This document shows, in pieces, positions 1 to 64,000 of a stretch of 64,000 nucleotides of DNA. The stretch is taken from assembly GCA_028714315.1 (NCBI GenBank), contig JAQTMN010000004.1:1-64000 (forward strand), given 5' to 3'. The position numbers and the translations under genes are program-made. The stretch comes from Sulfuricella sp. Lineage in GTDB: Bacteria; Pseudomonadota; Gammaproteobacteria; Burkholderiales; Sulfuricellaceae. Position 1 is the first letter of the stretch, and each line of letters begins with the position of its first letter. The notes under the pieces were generated by a model that was not told where the DNA came from, searched no databases, and saw only the letters and a program-made list of their open reading frames with translations.

Positions 1-360
1 GTTGATCGCGCTCCCTGGCGCTTCATACCCGCGTCGCATTGTGGAACAGTGGGTAGCTTCAAAAAGGGCACGAAAAGTAGTTAGCCGCAAAAAGGCGCAA
101 AATTCACAAAAAAGACCAATGGCCCTGATTTTCTTTTGTGCTTTTTGTGCCTTTTCGCAGTCATAAGCCTTTCCCCAGTTCATTGCGCTCCCTGGCGCGT
201 CATACCTGCGTCGCATTGTGGAACAGTGGGTAGCTTCAAAAAGGGCACGAAAAGTAGTTAGCCGCAAAAAGACGCAAAATTCACAAAAAAGACCAATGGC
301 CCTGATTTTCTTTTGTGCTTTTTGTGCCTTTTCGCGGTCATAAGCCTTTCCCCAGTTCAT
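1..360. repeat. Tandem 177-bp duplication of the FIST gene 3' end plus spacer
   Basis: Two nearly identical units (about 8-184 and 185-361) each contain roughly the last 50 bp of the FIST gene followed by an A/T-rich spacer with the cgcaaaaaggcgcaaaat / gtgccttttcgcgg inverted motif. The third, intact copy is the real gene end. On the minus strand each partial copy reads YPLFHNAT and then hits TGA, so they are non-coding remnants. The array may continue upstream of the window. Confidence 0.85.
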
Positions 361-1505
361 CGCGCCCCCCAGGCGCTGCATACCAGCGTCGCGTTGTGGA
401 ACAGCGGGTAGCCCCATTCGGTGGAGTTGCCGATTTCGCCTAGCGACAGGGCGCCGGCGAGGCTGGCGGCGCCGCTGCGGCGCGCCAGGTCGGCGAGTTC
501 GCCCGCCGCGCGCTCGCCCAGATGCATGCGCCGCCCGGCGCAGTAGAAGGCGAGCAGGTCGCGCCCCCGCATCGGGCCGTTCAGGGCGGTCAGGCCGTTG
601 ACGATGGTTTCCACGGTGAGGGTGGAATCGACCTCCGGCGCCTTGAGCAGCGCCAGCATGGCGTTGGCGGGCACTTCGCCGACGCAGAACAGCGAGCCGT
701 CATCCTCCAGTGCCACCGGGATGCGCACCACGATTTCGTTGTTCGCCCGCACGATGCCGAAGGGGAAATGGGTGGCGTATTGGTAAAAATTGTCGCGGTT
801 GACCTCGACGCCATACTGGGCGCGGACGACTTCCTGATAGACCTCGAACGCTGGCCGCCAGTCGATGGTGATGATGCGGTTGCCTTCGGTGGCGGTGGCG
901 GCGATCATCGGCTCCGGCGCCGCGTAGCCGTGCTCCAGGATCGCGCGGGCGCGGCCGGGCAGCAGGATGGCGAGCACGCCGTCGCCGACGATGTCGCGGC
1001 CGTCGAACAGGCACGGCATCGGCTGGAACGTTTCGCTGCCGGCGTTGACGCCCATGTAATGGACGCGGTCGGCGAGGCGGACGTAGAGGGCGTCTAGAAT
1101 GGAGGCGATGTTGGGGATCATCGCATCGAACATCATGAACAGGCTGGCGTCGCCCGCTTCGCCGATGCGCGTTTCCAGCGTCGCGGCGATCTTTTCTTCC
1201 GGCGGAACCGGCTCGGTGTTGAGGGCGGGGATCAACGCCGTCGGCGGCATGACGTCGAAGCGCAGCAGCCAGAGGCCGTTCTGGCGGAAGCCGTCGCGCG
1301 TCACCAGCGCCGGGAAAATGCCGCCCACCAGGGGGACGCCCTGGTCGCGGCACATCGCCTGAAGGGTGGGAACACCGTCTTTTTCGGCTTCGGGAACCAG
1401 GGCCAGGACGCCCATTTCCGGATAGGCCGCGCGCCAATCCGCCAGCAGCGCCCGGATCGCGCCGGGCTCGGCCGTAGCCAAGTACTGCATACGGTCTTCG
1501 GCCAT
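357..1505 (-). CDS. FIST N/C domain sensory protein
   Basis: A 382-residue protein with the FIST_N followed by FIST_C layout, a small-ligand sensing module usually linked to signal transduction. Supporting stretches are LVGGIFPALV and the Gly-rich core in the first half and the C-terminal EIGNSTEWGYPLFHNATLV, typical of FIST_C. The track ORF begins 101 codons earlier, but the ATG at 1505 has a purine-rich GGGGGAGGGGGAACG leader and begins the recognisable domain, so I chose it. No transmembrane segment or kinase/GGDEF output domain is fused, so it would act as a stand-alone cytoplasmic sensor. No signalling partner is adjacent. The domain assignment is family knowledge; its ligand cannot be inferred. 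Confidence 0.75.
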   Translation of the reverse strand: MAEDRMQYLATAEPGAIRALLADWRAAYPEMGVLALVPEAEKDGVPTLQAMCRDQGVPLVGGIFPALVTRDGFRQNGLWLLRFDVMPPTALIPALNTEPVPPEEKIAATLETRIGEAGDASLFMMFDAMIPNIASILDALYVRLADRVHYMGVNAGSETFQPMPCLFDGRDIVGDGVLAILLPGRARAILEHGYAAPEPMIAATATEGNRIITIDWRPAFEVYQEVVRAQYGVEVNRDNFYQYATHFPFGIVRANNEIVVRIPVALEDDGSLFCVGEVPANAMLALLKAPEVDSTLTVETIVNGLTALNGPMRGRDLLAFYCAGRRMHLGERAAGELADLARRSGAASLAGALSLGEIGNSTEWGYPLFHNATLVCSAWGAR

Positions 1506-1663
1506 CGTTCCCCCTCCCCCGGCTTGTCGTCGATTGCGACGTTTTCCGGAGATTCTATCACCCCGGTCGCGGGATGTAATGATGGATCGAAGATGCGTTT
1601 TTACGGTAACACCGGTGTCGATTTCGGCTATATTTAACAGGCAGTGAGGGTGAGGGGTGAGAA

Positions 1664-1718
1664 GATGTAGGTGCGAATTCATTCGCACAAACCGTGCGAA
1701 TGAATTCGCACCTACATC
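1664..1718. repeat. Palindromic repeat, family A (gtaggtgcgaattcattcgcac)
   Basis: Perfect 25-bp inverted arms around a 5-nt loop. Same family at 10088-10151 and 21328-21387, with half-copies near 49252 and 49780. It lies between the divergent FIST and PBP genes. Confidence 0.9.
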
Positions 1719-1798
1719 CTGAACGGGGCATGGCCTGCGGAGCCGCGTTGTTTTTACGCCGCACCCTTCACTTCTCACGATTTCCAGGATCATGCAAT

Positions 1799-4700
1799 TT
1801 GATAACAACTAAAAAGAAAATCCTCCGGCGCTCCCTGTACGCGGTGTCCGCGCTGGCGCTCGCCGCCCTTGCTGTCGCGGGCTTCCTGGCGTTTCGGGAG
1901 GCCCAGACTTCGGCGCTCCAGGCGCGCTACCTGTCGGGCTTGGCCAAGCAGCTCGGCTGGAAGGTGGAGAAGGGGCCGAACCGGCAGCCGCGCATTCCGC
2001 AGGACGGGCCGTACGACCGGCGCATGGGCTACGCACTGCTGCCGGCGATGCTGCCGCGCCTGGCGACAGAAGGCTTCCAGGTGAGCGCCCAGGCGCGGAT
2101 TTCGCCGCGCATGCAGGAGGTGGTCGACCGCGGCCTGTTCATTCCCTACCGCGAGAAAAACCAGGCCGGACTGGCGATCACCGATTTCAGCGGCCGGCCG
2201 CTGTTCCGGGCGATTTCGCCGACGCGAGTCTACGACAGTTTCGAGGCGATTCCGCCGGTGGTGGTGAACAGCCTGCTGTATATCGAGAACCGCAACCTGC
2301 TCGATCCCGCCCAGCCGAAGAAGAATCCCGCCGTGAACTGGGCTCGCCTGGGGCAGGCCGTGCTGGACAAGCTGATCCAGCTGCTCCGGCCGGAACACGA
2401 GGTGCCCGGCGGCAGCACGCTGGCCACGCAGATCGAGAAGTACCGCCATTCCCCCAACGGCATGACCCTCACCGCCGCCGACAAGCTGCAGCAGATCGAA
2501 TCCGCTTCGGTGCGCGCCTATCTGGGCGGGGAGAACACGCTGCCGGTGCGCCGCCGGATCGCGCTCGCCTATCTCAACACCGTGCCGCTCGCCGCCGTGC
2601 CGGGGTTCGGCGAGGTGAACGGCATCGGCGACGGGCTGTGGGCCTGGTATGGCTGGGACTTCAATTACATCAACCGGATTTTGCGGGCGCCGCCGAGCGG
2701 GGCCGATCTCGCCGAATTCGCCAGCGCCTACAAGCACGTATTGAGCCTGTTCATCGCCCAGCGCCGGCCATCGGCCTATCTCGGCAGGGATCACCGGGCG
2801 CTGGAGGAGCTGACCGACAGCCATCTGCGGGTGCTGGCGCAGGCCGGCGTGATTTCGCCCGCGCTGCGGGACGCGGCGCTGAAGGCGCGGCTGCGCTTCT
2901 TGACCGCCGCGGTGCCGGAAGAAAACGGCGGCTACGCCCCTCACAAGGCGGCCAATGCGGTGCGCGTGCAACTCGCTTCCCTGCTCGGGATGTCCCGCCT
3001 GTACGATGTGGACCGGCTCGATCTCTCGGTGCAAAGCGCGCTCGATGGCGCGCTGCAGAAAAAGACCACCACCGTCCTGCACGATTTGCGGCACCCGGAT
3101 TACGCGCGCGCCGCCGGCCTTTACGGCTATCACCTGCTCTCCGCCGGCGACGATCTCGACAAGATCATCTACAGCTTCACGCTGCACGAGCTCACTCCGC
3201 AGGGCGCCAAGCTGCGCATCCAGGCCGACAATTTCGACCAGCCGTTCGACATCAACCAGGGCACCAAGCTGGATCTCGGCTCCACCGCCAAGCTGAGGAC
3301 GCTGGTGACTTACCTGGAAATCGTCGCCAAGCTGCACGGCCAGTATGCCGGCCTGTCGCCGGAAGCGTTGCGCAAGGTCGAGGTGGAGCCGAGCGACAAG
3401 CTGACGCAATGGGCCATCGATTACCTGGCGCAAAGCGACGACAGGAGCCTTTCCGCCATGCTCGATGCCGCGCTGGAGCGCCGCTATTCCGCCAGTCCCG
3501 GCGAGCGGTTCTTTACCGGCGGCGGCGTGCACGTGTTCCACAATTTCAAGCACGAGGACGACGGCCGGATCATGAGCGTGCGCGAGGCCACGCGCAATTC
3601 GGTCAACCTGGTCTACATCCGCCTGATGCGCGACATCGTGCGCTATTACATGTTCCAGATTCCGGGCTCCTCCGCCCGGATCCTCAAGGACGCGGATGAT
3701 CCGCTGCGGGCGGAATACCTTCGGCGGTTCGCGGACAAGGAAAGCCGGGAGTTCATCGGCCGTTTTTACCTGAAATACAGGGGCAAGCCGACCGGCGAGC
3801 GGATCGAGCTTTTCTTCGCCGGCGTGCGGCCCTCGCCGCACCGGCTCGCCGCTGCCTACCGCTATCTTTTTCCGCAGGCGACGCTCGCCCGGTTCGGCGA
3901 ATTCATGGAAGCGCGCCTGCCCGGCTTCAACGCCTCGGACGAGCACGACCTGCAAAAGATGTACGACCGCTACGGGCCGGGCAAATTCTCGCTGGCGGAC
4001 CAGGGCTACCTGGCACACGTCCACCCGCTGGAACTTTGGCTGGTCGGCTACCTGGCCAGCCATCCCGCCGCGCAGTACCGCGACGTGATCGCCGCCAGCG
4101 GCAAGGAGCGCATCGAGGTTTACGACTGGCTGCTCAAGACCGTGCACAAGAACGCGCAGGACAAGCGCATCCGCAGCTTGCTCGAAGTCGAGGCCTTCCT
4201 CGAAATCCAGCGCAAGTGGAAGCGCCTCGGCTACCCGTTCGACACCCTGGTGCCGTCGCTCGCCACCGCCATCGGCAGTTCGGCCGACCGGCCCGCCGCG
4301 CTCGCCGAGCTGATGGGCATCATCCTCAACAACGGCGTCAGGCTGCCCACCGTGACCATCGAGCGCATGCACTTTGGCGCCGGCACGCCCTTCGACACCG
4401 TCGTCGAGCATGCGGCCATCCAGGGCGAGCGCCTGTTCGCGCCGGAGCTGTCCGCGGCGATCCGCAGCGTGCTGATCGACGTGGTGGAGAACGGCACCGC
4501 CACACGCCTGTCCCACGCCATCGTGCGCGAGGACGGCACGCAGATCCAGATCGGCGGCAAGACCGGCACCGGCGACCAGCGCTACGTTACTTTCTCGGGC
4601 GCGGGCGTGATCAAGGAATCGCGCGCGGTGAACCGCTCCGCCACGTTCGTGTTCTTCATCGGCGACCGTTTTTTCGGCACGCTCACCGCCTTCGTCCCCG

Positions 4701-4954
4701 GCGCGGACGCCGCCGACTATACGTTCACCTCGGCCTTGCCGGCGCAGATCCTGAAGCATTTGCTGCCCGCCCTGAAGCCGCTCACCGAATCCGCCCAGCC
4801 CGTGCCCGAGCAGGTCTACAAAGCGGCGGCATCCACGCAAAAAGCCCCGAAGAGCGAGGCGCCGGAGGAAGAAGAACCGACGGAGGAGGGCGCGAAAGAC
4901 GTCCCCGCACCGGAAGAGGAAACCCCGGAACGGGGCAAGGAGTTGAGCGAGTAG
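1799..4954 (+). CDS. Large bifunctional penicillin-binding protein-like (GT51 + transpeptidase)
   Basis: About 1051 residues. An N-terminal membrane anchor (SLYAVSALALAALAVAGFLA) is followed by a glycosyltransferase-51-like region (roughly residues 160-310, with GGSTLATQ and LAYLNTVPLAAVPGFGEVNG). A penicillin-binding transpeptidase region carries all three motifs: STAK (SxxK), SVN (SxN) and KTGTG (KTG). The first GT51 motif is atypical (YIENR instead of EDRRF) and the protein is longer than usual class A PBPs, so this is a divergent subfamily. It ends in an acidic low-complexity tail rich in Glu and Pro. It should act in periplasmic peptidoglycan synthesis. The ORF opens far upstream inside a palindromic repeat; I chose TTG at 1799, preceded by AGGA and directly before the basic anchor, but this start is uncertain. 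Confidence 0.75.
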   Translation: MITTKKKILRRSLYAVSALALAALAVAGFLAFREAQTSALQARYLSGLAKQLGWKVEKGPNRQPRIPQDGPYDRRMGYALLPAMLPRLATEGFQVSAQARISPRMQEVVDRGLFIPYREKNQAGLAITDFSGRPLFRAISPTRVYDSFEAIPPVVVNSLLYIENRNLLDPAQPKKNPAVNWARLGQAVLDKLIQLLRPEHEVPGGSTLATQIEKYRHSPNGMTLTAADKLQQIESASVRAYLGGENTLPVRRRIALAYLNTVPLAAVPGFGEVNGIGDGLWAWYGWDFNYINRILRAPPSGADLAEFASAYKHVLSLFIAQRRPSAYLGRDHRALEELTDSHLRVLAQAGVISPALRDAALKARLRFLTAAVPEENGGYAPHKAANAVRVQLASLLGMSRLYDVDRLDLSVQSALDGALQKKTTTVLHDLRHPDYARAAGLYGYHLLSAGDDLDKIIYSFTLHELTPQGAKLRIQADNFDQPFDINQGTKLDLGSTAKLRTLVTYLEIVAKLHGQYAGLSPEALRKVEVEPSDKLTQWAIDYLAQSDDRSLSAMLDAALERRYSASPGERFFTGGGVHVFHNFKHEDDGRIMSVREATRNSVNLVYIRLMRDIVRYYMFQIPGSSARILKDADDPLRAEYLRRFADKESREFIGRFYLKYRGKPTGERIELFFAGVRPSPHRLAAAYRYLFPQATLARFGEFMEARLPGFNASDEHDLQKMYDRYGPGKFSLADQGYLAHVHPLELWLVGYLASHPAAQYRDVIAASGKERIEVYDWLLKTVHKNAQDKRIRSLLEVEAFLEIQRKWKRLGYPFDTLVPSLATAIGSSADRPAALAELMGIILNNGVRLPTVTIERMHFGAGTPFDTVVEHAAIQGERLFAPELSAAIRSVLIDVVENGTATRLSHAIVREDGTQIQIGGKTGTGDQRYVTFSGAGVIKESRAVNRSATFVFFIGDRFFGTLTAFVPGADAADYTFTSALPAQILKHLLPALKPLTESAQPVPEQVYKAAASTQKAPKSEAPEEEEPTEEGAKDVPAPEEETPERGKELSE

Positions 4955-4995
4955 GCGGGTTTGCCGGCGGTTTGTTTACCGCGCCCTCGTCTTGG

Positions 4996-5064
4996 GTAGG
5001 ATGTGCTGACGAAGGAAGCGCATCATTCGCGAGGCGATGCGGTTCGTTCCTCACCGCATCCTAC
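4996..5064. repeat. Palindromic repeat, family E (gtaggatgcggtga)
   Basis: Ends gtaggatg and ccgcatcctac pair as inverted arms. Related copies at 11728-11797 and a half-copy at 63692-63724. Confidence 0.8.
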
Positions 5065-5120
5065 GTCCTGATTAGCCACCAACCCCGGTTGAAGGATGGA
5101 CCGCGCCGAAACATTGCAAC

Positions 5121-5177
5121 GTAGGAGCGGCCTCCCGGCCGCGATGCCGTTGTTCGCGGCCGGGAGGCCGCTCCTAC
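5121..5177. repeat. Palindromic repeat, family B (gtaggagcggcctcccggcc)
   Basis: Near-perfect inverted arms. Same family at 25391-25450, 36246-36304 and 53576-53633. The stretch 4955-5267 holds only repeats, including a family F half (gtgccttttcgcggctaaac) at about 5245-5265. Confidence 0.9.
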
Positions 5178-5267
5178 ATTTTCTGCTGAACATTGTGGCC
5201 AATCAGGTTTTGCGTCTCTGCGCGCGATGAGGGTTTCGTTTTTTTGTGCCTTTTCGCGGCTAAACCG

Positions 5268-5492
5268 CTAACCCGGACTTCCGCCCTTGTCCTCGCGTTC
5301 GCAGGTGTCGATCCCGAACAGCGCGTTGGCCGGGCAAAACCGCACGATCCCGGTGACCAGCGCGATGGCCGCCACCGCCAGCACCACGATCCGCCAAAGC
5401 ATGTCGAGCGGCACCGCCACCCCGACGATCAGCAGCACGATCCCGATCACGATGCGACCGGTCCGGTCGATTCCGCCGACATTGCATTTCAT
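5268..5492 (-). CDS. DUF2892 / YgaP-like small inner-membrane protein
   Basis: A 74-residue protein beginning MKCNVGGIDRTGRI, the hallmark of the DUF2892 family. Two hydrophobic segments (IVIGIVLLIVGVAVPL and IVVLAVAAIALVTGIV) form a hairpin, followed by a CPANALFGIDTC region with two cysteines typical of the family. The ORF is open 27 codons further upstream, but those residues do not fit the family, so ATG at 5492 is used; it sits just after cagaggaggcgaac on the coding strand, a strong ribosome site. Members are often near rhodanese or sulfur-handling genes; no such neighbour is present here. Function unknown. Confidence 0.8.
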   Translation of the reverse strand: MKCNVGGIDRTGRIVIGIVLLIVGVAVPLDMLWRIVVLAVAAIALVTGIVRFCPANALFGIDTCEREDKGGSPG

Positions 5493-5571
5493 GTTCGCCT
5501 CCTCTGGCCAAGTGATAGTGTAGTTATAGCTCATGGCGGAGACGCCACGCGAAATCGGCGATAGGTGGTTC

Positions 5572-5609
5572 ACCCCCTCTCCCGCTGGCGGGAGAGGGCC
5601 GGGGTGAGG
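5572..5609. repeat. Palindromic repeat, family D (ccctctcccgcNggcgggagaggg)
   Basis: Hairpin ccctctcccgc / gcgggagaggg followed by ggggtgagggt. Other copies at 7060, 7849 (inside a gene), 18593, 20223 and 27101. Confidence 0.85.
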
Positions 5610-5651
5610 GTATGTCGCGCTATCCCGCGCATCCTTGAGGGCTGACGGAGC

Positions 5652-7058
5652 TCACTCCAGCGGAACGATCTCCAGTTTCCCGCCGCGCAGGTGTTTGCCG
5701 AGGATTTTGTAGATATCCAGATCGAAATGGGCCGGGCCGCGCCGTTCAGTTCGTTCCCGCAGTTCCTCTTCGGAACCGACGGTGCCCAGGTAGCCCCAGT
5801 TTTCCACCAGGTGCAGGTCGGTGCGCGCGTTGAGCGGCGCGGTTTCCCTGATGCCGACCATGCCTTTGAACGGCCACGCCTGCACCCGCGATTTGGCCAT
5901 CGCTTCCATCAGCCGGAGGTTGTGGCTGGCGATGGATTCCAGGTCGATGCAGGCGCCGCGGCATTTTTCCAGCTGGTAGGCGAAGCAGGGCTTGTCGGGC
6001 GCCGGCGCTTCCAGGCCGAGTTTGGCGTGGCACAGCCGGTGGCCGTCGGCCAGGTTGCGCAGGGTGGCGAGGGCGTTCTTGCGGGAGGTGAACAGGCCGT
6101 ACAAATCCGGCTCGCGGCCGAAATCCGCCATCTCGGCGGCAAAGCCGAGCCGCGGCCGGAGCGCGCCGTCATCGTCCTCGACCAGGAGCCATGAGCACAG
6201 CTCGCTGTTCTGGCGCAGGCGGCGGTTGTGCAGGGGCTGGAGTTGCTTGATCAAGCGCGACTCGGTCAGCAGGGCGCCCAGTTCCCCCGCGGTTTCGATC
6301 CACTCGATCCGCCGCAGTTGGCGCGACAGCGCCATTTCCCCGGCGTGGCGCAGGTCGGCGCTGAAATGCGACAGCACTCTTTTGCGGATGTTGTTGCTCT
6401 TGCCGATGTAGAGCGGCAGGTCGTTTTCGCCGTAGAACAGGTACGCGCCGAAGGTTTCGGGCAGATCGTCGATGATCGCCGGGTCGAGGTGGGCGGGCAG
6501 GGCGGGGCGCTGGGTGATGGCCGCGATCGCCTCGGCGATGGCTTGTTCCGGGCGCACCTCCGCCAGGTGACGCATGAAGAACCACAGCGCCTTGGCGTCC
6601 GCCAGCGCGCGGTGGCGGTTTTCCATCGGCAGGTTGTGGCGCTCGATCAGCGCGTCCAGGTTGTGCTTGTGGTGCTGGGGAAACATCCGCCGCGACAGCT
6701 TGACCGTGCACAGCACGGTGGCGCTGAATGCGATGCCGAGCCGCTTGAACTCGCTGCGCAGAAAACCGTAGTCGAAGCGCGCGTTGTGCGCCACGAACAG
6801 ACGGCCCCGCAGCCGCGCCAGCGCTTCCTCCGCGACGTCCTCGAACGGCGGCGCGTCGGCCACCATCGCGTTGGTGATGCCGGTCAGGCGCTGGATGAAT
6901 TCGGGGATGAGCTCGCCGGGGTTGACCAGCGTGCTCCATTCCCGCACGCCCGTCTGGTCGACTTCGACGATGCCGATCTCGGTGATGCGGTCGAACGCCG
7001 CGTTGGCCCCGGTCGTCTCCAGATCGACGAAAACCAGCGGTTGGTCGAGTGGATTCAT
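5652..7058 (-). CDS. DEDDh 3'-5' exonuclease fused to GIY-YIG (UvrC-like) nuclease domain
   Basis: A 468-residue, two-nuclease protein. Residues 1-170 form a DnaQ-type DEDDh exonuclease (FVDLETTGAN, AHNARFDYGFL, HRALADAKALW). Residues of about 205-290 form a GIY-YIG endonuclease like UvrC/Cho (GAYLFYG, LYIGKSNNIRKRVLSHF). A C-terminal extension contains CFAYQLEKCRGAC, resembling the Cys-containing region after the UvrC nuclease domain. It probably acts in DNA repair, incising and trimming damaged strands. ATG at 7058 follows a family D palindrome and directly precedes the exonuclease domain, so the longer track start is rejected. No partner repair gene is adjacent. Confidence 0.85.
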   Translation of the reverse strand: MNPLDQPLVFVDLETTGANAAFDRITEIGIVEVDQTGVREWSTLVNPGELIPEFIQRLTGITNAMVADAPPFEDVAEEALARLRGRLFVAHNARFDYGFLRSEFKRLGIAFSATVLCTVKLSRRMFPQHHKHNLDALIERHNLPMENRHRALADAKALWFFMRHLAEVRPEQAIAEAIAAITQRPALPAHLDPAIIDDLPETFGAYLFYGENDLPLYIGKSNNIRKRVLSHFSADLRHAGEMALSRQLRRIEWIETAGELGALLTESRLIKQLQPLHNRRLRQNSELCSWLLVEDDDGALRPRLGFAAEMADFGREPDLYGLFTSRKNALATLRNLADGHRLCHAKLGLEAPAPDKPCFAYQLEKCRGACIDLESIASHNLRLMEAMAKSRVQAWPFKGMVGIRETAPLNARTDLHLVENWGYLGTVGSEEELRERTERRGPAHFDLDIYKILGKHLRGGKLEIVPLE

Positions 7059-7059
7059 G

Positions 7060-7092
7060 TTTTCTCCCCCTCCCCTCGCGGGAGGGGGACGG
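7060..7092. repeat. Short family D palindrome between two genes
   Basis: The sequence tctccccctcccctcgcgggagggggacg forms a hairpin immediately upstream of the nuclease gene start, within its ribosome-binding region. Confidence 0.6.
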
Positions 7093-7125
7093 CGCACAAA
7101 ATAAAAATCAGATCGTCGCCCGGGG

Positions 7126-8775
7126 TCACAAGTTCCCCGCCAGCAGGTGGGTCACCTTGGGCGGCTCTTCGCCGCGGTGAAACGCCCGCGCCTTTTCGCT
7201 GACGTCGCGGTCCGCTACGGTGACGCGCTCGTGCTGGCGCAGGTGCTCCAGCCAGGATTCGACCATGAAGCATTCCACCATGCGGCCGGGGTCTTCGATG
7301 TCGTTGAACAGCTCCCACATGAAAGCGCCGTCGCGGCGCCGGATGACGCGCAGCTTTTGCATGACCTTGGTGAATTCGCGGATTCGGGCCGGATCGATGT
7401 GGTATTCCACCGTCACCATCACCGGGCCGCGATCCATGCCGAGATCGTCGGTCGGCATCGGCGTGGGCCAGCGCACCGACGGGCTGAGATCGACGACGTC
7501 GTGGCGTCCGATGCGATAGCGCCAGGTCGCGCCGATGCCGACCACCGCGCCGGCGGACGCCAGGGTGAGCGCGGCGGGGATGCCGACCCAGGTGGCCACT
7601 TGCCCCCACAGCGCGCTGCCCGCCGCCATGCCGCCGGTGAACACCACCCAGAAGAAGGCCAGGCCGCGCGCCCGCACCCAGCTCGGCAGGGCGGTCTGGG
7701 TCGCCGTCATCAGCGACGATACCACGCTGATCCACGCCACTCCGGTCACCACCATGGCGGCCCCGGCGGCCAGCACGTTGCCGCTGTGGGCCAGCGCCAG
7801 CATGGCCAGCGCGTAGAGCACGGTGGCGCCGGCCACGATCAGGTCGCGCCCCTCTCCCCTAGCCCTCTCCCGCAAGCGGGCGAGGGGGACGGAGTCTCGC
7901 TTCGCGAGTCTTATGTTTAGGCGCGGCAGCAGCAGCGCGCCGGCGATGGCACCGATCCCCATGCAGGCGAGGAACAGCCCGTAGGTGCCCGGCCCGCTGC
8001 GCAGCTCCTGCCGCACGATCAGCGGCATCAGCGCCCAGGAGGCGCTGGCGAATACGAAAAACGCGCTGCCCCGCGTCAGCACCGCGCGCAGTTCGGGCGC
8101 ATGGCGCGCGTAGCGCAGGCCGGCGCGCACCGCCCCGGCCAGGCGTTCCGCCGGCAATTCGCTGGTTTGCGGCGAACGCTGCCAGTTCTTCAGGGCGACG
8201 ATGACGGCGAGGAACGACAAGGCGTTCAGGACGAACACCACGCCCGGCCCGGCGGCGGCGACGATCAGGCCGGCCAGCGCCGGGCCGACGGCGCGGGACA
8301 CGTTCATGCCGATGGTGTTGAGTCCGATGGCCGCCGGGAGCTCGCTGCGCGCGACCAGCTCCGGCGTGATCGCGCCCCAGGCCGGCATCATCATGGCGGT
8401 GCCGGCGCCCAGCGCGAAGGTGAACAGCAGCAACAGCGGCGCGCTCGTCATTCCGGCCAGGGTGAGCGCGCCCAGGAGCCCGGCGACGATCATCATCCAC
8501 ACCTGGCTGGCGATCAGGTAGCGCCGCCGGTCCACGATGTCGGCCAGCGCTCCCGCCGGCAACGCCAGCAGGAAGATCGGCGCGGTGGTGGCCGCCTGCA
8601 CCAGGGCCACCATCAGCGGGCTGGGCGCGAGCGAGGTCATCAGCCAGCCGGCGCCCACCTCGTGCATCCACGAGCCGATGTTGGACACGATCGAGGCGAT
8701 CCACAGCATGCGGAAGACGCGGTGCCGGAGCGGCGTCCACGGGGAAGCGGCGGTTTGGGTGGCGGTGATGGACAT
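7126..8775 (-). CDS. MFS transporter, MFS_3/EntS type, with in-frame repeat insertion
   Basis: A 549-residue major facilitator of the MFS_3 (EntS-like) group with about 12 hydrophobic segments, the LPAGALADIVDRRRYL loop 2-3 signature and a soluble C-terminal domain (VMVTVEYHIDPARIREF onward) of monooxygenase-like fold found in this group. Substrate unknown; such proteins export siderophores or drugs. In the cytoplasmic region after segment 6-7 the protein contains the odd stretch RDSVPLARLRERARGEG, encoded by an inserted family D palindrome (7849-7920) that keeps the frame. The start MSITATQ at 8775 is well placed before the first helix. No regulator adjoins it. Confidence 0.85.
   Translation of the reverse strand: MSITATQTAASPWTPLRHRVFRMLWIASIVSNIGSWMHEVGAGWLMTSLAPSPLMVALVQAATTAPIFLLALPAGALADIVDRRRYLIASQVWMMIVAGLLGALTLAGMTSAPLLLLFTFALGAGTAMMMPAWGAITPELVARSELPAAIGLNTIGMNVSRAVGPALAGLIVAAAGPGVVFVLNALSFLAVIVALKNWQRSPQTSELPAERLAGAVRAGLRYARHAPELRAVLTRGSAFFVFASASWALMPLIVRQELRSGPGTYGLFLACMGIGAIAGALLLPRLNIRLAKRDSVPLARLRERARGEGRDLIVAGATVLYALAMLALAHSGNVLAAGAAMVVTGVAWISVVSSLMTATQTALPSWVRARGLAFFWVVFTGGMAAGSALWGQVATWVGIPAALTLASAGAVVGIGATWRYRIGRHDVVDLSPSVRWPTPMPTDDLGMDRGPVMVTVEYHIDPARIREFTKVMQKLRVIRRRDGAFMWELFNDIEDPGRMVECFMVESWLEHLRQHERVTVADRDVSEKARAFHRGEEPPKVTHLLAGNL
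7849..7920. repeat. Family D palindrome inserted in frame inside the MFS gene
   Basis: It contains ccctctcccgcaagcgggcgagggg plus a ctcgcttcgcgag hairpin, about 72 bp (24 codons), encoding a charged stretch with no counterpart in normal MFS loops. The edges are estimated from where the normal transporter sequence resumes. Confidence 0.75.
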
Positions 8776-8871
8776 TCGGTGTGCGCTATTGCAGGTCGGG
8801 CGCGCCGTGCCCGATCTGCATACTCGGCGCCTTTACGCTTTTTTCGGTGGGTTTCAAATTATTTATCCTAA

Positions 8872-8976
8872 CGGTCATGGCGAATCGCCGTCCCGAATCA
8901 TGAAACGGCCGTTGTGGGTACGGCTTGAGCCGTACAGTCAGGCTGCGCCCTAAAGGGCACAAGAGCCTGACCCACA
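8872..8976. repeat. Palindromic repeat, family C (tgtgggtacggcttgagccgtac)
   Basis: Composite element: ggtcatggcgaatcgccgt, tgtgggtacggcttgagccg, then gcgccctaaagggc and agcctgacccaca. Copies at 11636, 26311, 57850 (inside a gene) and 59022. Confidence 0.85.
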
Positions 8977-9014
8977 GATCATCCGTGATTCCGTGGTTCA
9001 ATTGAAGTTTAGGT

Positions 9015-9941
9015 TTATTGGCTGTCAGCCAGCAGCGCCAAACGCGCCATCCGCAGCGCGCCTTCCCGGCTTCGATGGCCGGCGACAAAGCGCCCGCGGT
9101 GGCAGAACACGCCGCCCTCGATGCCGGTCGCGGCATCCAGTTTCTCCCCGTCCAGCCCGGCCCAGGCGGCGGGCAGGGCTTTGCGGTTGCCGAAGCTGCC
9201 GGCGTGGTCCGGCACGGTATGCACATGCCATTTTGTCGGGGAGTCGGGGTAGACGACATACAAGAGCCCGGCATACTTCGACGATCCCAGCACGGCATCC
9301 TGCCACGGCAGTTCGCGCTCCAGCAGCAACAGCCGCCCTTCTTCCAGCAAGGTGCCCTGCGCCACGGCGGCGCGCGCCGCCTCGAGATCCTGCGCGCCGC
9401 GGATGGCGTTGAGCAGCACCGCCTGCGCCATGCCGAGCGCGCGCTCGAAAGCCTGGTCGCGGGCCGCCGCGGAGGCATCCTCCCGCCAGCCGGGATTGAA
9501 GCCGCCGATGACCGTGGATATGGACATGACGCTGACGGGCGAAGTTTCCTTGCCCAGGGTGACGCCGCAGTCGATGGCGTCCACGCCCTGCACCAGCCAG
9601 TGATCGACCCGGCCGGCAGCAGCGGCGGAACCGCAAAGCTCCACGCCGAGCTCGCGCCAGATCAGGCCGAACGAGCTGAACGGGATGCCGTTGTCGCGCG
9701 CCTCCCGGTATTCGAGTTGATGGTGGTCGAAGCGGCAGGCGGCGGGGTCGAACACGCGCCCCACGTCGAACACGATATCCGCGCGATCCAGCAGTTCTGG
9801 CTCGCGCGTGCGGCGGATGACCACGGACGGGTTGGCGAGGCGCAGCGCGGCGGCGGCGAAAACGTCGTCGGCATGGAAAGAGCCGGAATGGGTGGCGGCC
9901 ACGACGCCGGGGCGCAGGGCGACAGCATGAAGATGGGACAC
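9015..9941 (-). CDS. MYG1-family (UPF0160) metal-dependent hydrolase
   Basis: A 308-residue member of the MYG1/UPF0160 family, whose eukaryotic members are mitochondrial/nuclear 3'-5' RNA exonucleases related to DHH phosphoesterases. Visible motifs are THSGSFHADDVFAAAALRL near the N-terminus and FDHHQ about 50 residues later, the metal-binding DHH-like signature. The C-terminus has HVHTVPDHAGSFGNR and GVFCHRGRFVAG, both family-typical. The track ORF runs 68 codons further upstream through a palindrome; I chose GTG at 9941 (SHLHAVALRPG) because it follows GAGAGATACCC and directly precedes the conserved domain. No operon partner is evident. Confidence 0.8.
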   Translation of the reverse strand: MSHLHAVALRPGVVAATHSGSFHADDVFAAAALRLANPSVVIRRTREPELLDRADIVFDVGRVFDPAACRFDHHQLEYREARDNGIPFSSFGLIWRELGVELCGSAAAAGRVDHWLVQGVDAIDCGVTLGKETSPVSVMSISTVIGGFNPGWREDASAAARDQAFERALGMAQAVLLNAIRGAQDLEAARAAVAQGTLLEEGRLLLLERELPWQDAVLGSSKYAGLLYVVYPDSPTKWHVHTVPDHAGSFGNRKALPAAWAGLDGEKLDAATGIEGGVFCHRGRFVAGHRSREGALRMARLALLADSQ

Positions 9942-10087
9942 GGGTATCTCTCGATTAGGGTAAAGGCTGGCGGGAAAGGGCGGCAAGCCGTAACGATAAC
10001 AGGCGCCCACGGTCATCCGCAACAGATCGGCAAAACCCAAAAACGCGGCTGGGCGTGAAATGCCGAACCATGTCGATGGGTTTCGAC

Positions 10088-10151
10088 CTGTAGGTGCGAA
10101 TTCATTCGCACGCAGCCCCCGCCGATTGTGCGAATGAATTCGCACCTACAG
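10088..10151. repeat. Palindromic repeat, family A
   Basis: Inverted arms ctgtaggtgcgaattcattc / gaatgaattcgcacctacag around a 16-nt loop. The gap 9942-10222 holds this repeat and nothing else recognised. Confidence 0.9.
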
Positions 10152-10222
10152 CCGTTCCCGGCATCGCTCGGGAGCGACGCGTTGTATACTGCCCTTTCCC
10201 AATTATTTAAGCAGGTTTCCCG

Positions 10223-10645
10223 GTGTCTTTGCCGAATTTCGCAAACCGGCTGCTGGCCGGCGTGCTGGCGGGAGCGATGAGCTCCGTCGCCATGGCCGAA
10301 CAGGTGGCCTGCCGTTACACCTATGGCGGCGAGAGCCGCGTGCTGACGGCCCGCCCGGCGGCTTCGCCCTATGCGGCGCCGGCGATCAAGGTCGGTTCGT
10401 TTTTCAAGTTCCGGGTGGTGTTCCAGGCCCAGCCCGCCGACCTCGCCTCGATCAAGATTTACGCCTACGCCGACCGCGACGGCGGCCCGGAGCCGATCCA
10501 TCAGGCGATCTATCCCTATCCGCCGGCGGCCAATCCCGGCGCGCCTTATGGCTTCACCGGCCGGCAATTCGTCTATGAGCCGGAGCTGGGCGGCGAGCTC
10601 GAATACTGGTGCCGCTTGCAGCCTGACGAAGAGGGCGCCGAATGA
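10223..10645 (+). CDS. Secreted hypothetical protein next to CapA
   Basis: A 140-residue protein with a clear Sec signal peptide (LLAGVLAGAMSSVAMA, cleavage after AMA) and a beta-rich mature part containing two cysteines (VACRYTY, YWCRLQ) that could form a disulfide. I do not recognise a named family. The start is a GTG preceded by CAGG; it fits the signal peptide. Its last codons overlap the ATG of the following CapA-like gene by the pattern gaATGA, so the two are translationally coupled and likely work together in the periplasm. Confidence 0.65.
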   Translation: MSLPNFANRLLAGVLAGAMSSVAMAEQVACRYTYGGESRVLTARPAASPYAAPAIKVGSFFKFRVVFQAQPADLASIKIYAYADRDGGPEPIHQAIYPYPPAANPGAPYGFTGRQFVYEPELGGELEYWCRLQPDEEGAE

Positions 10646-11616
10646 GCGTATCCACCATCCTGAAATGCGGGCTGGCGGCGCTGCTGCTGGCGGCGGGCGG
10701 CATCCATGCCGAGCCGGTGCGGCTGATCTTCGCCGGCGACGTGATGCTGGACGACGGGCCAGGCCGGGTGATCCAGTCCGGGCGCGATCCGCTGGCGCCG
10801 TTCGCCGCCGCGCTCGCCGCCGCCGATTATCGCATCGGCAACCTCGAATGTTCAGTCGCCACCGTCGGCCATGCGATCGACAACAAGATCTACACCTTCC
10901 GCGCCCATCCCCGTGTGATGAACGTCCTGCGCGGGCGCTTCGACGCGCTGGGGGTCGCCAACAACCACTCGGGGGATTACGGCCAGGCGGCGTTCGTGCA
11001 AACGCTGTCGCTGCTCGAGCAAAACGGCATCGCCGCGTTCGGCGGCGGGCGCGACTTGGCCCGGGCGCATGCGCCGCTGTGGATCGAGCGCAAGGGGCTG
11101 CGCATCGCGGTGCTGGGCTACGACGAGTTCAAGCCGCGCTCGTTCGAGGCCGGCCCGGACTGGGCGGGTGTGGCGTGGAGCGAGGACAGCCAGGTGGTCG
11201 CGGACATCCGCGCCGCGCGCGCGGCGGGCGCCGACCTGGTGATTCCCTTCATGCACTGGGGCTGGGAGCGCGAGCTCGATCCCAGCGAGCGCCAGCGGCA
11301 ACTGGCGCGCACGATGATCGACGCCGGGGCCGACATGGTGATCGGCGGCCATCCCCACGTCACGCAGGGTGCCGAGTACTACAAGGGACGACTGATCGTC
11401 TACAGCCTGGGGAATTTCGTCTTCGACGGCTTCGAGACGGCCGAAACGCGGCGCGGCTGGCTGCTGCGCCTGACCGTGGACCGCCGCGGGCTGATCGGCT
11501 GGGATACGCTGGCCGCCGAGATGGATGCGGAAGGCACGCCGCACCCCGTTCCCGGCGCGCTTACGCCCTGCGGCCAGAGCGGCGACGAGGCGGTTCGGCT
11601 GTGCAGGAATCGTTGA
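10642..11616 (+). CDS. CapA-family metallophosphatase-like protein
   Basis: A 324-residue protein with a signal peptide (LLLAAGGIHAEP) and the CapA/PgsA calcineurin-like fold. Metal-site motifs are visible in order: FAGDVMLDDG, GNLECSVAT, VANNHSGDYG, PFMHWGWERE, GGHPHVTQG and SLGNFVFDG. CapA relatives take part in poly-gamma-glutamate or capsule synthesis, but many are of unknown role, and no CapB/CapC genes are present here. It overlaps the preceding secreted protein by 4 bp and forms a two-gene operon with it. The start has GCCGA upstream and is enforced by the overlap. Confidence 0.8.
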   Translation: MSVSTILKCGLAALLLAAGGIHAEPVRLIFAGDVMLDDGPGRVIQSGRDPLAPFAAALAAADYRIGNLECSVATVGHAIDNKIYTFRAHPRVMNVLRGRFDALGVANNHSGDYGQAAFVQTLSLLEQNGIAAFGGGRDLARAHAPLWIERKGLRIAVLGYDEFKPRSFEAGPDWAGVAWSEDSQVVADIRAARAAGADLVIPFMHWGWERELDPSERQRQLARTMIDAGADMVIGGHPHVTQGAEYYKGRLIVYSLGNFVFDGFETAETRRGWLLRLTVDRRGLIGWDTLAAEMDAEGTPHPVPGALTPCGQSGDEAVRLCRNR

Positions 11617-11635
11617 GGGTCAGGTTGGCTCGCCA

Positions 11636-11718
11636 GTCAGGCTGCGCCCTAAAGGGCACAAGAGCCTGACCCACAACGGCAATTTCCCCGTTTGTGGGTA
11701 CGGCTTTAGCCGTACATC
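11636..11718. repeat. Palindromic repeat, family C (inverted orientation)
   Basis: Contains gcgccctaaagggc, agcctgacccacaa and tgtgggtacggctttagccg, the parts of family C rearranged. Confidence 0.8.
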
Positions 11719-11727
11719 TCAGTTCAC

Positions 11728-11797
11728 GTAGGATGCGGTGAGCCTGGCGAACCGCATCGCTCGCGACCGATGCGGTTCCTTCGTCACCGCATCCTAC
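11728..11797. repeat. Palindromic repeat, family E
   Basis: Arms gtaggatgcggtgagcct and tcgtcaccgcatcctac. The gap 11617-11810 is entirely repeats (families C and E). Confidence 0.85.
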
Positions 11798-11810
11798 CTG
11801 AAGCCCGCTA

Positions 11811-12182
11811 TTACATCGGTTTCGGCTTCCACAGCCCCAGCTTGGCGCCGGTCGGGTCGGTGATGATGCTCATCCAGCCGGCGCCCTCGATTTCCATGAC
11901 GTCCATGCACACTTCCGCGCCCAGCGCTTTCGCTTTTTTCGTCGAGGCTTCGATGTCGTCCACCTGCACGTAGGGCAGCCAGGCGGACGGCTCGCTGGCT
12001 TCGGTGTTCTTGTACATCCCGCCGCCGGTGCCCTCGCCGACCCTGATCATGGTGTACGTGCCGCCGCTCGAGCCCGGCATTGGCATGTCTTCCAGGGTCC
12101 ATTTGAAGAGTTGTCCGTAAAATTCTTTCGCCTTGCCGATGTTGTTTGTCGCGAGTTCCACGTGTACGAACGGATTTGCCAT
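11811..12182 (-). CDS. VOC-superfamily (glyoxalase/bleomycin-resistance-like) protein
   Basis: A 123-residue single VOC domain protein. It starts FVHVELATNNIGKAKEFYGQ, the usual first beta-alpha unit with a metal-ligand-type His, and ends WMSIITDPTGAKLGLWKP, the typical closing strand (DPTGA.LGLW). This subclass (27-kDa-antigen-like, often called VOC family protein) has no assigned substrate. It has a strong ribosome site (aaggaga before ATG on the minus strand) and stands alone between repeats. Confidence 0.85.
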   Translation of the reverse strand: MANPFVHVELATNNIGKAKEFYGQLFKWTLEDMPMPGSSGGTYTMIRVGEGTGGGMYKNTEASEPSAWLPYVQVDDIEASTKKAKALGAEVCMDVMEIEGAGWMSIITDPTGAKLGLWKPKPM

Positions 12183-12223
12183 GATGGTCTCCTTGGTCAG
12201 CTGTCAGGGAAGCGCCGATTAAA

Positions 12224-12294
12224 CGTCATTCCCGCGAAGGCGGGAATCTATACGCCGCTGAAAACACTGGATTCCCGCCTTCGCGGGAATGACG
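12224..12294. repeat. Palindromic repeat, family G (attcccgcgaaggcgggaat)
   Basis: Arms cgtcattcccgcgaaggcgg / ccgccttcgcgggaatgacg; each arm is itself a small hairpin. A widespread proteobacterial intergenic repeat. Single copy in this window. Confidence 0.9.
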
Positions 12295-12374
12295 AAATCG
12301 GAATAAATCGGCGTTTCCATAGGGAGCCGGTGCGTTGCATCGGCCGAAGAATTTGTCGCCTCATTAACCATAGT

Positions 12375-13370
12375 TCAGTTTTCGCCGGGCGCCAGGGCGA
12401 TTTTTTCGTAAATTTCCGACGTCCGGCCGACCAGCTCGACAACCCTCTGGCGCAGGGCGGCCGGCGCCAGCACTTCCACCTCGGGGCCGAATTTCAGGAT
12501 ATCCATCACCAGTTCCCGGTCGTCGCTGTACGGCACGTTCAGGACGTAGCGCCCGGCGTCGTCGTAGTGCGATTTCTGCTCCGGATGCCAGGCTTCGCGG
12601 CTCACCCAGCGGGCGCGCTGCGGCGTGAAGCGCAGTTCCGCCCATCTCACCTCCTTGCCGGAGAAGATGCCGTAGCCGGCGCCGAGGGTCTCGTCGAGCT
12701 CGCGCTCGCTCACATCCTGAGCCGGTTCGTTGATCGGCCGCACGCGGCGGATGGCGTCCAGCGAGAAGCTGCGGATGCCGTTGCGCAAGTGGCACCAGGC
12801 ATCCAGATACCAGTTGTCGCGGTAGTGCGTCAGGCGCTGTGGAGACAGGACGCGGTGCTGCGTTTCGTCCCGGCTGCGGGTGTAGTAGCCGATCTCCAGT
12901 TTCTTGCGCTGGAGCACGGCGGTGGCGATCGGCGCGAAATGCTCGGGCTCGTAGGCGCGCGCGTTCACGCGCAGGATGCGGATGCGCTTCTCGACCGAAT
13001 CCACCGGGATCTCGGCCGATTCCAGCAGCACCTTGAGTCGGGTGAGGAGCGGATCGACATGGGGCGAAAGCAGGCCCGGTCCGAGATTCCGCAGCAGGTG
13101 CTGCATGGTGAGCAGGGCGTGGATTTCCGAAGCGTTGAACCACAGCCCGGGCAGCTCGTACTTGCTCCCCGCCACCGGCTGGCCGAAGCGGTATCCGCCG
13201 GCATTCCTGTCCCACACGATGGGCGCGTTCAGCCGGTCGCGCAGATGTTCGATATCCCGCTTGAAGGTGGCGCGGGAGATTTCCAGTTCCTCGAGAAAAG
13301 TCTCGATGTGGACGACCTTGCGTTCATGCAGCAGCTGGTCGATGCGATAGAAGCGTTCCGTGCGGTCCAT
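12375..13370 (-). CDS. WYL-domain transcriptional regulator (HTH-WYL-WCX)
   Basis: A 331-residue regulator. Residues 1-60 are a winged helix (FYRIDQLLHERKVVHIETF, ISRATFKRDIEHLRDRL). The centre carries a WYL sensor (YYTRSRDETQHRVLSPQRLTHYRDNWYLDAWCHLR) and the C-terminus a WCX-like domain. WYL regulators bind nucleic-acid or nucleotide ligands and often repress stress, repair or phage-defence genes. It is transcribed away from two tiny genes starting at 13474, with about 100 bp between the starts, so it is a natural candidate to control them and itself. No operator palindrome stood out in the gap. Confidence 0.85.
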   Translation of the reverse strand: MDRTERFYRIDQLLHERKVVHIETFLEELEISRATFKRDIEHLRDRLNAPIVWDRNAGGYRFGQPVAGSKYELPGLWFNASEIHALLTMQHLLRNLGPGLLSPHVDPLLTRLKVLLESAEIPVDSVEKRIRILRVNARAYEPEHFAPIATAVLQRKKLEIGYYTRSRDETQHRVLSPQRLTHYRDNWYLDAWCHLRNGIRSFSLDAIRRVRPINEPAQDVSERELDETLGAGYGIFSGKEVRWAELRFTPQRARWVSREAWHPEQKSHYDDAGRYVLNVPYSDDRELVMDILKFGPEVEVLAPAALRQRVVELVGRTSEIYEKIALAPGEN

Positions 13371-13473
13371 GAATATTTTCCTGAATGTTATTTGAGGCTC
13401 ATTCCGTGAGCCACACTATATCCCATAATGCACCACACACCCAAGGCGTGTGTTCAACTGAAAGGAGATTGCG

Positions 13474-13653
13474 ATGGGAAAGCAAAACGGATTGAAGCTG
13501 GTACTGGCGATTCGCCGCATTTGCAGCCGCGCGGCGGCGGAGGGGAAAACCACGGTGCGGCCGGCGACGCTGCGCCAGATGGACCGGCAGATCAGCCAGA
13601 TGCGCAAAAGCATCAGGGCGTCCGAACAGGCCGCCAGCGCCAGCCTGTTTTGA
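13474..13653 (+). CDS. Small basic hypothetical protein (59 aa)
   Basis: Starts ATGGGAAAGCAAAACG after a strong aaaggag site, and stops with TGA 14 bp before the next gene. The product is very basic and helical (LKLVLAIRRICSRAAAEG, LRQMDRQISQMRKSIR). I do not recognise a family. It is too short for the ORF track, which reads through it in another frame. Pairing with the downstream small gene and the divergent WYL regulator suggests a co-regulated unit; a toxin-antitoxin-like arrangement is possible but unproven. Confidence 0.55.
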   Translation: MGKQNGLKLVLAIRRICSRAAAEGKTTVRPATLRQMDRQISQMRKSIRASEQAASASLF

Positions 13654-13667
13654 GCAAGGAGAGAAAC

Positions 13668-13943
13668 ATGAAACTGGGCATCGTCAGCAGCCACGCCAGA
13701 ATGAGCATGAAGCGCCGCGGCATCCCGCGCCAGGCGCTGGAGACGTTGTTTGCCTACGGCCGCGTCGAACACGCGCCGCACGGCAGCCGGGTGGTGTATA
13801 TGAACAGTACGGGCAAGGCCGCCTTGGCCAAATCGCTGCCGCCCGGCCAGATCGACCGCTGGGCGGATATGTACGCGGTGCTCGATCCGCAAGACGAAGT
13901 GGTCACGGTGGGCTACCGCACCAACCGGATACGCCGGCATTGA
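13668..13943 (+). CDS. Small protein with DUF4258-like N-terminus (91 aa)
   Basis: Starts at ATG after aaggaga, 14 bp downstream of the preceding small gene. The sequence SHARMSMKRRGIPRQALETLF resembles the HA-R-M-RGI pattern of DUF4258-type small RNase-fold proteins, followed by YGRVEHAPHGSRVVYM. This similarity is judged by eye only. The C-terminus is basic (VGYRTNRIRRH). It likely forms an operon with the upstream gene under the divergent WYL regulator. Confidence 0.6.
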   Translation: MKLGIVSSHARMSMKRRGIPRQALETLFAYGRVEHAPHGSRVVYMNSTGKAALAKSLPPGQIDRWADMYAVLDPQDEVVTVGYRTNRIRRH

Positions 13944-14087
13944 AATCCCGCGCGGGATTCGAGATAAATGGCGGGCGGAGTTGCCTGCCGCCTGGATTGA
14001 ATTTTCGGCGATTGCCGCGCAGCCAGTGACCCAAAACCTCCGCTCGAGCCACAGAGAGCACCGCGACGAAATGGGTTTCCAAATGCC

Positions 14088-14783
14088 TCACCCTGCGGCG
14101 CCCGGGTTGGCTTCGGACTCCAGCGGACGGACGAGCTCGGGGCCTTGCTGTTTGACGCTGTTGACCCGCTGGTCCACTTTCCATGCTTCCATTTCATCGG
14201 CGGGATAAGACTGCAACAGCGGCTTGATGGCCAGGGCATCGGTGACGGCCGGGTCCAGCCACAACGCGTAGTCCTCCGGCTTGAGAATGACCGGCATGCG
14301 GTGGTGGATCGGCTTCACCAGCGCGTTGGGCTCCGTCACGATGATGCTGCAACTCTCGATAATTTCACCTTCCTTCTCCCAGTGTTCCCATACCCCGGCG
14401 AAAGCCAGTTCGGATTGATCCTTGAGGTGGATGTACCACGGCTGGGGTTTGCTGCCGGGGGCATGCACCCACTCGTAGAATCCGCTGGCGGGAATCAGGC
14501 AGCGCCGGTGCCGGAATGCGTCGCGGTACACGGCCTTCTCCTCGATGGTCTCGGCTCTGGCGTTGATCGTGCTGTAACTGGTGCGGCCTTCCTTCGACCA
14601 GCGCGGAATCAGCCCCCAATGCAGGAATACCAGCCGGTAACCGCCATCCCCGCTGGCCCGGATGGCAGGGATGTTCTGGCTCGGTGCGATGTTGTAGCGC
14701 GGTCGAAGCGCCGGGAAAGCCGTATCGAGGGTAGCCTCGATCTTGGCCAATCGCGGGGTGGTAATGGCGAATCGTCCAGGCAT
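14088..14783 (-). CDS. SRAP/YedK (HMCES-like) protein with Cys2 replaced by Pro
   Basis: A 231-residue SOS-response-associated peptidase domain protein. Family members shield abasic sites in single-stranded DNA by a covalent bond through Cys2 of the MCGRF start. Here the start reads MPGRFAITT, so Cys2 is missing, while other active-site parts are present: YNIAPSQ, INARAET, CLIPASGFYEW and HHRMPVIL. The ORF extends 9 codons upstream to an alternative ATG (MCRHLENAV) that would place a Cys at position 2 but out of register with the fold. No lexA or polymerase genes adjoin it. Confidence 0.8.
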   Translation of the reverse strand: MPGRFAITTPRLAKIEATLDTAFPALRPRYNIAPSQNIPAIRASGDGGYRLVFLHWGLIPRWSKEGRTSYSTINARAETIEEKAVYRDAFRHRRCLIPASGFYEWVHAPGSKPQPWYIHLKDQSELAFAGVWEHWEKEGEIIESCSIIVTEPNALVKPIHHRMPVILKPEDYALWLDPAVTDALAIKPLLQSYPADEMEAWKVDQRVNSVKQQGPELVRPLESEANPGAAG

Positions 14784-14810
14784 GACGGCGTTCTCCAGAT
14801 GTCGGCACAC

Positions 14811-15074
14811 TTGAATTCTATACCGCGTGCCGGCAGCCGAAGGTGCGAGAGCGCTGGAACATCCGTGGAGACGGCTTTACGAAAAAATCGAAACTGCTCG
14901 CACAGCCGGGAAATAGAGATGGTTCTTGCTCGGTCTTTCTACGGTTGTGATTTCATCAAGGGTGGCTTGCTTGAACCAGGGGAACTCAAAAAAGGCAAAA
15001 AAATTTCCTCGTCGTCCAGCAGCAGCCAGAATCCTTGTATTCGAGGCGAAAGAAATTTCAATTTCAGAAGCAAC
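14811..15074. other. Intergenic stretch with no recognised gene
   Basis: Upstream of the SRAP gene. Short ORFs here show no family features and no convincing ribosome sites. It continues to 15258 apart from the small tandem repeat described next. Confidence 0.4.
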
Positions 15075-15132
15075 GGTAATGGTGTCTGACCCCGTTGTTT
15101 CATGGTAATGGTGTCTGACCCCGTTGTTTCAT
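15075..15132. repeat. Two tandem 29-bp repeats containing gtctgaccccgtt
   Basis: Unit ggtaatggtgtctgacccc followed by gttgtttcat, twice, head to tail. The tgacccc core resembles the element ends associated with the RAYT copies at 42-48 kb. Confidence 0.85.
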
Positions 15133-15258
15133 GCCGTTGTTTTCATTTCATTCCATCCGGGCTACCTGCTGGCGGTTATCGGCCGGGTACGCGCCAGCCG
15201 GAAAAGGATGTGGGCGAATTTCAGGCGACTAACAGCTTCGCCGAAGTTTTACCTTGAA

Positions 15259-15346
15259 CCGTAGGGGCACCCCTCGTGGGTGCCCGGTTTTGGTGAGGGA
15301 GGTGCAGGCCTGACGCAAAGGGCACCCACGAGGGGTGCCCCTACGG
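15259..15346. repeat. Palindromic repeat, family H (gtaggggcacccctcgtggg)
   Basis: Inverted arms ccgtaggggcacccctcgtg and cacgaggggtgcccctacgg around a 31-nt loop. The right arm reaches into the 3' end of the Mth938-like gene and supplies its stop codon. Confidence 0.9.
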
Positions 15347-15721
15347 GGGGCACCCGATAATCAACGCCGCCGCCACTCTCCGGCCTTCCGTCACCAGAAT
15401 GTTGTACGTCCGGCACGCCGCTGCGGTGTCCATCACTTCCAGGCCGATCTGCGCCTGGATCAGCGCCTGGGTCAGGCTGGGGTGCGGGAAGCGCAGGGTG
15501 GGGCCGGTGCCGAGCAGGACGATCTCCGGCTGGAATTCCAGGATTGCTTCGAAGTGGGCTTGGCTCAGGGCTTCGAAGCCGGATGGCGGCCAGTCGGCCA
15601 CGATCTTTTCGGGCAGGACGATCAGGCTGGCGCGGTAGGTTTGGTGGTTGACGGCGACGTAATCTTCGCCGTAGGCGGTGAAAAGGTTGAGGCCGGCTGC
15701 ATCGGCCAGGTTGAATTGCAA
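15341..15721 (-). CDS. Mth938-like domain (DUF498) protein
   Basis: A 126-residue protein of the Mth938/Xcc1710-like family (relatives of mammalian AAMDC and NDUFAF3). Typical features are the LPEKIVADWP motif, the EIVLLGTGPTLRFP turn and the closing LEVMDTAAACRTYNILVTEGRRVAAALI segment. Function in bacteria is not settled. Its last codons, CCC CCG TAG, lie in a family H palindrome, so the repeat provides the stop codon. It is divergent from alaA; the shared 5' region is about 140 bp. Confidence 0.85.
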   Translation of the reverse strand: MQFNLADAAGLNLFTAYGEDYVAVNHQTYRASLIVLPEKIVADWPPSGFEALSQAHFEAILEFQPEIVLLGTGPTLRFPHPSLTQALIQAQIGLEVMDTAAACRTYNILVTEGRRVAAALIIGCPP

Positions 15722-15864
15722 GGCGGGCTCTCCATTTGCGGGATAGGGGTCGGTCGGGTAACATTATAGCTTTTTTACGCAGTGTGTTACCGACACGCCC
15801 GATTCGCATGAAGGCTCGCCGCATACCCAAAAGGGCACGAGAGCCGATAAAGGATAACCCCGCC

Positions 15865-17091
15865 GTGCAACCCGTATTGAAGTCCGCCAAGCTCGCCAAC
15901 GTCTGCTACGACATCCGTGGTCCGGTGCTGGCGCGCGCCCGGCAGATGGAGGAGGACGGCCACCGCATCATCAAGCTGAATATCGGCAACCCGGCACCGT
16001 TCGGTTTCGAGGCGCCCGAGGAAATCACCCAGGACGTCATCCACAATCTGGGCAACGCTTCCGGCTACAGCGATTCCAAGGGGCTGTTCGCCGCCCGCAA
16101 GGCGATCATGCACTACACGCAGGAGAAGAAAATCTCCGGCGTGCAGATGGAGGACATCTACATCGGCAACGGCGTTTCCGAGCTGATCGTGATGGCGATG
16201 CAGGCGCTGCTCAACACCGGCGACGAGGTACTGCTGCCGGCGCCTGACTATCCGCTGTGGACGGCGGCGGTAACGCTGGCCGGCGGCACGCCGCGCCACT
16301 ACATCTGCGACGAGGGCGCCGGCTGGCTGCCCGACCTGGACGATATCCGCGCCAAGATCAACTCGAATACCCGCGCCATCGTCCTGATCAACCCCAACAA
16401 TCCGACCGGCGCGCTGTACCCGGTGGAGCTGCTGCAGGAAATTGTCGAGCTTGCGCGCCAGCACCATCTCATCGTCTATTCCGACGAGATTTACGACAAG
16501 GTGCTGTACGACGGCAATACCCATACCTCGATCGCTTCGCTTGCCGATGATGTGCTGTTCGTTACCTTCAACGGCCTGTCGAAGAATTACCGCGCCGCCG
16601 GTTTTCGCGCCGGCTGGCTGATCGTGTCGGGCGAAAAGCGCCATGCCCAGGATTACATCGAAGGCCTGACCATGCTCGCCTCGATGCGCCTGTGCGCCAA
16701 CGTGCCGGCCCAATACGGCATCCAGACCGCGCTGGGCGGCTACCAGAGCATCAACGACCTGGTTCTTCCGGCCGGGCGCCTTTGCAAGCAGCGCGACATC
16801 GCCTGGAGCCTGCTCACCGATATTCCCGGCGTGAGCTGCGCCAAGCCGCAAGGGGCGATGTACCTGTTTCCGCGGCTGGATTCGAAAATTTACCCGATCA
16901 AGGACGACCAGCAATTCATCCTGGACCTGCTGCTCGAAGAGAAGGTGCTGGTGGTGCAGGGCACCGGCTTCAACTGGCCGCAGCCCGACCATTTCCGGGT
17001 GGTGTTCCTGCCCAACGTGGACGATCTCACCGAAGCGGTCGGGCGGATCGCGCGCTTCCTTGATAATTACCGCAAGCGGCATGGTGCCTGA
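15865..17091 (+). CDS. alaA: Alanine-synthesising aminotransferase AlaA
   Basis: A 408-residue fold-type I PLP aminotransferase, glutamate-pyruvate type. Evidence: IIKLNIGNPAPFGFEAPEEI near the start, SGYSDSKGLFAARKAI, INPNNPTGALYP, YSDEIYDKVLYDG and the PLP lysine region FNGLSKNYRAAGFRAGW. The track ORF begins upstream at 15736 but GTG at 15865 (QPVLKSAKLANVCYDIRGPV) follows aaaggata and matches where AlaA proteins begin. It lies 34 bp upstream of hom on the same strand, so alaA-hom and perhaps thrC form an amino-acid biosynthesis cluster starting from pyruvate and aspartate semialdehyde. Confidence 0.9.
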   Translation: MQPVLKSAKLANVCYDIRGPVLARARQMEEDGHRIIKLNIGNPAPFGFEAPEEITQDVIHNLGNASGYSDSKGLFAARKAIMHYTQEKKISGVQMEDIYIGNGVSELIVMAMQALLNTGDEVLLPAPDYPLWTAAVTLAGGTPRHYICDEGAGWLPDLDDIRAKINSNTRAIVLINPNNPTGALYPVELLQEIVELARQHHLIVYSDEIYDKVLYDGNTHTSIASLADDVLFVTFNGLSKNYRAAGFRAGWLIVSGEKRHAQDYIEGLTMLASMRLCANVPAQYGIQTALGGYQSINDLVLPAGRLCKQRDIAWSLLTDIPGVSCAKPQGAMYLFPRLDSKIYPIKDDQQFILDLLLEEKVLVVQGTGFNWPQPDHFRVVFLPNVDDLTEAVGRIARFLDNYRKRHGA

Positions 17092-17125
17092 CCTGACAAC
17101 TGATTACTGACAACTGAAAACTCCT

Positions 17126-18439
17126 ATGAAACCCATCAACGTAGGCCTGCTAGGTCTCGGAACCGTCGGCGGCGGCACGCTGACCGTGCTGCGGCGCAAT
17201 GCCAAGGAAATCACCCGTCGCGCGGGACGCGACATCGTCGTTAAAATGGCGGCCGTGCGCGATCTGGAAAAGGCACGCAAGACCGCCGGAAACGATCTCG
17301 AAATCGTCACCGATCCGTTCGCCGTGGTGGACAACCCTGAAATCGATATCGTGGTCGAGCTGATCGGCGGCTATACGCTGGCCAAGGACCTGGTGCTGAA
17401 GGCCATCGCCAACGGCAAGCACGTGGTCACCGCCAACAAGGCGCTGCTGGCCGTGCACGGCAACGAAATCTTCCTGGCGGCGCAGGACAAGGGCGTGATG
17501 GTGGCGTTCGAGGCGGCGGTGGCGGGCGGCATCCCGATCATCAAGGCGCTGCGCGAAGGCCTCACCGCCAACCGCATCGAATGGATCGCCGGCATCATCA
17601 ACGGCACCACCAATTTCATCCTCACCGAAATGCGCGACAAGGGCCTGGCGTTCGACACCGTGCTGGCCGAGGCGCAGAAGCTGGGCTACGCCGAAGCCGA
17701 CCCGACCTTCGACGTCGAAGGCATCGACGCCGCGCACAAGCTGATGATCATGTCAGCCATCGGCTTCGGCATCCCGATGCAGTTCGACAAGGCCTACACC
17801 GAAGGCATCAGCAAGCTGACCAAGGAAGACATCAGCTACGCCGAAGAGCTGGGCTACCGCATCAAACTGCTCGGCATCACCAAACGCACCGAGCAGGGCA
17901 TCGAGCTGCGCGTGCATCCCACGCTGATCCCGGCCAAGCGCCTGATCGCCAACGTGGAAGGCGTGATGAACGCGGTGCTGGTGAAGGGCGACGCGGTCGG
18001 CGCGACCATGTACTACGGCCGCGGCGCCGGCGCCGAACCCACCGCCAGCGCGGTGGTGGCCGACCTGGTGGACGTGACGCGGATGCTCACCTCCGACCCG
18101 GAAAACCGTGTGCCGCACCTCGCGTTCCAGCCCGATGCACTGTCCGACGCGCCGGTGCTGCCGATCGCCGAAGTGCGCACGTCCTACTACCTGCGCATGC
18201 GCGCTTTCGACAAGCCGGGCGTGCTGGCCGACCTGACGCGCATCCTGGCCGACCTGGAAATCTCCATCGACGCCATGATCCAGAAAGAACCGGCCGAAGG
18301 CGAGGAACTGGTCAACATCATCCTGCTCACCCACGAAACCGTGGAAAAGAATATCGACCAGGCCATCGCCAGGATCGAGGCGCTGCCGACCATCGACGGC
18401 AAGGTGACGCGGATACGGCTGGAAGAGCTGAATTCATAA
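17126..18439 (+). CDS. hom: Homoserine dehydrogenase
   Basis: A 437-residue enzyme that reduces aspartate semialdehyde to homoserine with NAD(P)H, the branch point to threonine and methionine. It shows the Rossmann start VGLLGLGTVGGGTLTVL, the catalytic core NKALLAVHGNEIFLAA and GIINGTTNFILTEM, with FDVEGIDAAHKL. A C-terminal ACT domain (about residues 355-430, SYYLRMRAFDKPGVLADLTRIL) is expected to give feedback inhibition by threonine. It is not fused to aspartokinase. The upstream gap contains ctgacaactgaaaactcct, a motif like the heptad repeat found before dnaQ. Confidence 0.95.
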   Translation: MKPINVGLLGLGTVGGGTLTVLRRNAKEITRRAGRDIVVKMAAVRDLEKARKTAGNDLEIVTDPFAVVDNPEIDIVVELIGGYTLAKDLVLKAIANGKHVVTANKALLAVHGNEIFLAAQDKGVMVAFEAAVAGGIPIIKALREGLTANRIEWIAGIINGTTNFILTEMRDKGLAFDTVLAEAQKLGYAEADPTFDVEGIDAAHKLMIMSAIGFGIPMQFDKAYTEGISKLTKEDISYAEELGYRIKLLGITKRTEQGIELRVHPTLIPAKRLIANVEGVMNAVLVKGDAVGATMYYGRGAGAEPTASAVVADLVDVTRMLTSDPENRVPHLAFQPDALSDAPVLPIAEVRTSYYLRMRAFDKPGVLADLTRILADLEISIDAMIQKEPAEGEELVNIILLTHETVEKNIDQAIARIEALPTIDGKVTRIRLEELNS

Positions 18440-18458
18440 GTGGCGGAACGATTGTAAG

Positions 18459-18551
18459 GTAGGGCGTAATAAGCGCAGCGCATTGCGCCGGATGCAGCAG
18501 TTTAGCATCGCACATCCGGCGGATTACGGCCTTCGGCCTAATCCGCCCTAC
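18459..18551. repeat. Palindromic repeat, family I (gtagggcgtaataagcgcag)
   Basis: Ends gtagggcg and cgccctac, with internal ggcggattacggccttcggc hairpin. A common proteobacterial repeat type; single copy here. Confidence 0.85.
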
Positions 18552-18592
18552 GTGTTGCTTGAGCATTACCGAATATCACTCAGCCTACTACA

Positions 18593-18710
18593 AGCCCCTC
18601 TCCCGCGGGCGGGAGAGGGGTTGGGGTGAGGGGCTTGCGCATTAGAGAACGCTTGCCATGACGCACACACCCTCATCCCCAGCCCTTCTCCCGCCCGCGG
18701 GAGAAGGGAG
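18593..18710. repeat. Paired family D repeats in opposite orientation
   Basis: agcccctctcccgcgggcgg and, about 65 bp later, the reverse form ending cccgcgggagaagggag. The same pair occurs at 20223-20340, so it flanks thrC on both sides. Confidence 0.9.
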
Positions 18711-18761
18711 ATAACCCGCAGTAGCACGGGGAGCTTGACTCCGATTTACAGGACAATAAAC

Positions 18762-20165
18762 ATGAAATATCTCAGCACCCGCGGCGGCATGCCGCCCAAA
18801 ACCTTCACCGAAATCCTGCTGGGCGGGCTTGCCACCGACGGCGGGCTGACCATCGCCGATGCCTATCCCCGACTGACGCGGGACGAACTGGCGGCGTGGC
18901 GCGGCATGAGCTACCCGGAGCTGGCGTTTGAAATCATCCGCCGCTTTGCCGACGACATTCCGGCCGCCGACCTCAAGGACATCGTCGAGCGCACCTATAC
19001 CGCCGAAATCTTCCACAGCGCGGACATCACGCCGGTGAAGACGCTGGAGCCGGGGCTCCACATCCTCGGCCTCTCCAACGGGCCGACGCTGGCGTTCAAG
19101 GACGTGGCGATGCAGCTGCTCGGCAACCTGTTCGAATACGTGCTGGCCAAGGACAACGCCGAGATCAACATCCTCGGCGCCACCTCCGGCGACACCGGCA
19201 GCGCGGCGGAATACGCCATGCGCGGCAAGCGCGGCGTCAAGGTGTTCATGCTGTCGCCGGTGGGCAAGATGAGCCCGTTCCAGACCGCGCAGATGTATTC
19301 GCTGCAAGACCCCAACATTTTCAACCTCGCGGTCGAAGGCGTGTTCGACGACGCTCAGGACATCGTCAAGGCGGTATCCAACGATCTCGATTTCAAGGCG
19401 AAATACAAGATCGGCGCGGTCAACTCGATCAACTGGGCGCGCGTGACGGCGCAGGTGGTGTATTACTTCAAGGCCTATTTCGCGGTGACCGGGAGCAACG
19501 ACGAGGAAGTGTCGTTCTCCGTGCCGTCCGGCAATTTCGGCAACGTCTGCGCTGGCCACATCGCCCGCCAGATGGGCCTGCCGATCAAAAAGCTGATCGT
19601 CGCCACCAACGAAAACGACGTACTCGACGAATTCTTCCGCACCGGCGTCTATCGCCCGCGCCCGCAGACCCAGCACACCAGCAGCCCGTCGATGGACATC
19701 TCCAAGGCGTCCAACTTCGAGCGCTTCGTCTACGACCTGGTCGGGCGCGATCCGGCGGTGGTGAACGATCTGTGGAAACAGGTGGATGCCGGCGGCAGCT
19801 TCGACCTGTCGCAGACGCCGCATTTTGCCAAGGTGAAAGATTTCGGCTTCGTCTCCGGCGAAAGCAGCCATGCCGACCGCCTCGCCACGATCCGCAAGGT
19901 CTACCAACAATATGGCGCGATGATCGATACCCATACCGCCGACGGCGTAAAGGTGGGCCTCGAACACCGCGAGGCCGGCGTCCCGCTGGTCTGCCTGGAA
20001 ACCGCGTTGCCGGCCAAGTTCGAGGAAACCATCCGGGAAGCGCTGGGACGCGCGCCCGAGCGCCCGGCCGGACTGGACGACCTGGAAAAGCTGCCGCAGC
20101 GCTTCGAGGTGATGAAGGCCGATGCGGAGGCGATCAAGCGGTATATTGTCGACCACGCGGGCTGA
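18762..20165 (+). CDS. thrC: Threonine synthase
   Basis: A 467-residue PLP enzyme converting phosphohomoserine to threonine. Features: YLSTRGGMPPKTFTEILLGG N-terminus, PLP lysine in PTLAFKDVAMQLLG, the phosphate loop GATSGDTGSAAEYAMRGK, and VPSGNFGNVCAGHIARQMGLP. Length fits the longer proteobacterial/fungal type. ATG at 18762 starts the conserved N-terminus. It is separated from hom by about 320 bp of palindromic repeats, so it may be transcribed with hom through these or from its own promoter. No homoserine kinase gene is in the window. Confidence 0.95.
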   Translation: MKYLSTRGGMPPKTFTEILLGGLATDGGLTIADAYPRLTRDELAAWRGMSYPELAFEIIRRFADDIPAADLKDIVERTYTAEIFHSADITPVKTLEPGLHILGLSNGPTLAFKDVAMQLLGNLFEYVLAKDNAEINILGATSGDTGSAAEYAMRGKRGVKVFMLSPVGKMSPFQTAQMYSLQDPNIFNLAVEGVFDDAQDIVKAVSNDLDFKAKYKIGAVNSINWARVTAQVVYYFKAYFAVTGSNDEEVSFSVPSGNFGNVCAGHIARQMGLPIKKLIVATNENDVLDEFFRTGVYRPRPQTQHTSSPSMDISKASNFERFVYDLVGRDPAVVNDLWKQVDAGGSFDLSQTPHFAKVKDFGFVSGESSHADRLATIRKVYQQYGAMIDTHTADGVKVGLEHREAGVPLVCLETALPAKFEETIREALGRAPERPAGLDDLEKLPQRFEVMKADAEAIKRYIVDHAG

Positions 20166-20222
20166 AAGCAAAACCCCGCCGCCGTGTGCAACTCTCCGGT
20201 ATTCGCGAATATGCGGCAGAAA

Positions 20223-20340
20223 GCCCCTCTCCCGCGGGCGGGAGAGGGGTTGGGGTGAGGGACTTTGAGCATGGTCAACGCTTGCAGTGACGCAAACACC
20301 CTCATCCCCGGCCCTTCTCCCGCCTGCGGGAGAAGGGAGA
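20223..20340. repeat. Paired family D repeats in opposite orientation
   Basis: Near copy of 18593-18710, with shared tail gcatggtcaacgcttg. Fills most of the thrC-AEC gap. Confidence 0.9.
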
Positions 20341-20414
20341 AAACCGACGTGAGTAGTTAAACTTCGCGCCTTTGCGGTGGATTTTGAATTTTTCACAACC
20401 CGCAGCACCGCTCC

Positions 20415-21320
20415 ATGACCAACCTCATCCTCCTGTTCACCTGTTTCATCCTGGGCATGGTGCTGCGCCGCTCCCGGCGGCTGCCGGACAACGCGCCTGC
20501 CGCATTCAACAGTTTCATCATCCATGTCTCGCTGCCGGCGCTGACCCTGCTCTATGTCCATGACCTGAAACTCTCCGGCGACGTGTTTTTGATCGGGGCG
20601 ATGGCGTGGCTGCAATTCGGGCTGGGGGCGGGATTTTTCTGGGTGGTGGGGCGCTGGCTCAAGCTGCCGCGGCCGACGGTGGGCGCGCTGATGCTGACCG
20701 GAGGAATGGGCAATACCTCCTTTTTCGGCTTTCCGATGATCGAGGCGTTCTACGGCAAGCAGGGCATCGCCACCGGCATCGTCGCCGACCAGCTCGGCTC
20801 GTTTCTGGTGCTTTCGATCCTCGGCATCACGGTGGCCGGGCTCTATTCCTCCGGCGCGCCGACCGCCCGCACCATCCTGCGCCGCATCGCGCTTTTCCCG
20901 CCGTTCATCTGCCTGCTCCTGGCGGTGGCGCTGATGCCGGTGGATTACGCGGACTGGTTCGTCGCTCTGCTCAAACGCCTGGGCGACACCCTGGCGCCGC
21001 TGGCGCTGCTGTCGGTCGGGTTCCAGCTCAAGCTCGGCCATCTCGCCGGCAATGGCCGCAACCTCGCGTTGGGTCTCGTGTTCAAGCTGCTTCTCGCGCC
21101 GCTGGCGATTTTCCTGCTCTATGTGCCGCTGCTGGGGGCGAGCGGGCCTGCCATCCAGGTGACGCTGTTCGAGGCCGCCATGCCGTCGATGATCACCTCC
21201 GCCATCGTGGCGACGGAGCACGACCTCGATCCGCCGCTGGCCAACCTGATGGTCGGGGTCGGGCTGCTATTGTCCTTCGCGACTTTGACCGGCTGGTGGT
21301 GGGCGATGCGGGGCGTTTGA
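20415..21320 (+). CDS. AEC-family (auxin efflux carrier-like) transporter
   Basis: A 301-residue inner-membrane protein with about ten hydrophobic segments in two five-helix repeats, as in AEC permeases such as the malonate/malate carriers. Family marks are FNSFIIHVSLPALTLLYV, LTGGMGNTSFFGFPMIEAFYG and LFEAAMPSMITSAIVATEHDLDPPLANLMVG. The substrate cannot be predicted. The start MTNLILLFTCFILG begins directly with the first helix. It lies alone between thrC and the convergent nirK gene. Confidence 0.85.
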   Translation: MTNLILLFTCFILGMVLRRSRRLPDNAPAAFNSFIIHVSLPALTLLYVHDLKLSGDVFLIGAMAWLQFGLGAGFFWVVGRWLKLPRPTVGALMLTGGMGNTSFFGFPMIEAFYGKQGIATGIVADQLGSFLVLSILGITVAGLYSSGAPTARTILRRIALFPPFICLLLAVALMPVDYADWFVALLKRLGDTLAPLALLSVGFQLKLGHLAGNGRNLALGLVFKLLLAPLAIFLLYVPLLGASGPAIQVTLFEAAMPSMITSAIVATEHDLDPPLANLMVGVGLLLSFATLTGWWWAMRGV

Positions 21321-21327
21321 GCCGACC

Positions 21328-21387
21328 TGTAGGTGCGAATTCGTTCGCACGATCAAAGTATTATGTGCGAATGAATTCGCACCTACA
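21328..21387. repeat. Palindromic repeat, family A
   Basis: Arms tgtaggtgcgaattcgttcg / cgaatgaattcgcacctaca, one mismatch. It lies between the convergent AEC and nirK genes and could act as a bidirectional terminator-like hairpin. Confidence 0.9.
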
Positions 21388-21397
21388 TCCGGATCGT

Positions 21398-22870
21398 TCA
21401 GTGCGCCATCGGTGGCGCTTGCTGCGGTTGCAGGTTCTCGTCCGCCCAGTGGAAGTATTCGATCAACTGGCCGATTTCCGCATCGTTCAAATTCTGGTTG
21501 GGCATCGGCAGCCGGTATTTCGCCAGCAGCGTTTTCGCGTCCGGGTCGGTCTGGAGCATGGTTTCGGGCGATTTGAGCCATTTCGCCAGCCATTCGTCGC
21601 TGCGAGTCCGGGTGACGCCATAGAGGTCGGGCCCGACCTTGTCGCCGCCGCCGATGGTGTGGCAGGCCAGGCACTTGCCTTCGAAGGCAAGCTTGGCTTT
21701 CACCGCGTCCGGGTCGGTCGGCGTGGGTGTCGCCGGCATGTTGTGATGCTCCGGCCCGCCGGGCTCGGGCTTGCCGCCGGCGGCGATGATGCCGATGGCG
21801 CCTTGCGAGGCGTTGGCGAAATGGTGATCGACCATCACGTAGCTGCCGGCCTCGGGCACGACGAATTCGACGATGGCGCTGCCGGACGAGCCCAGCAGGA
21901 CGGTCTGCATGCCGCGCATCTGGTTGTCCGGATTGCCGTCGAGCCAGACCCGGTCGAAAATCGTGCCGACCACGTGGAAGCTTGAAGTGTTGGACGGCCC
22001 GGCGTTCAGCACGAACAGGCGCACGCGCTCGCCCGGTTTGGCCTGCAACGGTTTTTCCACCATCCCGTTGTAACGGCCGTTGAACACCGTGTAGGTGGGC
22101 TGCTTGGCGCGCAGGTGCTCGCCGTCGAGGACATACAGCGGCTGTCCGTCCACCGTGCGGTGCTCGGGGTCGAGCCGGGTGTAGAACTCGCTCTGGATGA
22201 TGGCGTACTCGCGGTCAACCTTGGTCGGATAGCCGCCGCGCGGCTCGACGATGATCATGCCGTACATGCCGGAGGCGATATGTTCGAGCACCATCGGCGT
22301 GCCGCAGTGGTACATGAATACGCCCGGATAGTTCGGGGTGAATTCGAACTGGATGGTCTGGCCCGGCGCGATCGAGCGGTATTTGTCCGTCGGCGACACC
22401 ATGGCGGCGTGAAAGTCCATCGAGTGCATCATCGGCGCCGGCGCGATGTCCGTGCCGGGGATCGGTTCGTCGCTGCGGTTGGTCATGGAGAACTTGATGC
22501 GGTCGCCGACCCGCGCGCGGATGACGGGCGCCGGCACCTGGCCGCCGAAAGTCCAGGCCGAGAATTTCACGCCCGGCGCGATTTCGATGATGCGGTGCAC
22601 CGTGTCGAGCTGGATGGTCTTGACCGGTTCCGGGACCAGCGGCTTGACCGCCGCATCCATGCCGAGCGCTTCGCCCACCGCCAGCGGACCGCTATGGCGG
22701 GTATTGGTGACCGCGGCCGGCGGCGCTTTGAAATCCATCTTCGATACGTCGTAGGGATCGGCAGGCCGTTTCTCCTCTTTGCCGCAGCCGCCCAGGCCCA
22801 GCGAGACTGCGCCGATCGTCAGCGCCGCGACAACGAATGCGCGGCTGAACATACCAACAGGCGATGCCAT
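21398..22870 (-). CDS. nirK: Copper nitrite reductase with C-terminal cytochrome c, lipoprotein
   Basis: A 490-residue NO-forming nitrite reductase of the NirK type. The N-terminus has a lipobox (LGLGGC), predicting a membrane-anchored periplasmic enzyme. Two cupredoxin domains carry copper ligands: MHSMDFH (type 1 and 2 His plus the catalytic Asp), FMYHCGTP with EHIASGM (type 2 His, type 1 Cys, His, Met), SSFHVVG and VDHHFANA. After a Pro/His linker, residues of about 405-480 form a class I cytochrome c with CLACH and an axial Met in RLPMPNQNLND. The fused haem domain probably passes electrons straight to copper. The start follows GAGGAGG. Between the Cys and His of type 1 the spacing is one residue shorter than in classical NirK. 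No nor or nirV gene is beside it. Confidence 0.9.
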   Translation of the reverse strand: MASPVGMFSRAFVVAALTIGAVSLGLGGCGKEEKRPADPYDVSKMDFKAPPAAVTNTRHSGPLAVGEALGMDAAVKPLVPEPVKTIQLDTVHRIIEIAPGVKFSAWTFGGQVPAPVIRARVGDRIKFSMTNRSDEPIPGTDIAPAPMMHSMDFHAAMVSPTDKYRSIAPGQTIQFEFTPNYPGVFMYHCGTPMVLEHIASGMYGMIIVEPRGGYPTKVDREYAIIQSEFYTRLDPEHRTVDGQPLYVLDGEHLRAKQPTYTVFNGRYNGMVEKPLQAKPGERVRLFVLNAGPSNTSSFHVVGTIFDRVWLDGNPDNQMRGMQTVLLGSSGSAIVEFVVPEAGSYVMVDHHFANASQGAIGIIAAGGKPEPGGPEHHNMPATPTPTDPDAVKAKLAFEGKCLACHTIGGGDKVGPDLYGVTRTRSDEWLAKWLKSPETMLQTDPDAKTLLAKYRLPMPNQNLNDAEIGQLIEYFHWADENLQPQQAPPMAH

Positions 22871-23009
22871 GACAGCCTCCTCAAGGTCCGTTTTCTCCCT
22901 ATAGCGTAATATTTAGGGTGGGCCGGCTCATGGGAAGTTCCCGGTCAGCCTGCATCCACGCCAGGAAATGCTATCATCACGCGAACCCCTACGCGGCTGG
23001 AATTCCAAC

Positions 23010-23780
23010 ATGACCAACCCCCTGAAAACCTTGCATCAGGCTGTCGTCCGGAAAAGCCTGTCGATCAGCAGCGTCGCCGAACTGGCCTGGGGCGCGCTGT
23101 GCCGGACCCCCGCGCTGGGGCGGGGGGCGGTGCGCCGGGTGTTGCTCAAGCAGCTATACTTCACCGGCATGGAATCCGTCGGCGCGGTCGGCGCGGTCGC
23201 GTTTCTGGTCGGGCTGATCATCGTGACCCAGATGACCAATCTGGTGGGGCGGAACGAGACGCTGACGGTGCACGTCCTGATCTGGGTCATCGTGCGCGAA
23301 CTGGGGCCGCTGCTGACTGCCGTCGTGATTATCGGCCGCAGCAGTTCCGCCGTCGCCAGCGAACTGGCCGCCATGCAGGTCAATGGCGAGATCAAGAGCC
23401 TGCGCCGCATGGCGATCTCGCCCTTGTCCTATCTGGTCATGCCGCGCATGCTGGGGATGACTTTGAGCAGCGTGGCGCTGACCTTCTATTTCCAGGCGGT
23501 CGCCATTGCCGCCGGCGTGGTGACCGCCGCGCTGCGCCAGGAGCTTTCCCTGGGCAGCGAAATCGCCGAATTTTTCGAGGTCATCGACTTCGCCGACATC
23601 GCGGCTTCCTTCCTGAAAAGCGCGGTGTTCGGCGTCCTGGTTGCGGTGGTTTCCTGCTACCATGGATTGCGGGTGAAAACGGCGTGGACCGAAATCCCCC
23701 AGGCCGCCTCGCAGGCCGTGATCCGCAGCCTGCTGGCGGTATTCGTGTGGGACGGCTTGATTACGGTGCTGGTGTTCTGA
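23010..23780 (+). CDS. MlaE-like ABC lipid-transport permease
   Basis: A 256-residue permease of the MlaE/YrbE family, which moves phospholipid-type lipids between membranes with MCE proteins. Visible are AVAFLVGLIIVTQMTNLVG, the family core VIVRELGPLLTAVVIIGRSSSAVASELAAM, and about five hydrophobic segments. ATG at 23010 (MTNPLKTLHQ) is preferred over the track start. It stands first in an operon with a degenerate ATPase (1 bp gap) and an MCE-domain gene, matching an Mla-like E-F-D order. Confidence 0.85.
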   Translation: MTNPLKTLHQAVVRKSLSISSVAELAWGALCRTPALGRGAVRRVLLKQLYFTGMESVGAVGAVAFLVGLIIVTQMTNLVGRNETLTVHVLIWVIVRELGPLLTAVVIIGRSSSAVASELAAMQVNGEIKSLRRMAISPLSYLVMPRMLGMTLSSVALTFYFQAVAIAAGVVTAALRQELSLGSEIAEFFEVIDFADIAASFLKSAVFGVLVAVVSCYHGLRVKTAWTEIPQAASQAVIRSLLAVFVWDGLITVLVF

Positions 23781-23781
23781 C

Positions 23782-24405
23782 ATGGCGTTGCTGCAATTTT
23801 CCGGAGTGACGGGTGAGGGTATCGCCGGTTTGTCTTTCGCGCTCGCGGCGGGGGAAACGCGCGTGCTGCGGCTGGCATCCGAAGCGGAGAAAATCGAGGC
23901 GATCGATCTGGCGCTGGGCGAACAAGCGCCCGCCGCGGGCTCGGTCATGCTGCACGGCCGCCCGCTGGAGCAGTCCGAGCCGGGGCGGATCGGCTGGATT
24001 CCGGCCCACGGCGGGCTGATCAGCAATCTCAAAACCTGGGAAAATGTGACCTTGCCGCTGTGGTTTCACGGCAAACGCCTGCCGTCCGGCACGGACGCCG
24101 CTTTGGCGCGCTGGTTGACCGCACTGGGGCTGGACAACCAGGCCTGGGCGGATTTCATGGCGCGCCCGCCGGCCCAGCTCAAGCCGCTGGAGCGCAAGCT
24201 GGCCGGCCTTTTGCGCGGACTGGTCCAGGCGCCGTCGCTGTTGGTGGTGGATGCCGGCCTGTTCGACGGCGTGGACGAAACAACCGTTCGCTCCTGGACG
24301 GCGGCGCTGGAAGAATTCGCGCGGAGCGGCGAGGCGCGCGCCGTGCTGGCGGTAAGCCACGGCGCCGCACCGCTGCCCTGGAAAACCTTTGGAGAGCCCT
24401 TATGA
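23782..24405 (+). CDS. Degenerate ABC ATPase-like subunit of the Mla-like operon
   Basis: A 207-residue protein in the position and length range of an MlaF-type ATPase. The fold-level pattern remains (GVTGEGIAGLSFALAAGETRVL, a Q-loop-like RIGWIPAHGGLISNLKTWENVTLPL, and Walker-B-like SLLVVDAGLFDGVD). However, the Walker A P-loop is replaced by LASEAEKIEAID with no GKS/T, the LSGGQ signature is lost (LKPLERKLAGLL), and Walker B lacks the catalytic Glu. It probably cannot hydrolyse ATP by itself. It overlaps the downstream MCE gene by ATGA, so its translation is maintained. Confidence 0.75.
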   Translation: MALLQFSGVTGEGIAGLSFALAAGETRVLRLASEAEKIEAIDLALGEQAPAAGSVMLHGRPLEQSEPGRIGWIPAHGGLISNLKTWENVTLPLWFHGKRLPSGTDAALARWLTALGLDNQAWADFMARPPAQLKPLERKLAGLLRGLVQAPSLLVVDAGLFDGVDETTVRSWTAALEEFARSGEARAVLAVSHGAAPLPWKTFGEPL

Positions 24406-25349
24406 CTTTATTGGCGGACAAGGACGAACGCTTCAAGAACCTGTTCGGCAAAGTCGCGCTGTTCGTGCTGCTGGCCGTGCTCGGCATCGCGCTTTCCTTC
24501 ATGTGGACTGGCATCAAGAAGGGGTTGCTCACGCCGAAATCGTCGGTCTATTTCGTCGCCGACAGCGGCCAGGACATCAAGAAAGGCATGCCGGTCAAGC
24601 TGAGAGGCTTCAAGATCGGCACGGTCAGCGACGTGTCCATGGACAAGGAAGGCCAGGTGCGGGTGGAAATGCGCATCGAGGACAAATACATGCCGCTGCT
24701 CCGGGAGGATGCCGTCGCCAACCTGGAAAAGGAAGGGCTGATCGGCGACAGCATCCTCGACATCGACAGCGGCACGCCGGGCAAAAAACCACTGAAGGCC
24801 GACGGGAAACTCCAGTTCGAGCGCGGCAGCGGGATGGAGCAGATCGCCGAGGAAGTGCGCGACCGTCTGCTGCCCGCCTTGGACGAGATGCACAAGCTGC
24901 TGCGCGACGTCAACGACCCGCAGGGCGACGTGCGCCAGACCGTGAAAAACCTGCGCGAATTCAGCGCCGCGATGCGGGGGACCGGTGCGCGCATCGATCG
25001 CCTGCTCGATCACGTCGATCAGACCACCACCAACGAACTCCAGCCGCTGCTGCGCTCCGTGCGCCGGTCGGCGGCCAACACCGAAACCATGACCGAACAA
25101 ATGAACCGCGACCTGCCGGGCATGATGCAGAAGGCCGACGCCAGCCTGGAAAACCTGCGCCAGACCAGCGAAACCTTCAAGTCCGCCATCCGGCAATCGG
25201 CCCCGCAACTGCCCGGCCTGCTGGGAGAGAGCCGGGAACTGGTCGGCGGCACGCGCGACATCGTCGATGCCGCCACCGCCAGCTGGCCGCTCAAGACCAT
25301 CATGCCGCAGCCGGAGCAGGGGTTGGTGAGGATGGACAGCCATGATTGA
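24402..25349 (+). CDS. MCE-domain (MlaD-like) periplasmic lipid-binding protein
   Basis: A 315-residue protein with one N-terminal membrane anchor (VALFVLLAVLGIALSFMW) and a single MCE domain at about residues 40-125 (KSSVYFVADSGQDIKKGMPVKLRGFKIGTVSDV), then a long helical tail rich in Gln, Arg and Asn typical of MlaD/PqiB-type tunnels. It would bind and pass lipid in the periplasm for the permease encoded two genes upstream. The ATG overlaps the stop of the ATPase-like gene. Confidence 0.85.
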   Translation: MTLLADKDERFKNLFGKVALFVLLAVLGIALSFMWTGIKKGLLTPKSSVYFVADSGQDIKKGMPVKLRGFKIGTVSDVSMDKEGQVRVEMRIEDKYMPLLREDAVANLEKEGLIGDSILDIDSGTPGKKPLKADGKLQFERGSGMEQIAEEVRDRLLPALDEMHKLLRDVNDPQGDVRQTVKNLREFSAAMRGTGARIDRLLDHVDQTTTNELQPLLRSVRRSAANTETMTEQMNRDLPGMMQKADASLENLRQTSETFKSAIRQSAPQLPGLLGESRELVGGTRDIVDAATASWPLKTIMPQPEQGLVRMDSHD

Positions 25350-25390
25350 TGTGAAACGCATGGGGCGTTTTTGTGAAACAGCGTTTTCTC

Positions 25391-25450
25391 GTGCAGGAGC
25401 GGCCTCCCGGCCGCGATCCTTGATAATCGCGGCCGGGAGGCCGCTCCTAC
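25391..25450. repeat. Palindromic repeat, family B
   Basis: Arms gtgcaggagcggcctcccgg / ccgggaggccgctcctac, inserted between the MCE gene and the lipoprotein gene. Confidence 0.9.
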
Positions 25451-25482
25451 GAGGTTCGTTTATCGTCAGGAGCGTTGTCGCC

Positions 25483-26277
25483 ATGACCATTAAACTTGTC
25501 TTGTTCGGGCTATTGGGCGCCCTGCTGACTGCCTGCGGCACTTCCCCGCAACGCCCGCCCGCCGCGCTGGAGCAGGCGCAGTCCGCCGACAAAAGCGCCC
25601 GCCGCGCGCTGCGCGAAGGCGACTTGGCGCGGGCGCGCGCGCTGTTCGCCGAAACCTTGACCCTGCAGCAGTCGCTCGACAACCTGCCGGCCATGGCGGC
25701 GGCGCTGATCAACCTGTCCACCGTCTCGCATCGGCTGCACGACGACGCCAGCGCGCTCGCCCTGCTCGACCGCGTCCTGAACGGCGGCCTGCCTTACCCG
25801 GCGGACATGCGCGCCGCTGCCGCCTTCCGTAAGGCGGTGATTCAGCTCGATGCCGGCCGAAGCGGCGAGGCCGAATCCGCCCTGGCGCTGGCCGAACGTG
25901 AATGCGCCGAACCCTGTGCGCTCCGCCCCGGTTTTCTCAACCTGCGGGCGCGCCTCGCGCTGGGCCGGGGAGACTATGCCGGTGCGCTTGTTTTGGCCCA
26001 GTCCGTGGCGGTGAAAGGAATCGAAAAAGAAGAACAGGCCAACGCTCGGCGCATCGCCGCGGCAGCCGAATCCGCGCTGGGCCGGCAGGAAGCCGCGCTG
26101 GGCGATTACCAGGCCGCGCTGGACATGGACAAGGAACTCGGCCTGAGCGGCCGGATCGCCGAAGATTTGCGCGGCATCGCGTCAGCCCTGGCCCAACTCG
26201 GCCGCAAGGACGAGGCGGAAGGCTACGCCCGGCGGGCGCAGGCGGTGAGCGAGGCGGCGGTTAGGGCGCCGCGATGA
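25483..26277 (+). CDS. TPR-repeat lipoprotein at the end of the Mla-like operon
   Basis: A 264-residue lipoprotein (signal LFGLLGALLTAC with lipobox LTAC) whose mature part is a series of tetratricopeptide-like helical pairs (SARRALREGDLARARALFAE, LGDYQAALDMDKELGLSGR). I chose ATG at 25483, which follows AGGAG and starts the signal peptide; the track start lies in the MCE gene tail and would translate a palindromic repeat. It probably works with the lipid-transport genes upstream, as auxiliary outer-membrane or periplasmic scaffold, but this is inference from position. Confidence 0.75.
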   Translation: MTIKLVLFGLLGALLTACGTSPQRPPAALEQAQSADKSARRALREGDLARARALFAETLTLQQSLDNLPAMAAALINLSTVSHRLHDDASALALLDRVLNGGLPYPADMRAAAAFRKAVIQLDAGRSGEAESALALAERECAEPCALRPGFLNLRARLALGRGDYAGALVLAQSVAVKGIEKEEQANARRIAAAAESALGRQEAALGDYQAALDMDKELGLSGRIAEDLRGIASALAQLGRKDEAEGYARRAQAVSEAAVRAPR

Positions 26278-26310
26278 ATGCACCTTTGCGAATAGTGCCG
26301 CACCGGCGAT

Positions 26311-26457
26311 GGTCATGGCGAATCGCCGTTCCGAATCATGAGGGCGTCCGTTGTGGGTGCGGCTTAAGCCGTACATGTCAGGCTCCACCCGCAAGGAGTG
26401 TCCCCGCCGCGAGCGGCAGCAGAGCTGCTCGCACGGGCGAGAAAGCCTGACCCACAA
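26311..26457. repeat. Long family C repeat
   Basis: Contains tgtgggtgcggcttaagccg, cacccgcaaggagtgtcccc, gctgctcgcacgggcgagaa and gcctgacccacaa. Most of it recurs inside the peptide-transporter ATPase gene at 57850-57980. Confidence 0.9.
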
Positions 26458-26490
26458 GCCACCCATGGCGGCTGCACCCACAAGGAAGCC

Positions 26491-26572
26491 GTAGCCCGTA
26501 TGAAGCGTAGCGGAATGCGGGGTGATGGCCTGAGAAATGATCCCGGATTCCGCGTTGCTCTATCCGGGCTAC
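26491..26572. repeat. Palindromic repeat, family J (gtagcccgtatgaagcgtag)
   Basis: gtagcccg at the left and ctatccgggctac at the right as inverted ends, with ggaatgcggg / cccggattcc inside. Families C and J fill the whole 26278-26579 gap. Confidence 0.8.
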
Positions 26573-26579
26573 TCCTGAC

Positions 26580-27038
26580 TCAAGCTATTTTCTCCACTGC
26601 GATCTTGAGTATCACCTTGCGGATAGCGCCCGAACTGACCAACGGCGCATGCGCATCCTCCGGAAAAAACAGGCAGAAAGCGCCGGGCGGTGTGGCGATC
26701 CAGCTGGCCGGCGCGTCCAGGAAGAAGCGGATGTCCTTTTCCGCGCTGTAGTCGGCCACCGGCCGATGGCAGTCGCCCAGCGCCTTCCAGCCCATCTCGT
26801 CCAGTCCGTCCAGCACCAGCTGGATATCGATGTACTTGCGGTGGCATTCCAGCTTGGCCTCTTCGCGGCTGCGGCCGTTGACCGCTTCCACGATCGCGAA
26901 CAGAGCATCGCCCTGGATGGGATGTCGCCCCGGCGCCAGCGATTTGAGATCGGTGTCGCGCAGGAAGGCGAAGGCGGCCGGAAACAGCGGATGCAGGCCC
27001 GCGTAGCGGTCGGCGTTGGCGAGGGTATCGAAAATCAT
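26580..27038 (-). CDS. YhcH/YjgK/YiaL (DUF386) family protein
   Basis: A 152-residue cupin-like protein of the YhcH/YjgK/YiaL family. It shows MIFDTLANADRYAGLHPLF, CHRKYIDIQLVLDGLDEMGW, YSAEKDIRFFLDAPASWIA and FFPEDAHAPLV, the last two carrying family metal-binding-type residues. Relatives act in sialic-acid or other sugar catabolism, proposed as sugar anomerases, but there is no sugar operon here, so the substrate is open. It stands alone. Confidence 0.85.
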   Translation of the reverse strand: MIFDTLANADRYAGLHPLFPAAFAFLRDTDLKSLAPGRHPIQGDALFAIVEAVNGRSREEAKLECHRKYIDIQLVLDGLDEMGWKALGDCHRPVADYSAEKDIRFFLDAPASWIATPPGAFCLFFPEDAHAPLVSSGAIRKVILKIAVEKIA

Positions 27039-27100
27039 AATGGTCTCTTTGGTTTTTTCCGCGAAAGTAAATGCCCCAGGTAAGCGCGAATATGCACATA

Positions 27101-27168
27101 AGCCCCTCTCCCGCAGGCGGGAGAGGGGTTGGGGTGAGGGACTTTGCGCATGGTCAACGCTGTGTTAA
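27101..27168. repeat. Family D palindrome with its tail
   Basis: agcccctctcccgcaggcgg followed by gagaggggttggggtgaggg and gcgcatggtcaacgctgtg. Confidence 0.85.
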
Positions 27169-27193
27169 TCGGCGGCTAATTTTATTTTTTGGC

Positions 27194-28993
27194 TTAAGCC
27201 GCTTCCGCCTCCGCCTGCTGTTGCAGCGCCCACATCGTGGCGTATACGCCGTTCATGGCTAGCAATTCCGGGTGGCGTCCGCGCTCGACGATGCGGCCGG
27301 CTTCCATGACCAGGATCTCGTCCGCCTCGACCACGGTGGAAAGCCGGTGCGCAATGATGAGGCTGGTGCGGCTCCTGGCGATTTCGATGAGCTCGGCCTG
27401 GATGGCTTTTTCGGTTTTGGTGTCGAGCGCGGAGGTGGCTTCGTCCAGGATCAAAATCACCGGATTCTTCAGCAGGGTGCGGGCAATGGCGACGCGCTGC
27501 TTTTCGCCGCCCGAGAGCTTCAGGCCGCGTTCTCCGACGACAGAGTCCCAGCCTTGCGGTAGGCTCTCGATAAAGTCCAGGATGTGCGCGGCGCGGGCGG
27601 CATCGACGATTTCGTCGTGGGTGGCGTCGGGGCGGCCGTAGGCGATGTTGTAGTAGATGCTGTCGTTGAACAGCACGGTATCCTGCGGCACCACGCCGAT
27701 GGCGGCGCGCAGGCTGTCCTGCGTGACGTGGCGGATATCCTGGCCGTCGATGCGGATGCTGCCTTGATTCGTGTCGTAGAAGCGGAACAGCAGGCGCGCC
27801 AGGGTGGATTTGCCCGCGCCGCTGGCGCCCACGGCGGCCACGGTCTTGCCGGCCGGGATAGTGAAACTCACGTCGTGCAGGATGGGGCGGTCGGGATTGT
27901 AGGCGAAGCCGACTTGATCGAATTTCACCTCGCCGGCCAGCACGTCGAGGGTGCGCGCATCCGGCGCGTCCTCCACTTCCTGCGGGCGCTGGAGCAGGGC
28001 GAACATGCGCTCCACGTCGGTCATCGACTGCTTGATCTCGCGGTACATCACGCCGAGGAAGCTCAGCGGCTGGAACATCTGCAACAGGTAGGCGTTGACC
28101 ATCACCAGATCGCCCAGCGTGAGCGTGCCCGCCACCACGCCATGTGCCGCGCGCAGCACCATCAGCGTGACGCCGATGGCGATGGTGCCGGCCTGGGCCG
28201 CATTGAGCAGGCCGAGCGAGCGCTGGGATTGCAGCGCGACCCGCTCCCATTCCGCCAGGCTGGCGTCGTAGCGCGCCGCCTCGTAGCGCTCGTTGCCGAA
28301 ATATTTCACGGTTTCGTAGTTGAGCAGGCTGTCGATGGCGCGGCCGTAAGCTTCCGAGTCCAGCGTGTTGGCGCGGCGGACGAACTGGGTGCGCCAGTCG
28401 GTAATGATCACCGTGAACACGATATACGCCGCCAGCGTGAGCAGCGTGATCAGCCCGAATACCCAGTCCAGCTTGACCAGCAGGATGACGGCCACCATCA
28501 GGATTTCCAGCACGGTGGGCGTGATGCGGAACAGCAGATACCCCACCAGGCTGGAGATGGCTTTCGAGCCGCGCTCTATGTCGCGGGTGATGCCGCCGGT
28601 CTGCCGCTCCAGGTGAAAGCGCAGCGACAGGGCATGCAGGCGCTGGAACACCGCCATGCTCACCCGGCGCATGGCGCGCTGCGTGACCTTGCCGAACACC
28701 ACGTCGCGCATGTCGGCGAAAGTCGTGCTGGCAAAGCGCAGCAGGCCGTAGCCGACGATCAGCGCCAGCGGCAGGACCAGATCGGCGCGCGACTTGTCCA
28801 GCGCGTCGATGATTTCCTTCAGCACCAGCGGCACCATCACTGCCGCCAGTTTGGCGCCGACCAGCAGCGCCAGCGCCATCAGCACCCGTCCGCGAAACTC
28901 CCACAAGTACGGGAACAGGCGGCCGACCGAACGCACGTCGGCATGGCCGGGCTGGGGCAGCGTTCTGAAACGGGAATGCGCGGAATGGGGCAT
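27194..28993 (-). CDS. Atm1-like ABC exporter (fused membrane and ATPase domains)
   Basis: A 599-residue half-transporter: six-helix membrane domain at about 35-320 and ATPase at 355-590. The ATPase is intact: Walker A GASGAGKST, Q-loop VPQDTVLFN, signature LSGGEKQR, Walker B VILILDEATSALD and H-loop IIAHRLSTV. YETVKYFGNE and LNYETVKYF are typical of the Atm1/HMT1 (glutathione or glutathione-persulfide exporting) branch. It probably homodimerises in the inner membrane. The gene stands alone; the stretch downstream holds only a family D repeat. Confidence 0.9.
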   Translation of the reverse strand: MPHSAHSRFRTLPQPGHADVRSVGRLFPYLWEFRGRVLMALALLVGAKLAAVMVPLVLKEIIDALDKSRADLVLPLALIVGYGLLRFASTTFADMRDVVFGKVTQRAMRRVSMAVFQRLHALSLRFHLERQTGGITRDIERGSKAISSLVGYLLFRITPTVLEILMVAVILLVKLDWVFGLITLLTLAAYIVFTVIITDWRTQFVRRANTLDSEAYGRAIDSLLNYETVKYFGNERYEAARYDASLAEWERVALQSQRSLGLLNAAQAGTIAIGVTLMVLRAAHGVVAGTLTLGDLVMVNAYLLQMFQPLSFLGVMYREIKQSMTDVERMFALLQRPQEVEDAPDARTLDVLAGEVKFDQVGFAYNPDRPILHDVSFTIPAGKTVAAVGASGAGKSTLARLLFRFYDTNQGSIRIDGQDIRHVTQDSLRAAIGVVPQDTVLFNDSIYYNIAYGRPDATHDEIVDAARAAHILDFIESLPQGWDSVVGERGLKLSGGEKQRVAIARTLLKNPVILILDEATSALDTKTEKAIQAELIEIARSRTSLIIAHRLSTVVEADEILVMEAGRIVERGRHPELLAMNGVYATMWALQQQAEAEAA

Positions 28994-29138
28994 CGGGTGG
29001 ATTGGGGCTGGGCTAGCTTGCTATTTTACTTGGGTGGGGTGGTTCGCGAAATTTGTTTATAGCGCAATACCCGTTCCCCCGGAGAGGTTTTCCCTCATCA
29101 CCCTTTCCACGTTGCTGGAGAAATATGAACTCGATTTG

Positions 29139-30737
29139 CTACTCGAAGAGTTGTCCCTGCGCCTGAATGTTCAATTCGAGTTCCGGCCAGAGATCGACGA
29201 AAGATGCCGCGGAAATGCGCGCCAGTTCGCGTGGCTCTATCTTGTTCAATCCGCCGCCGTAAACCCGGCCTTCGCCCCGAAGTTCATGGCCGGTAACCCG
29301 CCCGAGCAAGGCATGAACAGTTTCCGCCCGGTCGGGGTGACGGCGAAGCATCGCCGCGAGGCCATTCTGTGCATATAGCATCAGGTAGAGATTGGTTCCA
29401 ATCGCCCGCGAGCGATTCCAGATAAAGCGGAACGGCTGCTTGTCGTTCGAACCTCGGCCCATGTAGGTGCAGAGGAATGGGGCGGGTTCCCGGCGTTCCT
29501 GCTTGTACCATGGGTTGCGCTTGCCGATCAGATAGCCGTCCATAATGCCGGGCGGCCGGTCGGTTTGCAGGTATTCCCAAAGCGCAGGATACTGGGCCTC
29601 GACCATTGGTTCGGGCAGGTCGCAGTCGATCACGCACAGCTGGCGGTCAATGAGGGGATAGCCGTCATCATCGGCGTCGATGGTTGTAGTTTTCAAGTGC
29701 CGCGGGCTGGGAAGGATCGGGCGGAGGTACTTGCCGGGGAGTCCGCGGCGCTTCGCGTCGGCGCGGTCGATGACGAAAAATTTGTTGCAGCCGGTGGCGA
29801 TGCCGCGCTGCACGCGGAAGAAGTCGCCCAGTGTAGGGCCTTTGCCATCGCTGACCGTGTGCCGGTCGTTCTTGGCGTGACTTGGGTACGCTGTCCACTT
29901 GCGGGAATCTCGCAATCGTTCAAGTCGGATATGATCGCGGGCGTGCGGCTCGGCCAGAGTGCCGCCAAAGGTGAATTCGACGGCATGATCCGCGGCTGGC
30001 GGGGTCTTGCGGAACACCAGCACGACCGACGACACCAGTGCGTCGCCGAACTGGACATCGTCGGGATCAAAGCGGTGAGCGCGGAGAAGCGTTACGCTGC
30101 CAGTCAGGAAATTTCTTAGCGCCGCGCCATAGTTCACGTCCATGAACTCGGACGGGATAAGCCAGGCGGCGATCCCATCATTTTTCATCCATGCCGTGGC
30201 GATCAAAAGGAAATAGACATACAGCCCCGCAAGGCCGTTGACCTCGACTCCGGCCATCTGGAATGCGAGGCTGCGCAGGCGTTCCTTGTATTCCCGGTCC
30301 AGGTGGTGGTGGCGGACGTAGGGAGGGTTCGCCAGGATGACGTTGGGCGCAGGTGGGCATGATCCATTGGCGACGACGCGCATGAAATCGTCCTGCACGA
30401 TCTCGAGCCCCTTAGTGGCCCACAGATTGCGAGCGGCGTCGGCAAACGCGGGATCGAGTTCTACGCCGATGGCGCTGTCGATCCGTTTGTGGCCGAAAAC
30501 CGCGAGCGCGGCGGAAAAAAAGCTGCCCGAACCGACCGATGGATCGGCGAAGCGGATGCTGTCATGACCCCGGCCAATCAGCGATTCAACGTAGTGCGCG
30601 ATATCGACGGCGAGGGCATGAGGCGTTGCAAATTGGCCAAGCCGATTTCGTTCCGCAGCCGGCTTGCGCGCGTCGATATCCACCTGGATAGCTTGGCGGC
30701 GCGCCTCGAGCTGGCAGGTGTCGTAAGCGATTGTCAT
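29139..30737 (-). CDS. N6-adenine DNA methyltransferase of a XamI-like RM system
   Basis: A 532-residue class I methyltransferase of the Eco57I/TaqI-like gamma group. SAM-binding motif I is FADPSVGSGSFF, an acidic motif II follows (GVELDPAF), and the catalytic motif IV is NPPY in VILANPPYVRHHHLD. The C-terminal half (from about 290) is a target-recognition region with TLGDFFRVQRGIATGCNKFF. It starts 4 bp after the stop of the upstream restriction gene on the same strand, so the two are an operon with R before M. Recognition site likely that of the XamI family (GTCGAC), which is inference from the partner. Confidence 0.85.
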   Translation of the reverse strand: MTIAYDTCQLEARRQAIQVDIDARKPAAERNRLGQFATPHALAVDIAHYVESLIGRGHDSIRFADPSVGSGSFFSAALAVFGHKRIDSAIGVELDPAFADAARNLWATKGLEIVQDDFMRVVANGSCPPAPNVILANPPYVRHHHLDREYKERLRSLAFQMAGVEVNGLAGLYVYFLLIATAWMKNDGIAAWLIPSEFMDVNYGAALRNFLTGSVTLLRAHRFDPDDVQFGDALVSSVVLVFRKTPPAADHAVEFTFGGTLAEPHARDHIRLERLRDSRKWTAYPSHAKNDRHTVSDGKGPTLGDFFRVQRGIATGCNKFFVIDRADAKRRGLPGKYLRPILPSPRHLKTTTIDADDDGYPLIDRQLCVIDCDLPEPMVEAQYPALWEYLQTDRPPGIMDGYLIGKRNPWYKQERREPAPFLCTYMGRGSNDKQPFRFIWNRSRAIGTNLYLMLYAQNGLAAMLRRHPDRAETVHALLGRVTGHELRGEGRVYGGGLNKIEPRELARISAASFVDLWPELELNIQAQGQLFE

Positions 30738-30741
30738 GCGC

Positions 30742-31698
30742 TTACAACCTCAGCTTTGCAAGATCGTCGATTCGATGCTCCCACACCCAATCGATGCCTT
30801 CGGCCGCTTCATAGCCCAGGTAGTCGCTGCCGAAATAGCCGCAAAGGAACAAGACGAAAGAGACAGTTTCGCCATAAGCCGTTTGAAGCTGGTGTATCTT
30901 GGTGGCTTCTTCCTTGCGCCGCTTGTTGGTATTGGTGAAGTCCCCTGCCGACTTGGCTTCGATCAGGATAGGCAGTCGATCTTTGCGCAGCTTCTTGGGC
31001 TGGATCACTACGTCAACCGGGATGTTTACCTTGAGCGACTTGCCGACCGCGAGGTTCATGCGGAACGTATACGTCCCAGCTTCCATTCCGGTCAGAAGCT
31101 TTCCGCCCGGATGGGCTTGCTTTCGGTAACCTCTGGCGTCCAGCCAATCGCCCAATAATTTGAGCTGCCTTTGCTCCTGGGCGTTGCGGACGATGGGGTT
31201 GGCCACGGCGCTGCATAAGCGGTCGGCAACGATTGTCGACGCGCGGTCGCGCTCATGATCGGTCGGGTCCTTCGCGGCGTTCAGCCACGGGAAAATGTCA
31301 CGGTCCAGCAGCCTGGAAACGATGCGGCAGAGTTTGCCCAATTCCGTATCCAAATCGGCGGCGTTCATTCTGGCGGGAAGCTTGCCATTTTCCATTCGCC
31401 CGACCAGATTCCTGCTCGCATCGGCCAGGCCGATCAAGCGATCGACCGCCAGCGGTGGGGCGGTGCACATGCGCAGTGTCGGTAGAGCGCCCGGATTGTT
31501 TTTGAGCGTTGCGGCGTCAATGTTGCGCAAATCATTCGTGGCGAGCAGCGCCGCCTTGACATGCCCGGTCGTTTGCACGCGCGTGGAACGGAATGCCCCC
31601 GGCGCGAAGCGCATGAACCATTGGTTGAACTGGTCGACGGAAGCCGCGATATCGGCTTTCCAGAGGTGGGGCTTGTCCGCGTTGATACGTCTAGCCAT
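30742..31698 (-). CDS. XamI-like type II restriction endonuclease
   Basis: A 318-residue protein resembling the XamI restriction enzyme family, judged by the N-terminal KADIAASVDQFNQWFMRFAPGAFR and overall length. A PD-(D/E)XK-like core is visible near the C-terminus: VDVVIQPKK followed by LPILIEAKSAGDF (E-A-K). Pairing with the adjacent adenine methyltransferase supports the call. It is translated first in the operon, so control of methylation before restriction must come from elsewhere; no C-protein gene is seen. Confidence 0.8.
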   Translation of the reverse strand: MARRINADKPHLWKADIAASVDQFNQWFMRFAPGAFRSTRVQTTGHVKAALLATNDLRNIDAATLKNNPGALPTLRMCTAPPLAVDRLIGLADASRNLVGRMENGKLPARMNAADLDTELGKLCRIVSRLLDRDIFPWLNAAKDPTDHERDRASTIVADRLCSAVANPIVRNAQEQRQLKLLGDWLDARGYRKQAHPGGKLLTGMEAGTYTFRMNLAVGKSLKVNIPVDVVIQPKKLRKDRLPILIEAKSAGDFTNTNKRRKEEATKIHQLQTAYGETVSFVLFLCGYFGSDYLGYEAAEGIDWVWEHRIDDLAKLRL

Positions 31699-31796
31699 TA
31701 TGATTGCATTCGGTTATCGGGACGGGCTTCGGTTGTTTTGAGCATGCTCGCATGTTACTGGGTTTCCGTTAAAACTTGCTCGATATTTTGACGGAA

Positions 31797-31836
31797 TCGA
31801 ATCGACAAATCCACCGGCCCGGCAGGAAGTCCTCGG
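31797..31836 (-). other. Short duplicate of the nadC 3' end
   Basis: Minus strand reads PVDLSIRFRQ, against AVDLSMRFGQ at the end of nadC; the core ggtggatttgtcgat is identical in both. It lies on the far side of the yefM-yoeB pair from nadC and in the same orientation, suggesting that the toxin-antitoxin pair arrived next to nadC with a duplicated end. Confidence 0.45.
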
Positions 31837-31887
31837 TAGTTTTCATTCGAAATGACCTCTTGTCTTTCAACATGCGACAATCTAAAC

Positions 31888-31895
31888 TTGTACAA
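31888..31895 (+). promoter_or_regulatory. Putative YefM operator (TTGTACAA)
   Basis: The palindrome ttgtacaa lies 22 bp before the yefM start. Characterised yefM-yoeB operators have a TGTACA core, so it is a plausible autoregulation site. No clear second palindrome is seen. Confidence 0.5.
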
Positions 31896-31917
31896 CAAAT
31901 TGAACAGGTATTGAGTC

Positions 31918-32172
31918 ATGCGCGTAGTGAATTTCTCCGAGGCTCGCAACAGCCTCAAAAACGTCATCGATCAGGTGATCGACGATGCCGACTATACGGT
32001 TATCGCGCGGCGCGATGCGCCCGATGCGGTGGTGATGTCGCTCGATACGTTCAACAGCCTGATGGAGACGGTTCATCTGCTGAAGACCCCCGCCAACGCG
32101 GCCCACCTGGCGCGTTCCATCGAACAGTACCGCCAAGGCAAGGTGACCCGGCAAGGATTGGAGGATGCCTAG
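31918..32172 (+). CDS. yefM: Antitoxin YefM (Phd/YefM family)
   Basis: An 84-residue antitoxin. The N-terminal DNA-binding fold reads MRVVNFSEARNSLKNVIDQV, followed by DAVVMSLDTFNSLMETVHLL, both diagnostic. The C-terminal part, DA-rich and disordered, would wrap the toxin. It overlaps yoeB by 8 bp, so the two are translationally coupled, and a TGTACA-type palindrome lies upstream for autorepression. Confidence 0.92.
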   Translation: MRVVNFSEARNSLKNVIDQVIDDADYTVIARRDAPDAVVMSLDTFNSLMETVHLLKTPANAAHLARSIEQYRQGKVTRQGLEDA

Positions 32173-32428
32173 CCTTCTCACCTGGACGCTGGCGGCCTGG
32201 GAGGATTACCAGTACTGGCAGGGACAGGATCGAAAGACCTTGAAGCGAATCAACAGCCTGATTCAGGATTGCATGCGCGAGCCCTTCGCAGGCATCGGCA
32301 AACCCGAGCCGCTCAGGGAAAATCTCTCGGGATTTTGGTCCCGGCGCATCGACGAGGCCAACCGCTTGATATATCGGGTCGATGGAGAAGATCTGGTGAT
32401 TATCGCTTGTCGCTATCACTACGCCTGA
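32165..32428 (+). CDS. yoeB: Toxin YoeB (RelE-superfamily mRNA interferase)
   Basis: An 87-residue ribosome-dependent mRNA interferase. Conserved features: WTLAAWEDYQYWQGQDRKTLKRINSLI, KPEPLRENLSGFWSRRID and the C-terminal CRYHY, which carry the YoeB catalytic Glu, Arg and His/Tyr. It cleaves mRNA at the ribosomal A site until bound by YefM. Its last 10 bp overlap the 3' end of the convergent nadC, an unusually tight join that supports insertion of the pair beside nadC. Confidence 0.93.
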   Translation: MPSLLTWTLAAWEDYQYWQGQDRKTLKRINSLIQDCMREPFAGIGKPEPLRENLSGFWSRRIDEANRLIYRVDGEDLVIIACRYHYA

Positions 32429-33267
32429 CCAAACCGCATCGACAAATCCACCGCCCTGATATCCTTGGTCAGGCTGCCCACGGAGATGCGGTGTACGCCG
32501 GTTTCGGCCACTGCGCGCACGGTTTCGAGGGTGATGCCGCCGGAGGCTTCGAGTTCCGCGCTTGAGCCGGCGCGTTTGACGGCGTCGCGCAGCATGGCGA
32601 GGTCGAAGTTGTCGAGCAGGATCAGCCGGGCGCCGGCTGCGAGCGCTTGTTCGAGTTCGTCCGGATTCTCCACCTCGATCTGGATCGTCGTGCCGGGCGG
32701 CGCGATGGTTCTGGCCTGTTCCAGCGCTTGGCGGATGCCGCCGGCCGCCATGATGTGGTTCTCCTTGATCAGGATGCCGTCGTAGAGCCCCGTGCGCTGG
32801 TTGTCGCCGCCGCCGCAGCGGACCGCGTATTTCTGCGCCAGGCGCAGCCCCGGCAGGGTCTTGCGGGTATCCATGATGCGCGCGCCGGTGCCGGCGACTT
32901 CTTCGACGTAGCGCCGCGTAAGGGTGGCGCTGGCGGAGAGGGTTTGCAGGAAATTCAGCGCCGGGCGTTCTGCGCTGAGCAGCGCGCGGGCCTGGCCGCG
33001 GATTTCGCACAAGGTCTGGTTGGGCCGGACCGCGTCGCCGTCGTGCGCCTGCCAGACGATCTCCACCTCCGGGTCCAGCTTGCGGAAGCACGCCTCGAAC
33101 CACGCGGCGCCGCACAGCACCGCGGCCTCCCGGCTGATGACCGTCGCCCTGCCGGCGGCGTCGGCAGGAATCAGTTGCGCGGTGAGGTCGCCGCTGCCGA
33201 TGTCTTCGGCCAGGGCGATGTCGATATTCTGGCGGATGGCGGCGGCCAGTTCGTCGAGAGAGGGCAT
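32419..33267 (-). CDS. nadC: Nicotinate-nucleotide pyrophosphorylase (carboxylating)
   Basis: A 282-residue quinolinate phosphoribosyltransferase of the de novo NAD pathway (quinolinate + PRPP to nicotinate mononucleotide + CO2). Signatures: LAEDIGSGDLTAQLIP, SAERPALNFLQTLSASAT, DTRKTLPGLRLAQKYAVRCGGGDNQRTGLYDGILIKENHI, and ELEASGGITLETVRAVAETGVHRISVGSLT. The full length is present. Its 3' end overlaps yoeB from the other strand. nadA and nadB are not in the window. Confidence 0.95.
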   Translation of the reverse strand: MPSLDELAAAIRQNIDIALAEDIGSGDLTAQLIPADAAGRATVISREAAVLCGAAWFEACFRKLDPEVEIVWQAHDGDAVRPNQTLCEIRGQARALLSAERPALNFLQTLSASATLTRRYVEEVAGTGARIMDTRKTLPGLRLAQKYAVRCGGGDNQRTGLYDGILIKENHIMAAGGIRQALEQARTIAPPGTTIQIEVENPDELEQALAAGARLILLDNFDLAMLRDAVKRAGSSAELEASGGITLETVRAVAETGVHRISVGSLTKDIRAVDLSMRFGQA

Positions 33268-33465
33268 GGATGATCTTTCGGCCGGTTTTTACTGTATGTT
33301 TGGTCTTTAATGAATCAGAGAACGAATGTATCGTTCCGGAATCATAGGATGGCATGCGAAATTCAATTATACCTTCAACCCCGCCCGCCACGGCGCAGGC
33401 ATTCCATCTGGAAATGCCGCGCGGTGCCGCTGTTTTTTATTCAGGTAGAATGAGTTAGTTATCCC

Positions 33466-34593
33466 ATGGTCGATCTGGCGCGCAAGAATCTTCTCCACGA
33501 CAAGCTGCGGTTCGTCATCACCGTTTCGGGGGTGGCGTTCGCCGTGACGCTGATTTTCGTGCAGATCGGCCTGTTCGGCGGCTTGCTGGACAACGCCTCG
33601 GTGACCATCGACCATCTCGACGCGGATGTCTGGGTGACGTCGAGCAAGACGCCCAATATCGATTTCGCCCATCTTTTCCCCGAAACATCGGTGCAGCGGG
33701 TGCGCTCCGTGCCGGGCGTGGCGCGCGCCGACAACCTGATCGTGTCGTTCATGTTCATCTCGCTACCCAACGGCGCGCGCGAGAATATCGAGGTCTACGC
33801 GCTGGAGGATTTCAACCGCTGGCATTTTCCCTGGAACGTGGTGCAGGGCAACCTGGACGACTTGCGGCGCGGGCGCTATTTCTTTCTCGACGAGTCGGCT
33901 GCCCGGCGTTTCGGGCCGTTCGCGGTGGGCGAATACCGCGAGGTGCTCGACTATCGCCTGAAGATCATCGGCACCACGCGCGAGGCCTTGTCGTTCACCA
34001 CCACGCCGATCGGGTTCATGGATTACCGCATCGCGCAAACCCTGCTCGGGCGGGAGTGGGTCGGGCGGACCACCTACATCGTGGCGAAACTCGCGCCCGG
34101 CGCCGATGCCAAGGCGGTCAAGGCGGAAATCCAGCGCCGCCTGCCGCACAACGACGTCTACACTACGGCGGAATGGTCGCGGCAGTCGCGCTCCTACTGG
34201 GTGGACAGCACCGGCATCGGCTTCAACATGTTTATGACGGTGCTGCTGGGCGGCTTGGTGGGCATCGTGATCGTGGCGCAGACGCTGTATACCTCGACCA
34301 TGGAACACCTGAAGGAATTCGGCACGGTCAAGGCGATCGGCGGCAGCAATGGCGACATCTACAAGATCCTCGCCGAACAGGCGGTGATCTCGGCGGTGGT
34401 GGGCTACGTGCTCGGCCTGATCCCGGCTTTCGCGCTGGTTCCGGCGATGGCGAAGGGCGGCCTCAAGCTCGTCATCACCCCGGAACTGATGTTGGCGGTG
34501 TTTGTCGGCACCGTGGCGATGTGCCTGCTGGCGGCGATGGTCTCGTTCCGCAAGGTGGCGACCATCGACCCGGCGCTGGTGTTCCGCGGGTAG
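33466..34593 (+). CDS. DevC-like ABC exporter permease (FtsX/MacB fold)
   Basis: A 375-residue permease: N-terminal helix (RFVITVSGVAFAVTLIFVQIGLF), a large periplasmic domain (residues of about 45-240), and three C-terminal helices (FMTVLLGGLVGIVIVAQTLY, AVISAVVGYVLGLIPAFALV, LAVFVGTVAMCLLAAMV). That layout, and the phrase VAQTLYTSTMEHLKEFGTVKAIG, mark the DevC group of FtsX-like permeases. It is the first of three genes that encode permease, ATPase and membrane-fusion protein, a DevBCA-type tripartite exporter which in cyanobacteria exports glycolipids. The substrate here is unknown. Confidence 0.85.
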   Translation: MVDLARKNLLHDKLRFVITVSGVAFAVTLIFVQIGLFGGLLDNASVTIDHLDADVWVTSSKTPNIDFAHLFPETSVQRVRSVPGVARADNLIVSFMFISLPNGARENIEVYALEDFNRWHFPWNVVQGNLDDLRRGRYFFLDESAARRFGPFAVGEYREVLDYRLKIIGTTREALSFTTTPIGFMDYRIAQTLLGREWVGRTTYIVAKLAPGADAKAVKAEIQRRLPHNDVYTTAEWSRQSRSYWVDSTGIGFNMFMTVLLGGLVGIVIVAQTLYTSTMEHLKEFGTVKAIGGSNGDIYKILAEQAVISAVVGYVLGLIPAFALVPAMAKGGLKLVITPELMLAVFVGTVAMCLLAAMVSFRKVATIDPALVFRG

Positions 34594-34595
34594 CC

Positions 34596-35261
34596 ATGCT
34601 GCTGGAAGCGACCGACATCCACAAGACTTTCCAGGAAGGACGCGAGACGGTGCACGTGTTGAACGGCGTCACGCTGTCGCTCGCGCGTGGCGAAATCGTC
34701 TCGCTGGAGGGGCCGTCCGGCTCGGGCAAGACGACGCTGCTGTCGATCGTCGGCTGCATCCTGACGCCCACTTCCGGGCGGGTGGTGATCGAGCAGCACG
34801 GCGTGAACGCGCAGCATCAGGGCGAGTTGGCGCGGGTGCGCCGCCAGTACATCGGCTTCGTCTTCCAGCAGTTCAACCTGTTCCCCGCGCTGACCGCACT
34901 GGAAAACATCGAGTACGCCCTGAACATCAAGGGCGTGAAAGGCGCGGCGGCGCAGCGCGAGGCACAGCGGGTGTTGGTCGCGGTGGGTCTGGCCGAGCGC
35001 CTGCATTTCCTGCCGCGCGACCTGTCCGGCGGGCAGAAGCAGCGGGTGGCGGTGGCGCGGGCGCTGGCGGGAAATTCGCCGCTGATCCTGGCGGACGAGC
35101 CGACGGCGAACCTGGATTCGGTGACCGGCGGGCAGGTGCTGGAGATGTTCCGCGCGTTGGCGAAACAGGAGAATCGCGGTTTGCTGATCGTCACCCACGA
35201 CCCGAAAGTGCGGGCGGTGGCGGACCGGGTGTTGAAAATCGAGGATGGACGGCTGATATGA
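34596..35261 (+). CDS. DevA-like ABC transporter ATPase
   Basis: A 221-residue ATP-binding subunit of the MacB/LolD/DevA class: Walker A GPSGSGKTT, Q-loop FVFQQFNLFPALTALENIEY, signature LSGGQKQR, Walker B LILADEPTANLDS and H-loop VTHDPKV. The track ORF starts inside the permease gene; ATG at 34596 begins 2 bp after the permease stop and matches the usual N-terminus. It would power the permease encoded upstream. Confidence 0.92.
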   Translation: MLLEATDIHKTFQEGRETVHVLNGVTLSLARGEIVSLEGPSGSGKTTLLSIVGCILTPTSGRVVIEQHGVNAQHQGELARVRRQYIGFVFQQFNLFPALTALENIEYALNIKGVKGAAAQREAQRVLVAVGLAERLHFLPRDLSGGQKQRVAVARALAGNSPLILADEPTANLDSVTGGQVLEMFRALAKQENRGLLIVTHDPKVRAVADRVLKIEDGRLI

Positions 35262-35271
35262 CGAGGTTGAC

Positions 35272-36156
35272 ATGAAAGCATCGACGACGAGCGTGCTGCT
35301 GCTCGCGGTCGCCGCGGCGGTGGCAGCGGCGGTAATGTGGGGCGGGAGCGGCACCACCAGGGCGCCCGCGCCCGCCGCGAACGGAACGCCGGCGGCGAAG
35401 CCCGCCGCGCCGACGCGCATCCTGGCCGAAGGGCGGCTGGTGGCCTATCCCGGAGCGGAAGTGGAAATCGGTACCGACAGCGGCGGCACCATCGTGAGCC
35501 TGCCGGTGGACGAGAAGGCAGCGTTGAAGAAAGGCGACCTGATTGCCGAAATCCGGGCGGACGACCTGCGCGCCGCGCTGGCGGAGGCTGCGGCGCGGAA
35601 AACCGAGGTCGAGGCGGATATTCGCCTGCATCAGCTCGAGGTCGCCAGGCAGACCAAATTGCGCGCCAGCGGCATGACCACGCAGCAGCTGCTGGAACGC
35701 AGCCAGCGCGATCTCGAGGCGGCCCGCGCGCGGCGGCAGACCACCGCGGCGGAGGTGAAGCGGCTCGACGCGGTGCTGGCCAAGGCGCGCATCGTCGCGC
35801 CGATCGACGGCGTGGTGATCGCGCGCCACGCCAATCCCGGCGAAACCGTGCCGCCCGGCGCCAAACTGGTGACCCTGGCCGACCTATCGCGCACGCGGAT
35901 CGAGGCCGAAGTGGACGAGTACGACGCCGGCCGCATCCGCCTCGGCGCCCCGGTCACGGTGCGGGCGGAAGGCTTCGACGGCAAGGCCTGGCGGGGCAAG
36001 GTGGAGGAAATTCCGGACGCGGTCGTCGGCCGCAAGCTCAAGCCGCTCGATCCCGGCCGCCCGGAGGACACGCGGGTGCTGCTGGTGAAAGTGGCGCTGT
36101 CGGAAAAATCCCCGCTCAAGCTGGGGCAGCGGGTGGAAGTGGAGATCGCGCGCTAG
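35272..36156 (+). CDS. DevB/HlyD-like membrane-fusion protein
   Basis: A 294-residue periplasmic adaptor with an N-terminal membrane anchor (SVLLLAVAAAVAAAVMWGG). A biotinyl-lipoyl-like strand pair (GTIVSLPVDEKAALKKGDLIAEI and ARIVAPIDGVVIARHANPGETV) flanks a short coiled-coil hairpin (about residues 100-180, rich in Ala, Arg, Glu), then a beta-barrel region. It follows the ATPase by 10 bp. No TolC-like outer-membrane gene is adjacent, so that partner must be elsewhere. Confidence 0.88.
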   Translation: MKASTTSVLLLAVAAAVAAAVMWGGSGTTRAPAPAANGTPAAKPAAPTRILAEGRLVAYPGAEVEIGTDSGGTIVSLPVDEKAALKKGDLIAEIRADDLRAALAEAAARKTEVEADIRLHQLEVARQTKLRASGMTTQQLLERSQRDLEAARARRQTTAAEVKRLDAVLAKARIVAPIDGVVIARHANPGETVPPGAKLVTLADLSRTRIEAEVDEYDAGRIRLGAPVTVRAEGFDGKAWRGKVEEIPDAVVGRKLKPLDPGRPEDTRVLLVKVALSEKSPLKLGQRVEVEIAR

Positions 36157-36182
36157 CGCCCGGCGTATGAAAAATCATGGCT

Positions 36183-36392
36183 TAATGGCCGCAAAAAGGC
36201 GCAGAAAGCACAAAATAAAAACCAATTAGCCTGTTCAGCAGAATGTGTAGGAGCAGCCTCCCGGCCGCGATACGCCCGATCGCGGCCGGGAGGCTGTTCC
36301 TACAATATCAACGCCCGCCACCTCTTGGCTGAGATTGGTGGAAATAAAGCCATATTTTCTTGTGGCTTTTGTGCCTTTTCGCGGCTAAACGC
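36183..36392. repeat. Nested repeats: family F arms around a family B palindrome
   Basis: Outer parts ccgcaaaaaggcgcagaaag and gtgccttttcgcggctaaac (family F) enclose a family B copy at 36246-36304 (gtaggagcagcctcccggcc). The gap 36157-36404 has no gene. Confidence 0.85.
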
Positions 36393-36404
36393 TTTTCGCC
36401 GGTT

Positions 36405-36905
36405 TCATTTCGCCAGCATCTCCCCGATCACCCGCGCGTATTCCGGCGCATCCCACTCCGCCCCGCCTTGCAGGGTGTAGCGAATGCGGCCCTTGGCGTC
36501 GATCAGGAAGGTGGACGGGGCGACGAAGACTTTCCAGGCCGCCAGCGCCTTGCCGTCGTTGTCCATCAGGATGGTGAAATCGGTTTTCACCTTGCCGAGA
36601 AAATCCTTCACTTCCGCTTCCGTTTCGCCCATGTTGACGGCGAGGATGGTGAAGGGCTTGCCCGCCAGCCTGGCTTCGAGCCGCACCATTGAGGGCATTT
36701 CCTTGACGCAGGGCCCGCAGTAGGTGGCCCAGAACTGCACCATCACCACCTGACCGCGGTAATCCCTGAGGTCATGGGTTTTGCCGGCCAGATCCTTGAG
36801 CTGGAGGGCGGGCGTGGCGCCGCCGTAGGGTTTCAGGTCCAGGGCCGCGGCCTGCCCGGCGTACAGAATCAAGGCCAGAACGCTTAACGCCAGTTTTTTC
36901 AGCAT
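36405..36905 (-). CDS. TlpA/ResA-like periplasmic thioredoxin
   Basis: A 166-residue exported thioredoxin-fold protein: signal peptide LALSVLALILYAGQAAA, active site WATYCGPCVKEMP (CxxC), and cis-Pro region VAPSTFLIDAKGRIRY. This is the TlpA/AhpC-TSA type used to reduce periplasmic disulfides, for example during cytochrome c maturation. It abuts the gene upstream on the same strand (next base after that stop), so the two form an operon. Confidence 0.88.
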   Translation of the reverse strand: MLKKLALSVLALILYAGQAAALDLKPYGGATPALQLKDLAGKTHDLRDYRGQVVMVQFWATYCGPCVKEMPSMVRLEARLAGKPFTILAVNMGETEAEVKDFLGKVKTDFTILMDNDGKALAAWKVFVAPSTFLIDAKGRIRYTLQGGAEWDAPEYARVIGEMLAK

Positions 36906-37682
36906 TTATCTTTTTTCCAGCAGGGTTTTCAGGGCGTCGCCGAGCAATTCCGGCAGGCGCGCCGCCATGGCGTCTTCTTCCGGCGTGGAGTCGTCGCGGC
37001 CGTAGAAATAGCCGCGCACGCCCGGCAGCACCTGGCTGTCCACCCGGCTGCCGCCTTTTCGGAATTCGACCTTGAGGTGTTCCAGCCACCAGCGGCCCGG
37101 CGAGCGCTGGCTGTGATAGATGAACACGGGCACGGCGGTGCGGGCGACTTCGGGGTAATAGGCCGCTTCCACGCCGGGTGCCGGGGTGACGGCATAAAGT
37201 TCCGGGTAGAGCAGGATCGCGCCGGCGAGGGCCGGATCGCGGGGGTGACGCCGCTGCCATTCGAGCGCGCCGCGCACCGCCGGCACGGCGGCGGGGCCGG
37301 CGGCGACGAGGACGATGTTTTTGCTGGTGGCGGAGCGGGCGCGTTCGATCAGGGCGACGACGTCCGCGGCGGGAAGCTGCTTGATGGCGCTCGGCGCGGC
37401 GGGAACGAAGTGGGCGCTGAGCAGGTCGGTCAGCCATGCCTCGGTCCCGCCGGCGGCCAGGGCTTGGGCCGCTTTCGGCTCCCACGCGCCATGCCCTTCG
37501 TCGCAGGCAAGCCATAGCAAAAGCGTTTTTCCGTGCGCCGGGAATATCCGCAGCGGGACGCTGACGCCGTCGCTCAGTTCGAGGGTGTCGGGACGAAAAA
37601 CATCGGCGCGCAGCGGAGCGGCAAAGATCAATGCCAGCATGAGCAAAACGGCGGAAATGGAGGCGGTGAGCAGGGTCGTCAC
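36906..37682 (-). CDS. Exported alpha/beta-hydrolase-like protein, no clear nucleophile
   Basis: About 258 residues with a signal peptide (LLTASISAVLLMLALIFAAPLRA) and a mature part suggestive of an alpha/beta hydrolase fold (LLLWLACDEGHGAWEP, KNIVLVAAGPAAVPAVRGA, VPVFIYHSQRSPGRWWLEHL). The expected GxSxG nucleophile elbow reads AAGPAAV, so a catalytic Ser is not obvious. I chose GTG at 37682; the track start at 37751 would overlap the clpB promoter on the other strand. It is directly upstream of the TlpA-like gene, suggesting a shared periplasmic job that I cannot name. Confidence 0.6.
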   Translation of the reverse strand: MTTLLTASISAVLLMLALIFAAPLRADVFRPDTLELSDGVSVPLRIFPAHGKTLLLWLACDEGHGAWEPKAAQALAAGGTEAWLTDLLSAHFVPAAPSAIKQLPAADVVALIERARSATSKNIVLVAAGPAAVPAVRGALEWQRRHPRDPALAGAILLYPELYAVTPAPGVEAAYYPEVARTAVPVFIYHSQRSPGRWWLEHLKVEFRKGGSRVDSQVLPGVRGYFYGRDDSTPEEDAMAARLPELLGDALKTLLEKR

Positions 37683-37705
37683 GCTGTTGAGTGTAGCGCA
37701 AAGGG

Positions 37706-37734
37706 CTTGAAATATCACCCGCTTATCCCTACTT
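37706..37734 (+). promoter_or_regulatory. Sigma-32 heat-shock promoter for clpB
   Basis: cttgaaa (-35), 14-bp spacer, ccctactt (-10) matches the sigma-32 pattern CTTGAAA-N11-15-CCCCATnT closely. It ends 31 bp before the clpB ATG. Basis: motif match plus known heat-shock control of clpB. Confidence 0.75.
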
Positions 37735-37765
37735 ATGACGTAACCAATCAAACAAGGAGTACGCC

Positions 37766-40345
<2,580 letters not shown>

Positions 40346-40357
40346 GCGGGCTTGCTT

Positions 40358-40540
40358 CTAAATTGGCCGGCGAGGGGCGGGGCACCACTTGCCGGCTTTT
40401 TTTGCGCTTAGTTCAGATGGGTGCTTGCCAAAATGGCAAATAAATCGTTTAATCCAATCAACATAAGCCTGCTGTAATGCTTTAAATTTTCCGCGAATCT
40501 GATCCTGCACGCGGCGAAGAGGACAAGACGGTAGTGTCAT
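40358..40540 (-). pseudogene. intI: Truncated integron integrase (N-terminal remnant)
   Basis: A 60-codon ORF whose residues 8-43 (LRRVQDQIRGKFKALQQAYV and DWIKRFICHFGKHPSEL) match the start of integron integrases, which read like QVRxxIRxKHYSxRTExAYVxWIKRFIxFHxKRHPxEM. After HPSEL the similarity stops and the ORF runs into the clpB terminator region, so about 85-90% of the gene, including all catalytic residues, is gone. It faces away from the cassette array, exactly where intI sits in integrons. This remnant shows the array began as a genuine integron. It cannot be active. Confidence 0.75.
40366..40403 (+). terminator. Rho-independent terminator after clpB
   Basis: gccggc at 40366 pairs with gccggc at 40391, followed by seven T. 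The loop is 19 nt, so it is a moderate-quality terminator. It lies inside the decayed intI ORF on the other strand. Confidence 0.55.
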
Positions 40541-40613
40541 TCATTTTTAGGATGCCCTAAAAAATTCAAACAAGATGATTTTAATTTTTTTTTATTTTTG
40601 TGCGGCGTTTTTC

Positions 40614-40647
40614 CCTAAAATGACGGTTTATAAACCGTCATTTTAGG
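40614..40647. promoter_or_regulatory. Perfect 34-bp palindrome between intI remnant and first cassette
   Basis: cctaaaatgacggttt and its exact reverse complement meet with no loop (centre at). It is AT-rich, unlike the REP families, occurs once, and lies where integrons carry the cassette promoter and attI. It could be an operator or a cruciform-forming site. Confidence 0.6.
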
Positions 40648-40667
40648 AGGCACACTTTACGTTGGGC
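40648..40667 (+). other. Putative attI recombination point
   Basis: aggaggcacactttac followed by gttgggc, the G|TTRRRY crossover core, at 40661. Cassette 1 starts here. The rest of attI would lie in 40541-40660, an AT-rich stretch with no other gene. Confidence 0.55.
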
Positions 40668-40688
40668 ATCGTAAGCCCGGAGCACTCT

Positions 40689-41108
40689 ATGGCCTTCTCA
40701 TCTGAGCAACTCAACCAAATCTACGACCGCACTTCTGGCTATTGCCACATCTGCCACAAGAAGCTCGCGTTCAAAAACTATGGTGTGTTTGGCGCTCGTG
40801 CCGCATGGGAAGTCGAACACTCCAATCCCCAAGCGAAGGGCGGCACCAGCCGCCTCAACAACCTCTATCCGGCGTGCACCACTTGCAATCGTTCTAAGGG
40901 TGCGTCAAGCACCCACAGTGTCCGCGCCAAGAACGGGAAATCTCGCGCGCCTCTTTCCACCGAGAAGCGAAAGAGCGCCAAAGTCCAAAATGCAGTCGTT
41001 GGTGGCGCTGCCGGTGCTGCTGCCGGTTCAATTCTCGGGCCTGCCGGTGCGCTTGTGGGCGCCTTGATCGGAGCGCACCTTGGACACAAGAAGAATCCCG
41101 ACAAATGA
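40689..41108 (+). CDS. Cassette 1: HNH endonuclease with glycine-zipper tail
   Basis: A 139-residue protein. The first 80 residues are an HNH/zinc-finger nuclease fold: CHICHKK, the first catalytic His in [13 protein letters not shown], and [16 protein letters not shown] with the second CxxC and Asn/His-type residue. The C-terminus contains a glycine-zipper hydrophobic segment ([20 protein letters not shown]), which may insert into or span a membrane. I chose ATG at 40689 over the upstream start in the attI core. It sits between attI and attC1 in the standard cassette position, about 6 bp before attC1. Its target is unknown. Confidence 0.8.
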
Positions 41109-41114
41109 AACGAC

Positions 41115-41176
41115 GCCCAACCCATCATTCGAGAGGACAGCCAAAAGCGGGCTGCCCCTCAATTCAAACGTTGGGC
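41115..41176 (+). other. attC site 1 (62 bp)
   Basis: R'' gcccaac and R' gttgggc are exact inverses. Inside, gagaggacagcc pairs with gggctgcccctc with bulges, giving the folded attC hairpin. Confidence 0.85.
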
Positions 41177-41322
41177 GGCAAAGACCACCGTCCCGCACAT
41201 CCACAGCGACCAGCACTCTCAACTCCTTTGCGGAGGTTTATCCACTGACGAAACAGGCATGTAGCATGAGCAATGTATTCCAATCCACTCGCTGAATGAT
41301 CCATCAGCAATAGGAGATGAAA

Positions 41323-42087
41323 ATGGCAAATGGGAGTAACGAGCCGTCAGGCGTAGACGCAATTCAGCAACAAAGCGCAGAAGTCGGGTCTGATAAACAA
41401 CTTTCGGAACTGCGCGAGCTCACGCGGAATCTCATGATGGCGGTTCAAACAATGCAGCTTCAAACCTCACGAGGATTGGAACTTCGGGACGCTATCAACG
41501 ATGTAAAGGCAGCCACACGCTCGATGCTCGTAACACCAGCATCCACCGTTCCAGCAAGTGGTGCGGTGCCCGGAAAGGGCAGCGATTGCGGATGCGGACC
41601 ATGTGAATGCATCTCGGGGACTTGCTGCACATTTAAGATCGAGCTTGCATCGATCCGCATCACACAGATGCAAATAGAGCCCGTTGACGCGGCAGCGAAT
41701 CCGTTTGCAGAAATGGAACTGCAGGTGTACCCAACAATTGACGGAATAGGTACAGTTTGCCCGAATTTCTTCTCTACGTACTCGCTAAGGAAACCCCTTA
41801 GCCGACCTGGCATTTGGTACCCTGTCAACGTGAAGTTCGCAATGGTCAGTGTCTGCAAAGGCGCACCCAAGCACTTCACAGTGAACGTCGCGGGAAAGGA
41901 AGTTGATGATGGTGGCATTGAGGCGACTGCGGCGCGAGACGAGTACGGGATGGCTGAGGCAGCGATGACTCTGGACTGCTGCAGCGCGCAACCGGTGACG
42001 ATCATCATCGAGGTCCATTTAGATCACGGTGGTCTTGGCGGTGGGACCTTTGAAGCCATGATTACGGCAACGCGCGAATGCTGCTAA
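41323..42087 (+). CDS. Cassette 2: Cys-rich hypothetical protein (254 aa)
   Basis: Start ATG at 41323 has taggag six bases upstream; the track uses an ATG two codons earlier. The first 80 residues are helical and Gln-rich (LSELRELTRNLMMAVQTMQL). Then comes a cysteine cluster CGCGPCECISGTCCTF, and the rest is beta-rich, ending in RECC. No family is recognised. The cysteine pattern could bind metal or form disulfides; there is no signal peptide. It fills a cassette between attC1 and attC2. Codon use appears more AT-rich than the flanking chromosome, consistent with acquired DNA. Confidence 0.65.
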   Translation: MANGSNEPSGVDAIQQQSAEVGSDKQLSELRELTRNLMMAVQTMQLQTSRGLELRDAINDVKAATRSMLVTPASTVPASGAVPGKGSDCGCGPCECISGTCCTFKIELASIRITQMQIEPVDAAANPFAEMELQVYPTIDGIGTVCPNFFSTYSLRKPLSRPGIWYPVNVKFAMVSVCKGAPKHFTVNVAGKEVDDGGIEATAARDEYGMAEAAMTLDCCSAQPVTIIIEVHLDHGGLGGGTFEAMITATRECC

Positions 42088-42113
42088 CGGCTTGTCTGCA
42101 GCCCGCAGTCGCT

Positions 42114-42208
42114 GCCTAACGAACGCTTCGAGCCGACCGCCCAAAAGCTGCGCTTTTGGGTTCCCTCCGCGCTGCGCGCTCTGGCGGCGCTCAAGCTGGA
42201 CGTTGACG
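42114..42208 (+). other. attC site 2 (about 95 bp)
   Basis: Starts gcctaac; ends gttgacg, an imperfect R' core directly followed by the IS1182-like fragment. Internal hairpins gcccaaaagctgcgcttttg and gcgctgcgcgc are seen. Confidence 0.6.
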
Positions 42209-42346
42209 CTGTAGAAAAGCCCCGTCCCACCCGCTTCTCTGGCATAATTATGCAAACGTACTTACCGCACGGAGAGTGACGAAGATGGCGCGATTCAAGC
42301 CGGTTCACCAAGGACTTAAACTGCTGCCGGTCGATTTCGAGCGGCA
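42209..42346 (+). mobile_element. 5' fragment of an IS1182-like element
   Basis: 138 bp nearly identical to 45230-45367, covering the leader tgtagaaaa..ccccgtccc and the first 20 or so transposase codons (MARFKPVHQGLKLLPVDFER). It stops where the ggggtc repeat array and RAYT copy 1 begin. Confidence 0.85.
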
Positions 42347-42466
42347 CAAAAAAGGGGTCACGGCACAAAAAAGGGGTCACATCTTTAAGAAGAAAAAGGG
42401 GTCAGAAGAAAAAGGGGTCACATCTTGAAAAGAGAAGAAAAAGAGCAAGGAAAAAGGGGTCGAAAA
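42347..42466. repeat. Array of degenerate RAYT left ends (ggggtc repeats)
   Basis: Five imperfect copies of aaaaaaggggtcacatctt in 120 bp, just outside RAYT copy 1's own left end. Spacing is irregular, unlike a simple tandem repeat. Confidence 0.8.
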
Positions 42467-43388
42467 GGGGTCGCATCTTGACATAACAGTCTCAAGATAC
42501 CAAACTCTACCCATGGCACGCTCCCTCAGACTCGAATTTCCCGGCGCGATTTATCACGTGACCTCTCGCGGCAATGCCCAGCAGGCGGTCTTTGCCGACG
42601 ACGAGGACCGGGAACGGTTTCTCGCTATATTGGGGGAAACGGTCACGCACTTCGGCTGGCTCTGCCACGCCTACTGCCTGATGGACAACCACTACCATTT
42701 GATCATCGAGACGCCGGATGGCAACCTCTCGCCGGGAATGCGGCAGCTCAATGGAGTTTACACCCAACGGTTCAATCGCCGACACGGTCGCGTCGGCCAT
42801 CTCTTCCAAGGCCGGTTCAAGAGCATTCTGGTGGACCGCGACAGCTACCTACTGGAGCTTTGCCGCTACGTAGTGCTCAACCCGATTCGAGCGAAGATGG
42901 TGAAAAAACTCGATGGGTATCCCTGGAGCAGCTATCCGGCGACCATCGGCAATGCGCCCGTGCCGAACTGGCTTGCGACCGACTGGGTGCTGAGCCAATT
43001 TGGCCGCAACCGCGCAGCGGCCCGACAGAAGTACGTCGCGTTTGTGGCCGAGGGAAAGATGCTGCCCTCACCTTGGCAGGCCCTGAAAGGGCAGGTGCTG
43101 CTCGGCTCGGAGGGCTTCGTGGAACGGATGGGCACGCTGTTGGGAAGCAAAAGCGACCTGAAAGAGATTCCCCGCAGCCAGCGCTTTGCGCACCGCCCGA
43201 GCTTGGCCGATATGTTTCCGACAAGTACGCAGGGAAACAAGCCGGCGCGCGACGTGGCAATCCGACGTGCTTATCTGGAATTTGGCTATACGCTGGCTAG
43301 CATCGCGAAGCAGGCCGGCGTGCACTATTCGACCGTGAGCAAGGTCATCAAGGGTGTGCGATAGTCCGTCATGTCAAGATGTGACCCC
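42467..43388 (+). mobile_element. RAYT element copy 1 (922 bp)
   Basis: Bounded by ggggtcgcatcttgacat at the left and atgtcaagatgtgacccc at the right (inverted, one mismatch). It contains one transposase gene and is nearly identical to copy 2 (46823-47744), differing at a few bases near the left end. Confidence 0.85.
42513..43364 (+). CDS. REP-associated tyrosine transposase (Y1/HUH), copy 1
   Basis: A 283-residue transposase of the IS200-like Y1 group, REP-associated (TnpA_REP/RAYT) type. It has the HUH motif in MDNHYHLIIE, the nucleophile Tyr in GVYTQRFNRRH, the helix GHLFQGRFKSILVD and LCRYVVLNPIRAKMV. The C-terminal part adds a helix-turn-helix (YTLASIAKQAGVHYSTVSKV). Such enzymes cut single-stranded hairpins. 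The protein is identical to that of copy 2, so both copies are young or kept alike by gene conversion. ATG at 42513 is preceded by ctaccc only, a weak ribosome site. Confidence 0.92.
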   Translation: MARSLRLEFPGAIYHVTSRGNAQQAVFADDEDRERFLAILGETVTHFGWLCHAYCLMDNHYHLIIETPDGNLSPGMRQLNGVYTQRFNRRHGRVGHLFQGRFKSILVDRDSYLLELCRYVVLNPIRAKMVKKLDGYPWSSYPATIGNAPVPNWLATDWVLSQFGRNRAAARQKYVAFVAEGKMLPSPWQALKGQVLLGSEGFVERMGTLLGSKSDLKEIPRSQRFAHRPSLADMFPTSTQGNKPARDVAIRRAYLEFGYTLASIAKQAGVHYSTVSKVIKGVR

Positions 43389-43529
43389 ATTATGCGTACC
43401 GACCAAGGCGACATTTGCGCGCCGGATATGGGCGTCCGGCGCTTTCAGGCCTCCCTTCATCTCTTCGCAAAAAGACTTCGCCTCATGACGTTCGGTTGAC
43501 TTCACCCCGCGTGTCGTTACAATCCCCAT
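43374..43529 (-). pseudogene. Truncated minus-strand ORF cut by RAYT copy 1
   Basis: Reads MGIVTTRGVKSTERHEAKSF onward for 47 codons and is then fused to the RAYT right end, which supplies TGA. I do not recognise it. It lies against attC3 and in the orientation opposite to the cassettes, so it is either a cassette remnant in reverse or the 5' end of an older gene. Confidence 0.4.
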
Positions 43530-43553
43530 AAGTCCCGCCTCCCCGCTAGTTTA

Positions 43554-43636
43554 GTCCAACAAGGTTTGTCCGCCGCAAGTTCGGCGCGGATACTGCATGC
43601 TTCGGGTGGGCGGCGGATAAACGCTATTCGTTAGGC
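43554..43636 (+). other. attC site 3 (83 bp)
   Basis: R'' gtccaac, R' gttaggc; internal arms tttgtccgcc and ggcggataaac pair. The GNAT cassette starts at its crossover. Confidence 0.8.
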
Positions 43637-43640
43637 CTTT

Positions 43641-44042
43641 ATGTCAACAATTGAATACCGTCATAATTTCCCCCTTGCCGCTACTGATGTAGCCGTGGTT
43701 TTTGATGCCTCCGGCATTCGCCGCCCCACCGATGATTTGGCGCGGATTGAGCGTATGTTTTCCAATTCAAATCTGATTTTCTCCGCTTGGCACGAAGGCA
43801 ATCTCGTTGGAGTGTGCCGCGCCCTGACTGATTTCAGCTATTGTTGCTACCTGTCCGATCTCGCAGTGGATAGGGCGTTTCAAAAACACGGCATCGGGCG
43901 TGAACTTATTGCCCGCGTTCGCTCGGCTATTGGGGAAGAGGTGGCGCTTGTCCTGCTATCTGCACCTGAAGCAATGGCGTATTACCCCAAGGTTGGGTTT
44001 GAGAAAATTGAAAATGGGTTCATCATCAAACGCACCCGGTAG
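43641..44042 (+). CDS. Cassette 4: GNAT acetyltransferase
   Basis: A 133-residue GNAT-fold N-acetyltransferase. The acetyl-CoA-binding motif A is LSDLAVDRAFQKHGIGRELI (Q-x-x-G-x-G), and motif B is APEAMAYYPKVGFEKIENGF. GNATs are among the commonest integron cassette products; targets range from aminoglycosides to proteins or toxins and cannot be told here. The ATG is five bases after the attC3 core, and the stop lies six bases before attC4, a textbook cassette. Confidence 0.88.
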   Translation: MSTIEYRHNFPLAATDVAVVFDASGIRRPTDDLARIERMFSNSNLIFSAWHEGNLVGVCRALTDFSYCCYLSDLAVDRAFQKHGIGRELIARVRSAIGEEVALVLLSAPEAMAYYPKVGFEKIENGFIIKRTR

Positions 44043-44048
44043 CTCCAA

Positions 44049-44114
44049 GCCTAACCCGGCAGTCAAGCAGGACGCCGCGCTAACGCGCGTCGCCCCTTAC
44101 TTTCCACGTTGGGC
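44049..44114 (+). other. attC site 4 (66 bp)
   Basis: R'' gcctaac, R' gttgggc; internal gacgccgcg / cgcgcgtcg hairpin. Confidence 0.85.
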
Positions 44115-44120
44115 CTCTCT

Positions 44121-44546
44121 GTGAAAGCTTGGCTCCAGAAGGCATCGCGATTCTTTGCGAAAACAGTCGTAGTTCTCATGCCGCTCTGGCTATTGTTCGG
44201 TTTATGGAGCATGAGCGGCTCGCACGTCTATCACGCTCAGGCACTTATCTACATCGACAGCGCCCAAGGCGTCTTAATCGCTCACGGACTCTGCCAAAAC
44301 AGAAACGATTGCGTGCTGAAGCAAATACTCTTTGGTAACGGAGGCGCCGTAAAGATTGGCCCGTTTGAATCCGGTGGCGTGCAACTCTCCGTGTATGAGG
44401 TGTCAAGCCCCGACGTTGTGGGCGATTTGGTGAAGGCGATGGGAGAGACTTACAAAAAGCAGCGAGGGCCTAGAGTACGGCTTGACGTTTATTCCTCCAG
44501 GCATCTTGAGCGAGAAGTCCTGTTTGCCTCAGCGAGCATCCAATAG
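44121..44546 (+). CDS. Cassette 5: small membrane-anchored hypothetical protein
   Basis: About 141 residues from a GTG at 44121; a TTG inside the attC4 core would add four residues. One N-terminal membrane helix (TVVVLMPLWLLFGLWSMSG) is followed by a soluble domain with a possible disulfide pair (GLCQNRNDCVLKQ). No family is recognised. The stop codon lies ten bases before attC5. It likely faces the periplasm. Function unknown. Confidence 0.6.
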   Translation: MKAWLQKASRFFAKTVVVLMPLWLLFGLWSMSGSHVYHAQALIYIDSAQGVLIAHGLCQNRNDCVLKQILFGNGGAVKIGPFESGGVQLSVYEVSSPDVVGDLVKAMGETYKKQRGPRVRLDVYSSRHLEREVLFASASIQ

Positions 44547-44555
44547 TGACGCGAG

Positions 44556-44622
44556 GCCCAACCCTGCAATGCACCGGACCTGCGCGAAAAGCCGCGCAGG
44601 CCGGAGATTTTGAATGTTAGGT
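44556..44622 (+). other. attC site 5 (67 bp)
   Basis: R'' gcccaac, R' gttaggt; strong internal stem ccggacctgcgcg / cgcgcaggccgg with bulges. Confidence 0.87.
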
Positions 44623-44661
44623 CCTTACCCGTACCCATCTTTATCCCAGGGGGAAAAACAA

Positions 44662-45153
44662 ATGAAAAATCTGATCGCGCTTCTTATTGCAACCTCTCTA
44701 TTCGGTTGCGCAACGTACAAGCCGATTCCGGATGGATATACTGGACCACAAGCAACGGTAAGGGACAGCGGCCATTCCGAAGACGGAACGAAGGCACAGC
44801 TATTTGCCCTTACGGATATTGACGGTAACCGAATAATGAATAGCTTCTGGGCAAGCGCCAATGCGAGCCACGGCCGTGGTTTTGCCTTAACGGTTGTAAT
44901 TTCAGATCGCCAAGTGCCGGCAACGTCAATGAAAGCCACATTGAAAGGCAGCCATACTACCGCAGCACCAATTCATGCCATTGCTAGCCAAATGGCCGGA
45001 ACGTTTTACTCTGTAGAAGGGACTGTGGATTTTTCACCTAAACCCAGTGGAAAATACGTCGTTAAAGGTGAATTGCGCAAAAGCGGTTCAACGGTCTGGA
45101 TTGAAGATTCCGAGACTGGACAGCCAGTTACAGAAAAGATCGTCGGAAAATGA
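44662..45153 (+). CDS. Cassette 6: lipoprotein of unknown function
   Basis: A 163-residue lipoprotein with signal peptide MKNLIALLIATSLFGC (lipobox LFGC) and a beta-rich mature domain (VEGTVDFSPKPSGKYVVKGE, VWIEDSETGQPVTEKIVG). ATG at 44662 follows agggggaaaaacaa, a good ribosome site; the longer track start lies in the attC5 core. The stop is four bases before attC6. No family is recognised. Secreted and lipoprotein cassettes are common in integrons. Confidence 0.72.
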   Translation: MKNLIALLIATSLFGCATYKPIPDGYTGPQATVRDSGHSEDGTKAQLFALTDIDGNRIMNSFWASANASHGRGFALTVVISDRQVPATSMKATLKGSHTTAAPIHAIASQMAGTFYSVEGTVDFSPKPSGKYVVKGELRKSGSTVWIEDSETGQPVTEKIVGK

Positions 45154-45157
45154 GTCG

Positions 45158-45229
45158 ACCTAACAATCCTTTCCAGCGGACAGTCCGCCAGCTTCGCTGT
45201 CGGCCTGCCGCTGAACTCCGTCGTTGACG
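45158..45229 (+). other. attC site 6 (72 bp)
   Basis: R'' acctaac; R' gttgacg (imperfect, as in attC2) followed at once by the IS1182-like 5' end. Internal arms cagcggacagtccgccagc / gctgtcggcctgccgctg. Confidence 0.75.
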
Positions 45230-45305
45230 TTGTAGAAAAACCCCGTCCCACCCGCTTCTCTGGCATAATTATGCAAACGTACTTACCACACGGAGAGTGA
45301 CGAAG

Positions 45306-45920
45306 ATGGCGCGATTCAAGCCGGTTCACCAAGGACTCAAACTGCTGCCGGTCGATTTCGAGCGGCAGCTTCTTCCCGGCACCTTCGAGCACGCCCTGTC
45401 CTACCTGGTCGACCACGAACTCGATTTGTCCGAGCTCGAGGCCCGCTACCGCAACGACTACCAGGGCGCCTCTGCGTATTCTCCCGCCGTCCTACTCAAG
45501 ATCGTTCTGCTCGCCTACAGCCGCGGCATCGTCGGCAGCCGCAGGATCGAAGCGGCTTGCCGCGAGAATGTGCTGTTCATGGCGCTGTCCGGCGATAGTC
45601 AGCCTCACTTCACTACGCTTGCGGGGTTCATCGGCAACATGGGCGACATGGCCGCCAAGCTGTTTGCCCAAGTGCTTGTCATCTGCGACCGGCAGAGATT
45701 GATCGGGCGCGAGATGTTCGCCATCGACGGGGTGAAGTTGCCCTCCAATGCGTCCAAGGCCAGGAGCGGCACCCGCAAGGATTTCCAGCGCCAGGCACAG
45801 AAGATGGAGAAAGCCGCCCAGAAGATGCTGGATCAGCATCGCGCCGCCGATGCGGTTCCTCCGGACAATCCCTCGCGGTCTTGCCCTTGCCTTCGACTAG
45901 TGGTTATCATGCGTCCATGA
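45306..45920 (+). pseudogene. Truncated IS1182-family transposase
   Basis: The first 180 or so codons match the N-terminal DUF772 part of IS1182-type transposases: MARFKPVHQGLKLLPVDFER, SYLVDHELDLSELEARYRNDYQG, ASAYSPAVLLKIVLLAYSRGIVGSRRIEAACRENV. After DQHRAADAV the sequence becomes unrelated and stops 20 codons later, so the catalytic DDE core is lost (full proteins are about 450-500 residues). A 138-bp piece of the same element lies at 42209-42346. Both pieces begin at an attC core. Confidence 0.85.
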
Positions 45921-45989
45921 CGAACTCATGTCGGTACTCCCACAGGGGACTTCCTCCCCATCACATCGCGCCCATGCTGGGCGCACACC

Positions 45990-46050
45990 TTACGTTCGAG
46001 CGGGACCTTCGCGAAAAAGCCGCGTCAGGCCGCTCAACTGCACGTTAGCC
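45990..46050 (+). other. attC site 7 (approximate)
   Basis: R' gttagcc at 46044; stem gagcgggaccttcgcg / cgcgtcaggccgctc. The R'' side (cttacgttcg) is degenerate. The stretch 45921-45989 before it looks like the tail of a lost cassette. Confidence 0.65.
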
Positions 46051-46055
46051 ATTCC

Positions 46056-46766
46056 ATGTTACGTATCCGTCGCCTGACCCAGCTCCTCATCGCACTTTGT
46101 GCGTCTGCATTTGTATCTTCCTGGGTTTCCTTCGTCATTTATCGTGTTCTATCAATGACGGCTCTGCCGCTATCTGGATCTGATATCGCGAATGACATAG
46201 GGAAGGTTGAAGATATTGCTAAGCTCAAAGAAGTCACCATTGCTCTCTTTGGTGCCGCATCTGAGTTGAGAGACAGCGGGGCTCTCTTAGCAAAGTGGGG
46301 GCTAGGCTTCGTTCTTGTGTGGTCCATTATTTTGGGAACTATTGCCCTTGTAACATATCGTGAGGTCTGCAAAGCCTCAATTGGGCCCGCTCACCCAGAA
46401 GTTGAAAACTTCATCGATCGAGCTCTTGCCGGAAAGCTTGAGTTATGGAAGGTATTTTGGGGCGGGTACGTGGCCCTATCACTGCTGCTATTTTTTATTT
46501 CTGGCAGCGTCATGAAATTGCTAACGCAAGTCGGCAGTGCCACAAACTCGTTATTTCTGCTCAACGCTATTACAGGGCCGATCGCACTATCTATTCCTAT
46601 TACGATCTATCTACTCTCTGCCCTACTGGTCTGGCGATCTGCCTCAAATACGTCATCTGTCGCGTGGCACTATTTGGCTAAGGCAGTTGTTATCATAGGC
46701 ACGATTATTCCCCTGATCAGAAGCATCATTGCCACCAATGCCTTTCTTTCGGTAACCCATGGCTAA
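46056..46766 (+). CDS. Cassette 8: multi-pass membrane protein of unknown function
   Basis: A 236-residue protein with about five membrane helices (for example LGFVLVWSIILGTIALVTY, YVALSLLLFFISGSVMKLL, ITGPIALSIPITIYLLSALL). There is a soluble loop between helices 1 and 2. The codon use and composition are AT-rich compared with flanking housekeeping genes. The stop TAA is part of the attC8 R'' core ggctaac. No family is recognised. Confidence 0.65.
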   Translation: MLRIRRLTQLLIALCASAFVSSWVSFVIYRVLSMTALPLSGSDIANDIGKVEDIAKLKEVTIALFGAASELRDSGALLAKWGLGFVLVWSIILGTIALVTYREVCKASIGPAHPEVENFIDRALAGKLELWKVFWGGYVALSLLLFFISGSVMKLLTQVGSATNSLFLLNAITGPIALSIPITIYLLSALLVWRSASNTSSVAWHYLAKAVVIIGTIIPLIRSIIATNAFLSVTHG

Positions 46767-46796
46767 CCCATCATTCGAGCGCGCGCCCAAAGAGCC
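46761..46796 (+). other. attC site 8, left half only
   Basis: ggctaacccatcattcgag shares aacccatcattcgag with attC1, then breaks at cgcgcgcccaaagagcc where RAYT copy 2 material begins. No right half is found after the element. Confidence 0.7.
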
Positions 46797-46822
46797 AAAG
46801 AGGGGTCACAAAGAGCCAAAGA

Positions 46823-47744
46823 GGGGTCACATCTTGACATAACAGTCTCAAGATACGAAACTCTACCCATGGCGCGCTCCCTCAGGCTCGAATTTCCCGG
46901 TGCGATTTATCACGTGACCTCCCGTGGCAATGCCCAGCAGGCGGTCTTTGCCGACGACGAGGACCGGGAACGGTTTCTCGCTATATTGGGGGAAACGGTC
47001 ACGCACTTCGGCTGGCTCTGCCACGCCTACTGCCTGATGGACAACCACTACCATTTGATCATCGAGACGCCGGATGGCAACCTCTCGCCGGGAATGCGGC
47101 AGCTCAATGGAGTTTACACCCAACGGTTCAATCGCCGACACGGTCGCGTCGGCCATCTCTTCCAAGGCCGGTTCAAGAGCATTCTGGTGGACCGCGACAG
47201 CTACCTACTGGAGCTTTGCCGCTACGTAGTGCTCAACCCGATTCGAGCGAAGATGGTGAAAAAACTCGATGGGTATCCCTGGAGCAGCTATCCGGCGACC
47301 ATCGGCAATGCGCCCGTGCCGAACTGGCTTGCGACCGACTGGGTGCTGAGCCAATTTGGCCGCAACCGCGCAGCGGCCCGACAGAAGTACGTCGCGTTTG
47401 TGGCCGAGGGAAAGATGCTGCCCTCACCTTGGCAGGCCCTGAAAGGGCAGGTGCTGCTCGGCTCGGAGGGCTTCGTGGAACGGATGGGCACGCTGTTGGG
47501 AAGCAAAAGCGACCTGAAAGAGATTCCCCGCAGCCAGCGCTTTGCGCACCGCCCGAGCTTGGCCGATATGTTTCCGACAAGTACGCAGGGAAACAAGCCG
47601 GCGCGCGACGTGGCAATCCGACGTGCTTATCTGGAATTTGGCTATACGCTGGCTAGCATCGCGAAGCAGGCCGGCGTGCACTATTCGACCGTGAGCAAGG
47701 TCATCAAGGGTGTGCGATAGTCCGTCATGTCAAGATGTGACCCC
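46823..47744 (+). mobile_element. RAYT element copy 2 (922 bp)
   Basis: Perfect 18-bp terminal inverted repeat: ggggtcacatcttgacat / atgtcaagatgtgacccc. Same length and near-identical sequence to copy 1. One extra ggggtc end lies to the left (46801-46809). Confidence 0.9.
46869..47720 (+). CDS. REP-associated tyrosine transposase (Y1/HUH), copy 2
   Basis: The 283-residue product is identical to that of copy 1: HUH motif HYH, catalytic Tyr in GVYTQRFNRR and C-terminal helix-turn-helix. The only base differences noticed are silent or in the leader (for example ggcgcgctccctcaggctcg against ggcacgctccctcagactcg). RAYTs are normally single-copy domesticated genes, so two identical copies with defined ends indicate recent mobility. 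It interrupts attC8. Confidence 0.92.
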   Translation: MARSLRLEFPGAIYHVTSRGNAQQAVFADDEDRERFLAILGETVTHFGWLCHAYCLMDNHYHLIIETPDGNLSPGMRQLNGVYTQRFNRRHGRVGHLFQGRFKSILVDRDSYLLELCRYVVLNPIRAKMVKKLDGYPWSSYPATIGNAPVPNWLATDWVLSQFGRNRAAARQKYVAFVAEGKMLPSPWQALKGQVLLGSEGFVERMGTLLGSKSDLKEIPRSQRFAHRPSLADMFPTSTQGNKPARDVAIRRAYLEFGYTLASIAKQAGVHYSTVSKVIKGVR

Positions 47745-47935
47745 ATTATGCGTGCATTATGTGATGCGTGCGTCATGTCAAGATGTGACCCCATTATGTG
47801 ATGTGACCCCATTATGTGATGAGATGTGACCCCATTATGTGATGACCCCATTATGTGAAGATATGACCCCATTATGATGCTTTTATGATGTGACCCCATT
47901 ATGATGCTTTGTGCATTAAGACGTGACCCCGTTAT
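47745..47935. repeat. Array of degenerate RAYT right ends (tgtgaccccattatg)
   Basis: Seven further imperfect copies of atgtgaccccattatgtgat after the element's own right end, with irregular spacing of about 15-35 bp. Mirror image of the left-end array at 42347-42466. Confidence 0.85.
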
Positions 47936-48049
47936 GGTGTGCTGCAGGGTGGCGCTGCACTTGATCGGGGAGTGAGCAGGATTTCCCGTGCTGCCGGCCT
48001 GCGCGCAATCCAGTAAAATTCGGCTATCCATCTGCCATCGGACTCTCCC

Positions 48050-49237
48050 ATGATCTCGCCGTTTTCCGTTTCGCCCTTGCCTCAAATCGTTTTCGGCGAC
48101 GGCAGCCTGCGCCAGGTGCCCGCTCTGCTTCAGCAATTCGGCAAGCGCGTCCTGATCGTGACCGGCGGCCGCTCGTTCCGCTCCTCGCTGCACTGGCAGA
48201 GTTTGATCGATGCCCTGAAAGGCCGGGGCATGTCCTGGGAAGACATGGCGGTCGCGCAGGAACCTTCGCCGGGACTGGTGGACCAGGCGGTGCGCGTGTA
48301 CCGTAGCGCCGGCATCGAGGCGGTGCTGGGCATCGGCGGCGGCAGCGTGCTGGATGCCGCCAAGGCCATCGCCGGGCTGCTGCCCCACGCGCATTCGGTG
48401 ATGGATTTTCTTGAAGGCGTCGGCCCGGAGTTGCCTTACCAGGGGCCGTCGCTGCCTTTCATCGCGGTGCCGACCACCGCCGGCACCGGCTCGGAAGCGA
48501 CCAAGAACGCAGTTCTCAGCGTGCATGGGCCGCACGGCTTCAAGAAATCCTTCCGTCATGACTTGCTGGTGGCGAAATACGCGGTGATCGATCCCGCGCT
48601 GCTGGCCACCTGCCCGCCGGACTTGATCGCCGCCAATGGCATGGATGCGCTCACCCAACTGCTCGAATCTTTCGTTTCGACGCGCGCCAATCCCTTCGCC
48701 GACGCGCTGGCGCTGTCCGGCTTGGGCTACGTGCGCGACGGCCTGCTGGAATGGTACGAGGGAGACGAACAAGCGGCCGATGGCCGCGCCGGCATGGCTT
48801 ACGCCGCCTTGTTGTCCGGCATTGCCCTGGCGCAGGTCGGGCTGGGTTCGGTGCACGGCCTGGCGGCGCCGCTGGGCGCGTTTTTCCCGATCCCTCACGG
48901 CGTGGCGTGCGGCGCGACGGTGGCGGCGGCAACGGAAATCAACATCCGCGCGTTGGAGCAGCGCGAGCCGGACAGCCCGGCGCTGGAGAAATATGCCCGC
49001 ATCGGCCGGCTGTTCCGCGGCAAAGCGCATGTGGACGACGTCGGCGCGCGGGTGTTCCTGGTGCATGTGCTCAATGAGTGGACGGCGCGCCTGAAGATGC
49101 CCGGCCTGGCCGCCTACGGCGTCAGGGAAGCCGATCTGGACGGGGTCGTGGCGAACAGTCGCGGCAGCAGCATGAAAACCAACCCCATCGTGCTGACGGA
49201 CGGGGAGGTCAGGGAGATTTTGCTTCGCAGTTTGTAG
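48050..49237 (+). CDS. Iron-containing alcohol dehydrogenase
   Basis: A 395-residue group III (iron-type) NAD(P)-dependent dehydrogenase. Nucleotide-binding GIGGGSVLDAAKAIA, VPTTAGTGSEATKNAVL, and the metal-site region GMDALTQLLESFVS with GSVHGLAAPLGAFFPIPHGVACG (His ligands) are visible. Substrate is not predictable; relatives act on alcohols, aldehydes or maleylacetate. It marks the return to chromosomal DNA after the integron. No partner gene adjoins it. Confidence 0.92.
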   Translation: MISPFSVSPLPQIVFGDGSLRQVPALLQQFGKRVLIVTGGRSFRSSLHWQSLIDALKGRGMSWEDMAVAQEPSPGLVDQAVRVYRSAGIEAVLGIGGGSVLDAAKAIAGLLPHAHSVMDFLEGVGPELPYQGPSLPFIAVPTTAGTGSEATKNAVLSVHGPHGFKKSFRHDLLVAKYAVIDPALLATCPPDLIAANGMDALTQLLESFVSTRANPFADALALSGLGYVRDGLLEWYEGDEQAADGRAGMAYAALLSGIALAQVGLGSVHGLAAPLGAFFPIPHGVACGATVAAATEINIRALEQREPDSPALEKYARIGRLFRGKAHVDDVGARVFLVHVLNEWTARLKMPGLAAYGVREADLDGVVANSRGSSMKTNPIVLTDGEVREILLRSL

Positions 49238-49251
49238 AACGGGAGCGGGTG

Positions 49252-49280
49252 GTATGGCCGAATGAATTCGGCCCTACAGG
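49252..49280. repeat. Half-copy of a family A-like palindrome
   Basis: gtatggccgaatgaattcgg then ccctacagg; a similar half-copy is at 49780-49805, so the two flank the small lipoprotein gene. Confidence 0.7.
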
Positions 49281-49319
49281 ATTAACGCGGCAAGCCGTAC
49301 GTTCACCGCTTACCGTTCA

Positions 49320-49748
49320 CTACTCACCGCTTTTTCCCATCGCCCGCCCGGTCTGCAGCAGAATCTCGGCGCCGGTGGCGCTGTCGTAGGGGAATACCCC
49401 CGACTTGGCCGACACCGATATTCGGGTCGCGTTGGGGCTGATCTCCTCGAGTTCGATGTCGATATTGCGGCTGACGGATTTCGCCTTGATCACTTCCCCG
49501 CCTTTGACCTTGCCGGTGAAGCGTATCTCGATTTGCATGCGCTGGAGGGCGGCCAGGGCAGCTGTCCGGACGCTGGGAAGCGGCGCGGTGAAGGTGCGGG
49601 AAACCGTGCCGGCGGTGGTGTTGGAGACTCCCGCGGAGACCCCGGCCGAAGTGCCGGCTCCGAGCGCGCTGATCGCGACCGTCTCGCAGCCGGCCAGCGG
49701 CAGGATGCCTATCGCGAGGATCAAAATCCGGCTGGTCGGGGAAAGCAT
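49320..49748 (-). CDS. DUF3568-like lipoprotein
   Basis: A 142-residue lipoprotein: signal RILILAIGILPLAGC (lipobox LAGC) followed by a Gly/Ala/Ser segment (AISALGAGTSAGVSAGVSNT) and the DUF3568-type domain (VRTAALAALQRMQIEI, ISPNATRISVSAKSGVF). ATG at 49748 begins the signal peptide; the track start lies in a repeat. Function unknown; the family is found in outer-membrane or periplasmic settings. It ends IL-LQTGRAMGK. Confidence 0.75.
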   Translation of the reverse strand: MLSPTSRILILAIGILPLAGCETVAISALGAGTSAGVSAGVSNTTAGTVSRTFTAPLPSVRTAALAALQRMQIEIRFTGKVKGGEVIKAKSVSRNIDIELEEISPNATRISVSAKSGVFPYDSATGAEILLQTGRAMGKSGE

Positions 49749-49779
49749 GGCTGGCTGGCCGATCTGGCAAGCGGTGAGC

Positions 49780-49805
49780 ATGGCCGAATGAATTCGGCCC
49801 TACAT
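49780..49805. repeat. Half-copy of a family A-like palindrome
   Basis: atggccgaatgaattcggcc followed by ctaca; second of a pair around the DUF3568-like gene. Confidence 0.7.
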
Positions 49806-49863
49806 TGACGCGGCAAGGCCGCGCGCACCCCGCTTACCGTTCACCGCTGCCGGTTTCCCGCTT

Positions 49864-50280
49864 TCAAGTCAGCTTGCTGGTCCACTCGTCCAGTTCGACG
49901 CAGGCTTCCTTGCTGGGATCGTGCGGGTCGCGCAGTTCGTTGATCTGGCACAGATATTCGTGGCCCATCCGGTCGTGCAGATTGATGTATGGGCTCGGTC
50001 CGTAGGGTTCGAAGGCGCTGGCATCGGCGAAAATGAAGTCGTATTCGCCGTTGACGTCCACTTCCACTTTGCCGCCGTGGCTCGCGCCGTAGTCGTGCCA
50101 GCGCGTGTTGATGTCGCCGCCTGCGATGACGGGCGACATTCTCGACGTTTTTTTGTCGTGCCAAGCGACCATCACCGGTTCGGCGATGTCCAATCCCCTG
50201 ATAGCCAAGGACGATGCAAGTCCGCTCGCTACCCTGTAATCCAGGTCCATGCCCGAATAGTTGATGTGAAGTTCTTTCAT
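49864..50280 (-). CDS. Conserved hypothetical protein (AF1514/DUF5619-like)
   Basis: A 138-residue soluble protein. ATG at 50280 follows AGGAGACG, so the 27 extra track codons are dropped. The pattern VMVAWHDKKTSRMSPVIAGG, then WHDYGASHGGKVEVDVNGEYDFIFAD, resembles the AF1514/DUF5619 family found in archaea and anaerobic bacteria. That match is from memory and only moderate. The function of that family is unknown. The gene stands alone with its own promoter region. Confidence 0.6.
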   Translation of the reverse strand: MKELHINYSGMDLDYRVASGLASSLAIRGLDIAEPVMVAWHDKKTSRMSPVIAGGDINTRWHDYGASHGGKVEVDVNGEYDFIFADASAFEPYGPSPYINLHDRMGHEYLCQINELRDPHDPSKEACVELDEWTSKLT

Positions 50281-50420
50281 GATCGTCTCCTGATCGTTTA
50301 CCCCCAAGCGGGGCTTGCCGATGTGATACTTTAAAAGTAGCACAATAGCCGACAAAAACAATCGGGAATTGGGGTTGTGCGAAAGGGAAAAGGCTGATGC
50401 GAGGCGGTGAAAACCGGGGA

Positions 50421-50450
50421 GAAAGAAACCCCCATCGCGAACGATGGGGG
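50421..50450 (-). terminator. Rho-independent terminator of fabI
   Basis: On the minus strand: cccccatcg, TTCG tetraloop, cgatggggg, then TTTCTTTC. Ten bases after the fabI stop. Confidence 0.85.
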
Positions 50451-50459
50451 AGAAGTGGA

Positions 50460-51263
50460 TTAATTTCCCGCGGCGGCTTCTTCGGCGTTGCCCAGCGCGG
50501 TGATGTTGAAGCCGCCGTCAACGTAGGTGATCTCGCCGGTCATGCCGCTGGCGAGGTCGCTGCACATGAAGGCGGCGACGTTGCCGACTTCCTCGATGGT
50601 GACGTTGCGCCGCATCGGGGCGTGTTTTTCGTTGTAGGACAGCAGCTTGCTGAAATCGGCGATGCCGCTCGCCGCCAGGGTCTTGATCGGGCCGGCGGAC
50701 AGGCCGTTGACGCGGATGCCCTTGGGCCCCAGGCTCGCGGCCATGTAGCGCACGTTGGCCTCGAGGCTGGCTTTGGCCAGGCCCATCACGTTGTAATGCG
50801 GCACGGTGCGCTCCGCGCCGAGGTAGGACAGGGTCAGCAGGGCCGCGTTGCGACCTTCCATCATCGGCAGCCCGGCCTTGGCCAGCGCGGTGAAACTGTA
50901 GGAACTGATGTCGTGGGCGATCTGGAAATATTCGCGCGTGACCGAGCTGACGTAATCGCCCGCCAAGGCCTGTTTCGGCACGAAGGCGACGGAGTGGACG
51001 ATGCCGTCGAGCCCGTCCCAGTGCTTGCCGATGGCTTGGAAAAGTTGGTCGATTTGCTCGTCGCTGGCGACGTCGCAGGGGAAAATCAGGTCGGTGTTGA
51101 ATTCTTTTGCAAGGTCGGTGACGCGATCCTTGATTTTTTCATTCTGGTAGGTGAAGGCGAGTTCGGCGCCTTCGCGCTTCATGGCGGATGCGATGCCATA
51201 AGCGATGGAGCGGTTGCTGATCAACCCGGTGATCAAAATTCGTTTATTTGCCAGAAAGCCCAT
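50460..51263 (-). CDS. fabI: Enoyl-[acyl-carrier-protein] reductase FabI
   Basis: A 267-residue NADH-dependent enoyl-ACP reductase, the last step of each fatty-acid elongation cycle. Evidence: the SDR-type start [33 protein letters not shown], the catalytic pair in [19 protein letters not shown] (Tyr-x6-Lys), and [18 protein letters not shown]. The substrate-binding loop is complete. It is a single gene with a strong UUCG terminator and probably its own promoter. Confidence 0.96.
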
Positions 51264-51383
51264 TGTTTTTCCTTCTAGTGGTTTTATCCGGGATATGCTG
51301 CAAAGGTCTTCATTATATCCTAATTTTTCTTGTTAATCGGCCTGCCTGGCATCCGGAAGCGGCTTGCGCTACACTAAAACCCG

Positions 51384-53540
51384 ATGAAATCGCTCCTGTC
51401 ATTTGCGCTGCTGCCGTTGATCCTGGCGGGTTGCGGCGCTTCGCCGTGGAACAGCCCGTATCCCGCGGCTGACGAAGGCAGGAACATTGCATATTCGTCA
51501 TTTACCGAACGCCCCAAACATCTCGATCCGGCGCAGTCCTACAGTTCCAACGAGATCGCCTTCATTGGCCAGATTTACGAGCCGCCGCTGCAATATCATT
51601 ACCTGAAGCGGCCTTACACGCTGATCCCCCTGGCCGCCGCCGAGCTGCCCAAGGCGGTGTTTCTCGATGCCCAGGGCAATCCTCTGCCGGCCGACAGCCC
51701 GCCGGAAAAGATCGCTTTCAGCGTTTATGAAATACACATTAAACCGCATGTCCGCTACCAGCCGCACCCCGCCTTGGCCCGCGATGCGGGGGGGAATCTC
51801 CTGTATCGCCATTTGCAGGCGGGAGATTTGGCGAAAATACACAAACTGGCCGATTTTCCGCAAACCGGCACGCGCGAGCTGGAAGCGGCGGATTATGTCC
51901 ACGAGATCAAGCGCCTCGCCCACCCCAGGCTGAATTCGCCGATTTTCGGCATGATGAGCGAGTACATCGTCGGCCTGAAGGAATATGCGCAAACGCTGGC
52001 CAAGGCGCAGCAGGCTCTGCCGCCGGGCGGCTATCTCGACTTGGAGCGCTACCCGCTGGCCGGGGTCGAAACGGTCGATCGCTACACCTACCGGGTCAAG
52101 CTCAAAGGCAAGTATCCGCAGTTTCTTTACTGGCTGGCGATGCCGTTTTTCGCGCCGGTGCCGCCCGAGGCCGACCGCTTCTACGGCCAGCCGGGCATGG
52201 CGGAGAAGAACCTCACGCTGGACTGGTATCCGATCGGCACCGGGCCGTATCTGCTCTCGGAAAACGACCCGAACCGGCGCATGGTGCTGGAACGGAATCC
52301 CAATTTCCATGGCGAAACCTACCCGACCGAAGGCGAGCCGAACGACGCCGCCGCCGGACTGTTGACCGATGCCGGCAAGCCGCTGCCGTTCGTCGATAAG
52401 GCGGTATTCAGCCTGGAAAAGGAAAGCATCCCTTACTGGAACAAGTTCTTGCAGGGTTATTACGACGCCTCCGGGATCAGCTCCGACAGCTTCGACCAGG
52501 CGGTGCGCGTCGCTGCGCAGGGCGAGACCGATGTCACCGAGATGATGAAGGCGAAGGGCATCCGCCTGCAGACCACGGTGACCGCCTCCAGCGACTATTA
52601 CGGCTTCAACATGCTCGATCCGGTGGTGGGCGGGCTGTCCGAGCGGGCGAAGAAACTGCGCCAGGCGATTTCGATCGCGCTGGACTACGACGAATTCATT
52701 TCCATTTTCGCCAACGGACGCGGCATCCCCGCGCAGGGGCCGCTGCCGCCGAGCATTTTCGGCTTCCACGAAGGCGCGGCCGGGATCAATCCCTACGTCT
52801 ACGACTGGGCGGGCGGCAGGGCGAAGCAGAAACCGGTCGAATACGCCAGGAAACTGCTGGCCGAAGCCGGCTTTCCGGAAGGGCGCGACGCGCAGACCGG
52901 CAAGCCGCTGCTGCTCTACCTCGACATCACCGCCAACGGGCCGGACGACAAGGCTCGCCTCGACTGGATCCGCAAGCAGTTCCAGAAAATCGACCTGCAA
53001 CTGGTGGTGCGCAACACCGACTACAACCGCTTCCAGGACAAGATTCGGCGCGGCAACGCGCAGATTTTCCATTGGGGCTGGAACGCCGACTACCCCGATC
53101 CGGAAAACTTCCTGTTCCTGCTCTACGGCCCCAACGCGCGGGTCGGCAAGGAAGGCGAAAACTCGGCCAATTACGAGAATACGGAATTCGACCGGCTGTT
53201 CGAGCGCATGAAAAACATGGACAACGGCCCGGAGCGCCAGCAGATCATCGACCGCATGGTCGAGATCGCGCGCCGCGACGCGCCCTGGATATGGGGCTTC
53301 CATCCCAAGCAATACGCCCTGTACCATGCCTGGTATCGGAACATCAAACCCAACTTGATGGCCAACAACGGCCTGAAATACGTGCGCATCGACGCCGAAC
53401 TGCGCGCACGCAAACGGCGCGAGTGGAACCAGCCGGTGCTGTGGCCGCTGGGTCTGCTGTTTCTGGCGCTGGGAGCGGCGGTGGTGCCGGCGGTGATGGT
53501 CTACCGGCGCAAGGAGAGGATGGCGGCGAGGCCGAGTTGA
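51384..53540 (+). CDS. Family 5 peptide-binding lipoprotein with C-terminal membrane helix
   Basis: A 718-residue solute-binding protein of family 5 (peptide/oligopeptide type). It has a lipobox (LPLILAGC), family core FTERPKHLDPAQSYSSNEIAFIGQIYEPPL, and GWNADYPDPENFLFLLYG near the C-terminal lobe. Unusually, it ends with a predicted membrane helix (PLGLLFLALGAAVVPAVMVY) and a short basic tail, so it may be anchored at both ends. It heads an operon with two permeases and a fused ATPase, the order of yejABEF-type transporters. Substrate likely peptides; not provable from sequence. Confidence 0.85.
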   Translation: MKSLLSFALLPLILAGCGASPWNSPYPAADEGRNIAYSSFTERPKHLDPAQSYSSNEIAFIGQIYEPPLQYHYLKRPYTLIPLAAAELPKAVFLDAQGNPLPADSPPEKIAFSVYEIHIKPHVRYQPHPALARDAGGNLLYRHLQAGDLAKIHKLADFPQTGTRELEAADYVHEIKRLAHPRLNSPIFGMMSEYIVGLKEYAQTLAKAQQALPPGGYLDLERYPLAGVETVDRYTYRVKLKGKYPQFLYWLAMPFFAPVPPEADRFYGQPGMAEKNLTLDWYPIGTGPYLLSENDPNRRMVLERNPNFHGETYPTEGEPNDAAAGLLTDAGKPLPFVDKAVFSLEKESIPYWNKFLQGYYDASGISSDSFDQAVRVAAQGETDVTEMMKAKGIRLQTTVTASSDYYGFNMLDPVVGGLSERAKKLRQAISIALDYDEFISIFANGRGIPAQGPLPPSIFGFHEGAAGINPYVYDWAGGRAKQKPVEYARKLLAEAGFPEGRDAQTGKPLLLYLDITANGPDDKARLDWIRKQFQKIDLQLVVRNTDYNRFQDKIRRGNAQIFHWGWNADYPDPENFLFLLYGPNARVGKEGENSANYENTEFDRLFERMKNMDNGPERQQIIDRMVEIARRDAPWIWGFHPKQYALYHAWYRNIKPNLMANNGLKYVRIDAELRARKRREWNQPVLWPLGLLFLALGAAVVPAVMVYRRKERMAARPS

Positions 53541-53575
53541 CCGGTTGTCCGCCGATGAACACGGCACATTGCGGC

Positions 53576-53633
53576 GTAGGAGCGGCCTCCTGGCCGCGTG
53601 CTTCGGTAATCGCGGCCGGGAGGCCGCTCCTAC
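53576..53633. repeat. Palindromic repeat, family B
   Basis: gtaggagcggcctcctggcc / cgggaggccgctcctac arms, lying between the binding-protein gene and the next small gene. Confidence 0.88.
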
Positions 53634-53703
53634 ATGCTCGGCGGAACATTGTCGCCATCATGGAGTCACCGGGATTGAATGTTTCACTAACAAGGGAGAA
53701 CCC

Positions 53704-54027
53704 ATGCCTTACGTCACACGCAATGCCGAAGGAAAAATTGTCGCGCTGCTTGCCGAAGCGCCGGCCGACGGGACAGAATTTTTGTCGCCCGAGAGCGTCG
53801 AAGTCTTGCAGTTTGTTTACGGCGACGCGGTGAAAGGCGAAATGGCCGCCCTCGACCTGGAGTTCATCCGGGTCATCGAGGATGTCATCGACGTGCTGGT
53901 GCAACGCAATACCCTGCTGTACACGGACCTGTCGCCCGCCGTGCAGGCCAAGCTGAACCGGCGCCGGCAAGTGCGCGGCGGAAGCCCGATGCTAAGCATG
54001 AACGACGACGACATCATCCGGCTTTGA
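53704..54027 (+). CDS. Small conserved protein (tryptophan-synthase-beta-like annotation family)
   Basis: A 107-residue soluble protein. ATG at 53704 follows gggagaaccc and begins MPYVTRNAEGKIVALLAEAP. The C-terminal half is helical (LEFIRVIEDVIDVLVQRNTLLYTDL, then QAKLNRRRQVRG). Similar small proteins in Proteobacteria are often labelled tryptophan synthase beta-like, but they lack the PLP fold, so that name is not meaningful. It sits between the binding protein and the permease genes of the transport operon. Function unknown. Confidence 0.6.
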   Translation: MPYVTRNAEGKIVALLAEAPADGTEFLSPESVEVLQFVYGDAVKGEMAALDLEFIRVIEDVIDVLVQRNTLLYTDLSPAVQAKLNRRRQVRGGSPMLSMNDDDIIRL

Positions 54028-54129
54028 CCGGGATTTTACGGTGCCTTCCATGGGCGGACGTGGGCAGACAATCTCCTCGCTTTGCGAGTTTTACGCTAGC
54101 CGCCGGGCACGGGACGAATCCGCCAAAAC

Positions 54130-55107
54130 ATGATCAACTACATTCTTCGCCGCCTTCTCTACGCCATTCCCATCCTGATCGGGGTTAACCTGCTCACCTT
54201 TACCCTGTTCTTCGTGGTCAACACGCCGGACAACATGGCGCGCATCCACCTGGGCGTGAAGCACGTCACGCCGGATGCCATCGCCAAATGGAAGCACGAG
54301 CGCGGCTACGACAAGCCGCTGATGTGGAACGGCGCGGCGGAGGGCGCGCAGAAGGCGGCCGACACCATTTTCTTCGAGAAGTCGGTGCGCATGTTCGCCT
54401 TCGATTTCGGCCGCTCCGACGAGGGGCGCAACATTTCCTACGACATCCGGACGCGGATGTGGCCGAGCCTCGCCATCGCGCTGCCGGTGTTTGCGATCGG
54501 GCTTCTGGTCAACATCACCTTCGCCATGCTGATGGCGTTCTTCCGCGCCACTTATATCGATTTCGCCGGGGTCGTGCTGTGCGTCGCGATGATGTCGATT
54601 TCGGGCTTGTTCTACATCATCGGCGGGCAATACCTGATCAGCAAACTGCTTCACCTCACGCCGATTTCCGGATTCGACGGCGGCCTCAACGCCTTCAAGT
54701 TCGTCGTCCTGCCGATGGCGATCGGCGTCATCGGCGGCATCGGTGCGGGCAGCCGCTGGTACCGCACCATTTTCCTCGAGGAAGCCACCCGCGACTATGT
54801 ACGCACCGCCCGCGCCAAGGGGCTGTCCGAGCTGGCCGTGCTGTTCGGCCACGTGCTGAAGAACGCCATGATCCCGATCCTCACCGGCGCGGTGGTGGTG
54901 ATCCCGCTGCTGTTCATGGGCAGCCTGATTTCGGAATCATTCTTCGGTATCCCCGGCCTCGGCAGCTACACCATCGACGCCATCAATGCGCAGGATTTCG
55001 CCATTGTCCGTGCCATGGTGTTCCTCGGTTCGGTGCTGTATATCGTCGGCCTGATCCTGACCGATATTTCCTACACGCTGGTCGATCCGAGGATCAGGCT
55101 GGAATGA
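54130..55107 (+). CDS. Peptide ABC transporter permease (DppB/YejB type)
   Basis: A 325-residue permease with the DppB-type start MINYILRRLLYAIPILIGVNLLTF, about six membrane helices and the binding-protein-dependent permease motif around RDYVRTARAKGLSELAVLFGHVLKNAM (EAA loop contacting the ATPase). The periplasmic loop between helices 1 and 2 is long. It is followed by a DppC-like partner. Together with the fused ATPase and lipoprotein it should import oligopeptides. Confidence 0.9.
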   Translation: MINYILRRLLYAIPILIGVNLLTFTLFFVVNTPDNMARIHLGVKHVTPDAIAKWKHERGYDKPLMWNGAAEGAQKAADTIFFEKSVRMFAFDFGRSDEGRNISYDIRTRMWPSLAIALPVFAIGLLVNITFAMLMAFFRATYIDFAGVVLCVAMMSISGLFYIIGGQYLISKLLHLTPISGFDGGLNAFKFVVLPMAIGVIGGIGAGSRWYRTIFLEEATRDYVRTARAKGLSELAVLFGHVLKNAMIPILTGAVVVIPLLFMGSLISESFFGIPGLGSYTIDAINAQDFAIVRAMVFLGSVLYIVGLILTDISYTLVDPRIRLE

Positions 55108-55126
55108 GAAATTGTGAAAAACTCAA

Positions 55127-55240
55127 AACCCACCGCAAAGGCGCAAAGGCACAAAGAACACGCAAAGGAAATTACTTTGATTTTGCGAGGCTTTTCTTTG
55201 CGCACCTTAGCGTCTTTGCGCCTTTGCGGTTAAGGCTTTT
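55127..55240. repeat. Palindromic repeat, family F (cgcaaaggcgcaaa)
   Basis: accgcaaaggcgcaaaggca and its partner gcgcctttgcggttaagg flank a central caaagg/ctttg region. Lies between the two permease genes. Confidence 0.85.
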
Positions 55241-55259
55241 GAACCCGAGATGATCATAA

Positions 55260-56666
55260 ATGCTATTTAAACCCGTTCTCCTCTGGACCGACGGTTTGCT
55301 CTGGCTGCTGCTGGCGCTGGTGGGGCTTTACGCCTGGCGCGTGCGGCGGCGCGAGCATCTGCTCCAGCCCTGGCGCCGGCTGCTGAGAAGCCGCAGCGGC
55401 GTGGCGTCGGCCATGATCCTGCTGGCTTTCGTCGCGGTGGGCGTGCTCGATTCGCTGCATTTCCGGCTGCCGCTGGACAAGCAGGCGGGCGCCGCCGAGC
55501 GGCATTATTCACCCGAAGTGCTGTCGGTGTTCGACCTCCTGGTCGGGCCGCTCAGGAAGCAGGCGGAGAAGACCTATTCGGCGCCTTTCGCCACCCGGCT
55601 CTATGCCAAGGAAACCATCGAATTGCCCGACGGCCGGCAATTGCGCGATTATCCCCGGCTCAAATACGGCGGCGCGCACCTGTCCGACCCGGCCACGCAA
55701 CAGGCCGGCGACATCGCGGCGATAGCGCTCCAGGGCGGCGTATGGGCGCTGGTGGCGGGGTGGGGCGCCGCACTGGCGCTGGTGCTGTGGCTGGCGCGGC
55801 GCCGCCGCGTTTCGCCTGGCGCGGCCTGGCGCCTGATCCGGCAAGGGGGCGACGAGATTCCCTGGCGCACCTTCCTCGGCACGGTCGCCATGCTGATCCT
55901 GTTTGCCTGTCTGGCGGCGGCGTTTTCCGCCAAGTACCACATTTTCGGCACCGACAAGGTCGGCCAGGACGTGTTCTATCTCACCCTGAAAAGCATCCGC
56001 ACCGGCCTGATGATCGGCACACTCACCACGCTGGTCATGCTCCCCTTCGCGCTCCTGCTCGGCATCATGGCGGGCTATTTCCGCGGCTGGGTGGACGACG
56101 TGATCCAGTACGTCTACACCACCCTCAACTCGATCCCCGGCGTGCTGCTGATCGCGGCTGCGGTGCTGATCCTGCAGGTGTACATGGACAGCAACCAGGA
56201 TCTGTTCGACACCGTCGCGGCGCGCGCCGACATCCGCCTGCTGTTCCTTTGCATCATCCTCGGCATTACCAGCTGGACCGGCCTGTGCCGCCTGCTGCGC
56301 GGCGAAACCCTGAAGCTGGGCGAGATGGAATTCGTCCAGGCGGCGACCGCGTTCGGCGTCGGCCATTTCCGCATCATCGCCCGCCACATCCTGCCCAACG
56401 TGATGCACATCGTGCTGATTTCCATCGTGCTGGACTTTTCCGGACTGGTGCTGGCCGAAGCGGTGCTGTCCTACGTCGGCGTCGGCGTCGATCCCACCAT
56501 GCAGAGCTGGGGCAACATGATCAACGGGGCGCGCCTGGAAATGGCGCGCGAGCCGATGGTGTGGTGGTCGCTGGCGGCGGCCTTCGTCTTCATGTTCGTG
56601 CTGGTGCTGTCGGCCAACCTGTTCTCCGACCGCGTGCGCGACGCGTTCGACCCGAGGATGAAATGA
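55260..56666 (+). CDS. Peptide ABC transporter permease (DppC/YejE type), extended
   Basis: A 468-residue permease, longer than usual DppC proteins (about 300) because of a 150-residue N-terminal part with an extra helix and a periplasmic loop (DYPRLKYGGAHLSDPATQQ). The core carries FGTDKVGQDVFYLTLKSIRTGLMIG and the EAA-type loop LGEMEFVQAATAFGVGHFRIIARHILPN. The last 100 residues are typical (DFSGLVLAEAVLSYVGVGVDPTMQSWGNMI). It pairs with the upstream permease. Confidence 0.9.
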   Translation: MLFKPVLLWTDGLLWLLLALVGLYAWRVRRREHLLQPWRRLLRSRSGVASAMILLAFVAVGVLDSLHFRLPLDKQAGAAERHYSPEVLSVFDLLVGPLRKQAEKTYSAPFATRLYAKETIELPDGRQLRDYPRLKYGGAHLSDPATQQAGDIAAIALQGGVWALVAGWGAALALVLWLARRRRVSPGAAWRLIRQGGDEIPWRTFLGTVAMLILFACLAAAFSAKYHIFGTDKVGQDVFYLTLKSIRTGLMIGTLTTLVMLPFALLLGIMAGYFRGWVDDVIQYVYTTLNSIPGVLLIAAAVLILQVYMDSNQDLFDTVAARADIRLLFLCIILGITSWTGLCRLLRGETLKLGEMEFVQAATAFGVGHFRIIARHILPNVMHIVLISIVLDFSGLVLAEAVLSYVGVGVDPTMQSWGNMINGARLEMAREPMVWWSLAAAFVFMFVLVLSANLFSDRVRDAFDPRMK

Positions 56667-56668
56667 AC

Positions 56669-56840
56669 CCAGATAATCCATTAGGCGGCCCTACGGGCCC
56701 ACGCGAGTGCTGGCGGCTGTTTTGCGGCCATTTTCGCCGCTTGGTCGTCGCCCATGGAACAACCATGGGACTTCTCCCAAGCAACGAAACTGCCTCGCAA
56801 AACGCCTCGCCATCATCTCGCGTCCTAATGGATTGTCTGG
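56669..56840. mobile_element. MITE-like 172-bp element with 17-bp terminal inverted repeats
   Basis: Left end ccagataatccattagg and right end cctaatggattgtctgg are inverse with one mismatch. It has no coding capacity that fits a transposase. It starts 2 bp after the permease stop and ends 1 bp before the ATPase ATG, so it provides the ATPase gene's ribosome-binding region. Confidence 0.65.
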
Positions 56841-56841
56841 G

Positions 56842-58986
56842 ATGAACGCGCCGCTGCTGTTCGTCGATAACCTGAAAACCTGGCTGGATGCCGGCAAGAC
56901 CCAGGTGCGGGCGGTGGATGGCGTGAGCTTCGCCATCGCGCGCGATGAAACCTTCGCCCTGCTCGGCGAATCGGGCTGCGGCAAGTCGATGACCGCGCTG
57001 TCGATCATGCGCCTGTTGCCGGAGGCGGGGCGCATCGTCGCCGGTTCGGTGGAGCTCGATGGCCAGGATTTGCTGGCGCTGCCCGAGATCGCCATGCGCA
57101 CCGTGCGCGGCAAGCGCATCGCGATGATCTTCCAGGAGCCGATGACCAGCCTCAATCCAGTGCTGACCGTCGGCCGGCAGATTTCCGAGACGCTCTACCG
57201 CCACACCGCGCTGCGCGGCGAGGCGGCGCAAGCGCGGGTGCTGGAGCTGCTCGACGCGGTGGGCATCCCCGATGCCAAGGCGCGCTGCCACGACTACCCG
57301 TTCCAGTTTTCCGGCGGCATGAAACAGCGCGTGATGATCGCCATCGCGCTCGCATGCGAGCCCGACCTGCTCATCGCCGACGAGCCCACCACCGCGCTGG
57401 ATGTGACCATCCAGGCGCAGGTGCTGGAATTGCTCAGGACGCTCCAGCGCGATCATGGCATGGCGGTGCTGCTGATCACGCACGACCTGGGCGTGGTTTC
57501 GGAGATGGCGCACCGCGTGGCGGTGATGTACGCCGGCGAGATCGTGGAAACGGCCGAGCGCGGGGAATTCTTCGCCAATCCGCGCCACCCCTATACGCGC
57601 AAACTGTTCGCCTCGCTGCCCGGCGCCGTTCGGCGCGGACAGCCGCTGGAGATGATGCGCGGCAACGTGCCGCCGCTCGACAGCGATTTCGTCGGCTGCC
57701 GTTTCGCCGGCCGCTGCGATTTCGCCTGGCAGCGCTGTAGCGAGGAAGCGCCGGCATGGACCGAGGTGGCGCCGGGGCATGCGGTGCGCTGCCATTTGGC
57801 GGCGCAGCCGGCCGATGTTGGCCCAGTGATGGAAGAGTCTCTCGATGGTACGGCTTCTGTAGGTACGGCGCCTGTGGGTACGGCTTCAGCCGTACATGTA
57901 CGGCTGCACCCGCAAGGAGTGTCCCCGCCGCGAGCGGCAGCAGAGCTGCTCGCACGGGCGAGAAAGCCGTACCCACAACATCCTCTTCTTCTCGATAAGG
58001 CGGGCGGATTGCTAGAGGTCTCCGATCTCAAGATTCATTTCCCCATCCGCAAGGGTCTGCTCAAGCGCGTGGCCGGCCATGTTTATGCGGTGGACGGGGT
58101 TTCGCTGGCGATCCGGCCCGGCCGGACCCTGGCGCTGGTGGGCGAATCCGGCTGCGGCAAGACCACGGTGGGCAAGGGCATCCTGCAACTGATCCGGCCC
58201 ACCGCCGGCAGCGTGCGTTTTGCCGGGGAGGAATTGACCGGGCTGAAAAGCTCAGCGCTGCGCGCGCGCCGGGCCGATTTCCAGATCGTGTTCCAGGATC
58301 CTTATTCCTCGCTCGATCCACGCATGCGCATCGCCGACATCCTGGAAGAAGGCATGATTTCCCTAGGCACGGCATCGTCTCCCGCCGCGCGCCAGGCCGG
58401 CGTGGACAGCCTGCTGCGGCAGGTCGGGCTTTCCCCGGACAGCAAATACCGCTATCCCCACGAGTTTTCCGGCGGCCAGCGCCAGCGCGTCGCCATCGCC
58501 CGCGCCCTGGCGGTGAGGCCGAAGCTGTTGGTGTGCGACGAGCCGACCAGCGCGCTCGATGTTTCGGTGCAGGCCCAGATTTTGAATCTGCTCAAAGGCT
58601 TGCAGGACGACTTGGGGCTGGCTTATTTGTTCATCACCCACAACCTGGCGGTGGTCGAATATTTCGCCCACGAGGTGGCGGTGATGTATCTGGGGCGGAT
58701 CGTCGAGCACGGCAGCGTCGAGGAGGTGATGCACGCGCCGCGCCATCCTTACACACGCGCCTTGCTGTCGGCGGTGCCGGTGATCGAAACGGGCTCGAAA
58801 CGCGAGGTGATTCGCTTATCGGGCGATCTGCCGTCGCCGTCGAACCCGCCGCAGGGCTGCCATTTCCACCCGCGCTGCCCGCACGTCATGCCGGTCTGCC
58901 GGCTGGATTATCCGGCTGCGACCGGATTCAGCGCGACGCATGGCGTTAGGTGCTATTTATACGAGGGAAGTCCGGGGGAGCGGTAA
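56842..58986 (+). CDS. Fused double ATPase of peptide transporter (DppDF/YejF type)
   Basis: A 714-residue protein with two ABC ATPase domains. Domain 1: Walker A GESGCGKS, signature FSGGMKQR, Walker [13 protein letters not shown]. Domain 2: [28 protein letters not shown]. Each is followed by an oligopeptide-transporter C-terminal Cys motif ([14 protein letters not shown] and [14 protein letters not shown]). The linker (about residues 335-385) is abnormal: it is encoded by a family C palindromic repeat inserted in frame and reads [21 protein letters not shown] chose ATG at 56842 because the longer track start reads through the MITE-like element. It energises the two permeases. Confidence 0.9.
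57850..57980. repeat. Family C repeat inserted in frame inside the double-ATPase gene
   Basis: Shares cacccgcaaggagtgtcccc and gctgctcgcacgggcgagaa with 26311-26457. About 130 bp, no stop in the reading frame, located in the linker between the two ATPase domains. Confidence 0.85.
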
Positions 58987-59021
58987 GACCTGGCAGTCAG
59001 CCCAACAGCAATATGTGAGTT

Positions 59022-59089
59022 GTTGTGGGTATAGCTCTTGTACCCTTTAGGGCGCAGCCGTACATGTCAGGCTGAAGCCTGACCCACAC
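59022..59089. repeat. Palindromic repeat, family C
   Basis: tgtgggtatagctcttgtac, ccctttagggcgcagccgta and gcctgacccaca. It fills the gap 58987-59148. Confidence 0.8.
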
Positions 59090-59148
59090 GCGCTGTTGCG
59101 CCCGCAAACTCCAATCAACCCAATCTGGCTAATCCCGCCCCGGCAGCA

Positions 59149-60780
59149 TCAGGGTGACAGGGTGACCTTGTTGCCCGGCATCAGGCCGTGTTTGGCGCTG
59201 AAATTGTTCCAGCGCTGGATGTCGTTGACGGCGACGTTGAATCGCCGGGCGATGCTGAAAAGCGTATCCCCGCGGCGCACCGTATAGTAGCGCTGGCCGC
59301 GGTTCCTGGCGACGGCGACCGGTTTGGCCGCCGTGGCTTTGCGGGCCGCAACGGTGCGCTTGCCGGAGGCCGCTTCCTGTCGGATCACCAGTTTCATTCC
59401 GCGGCTCAGGCGGCTGGTCTTGAGATTGTTCAGGGAGCGGATTTGCGCGGCCGAGACCTTGTAGCGTTTGGCGATGTCGGCCAGGGTCTCGCCCTTCCTC
59501 ACGCCATGCACCAGCCGGCTCAGGGCCGACGACTGCGCCGGCTCTTCGCTTTCGACGACTGGCCGCACATCGTTGAAGATCAGTGCAGCGCCCTCGTTGC
59601 CGGCGCCGAGGGGTACCAGCAGGGTCTGGCCGACCGCGAGGCGGTAGCGCTTGCTGATGCCGTTGATTTCCTTCAGATGCGCGACGCTGGTGCTGAACTT
59701 GCGCGCGACGCTATCGAGCTTGTCGCCGCGCGACAGGGTGTAGGATTTCCACGATGCCAGCGGCTTGTCGTAGCTTTCCAGGTTGCTGGCGAAGGTGTCG
59801 GCCTTGTCCACCGGCAGCAGCAGGGCGCGCGATCCCTTGGCGTTGATTACCGGGCGGTTGTAGGCCGGGTTGAGCGACACGAATTCGTGCAACGGCATGC
59901 CGGCCAGACGCGCCGCCACGGCCAGGTCGATGTGCTGGGTGGTGATTACCGAGGAGAAATAAGGGCGGTTCGGGATCGAGGCGAGTTCGACGTTGTGGGC
60001 GGCCGGATCCATGACGATCTGCTTGACCGCCATCAGCTTGGGCAGGTAGTTGCGCGTTTCATCCGGCATTTTCAGGCTGAAATAGTCGGTGGGCAGCCCC
60101 TTCTTCTCGTTTTTGGCGATGGCGCGCTGCACCGAGCCTTCCCCCCAGTTGTAAGCGGCTAGCGCCAGTTCCCAGCTGCCGAACATGTTGTGCAGTTTTT
60201 GCAGGTAATCCAGCGCGGCATCGGTGGCGGCGGTGATGTTGCGGCGGTCGTCGTGCCACCAGTTCTGTTCCAGGCCGAAATTCTTGCCGGTGGAGGGGAT
60301 GAACTGCCAGATGCCGGAAGCGTGGCTTCGCGAATAGGCCTTGGGGTTGAAGGCGCTCTCGATCATCGGCAGCAGGGCGATTTCGGTCGGCATGCCGCGC
60401 TTCTCGACTTCATCGACGATATGGAACAGGTAAAGCTGGCTGCGGTCGATCATGCGCCGCACGTAGTCGGGGCGGTTGGCGTACCAGTCGATATTCGTTT
60501 GCACCAGCGGGGAATCGATGTCCTGCAGGGTGAAGCCGGCGCGGATGCGAGCCCATAAATCGGCGGATTCGTCCGCCGGGCTTGCCGGGCTTTCCTTCGC
60601 CGGCGCGCCCAGGATTTCAGTGCTGGTCTGGAGCTGCAGCGGCGCTTCGAGTTCGGTTGGCCCGGCCAGCGCCTGCTTGATCGGCTGCTCGGCGAACAGG
60701 GGATCCGCTTCGCCGCCAGCGAGTGCCGGCAGCGGCAAGGCTGTCGCCAGCACGAGAAAGAGAAGGGAGGTGAAACGCAT
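59149..60780 (-). CDS. mltD: Membrane-bound lytic transglycosylase MltD
   Basis: A 543-residue lytic transglycosylase: signal peptide (SLLFLVLATALPLPALAG), SLT domain at about 120-240 with catalytic Glu in LPMIESAFNPKAYSRSHASGIWQFIPSTG and AAYNWGEGSVQRAI, then three LysM repeats (at about 345, 430 and 495; e.g. SYTLSRGDKLDSVARKF, GVRKGETLADIAKRYKV, YYTVRRGDTLFSIARRF). It cleaves peptidoglycan to anhydromuropeptides. Unlike E. coli MltD, no obvious lipobox is seen, so it may be soluble or signal-anchored. It neighbours gloB in the same orientation, the order usual in many Proteobacteria. Confidence 0.93.
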   Translation of the reverse strand: MRFTSLLFLVLATALPLPALAGGEADPLFAEQPIKQALAGPTELEAPLQLQTSTEILGAPAKESPASPADESADLWARIRAGFTLQDIDSPLVQTNIDWYANRPDYVRRMIDRSQLYLFHIVDEVEKRGMPTEIALLPMIESAFNPKAYSRSHASGIWQFIPSTGKNFGLEQNWWHDDRRNITAATDAALDYLQKLHNMFGSWELALAAYNWGEGSVQRAIAKNEKKGLPTDYFSLKMPDETRNYLPKLMAVKQIVMDPAAHNVELASIPNRPYFSSVITTQHIDLAVAARLAGMPLHEFVSLNPAYNRPVINAKGSRALLLPVDKADTFASNLESYDKPLASWKSYTLSRGDKLDSVARKFSTSVAHLKEINGISKRYRLAVGQTLLVPLGAGNEGAALIFNDVRPVVESEEPAQSSALSRLVHGVRKGETLADIAKRYKVSAAQIRSLNNLKTSRLSRGMKLVIRQEAASGKRTVAARKATAAKPVAVARNRGQRYYTVRRGDTLFSIARRFNVAVNDIQRWNNFSAKHGLMPGNKVTLSP

Positions 60781-60902
60781 GTTTCTCGACGTGTTGCCCG
60801 GCTATTTGATCTGGCGAATAGTAGCCAATAATCCCTTCGACCGTCAAGGGATATAGCCGGATAAAGCGATCCGGATTTGGATGTAATTCCTTGAGCCGGA
60901 AA

Positions 60903-61655
60903 TTATTTTTTCCATTCCCGCAGCGTGGCGAATACGCTGACGGCGTCATTCAGGAGGCGCCCGGCATGGCGGCTCGCCGCCTCGATCACGGCGGGATGCT
61001 CGCAGCGCAGGAACGGGTTGGTCGCTTTTTCCAGTGCGATGCTGGACGGCAGGGTGGGGAGCCCCCGTTCCCTGGTCAGGCGGTCGCGCATTTCGCGCTG
61101 CAGGAGCGCGGCATTGGCGGGTTCGACCGCCTTGGCGAACAGGATGTTGGTCAGGGTGTATTCGTGTGCGCAGTAAACGCCGGTCTCATCCGGCAGGGCG
61201 GCCAGCTTTTGCAGAGAGGCGTACATTTGCGCCGGTGAGCCCTCAAACAGCTTGCCGCAGCCGCAGGCGAACAGCGTGTCGCCACAAAACAGGGAATTTG
61301 CGCCATAATAGGCAACGTGGCCGGCGGTGTGGCCGGGCACGTCGAGCACGGCGAATTCCGCCAGTCCCGGCAGTTTCACCGCATCGCCTTCACCCACTGG
61401 GTGCGTGACCGCGGGGATGTTTTCCCGTCGCGGGCCGAACACCGGCACGTCCGCGTGGCGCAGCAAATCTTCGTTGCCTCCCGTGTGGTCGCCGTGGTGG
61501 TGGGTGTTGAGAACGGCAACGAGGCGCAGGCCGTGACGGCCGAGATAATCCAGCACTGGCTCGGCGTCGCCGGGATCTACCGCGGCGGCGTACTGCCCGT
61601 TGCGGATCAGCCAGATATAATTGTCGTCGAAAGCGGGGATGGGGATGATGTTCAT
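60903..61655 (-). CDS. gloB: Hydroxyacylglutathione hydrolase (glyoxalase II)
   Basis: A 250-residue metallo-beta-lactamase-fold enzyme that hydrolyses S-lactoylglutathione in methylglyoxal detoxification. The binuclear metal site THHHGDHTGG, the third ligand area VPGHTAGHV, FCGDTLFACGCGKLFEGSPAQM and YCAHEYTLTN are all present. The C-terminal glutathione-binding helical part is complete (TNPFLRCEHP). It is divergent from the methyltransferase gene, with starts about 25 bp apart, so their promoters overlap. Confidence 0.95.
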   Translation of the reverse strand: MNIIPIPAFDDNYIWLIRNGQYAAAVDPGDAEPVLDYLGRHGLRLVAVLNTHHHGDHTGGNEDLLRHADVPVFGPRRENIPAVTHPVGEGDAVKLPGLAEFAVLDVPGHTAGHVAYYGANSLFCGDTLFACGCGKLFEGSPAQMYASLQKLAALPDETGVYCAHEYTLTNILFAKAVEPANAALLQREMRDRLTRERGLPTLPSSIALEKATNPFLRCEHPAVIEAASRHAGRLLNDAVSVFATLREWKK

Positions 61656-61680
61656 GGCACTATGGTCGAATTAAGCCGGC

Positions 61681-62397
61681 ATGATGTCAATGGATGAATG
61701 GCTGGAAACCCCGTTGGGCCGCTATTTGATCGAACGCGAGCAGGATTATTTCGATCAGGCGGTGGCGGATATTTTCGGCTTCAACGCGCTGCAGCTTGGC
61801 CTGGTCCAGTACGATCTTCTGCGCACCAACCGCATGCCGGTCAGGTTCGCCGTCGCGCCTGAACTCCGGGGGCAGGTCAGGACCCGCGCCGAGCCGGAAA
61901 GCCTGCCGTTTGCCAGCCAATGCGTCGATTTGCTGCTGTTGCCCCATGTCCTGGAATTCAGCGGGAATCCGCACCAGATCCTGCGTGAGGCGGAACGGGT
62001 GCTGATGCCGGAAGGACAGGTGATCGTCAGCGGCTTCAATCCCCTCAGCCTGTGGGGGCTGCCGCGGTATTTTCCGTCCCGCCGTCCGGATTATCCCTGG
62101 CACGGCAACTTCATTTCCCTGCTGCGCATCAAGGATTGGCTGGCCTTGCTCGGATTCGAGGTCATCGCCGGGCGGATGTGCTGCTACGTGCCGCCGGTGC
62201 ACAGCGAGCAGTGGCTGCGGCGCTTCCGGTTCATGGAAGCCGCCGGCGACCGCTGGTGGGCTTTGGCTGGCGGCGTGTATTTCCTGCAGGCGAGGAAGAA
62301 AGTGGCGGGAATGCGCCTGATCACGCCGAGCTGGAACCATAGCCGGGCAACCAAGAAGGGGCTTGCCCCGATATCGCAGAAAGTCAGTGAGGAGTGA
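61681..62397 (+). CDS. SAM-dependent methyltransferase (type 11-like)
   Basis: A 238-residue protein with a class I methyltransferase fold of the methyltransferase-11 group (LPFASQCVDLLLLPHVLEFSGNPHQILREAERVLMPEGQVIVSGF). The normal glycine-rich SAM motif I near the N-terminus is not obvious, which is common in this gloB-rnhA neighbour family. Its substrate is unknown. It lies 3 bp upstream of rnhA on the same strand, and the two are likely cotranscribed. Three in-frame ATGs lie in the first four codons; the first is used. Confidence 0.8.
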   Translation: MMSMDEWLETPLGRYLIEREQDYFDQAVADIFGFNALQLGLVQYDLLRTNRMPVRFAVAPELRGQVRTRAEPESLPFASQCVDLLLLPHVLEFSGNPHQILREAERVLMPEGQVIVSGFNPLSLWGLPRYFPSRRPDYPWHGNFISLLRIKDWLALLGFEVIAGRMCCYVPPVHSEQWLRRFRFMEAAGDRWWALAGGVYFLQARKKVAGMRLITPSWNHSRATKKGLAPISQKVSEE

Positions 62398-62400
62398 AGC

Positions 62401-62844
62401 GTGACGCGTGAGCAGCTGGTGGAGATATTTACCGACGGCGCCTGCAAGGGAAACCCCGGCGTGGGCGGGTGGGGCGCGCTGCTGCGCTATGCCGGGCACC
62501 AGAAGGAGATTTTCGGCGGCGAGAAACTGACCACCAATAACCGCATGGAACTGACCGCCGTGATCCGGGCGCTGGAAAGCCTGTCCCGCCCATGCAAGAT
62601 CAGGCTGCACACCGATTCCACCTATGTGCAAAAAGGCATCAGCGAGTGGATTCACGGCTGGAAATTGCGCGGCTGGCGCACCGCCGACAAAAAGCCGGTG
62701 AAGAACGAGGACCTGTGGCGGCGGCTGGACGAGCTGGCGGCCGGGCACGAAATCGAATGGCGCTGGATCAAGGGCCACGCCGGACACGACGGCAACGAAC
62801 AGGCCGACCGGCTGGCGAATCGGGGCGTCGAGGAATTGAAATGA
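62401..62844 (+). CDS. rnhA: Ribonuclease HI
   Basis: A 147-residue RNase HI that cleaves RNA in RNA-DNA hybrids, removing primers and R-loops. All four catalytic acids are visible: [11 protein letters not shown] (Asp), [10 protein letters not shown] (Glu), [10 protein letters not shown] (Asp) and [10 protein letters not shown] (Asp). A GTG start is used, 3 bp after the stop of the upstream methyltransferase gene. It is followed by dnaQ, the widely conserved rnhA-dnaQ order, but the two are here separated by a microsatellite. Confidence 0.96.
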
Positions 62845-62886
62845 GTTGTCAGTCTTCAGTGGTCAGTTTTCAGTTAAAGCCGACCA

Positions 62887-62968
62887 CTGAAAACTGAAAA
62901 CTGAAAACTGAAAACTGAAAACTGAAAACTGAAAACTGAAAACTGAAAACTGAAAACTGAAAACTGAA
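62887..62968 (+). repeat. 7-bp microsatellite (ctgaaaa)n directly before dnaQ
   Basis: Eleven perfect ctgaaaa units (62887-62963) followed by ctgaaa, then the dnaQ ATG at 62969. The repeat thus replaces the normal ribosome-binding region. Nearby upstream, cagtggtcagttttcag is its inverted counterpart. Confidence 0.95.
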
Positions 62969-63685
62969 ATGCGCCAAATCATCCTGGATACCGAAACCAC
63001 CGGCCTGGACCCCAAGCTCGGCCACCGCATCATCGAAGTGGCGGGAGTCGAAATGGTCAACCGGCGCCTGACCGGCAACCATTTCCATCAATACGTCAAC
63101 CCGCAGCGCGAGATCGACCCCGGCGCGCAGCAGGTGCACGGCATTTCGCTGGAATTCCTGCAGGACAAGCCTCTGTTCAGCGACATCGCCAAGGATTTCA
63201 TCGAGTTCGTCGGCGGCGCAGAGCTGGTCATCCACAACGCGCCGTTCGACATCGGCTTCCTCGACCACGAGCTGAAACTGATGGGGGCCGGGCCGATCAA
63301 GACTCACTGCCCGGCCGTGACCGATACCCTGAAAATGGCCAAGGACCTGCACCCCGGCCAGAAAAACAACCTCGATGCCCTGTGCCGCCGCTACGCGGTG
63401 GACAACTCCGGCCGCACCATGCACGGCGCGCTGCTGGATACGGAATTGCTCGCCGAAGTCTTCCTCGCCATGACGCGCGGCCAGGACAGCCTGATTATCG
63501 AAACGGCGGAAACGGACGGCAGCCTGGCCGTCGCGGATGGCGAATGCGTGGCGCACGACCTGACGGTTCTCGCGGCCCAGCCCGACGAACTCGAATCGCA
63601 CCGCGCCTACCTGGCCGATCTCGACAAGGCCAGCAAGGGGCGATGCCTGTGGCTGGCGCGAGAACAGGCGGCGAGCGTGGGGTAG
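62969..63685 (+). CDS. dnaQ: DNA polymerase III epsilon subunit (proofreading exonuclease)
   Basis: A 238-residue DEDDh exonuclease: Exo I LDTETTGLD, Exo II HNAPFDIGFLDHE, Exo III HGALLDTELLAEVFLAM. Length and C-terminal helical tail fit the replicative proofreading subunit rather than a stand-alone exonuclease. It removes misincorporated bases within the polymerase III core with alpha and theta. The start codon directly abuts a heptanucleotide microsatellite with no Shine-Dalgarno sequence, so its translation may depend on coupling to rnhA or an unstructured leader. Confidence 0.96.
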   Translation: MRQIILDTETTGLDPKLGHRIIEVAGVEMVNRRLTGNHFHQYVNPQREIDPGAQQVHGISLEFLQDKPLFSDIAKDFIEFVGGAELVIHNAPFDIGFLDHELKLMGAGPIKTHCPAVTDTLKMAKDLHPGQKNNLDALCRRYAVDNSGRTMHGALLDTELLAEVFLAMTRGQDSLIIETAETDGSLAVADGECVAHDLTVLAAQPDELESHRAYLADLDKASKGRCLWLAREQAASVG

Positions 63686-63691
63686 CGCGGA

Positions 63692-63724
63692 GTAGGATGC
63701 GGTTCGTTCCTCACCGCATCCTAC
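63692..63724. repeat. Half-copy of family E repeat
   Basis: gtaggatgcggttcgttcct and ccgcatcctac as short hairpin arms, followed to 63893 by a family F half (gcgcctcttcgcggctat); no gene in this gap. Confidence 0.75.
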
Positions 63725-63893
63725 GGACCCCACTCCCCGCGCCCTCCGTGCCTCCGCGTGAATCCGGACGCTCGCGCGGAGGCGCCGAGAACGCGGAGCC
63801 TGCTTTTGGGTTTTTTGCGCCTCTTCGCGGCTATCCTGTTTTTCCGGCGCCCCGCCCCTCACCACGCATCCCAATGGGCTTATACTTGTACAC

Positions 63894-64000
63894 ATGACAC
63901 AACTTTTCGGCCGCGAGATGGCATTGCTGCTGGTTCTATGGCTGGCCTACTTCGCCTTCCATTCGGCGCTGGCCTCGCTGGCGGTGAAACGCCGGGTGGC
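63894..64000 (+). CDS. Start of an integral membrane protein (partial)
   Basis: Begins ATGACACAACTTTTC and runs off the window. The 35 visible residues include one membrane helix (MALLLVLWLAYFAFHSALAS) followed by LAVKRRV. This start resembles NnrU-like or isoprenylcysteine-methyltransferase-like membrane proteins, but the fragment is too short to assign. Confidence 0.5.
   Translation, partial: MTQLFGREMALLLVLWLAYFAFHSALASLAVKRRV

Follow-up and report, generated by a model that had tools for sequence, protein, structure and literature searches.

The closest described systems to the locus studied here are the TIRYT elements, or TIRtrons, which are defined by GGGGWSAS inverted repeats (Di Nocera et al. 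2013, PMC3733652) and have been equated with subclass 2.1 of the TnpA-Y1 transposases, group 1 of Bertels (Quentin et al. 2018, PMC6006769). A 2018 survey found TIRYTs in ~15% of the species it covered (PMC6006769). As they appear in the sections of these two papers that describe them, they share with our element a Y1 HUH transposase with the motifs NHYH and Y-x-x-LNP and terminal inverted repeats (TIRs) of the GGGGWSAS type; a C-terminal HTH-like domain also belongs to the group and is weakly detected in our element. The same sections record dimers or clusters for many TIR elements (Di Nocera et al., PMC3733652), and make no mention of gene-adjacent arrays of element tips, of a terminus outside the GGGG motif, or of anchored tandem duplications.

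The transposase is also related to those of the REPtrons (RAYT, TnpA-REP). REPs are reiterated in tandem together with flanking DNA of variable length, according to the section of the TIRYT paper that deals with them (PMC3733652), and BIMEs too occur consecutively in tandem (PMC8266576). In contrast to such BIME and tandem REP clusters, our locus has no GTAG-tagged palindrome, and its repeated units are truncated tips at the element's own ends, fixed on the outer side and free on the inner. With the IS200/IS605 family (IS608, ISDra2) the element has in common the HUH/Y1 chemistry and a cleavage site, predicted in our case, that lies outside the recognized end and is separated from it by a linker. 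However, the asymmetric subterminal hairpins of that family were not seen here, their place being taken by symmetric, near-perfect inverted repeats; the same event affects both ends on opposite strands, and no second gene (tnpB) lies between the TIRs. Our literature search, which had bioRxiv preprints and subscription journals outside its scope, found no tip arrays at the ends of Y1 transposons, no anchored breakpoints or mechanism for them, and no biochemistry for TIRYT subclass 2.1. The element family is known; its array-forming behavior appears to be new.

The window analyzed here is a stretch of 64,000 nt from a Sulfuricella contig (JAQTMN010000004.1) that contains two copies of the element. 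By its sequence it belongs with the TIR-associated Y1 transposase units (TIRYT/TIRtron, TnpA-Y1 subclass 2.1) and is not a classical REP-flanked RAYT; RAYT was the name used for it in the initial annotation. The transposase genes of copy 1 (42513..43364) and copy 2 (46869..47720) both lie on the forward strand and encode identical proteins of 283 aa, in which Pfam recognizes the Y1 domain of the IS200 type (PF01797, 46.1 bits against a cut-off of 23); the NCBIfam model REP_Tyr_transpos reaches 75.1 bits, under its cut-off of 80. The HUH motif (NHYH, residues 59-62) and the catalytic Tyr119 (in YVVLNP) are kept in 99-100% of 147 relatives. At the C-terminus, where the HTH of a TIRYT is expected as Bac_DnaA_C, HTH_23, or HTH_28, residues 260-280 gave a sub-threshold match to a LacI-type HTH (E 9e-4, 19.4 bits against a cut-off of 27), and the conservation of this region among relatives is moderate. 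A search of solved structures by sequence returned no match. GTAG-tagged REP palindromes are absent from the flanks, which carry instead the terminal inverted repeats GGGGTCACATCTTGACATAAC and GTCATGTCAAGATGTGACCCC. These are 95% complementary over 21 nt, read GGGGTCAC, and satisfy the TIRYT inverted-repeat motif GGGG[AT][CG]A[CG] (GGGGWSAS). Most relatives have GGGTC ~46 nt upstream of the gene and again 20-40 nt downstream.

The native right end of copy 2 (47724..47753, forward strand) is the inverted-repeat partner of 46823-46848 and carries a GACCC core at 47739 and the linker ATTATGCGT, common to copy 1. It is continued by a right-end array (47751..47936, forward strand) in which exactly seven more GACCC cores are found, at 47787, 47805, 47828, 47844, 47865, 47892, and 47925, so that successive spacings are 48, 18, 23, 16, 21, 27, and 33 nt. 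With up to three mismatches allowed, the 16-mer ATGTGACCCCATTATG matches the window at 12 places, a number that none of 100 shuffles reached, where the expectation is 0.27. Each of the seven further units consists of a constant outer part and an element tip cut at a differing length. The constant part is the linker CATAAT with GGGGTC in the reverse complement, or GACCCC with ATTATG in the forward reading, where a unit runs from truncated tip through GACCCC to the linker ATTATG(TG). The spacing is irregular because the outer part is constant and the truncation of the tip differs from unit to unit. The initial annotation, which had described seven more imperfect copies of the right end at irregular spacing and held them to be degenerate copies of the element's own end instead of a simple tandem repeat, is borne out by this anatomy.

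The left end of copy 2 (46788..46848, forward strand) carries one tandem duplication, with GGGTC at 46803 and 46824, the duplicated 21 nt being the linker CAAAGAGCCAAAGAG and GGGTCA. In copy 1, the mirror image of the right-end array is found at the left end (42339..42488, forward strand), with six GGGTC motifs at 42355, 42374, 42399, 42415, 42457, and 42468, the last of which is native. The right end of copy 1 (43368..43397, forward strand) is single, with linker ATTATGCGT and GACCC at 43383. Both the array of copy 1 (42355-42468) and the second left-end unit of copy 2 had previously been missed. Copy 1 is hosted in the 5' part of a remnant of another IS (42201..42346, forward strand; 97% identical to 45222-45367), which fixes the boundary between target DNA and linker. 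At the DNA level the two copies are 99.1% identical over 936 nt, and these near-identical copies bear different arrays, at opposite ends. Their eight substitutions and single indel all fall within the first ~110 nt by the left end (42463-42570 versus 46818-46926) and the other 800 nt are identical, a distribution that raises the question of gene conversion or of error-prone resynthesis by the array. The window also contains, at 62886-62969, a perfect 7-nt tandem repeat of ~11-12 copies of CTGAAAA that has no relation to the element.

A set of 173 distinct relatives was gathered, and the motif was scanned over 400 nt on the outer side of the gene. Of the 249 ends with a recognizable motif, 82 had it at least twice, and a perfect terminus-anchored tandem duplication was present at 69 distinct ends; the search for similar arrays in other genomes that had been suggested thus returned them at other copies and in other genomes. 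Motif orientation was outward-consistent in 276 cases and inverted in 44 at left ends (n = 158), and 223 versus 40 at right ends (n = 159). Among 97 elements with both ends readable, the array was on the left only in 17, on the right only in 18, and at both ends in 14. Left and right arrays are therefore about equally common, and the one-sidedness initially ascribed to them is already contradicted by copy 1; the associated idea of 'one-ended events' survives if taken broadly, to mean that the two ends act independently. The hosts are beta-, gamma-, and deltaproteobacteria, Nitrospirae, and others. The transposase was detected at E < 1e-60 in 61 of 369 genomes sampled from the class, and the closest host relatives, as judged from matching contigs, include Sulfuricella and Sulfurimicrobium genomes. 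A scan of IMG/VR with the transposase gave no relatives, and a plasmid collection gave only relatives below 60% identity and no strain series sharing the same insertion. An assembly artefact was rejected in view of the presence of arrays in many independent assemblies, including ones not labelled as MAGs (the Undibacterium isolates at loci L033 and L041).

At both ends and across many genomes, the duplications are anchored on the outer side and variable on the inner. Perfect tandem duplications were sought at the 249 ends without requiring any motif, an unbiased scan that replaced the parsing of spacers into 'prefix + suffix', which was oversensitive to later mutation in long arrays. The density of duplications per 10 nt per 100 ends was 12-15 at 15-30 nt outside the native motif versus ~0.1-0.3 at 200-460 nt. 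The outer breakpoint lay 25 nt or less outside GGGTC in 95 of 113 duplications, with medians relative to GGGTC of -10 (left ends) and -10.5 (right ends) and an interquartile range of -12 to -9 at both. It is not single-valued (-13 to -6) and its base preference is weak, the first two bases being mostly AA or CA and the second almost never T. The inner breakpoint ranges overall from just before GGGTC to ~280 nt inside the element, peaking at 0, directly before GGGTC, and at +6, directly after GGGTCA; in the perfect duplications it tails to +83. Most units hold 0-20 nt of element interior and nothing from the opposite end, and linker-only duplications (7-12 nt) are also frequent. A separate mismatch-tolerant scan recovered longer units, of 75-283 nt, most of which begin 8-17 nt outside a motif and which extend into the gene (e.g., L133, L144, L130). 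Long units in L144 (G015:C176), L131, L111, L036, and L130 copy the first 20-80 or last ~60 transposase codons, so that N- or C-terminal fragments of the gene lie next to it.

Junction microhomology in units of at least 8 nt was distributed as 54/21/9/2/1/1, compared with 50/22/9.5/3.4/1.1/0.2 for simulated random breakpoints, and this agreement with random expectation argues against ordinary slippage. Some junctions do show microhomology (AGCAAG in L144, CTGAT in L031). Existing arrays have probably been edited later by slippage or recombination, an example being the three identical 23-nt units of L147.

Three independent signs place the terminus of the element at the same distance outside GGGGTC. 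Paralogous copies in L026 that are 100% identical share only 7 nt outside GGGTC, an ORF-less pair in the Sulfuricella genome itself (L128) shares ~8 and ~9 nt, and the two window copies have 10 nt in common at the right end; the target IS around copy 1 stops 7-10 nt before GGGTC; and base composition, random farther out, becomes non-random from about -9 inward. The duplications thus have their outer breakpoint at the terminus of the element, the place where a transposase would cut. The outermost duplication of copy 1 begins 3-5 nt beyond this inferred terminus and takes in bases of the target IS. At both ends, T is depleted (7-11%) at positions -9 to -7 relative to GGGTC, with no base fixed.

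The arrays also change in place. Loci L031 and L032 represent the same insertion in two related genomes, with flanks 92-97% identical and the same neighbours, and when array length is compared between them, as had been recommended, the left end has six motifs in one and two in the other. The right end is the same single copy in both. Arrays therefore grow or shrink without movement of the element.

We propose, with a probability of roughly 55%, that the Y1 HUH transposase of the element itself has built the array, as a string of tandem duplications anchored at the terminus, through nicking, extension, and religation. The transposase would bind one TIR (GGGGTCAC...) and nick the strand ~7-13 nt outside GGGTC, at the terminus of the element. 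The 5' end of the linker would then be linked to the enzyme, and the flank would be left with a 3'-OH. From this 3'-OH a polymerase would proceed inward across the linker, GGGGTC, and a stretch of the element of variable length, and the enzyme-bound strand would be displaced; the extended 3'-OH would attack the 5'-phosphotyrosine and reseal the strand. Linker, tip, and a variable length of interior would now be present twice, replication would fix the duplication, and repetition of the cycle would produce an irregular array, with constant outer and variable inner boundaries, at either end. This is the simplest reaction that fixes the outer breakpoint and frees the inner one without microhomology. 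It was shown in vitro that E. coli TnpA-REP cleaves ssDNA to a Tyr-5'P and a 3'-OH, and that the tyrosine link is resolved by an added 3'-OH strand, which becomes joined to the 5' side (PMC8266576). This joining is the resealing step proposed here, although those experiments used added oligonucleotides and REPs and not polymerase-extended ends or TIRs; the extension of the flank 3'-OH before resealing is a step that we infer. Since the pattern is mirror-imaged at the two ends, the nick at each TIR would fall on a strand of its own, which distinguishes the element from IS608. The inner peaks at 0 and +6 are not predicted by the proposed cycle unless something further is assumed, for instance that bound protein acts as a roadblock.

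The main rival to nicking, extension, and religation is the insertion of fragments in trans, in which the transposase would excise short single-stranded pieces (linker, tip, and some interior) and insert them at another cleaved terminus of its own, for example on the sister chromosome, in a REPIN-like fashion. The sequence outcome would be the same, with a fixed outer and free inner breakpoint and no microhomology, and the inner peak at +6 could mark a second cleavage site. We nevertheless consider this reading unlikely, for it demands two molecules and a second, mostly non-specific internal cut with endpoints from 0 to ~280 nt, and tip units are not scattered in the Sulfuricella genome, where the relaxed right-end motif occurs on contig C4 only and the exact TIR core on C4 and in a few element remnants, with no dispersed units beyond them. 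The target preference for its own end that the initial annotation had invoked implies instead that whole elements inserted repeatedly beside or into an existing end and then suffered internal deletions. Nested and adjacent copies do exist (L082, L026), but every deletion would have had to stop exactly at the linker of the next copy, and the short interiors of most units carry nothing of the opposite end. This is the least probable of the explanations considered, given exact terminus-anchored units with free inner endpoints and the change in place at L031/L032.

Slippage or template switching at a replication fork stalled by the palindromic TIR would dispense with catalysis by the transposase altogether. 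TIRs could indeed stall forks, identical units occur in some arrays, and the L144 and L031 junctions offer 5-6 nt of microhomology. Such an origin is distinctly unlikely, more so than fragment insertion, when at both ends the outer breakpoint is confined to ~4 nt, the inner is free, and microhomology as a whole does not exceed chance. Unit lengths, moreover, are irregular, where a regular length had been named at the outset as the mark of ordinary slippage, and a simple tandem repeat (VNTR) grown by slippage was rejected on the same irregular spacing and random microhomology. Finally, staggered double-strand breaks at the terminus, with a fixed outer nick and a variable opposite one, followed by fill-in and ligation, could act in the manner of target-site duplications, and fill-in of 5' overhangs would also duplicate the stretch between the nicks without microhomology. 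End joining, which would be required together with the second variable nick, is probably missing in many of these bacteria, and staggers of 80-280 nt are implausible, making this route highly improbable.

We give even odds to the broader proposition of a Y1 HUH transposase that, in addition to transposing or in place of it, writes terminus-anchored tandem duplications at its own ends through nicking, polymerase extension, and religation. It would do so in several phyla and at TIRs of either side, both in cis and, probably, in trans where derivatives lack the ORF; the papers searched describe no such reaction for this class of enzymes. The arrays would then be a natural record of the enzyme's site of action, marking a terminus ~7-13 nt outside GGGGTC and predicting the nicking of each TIR on its own strand. 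If nicking, extension, and religation indeed take place, local DNA growth can be driven by an enzyme with a single tyrosine and requires neither double-strand breaks nor homology, and the reaction provides a concrete model for the origin of tandem REP and TIR clusters, a long-open question.

Other loci of the Sulfuricella genome carry related structures. L128 (C12:43600-45600; local positions ~710-820 and ~1020-1170) contains a pair of miniature copies without an ORF (MITEs, ~95 bp) that carry the element's TIRs and lie ~310 bp apart. Each has extra right-end units, which suggests action in trans. L126 (C10:45800-48800) has at local positions 380-560 an array of the left-end type, in which seven or more GGGTC units belong to a related subfamily (AGTTCTAACATTCC type), and nearby at 1480-1590 a solitary right end of four units with no transposase gene directly attached. 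In L127 (C11:1-135), the contig ends in a short tandem repeat (CTTGCTCTTG type) that adjoins the outer side of another TIR of the element; the assembly broke at this point. In Nitrospira, the related insertions L069 and L084 have a downstream flank in common for at least 447 nt and different upstream flanks, a pattern for which one-ended movement together with downstream DNA, or recombination, is a possible explanation.
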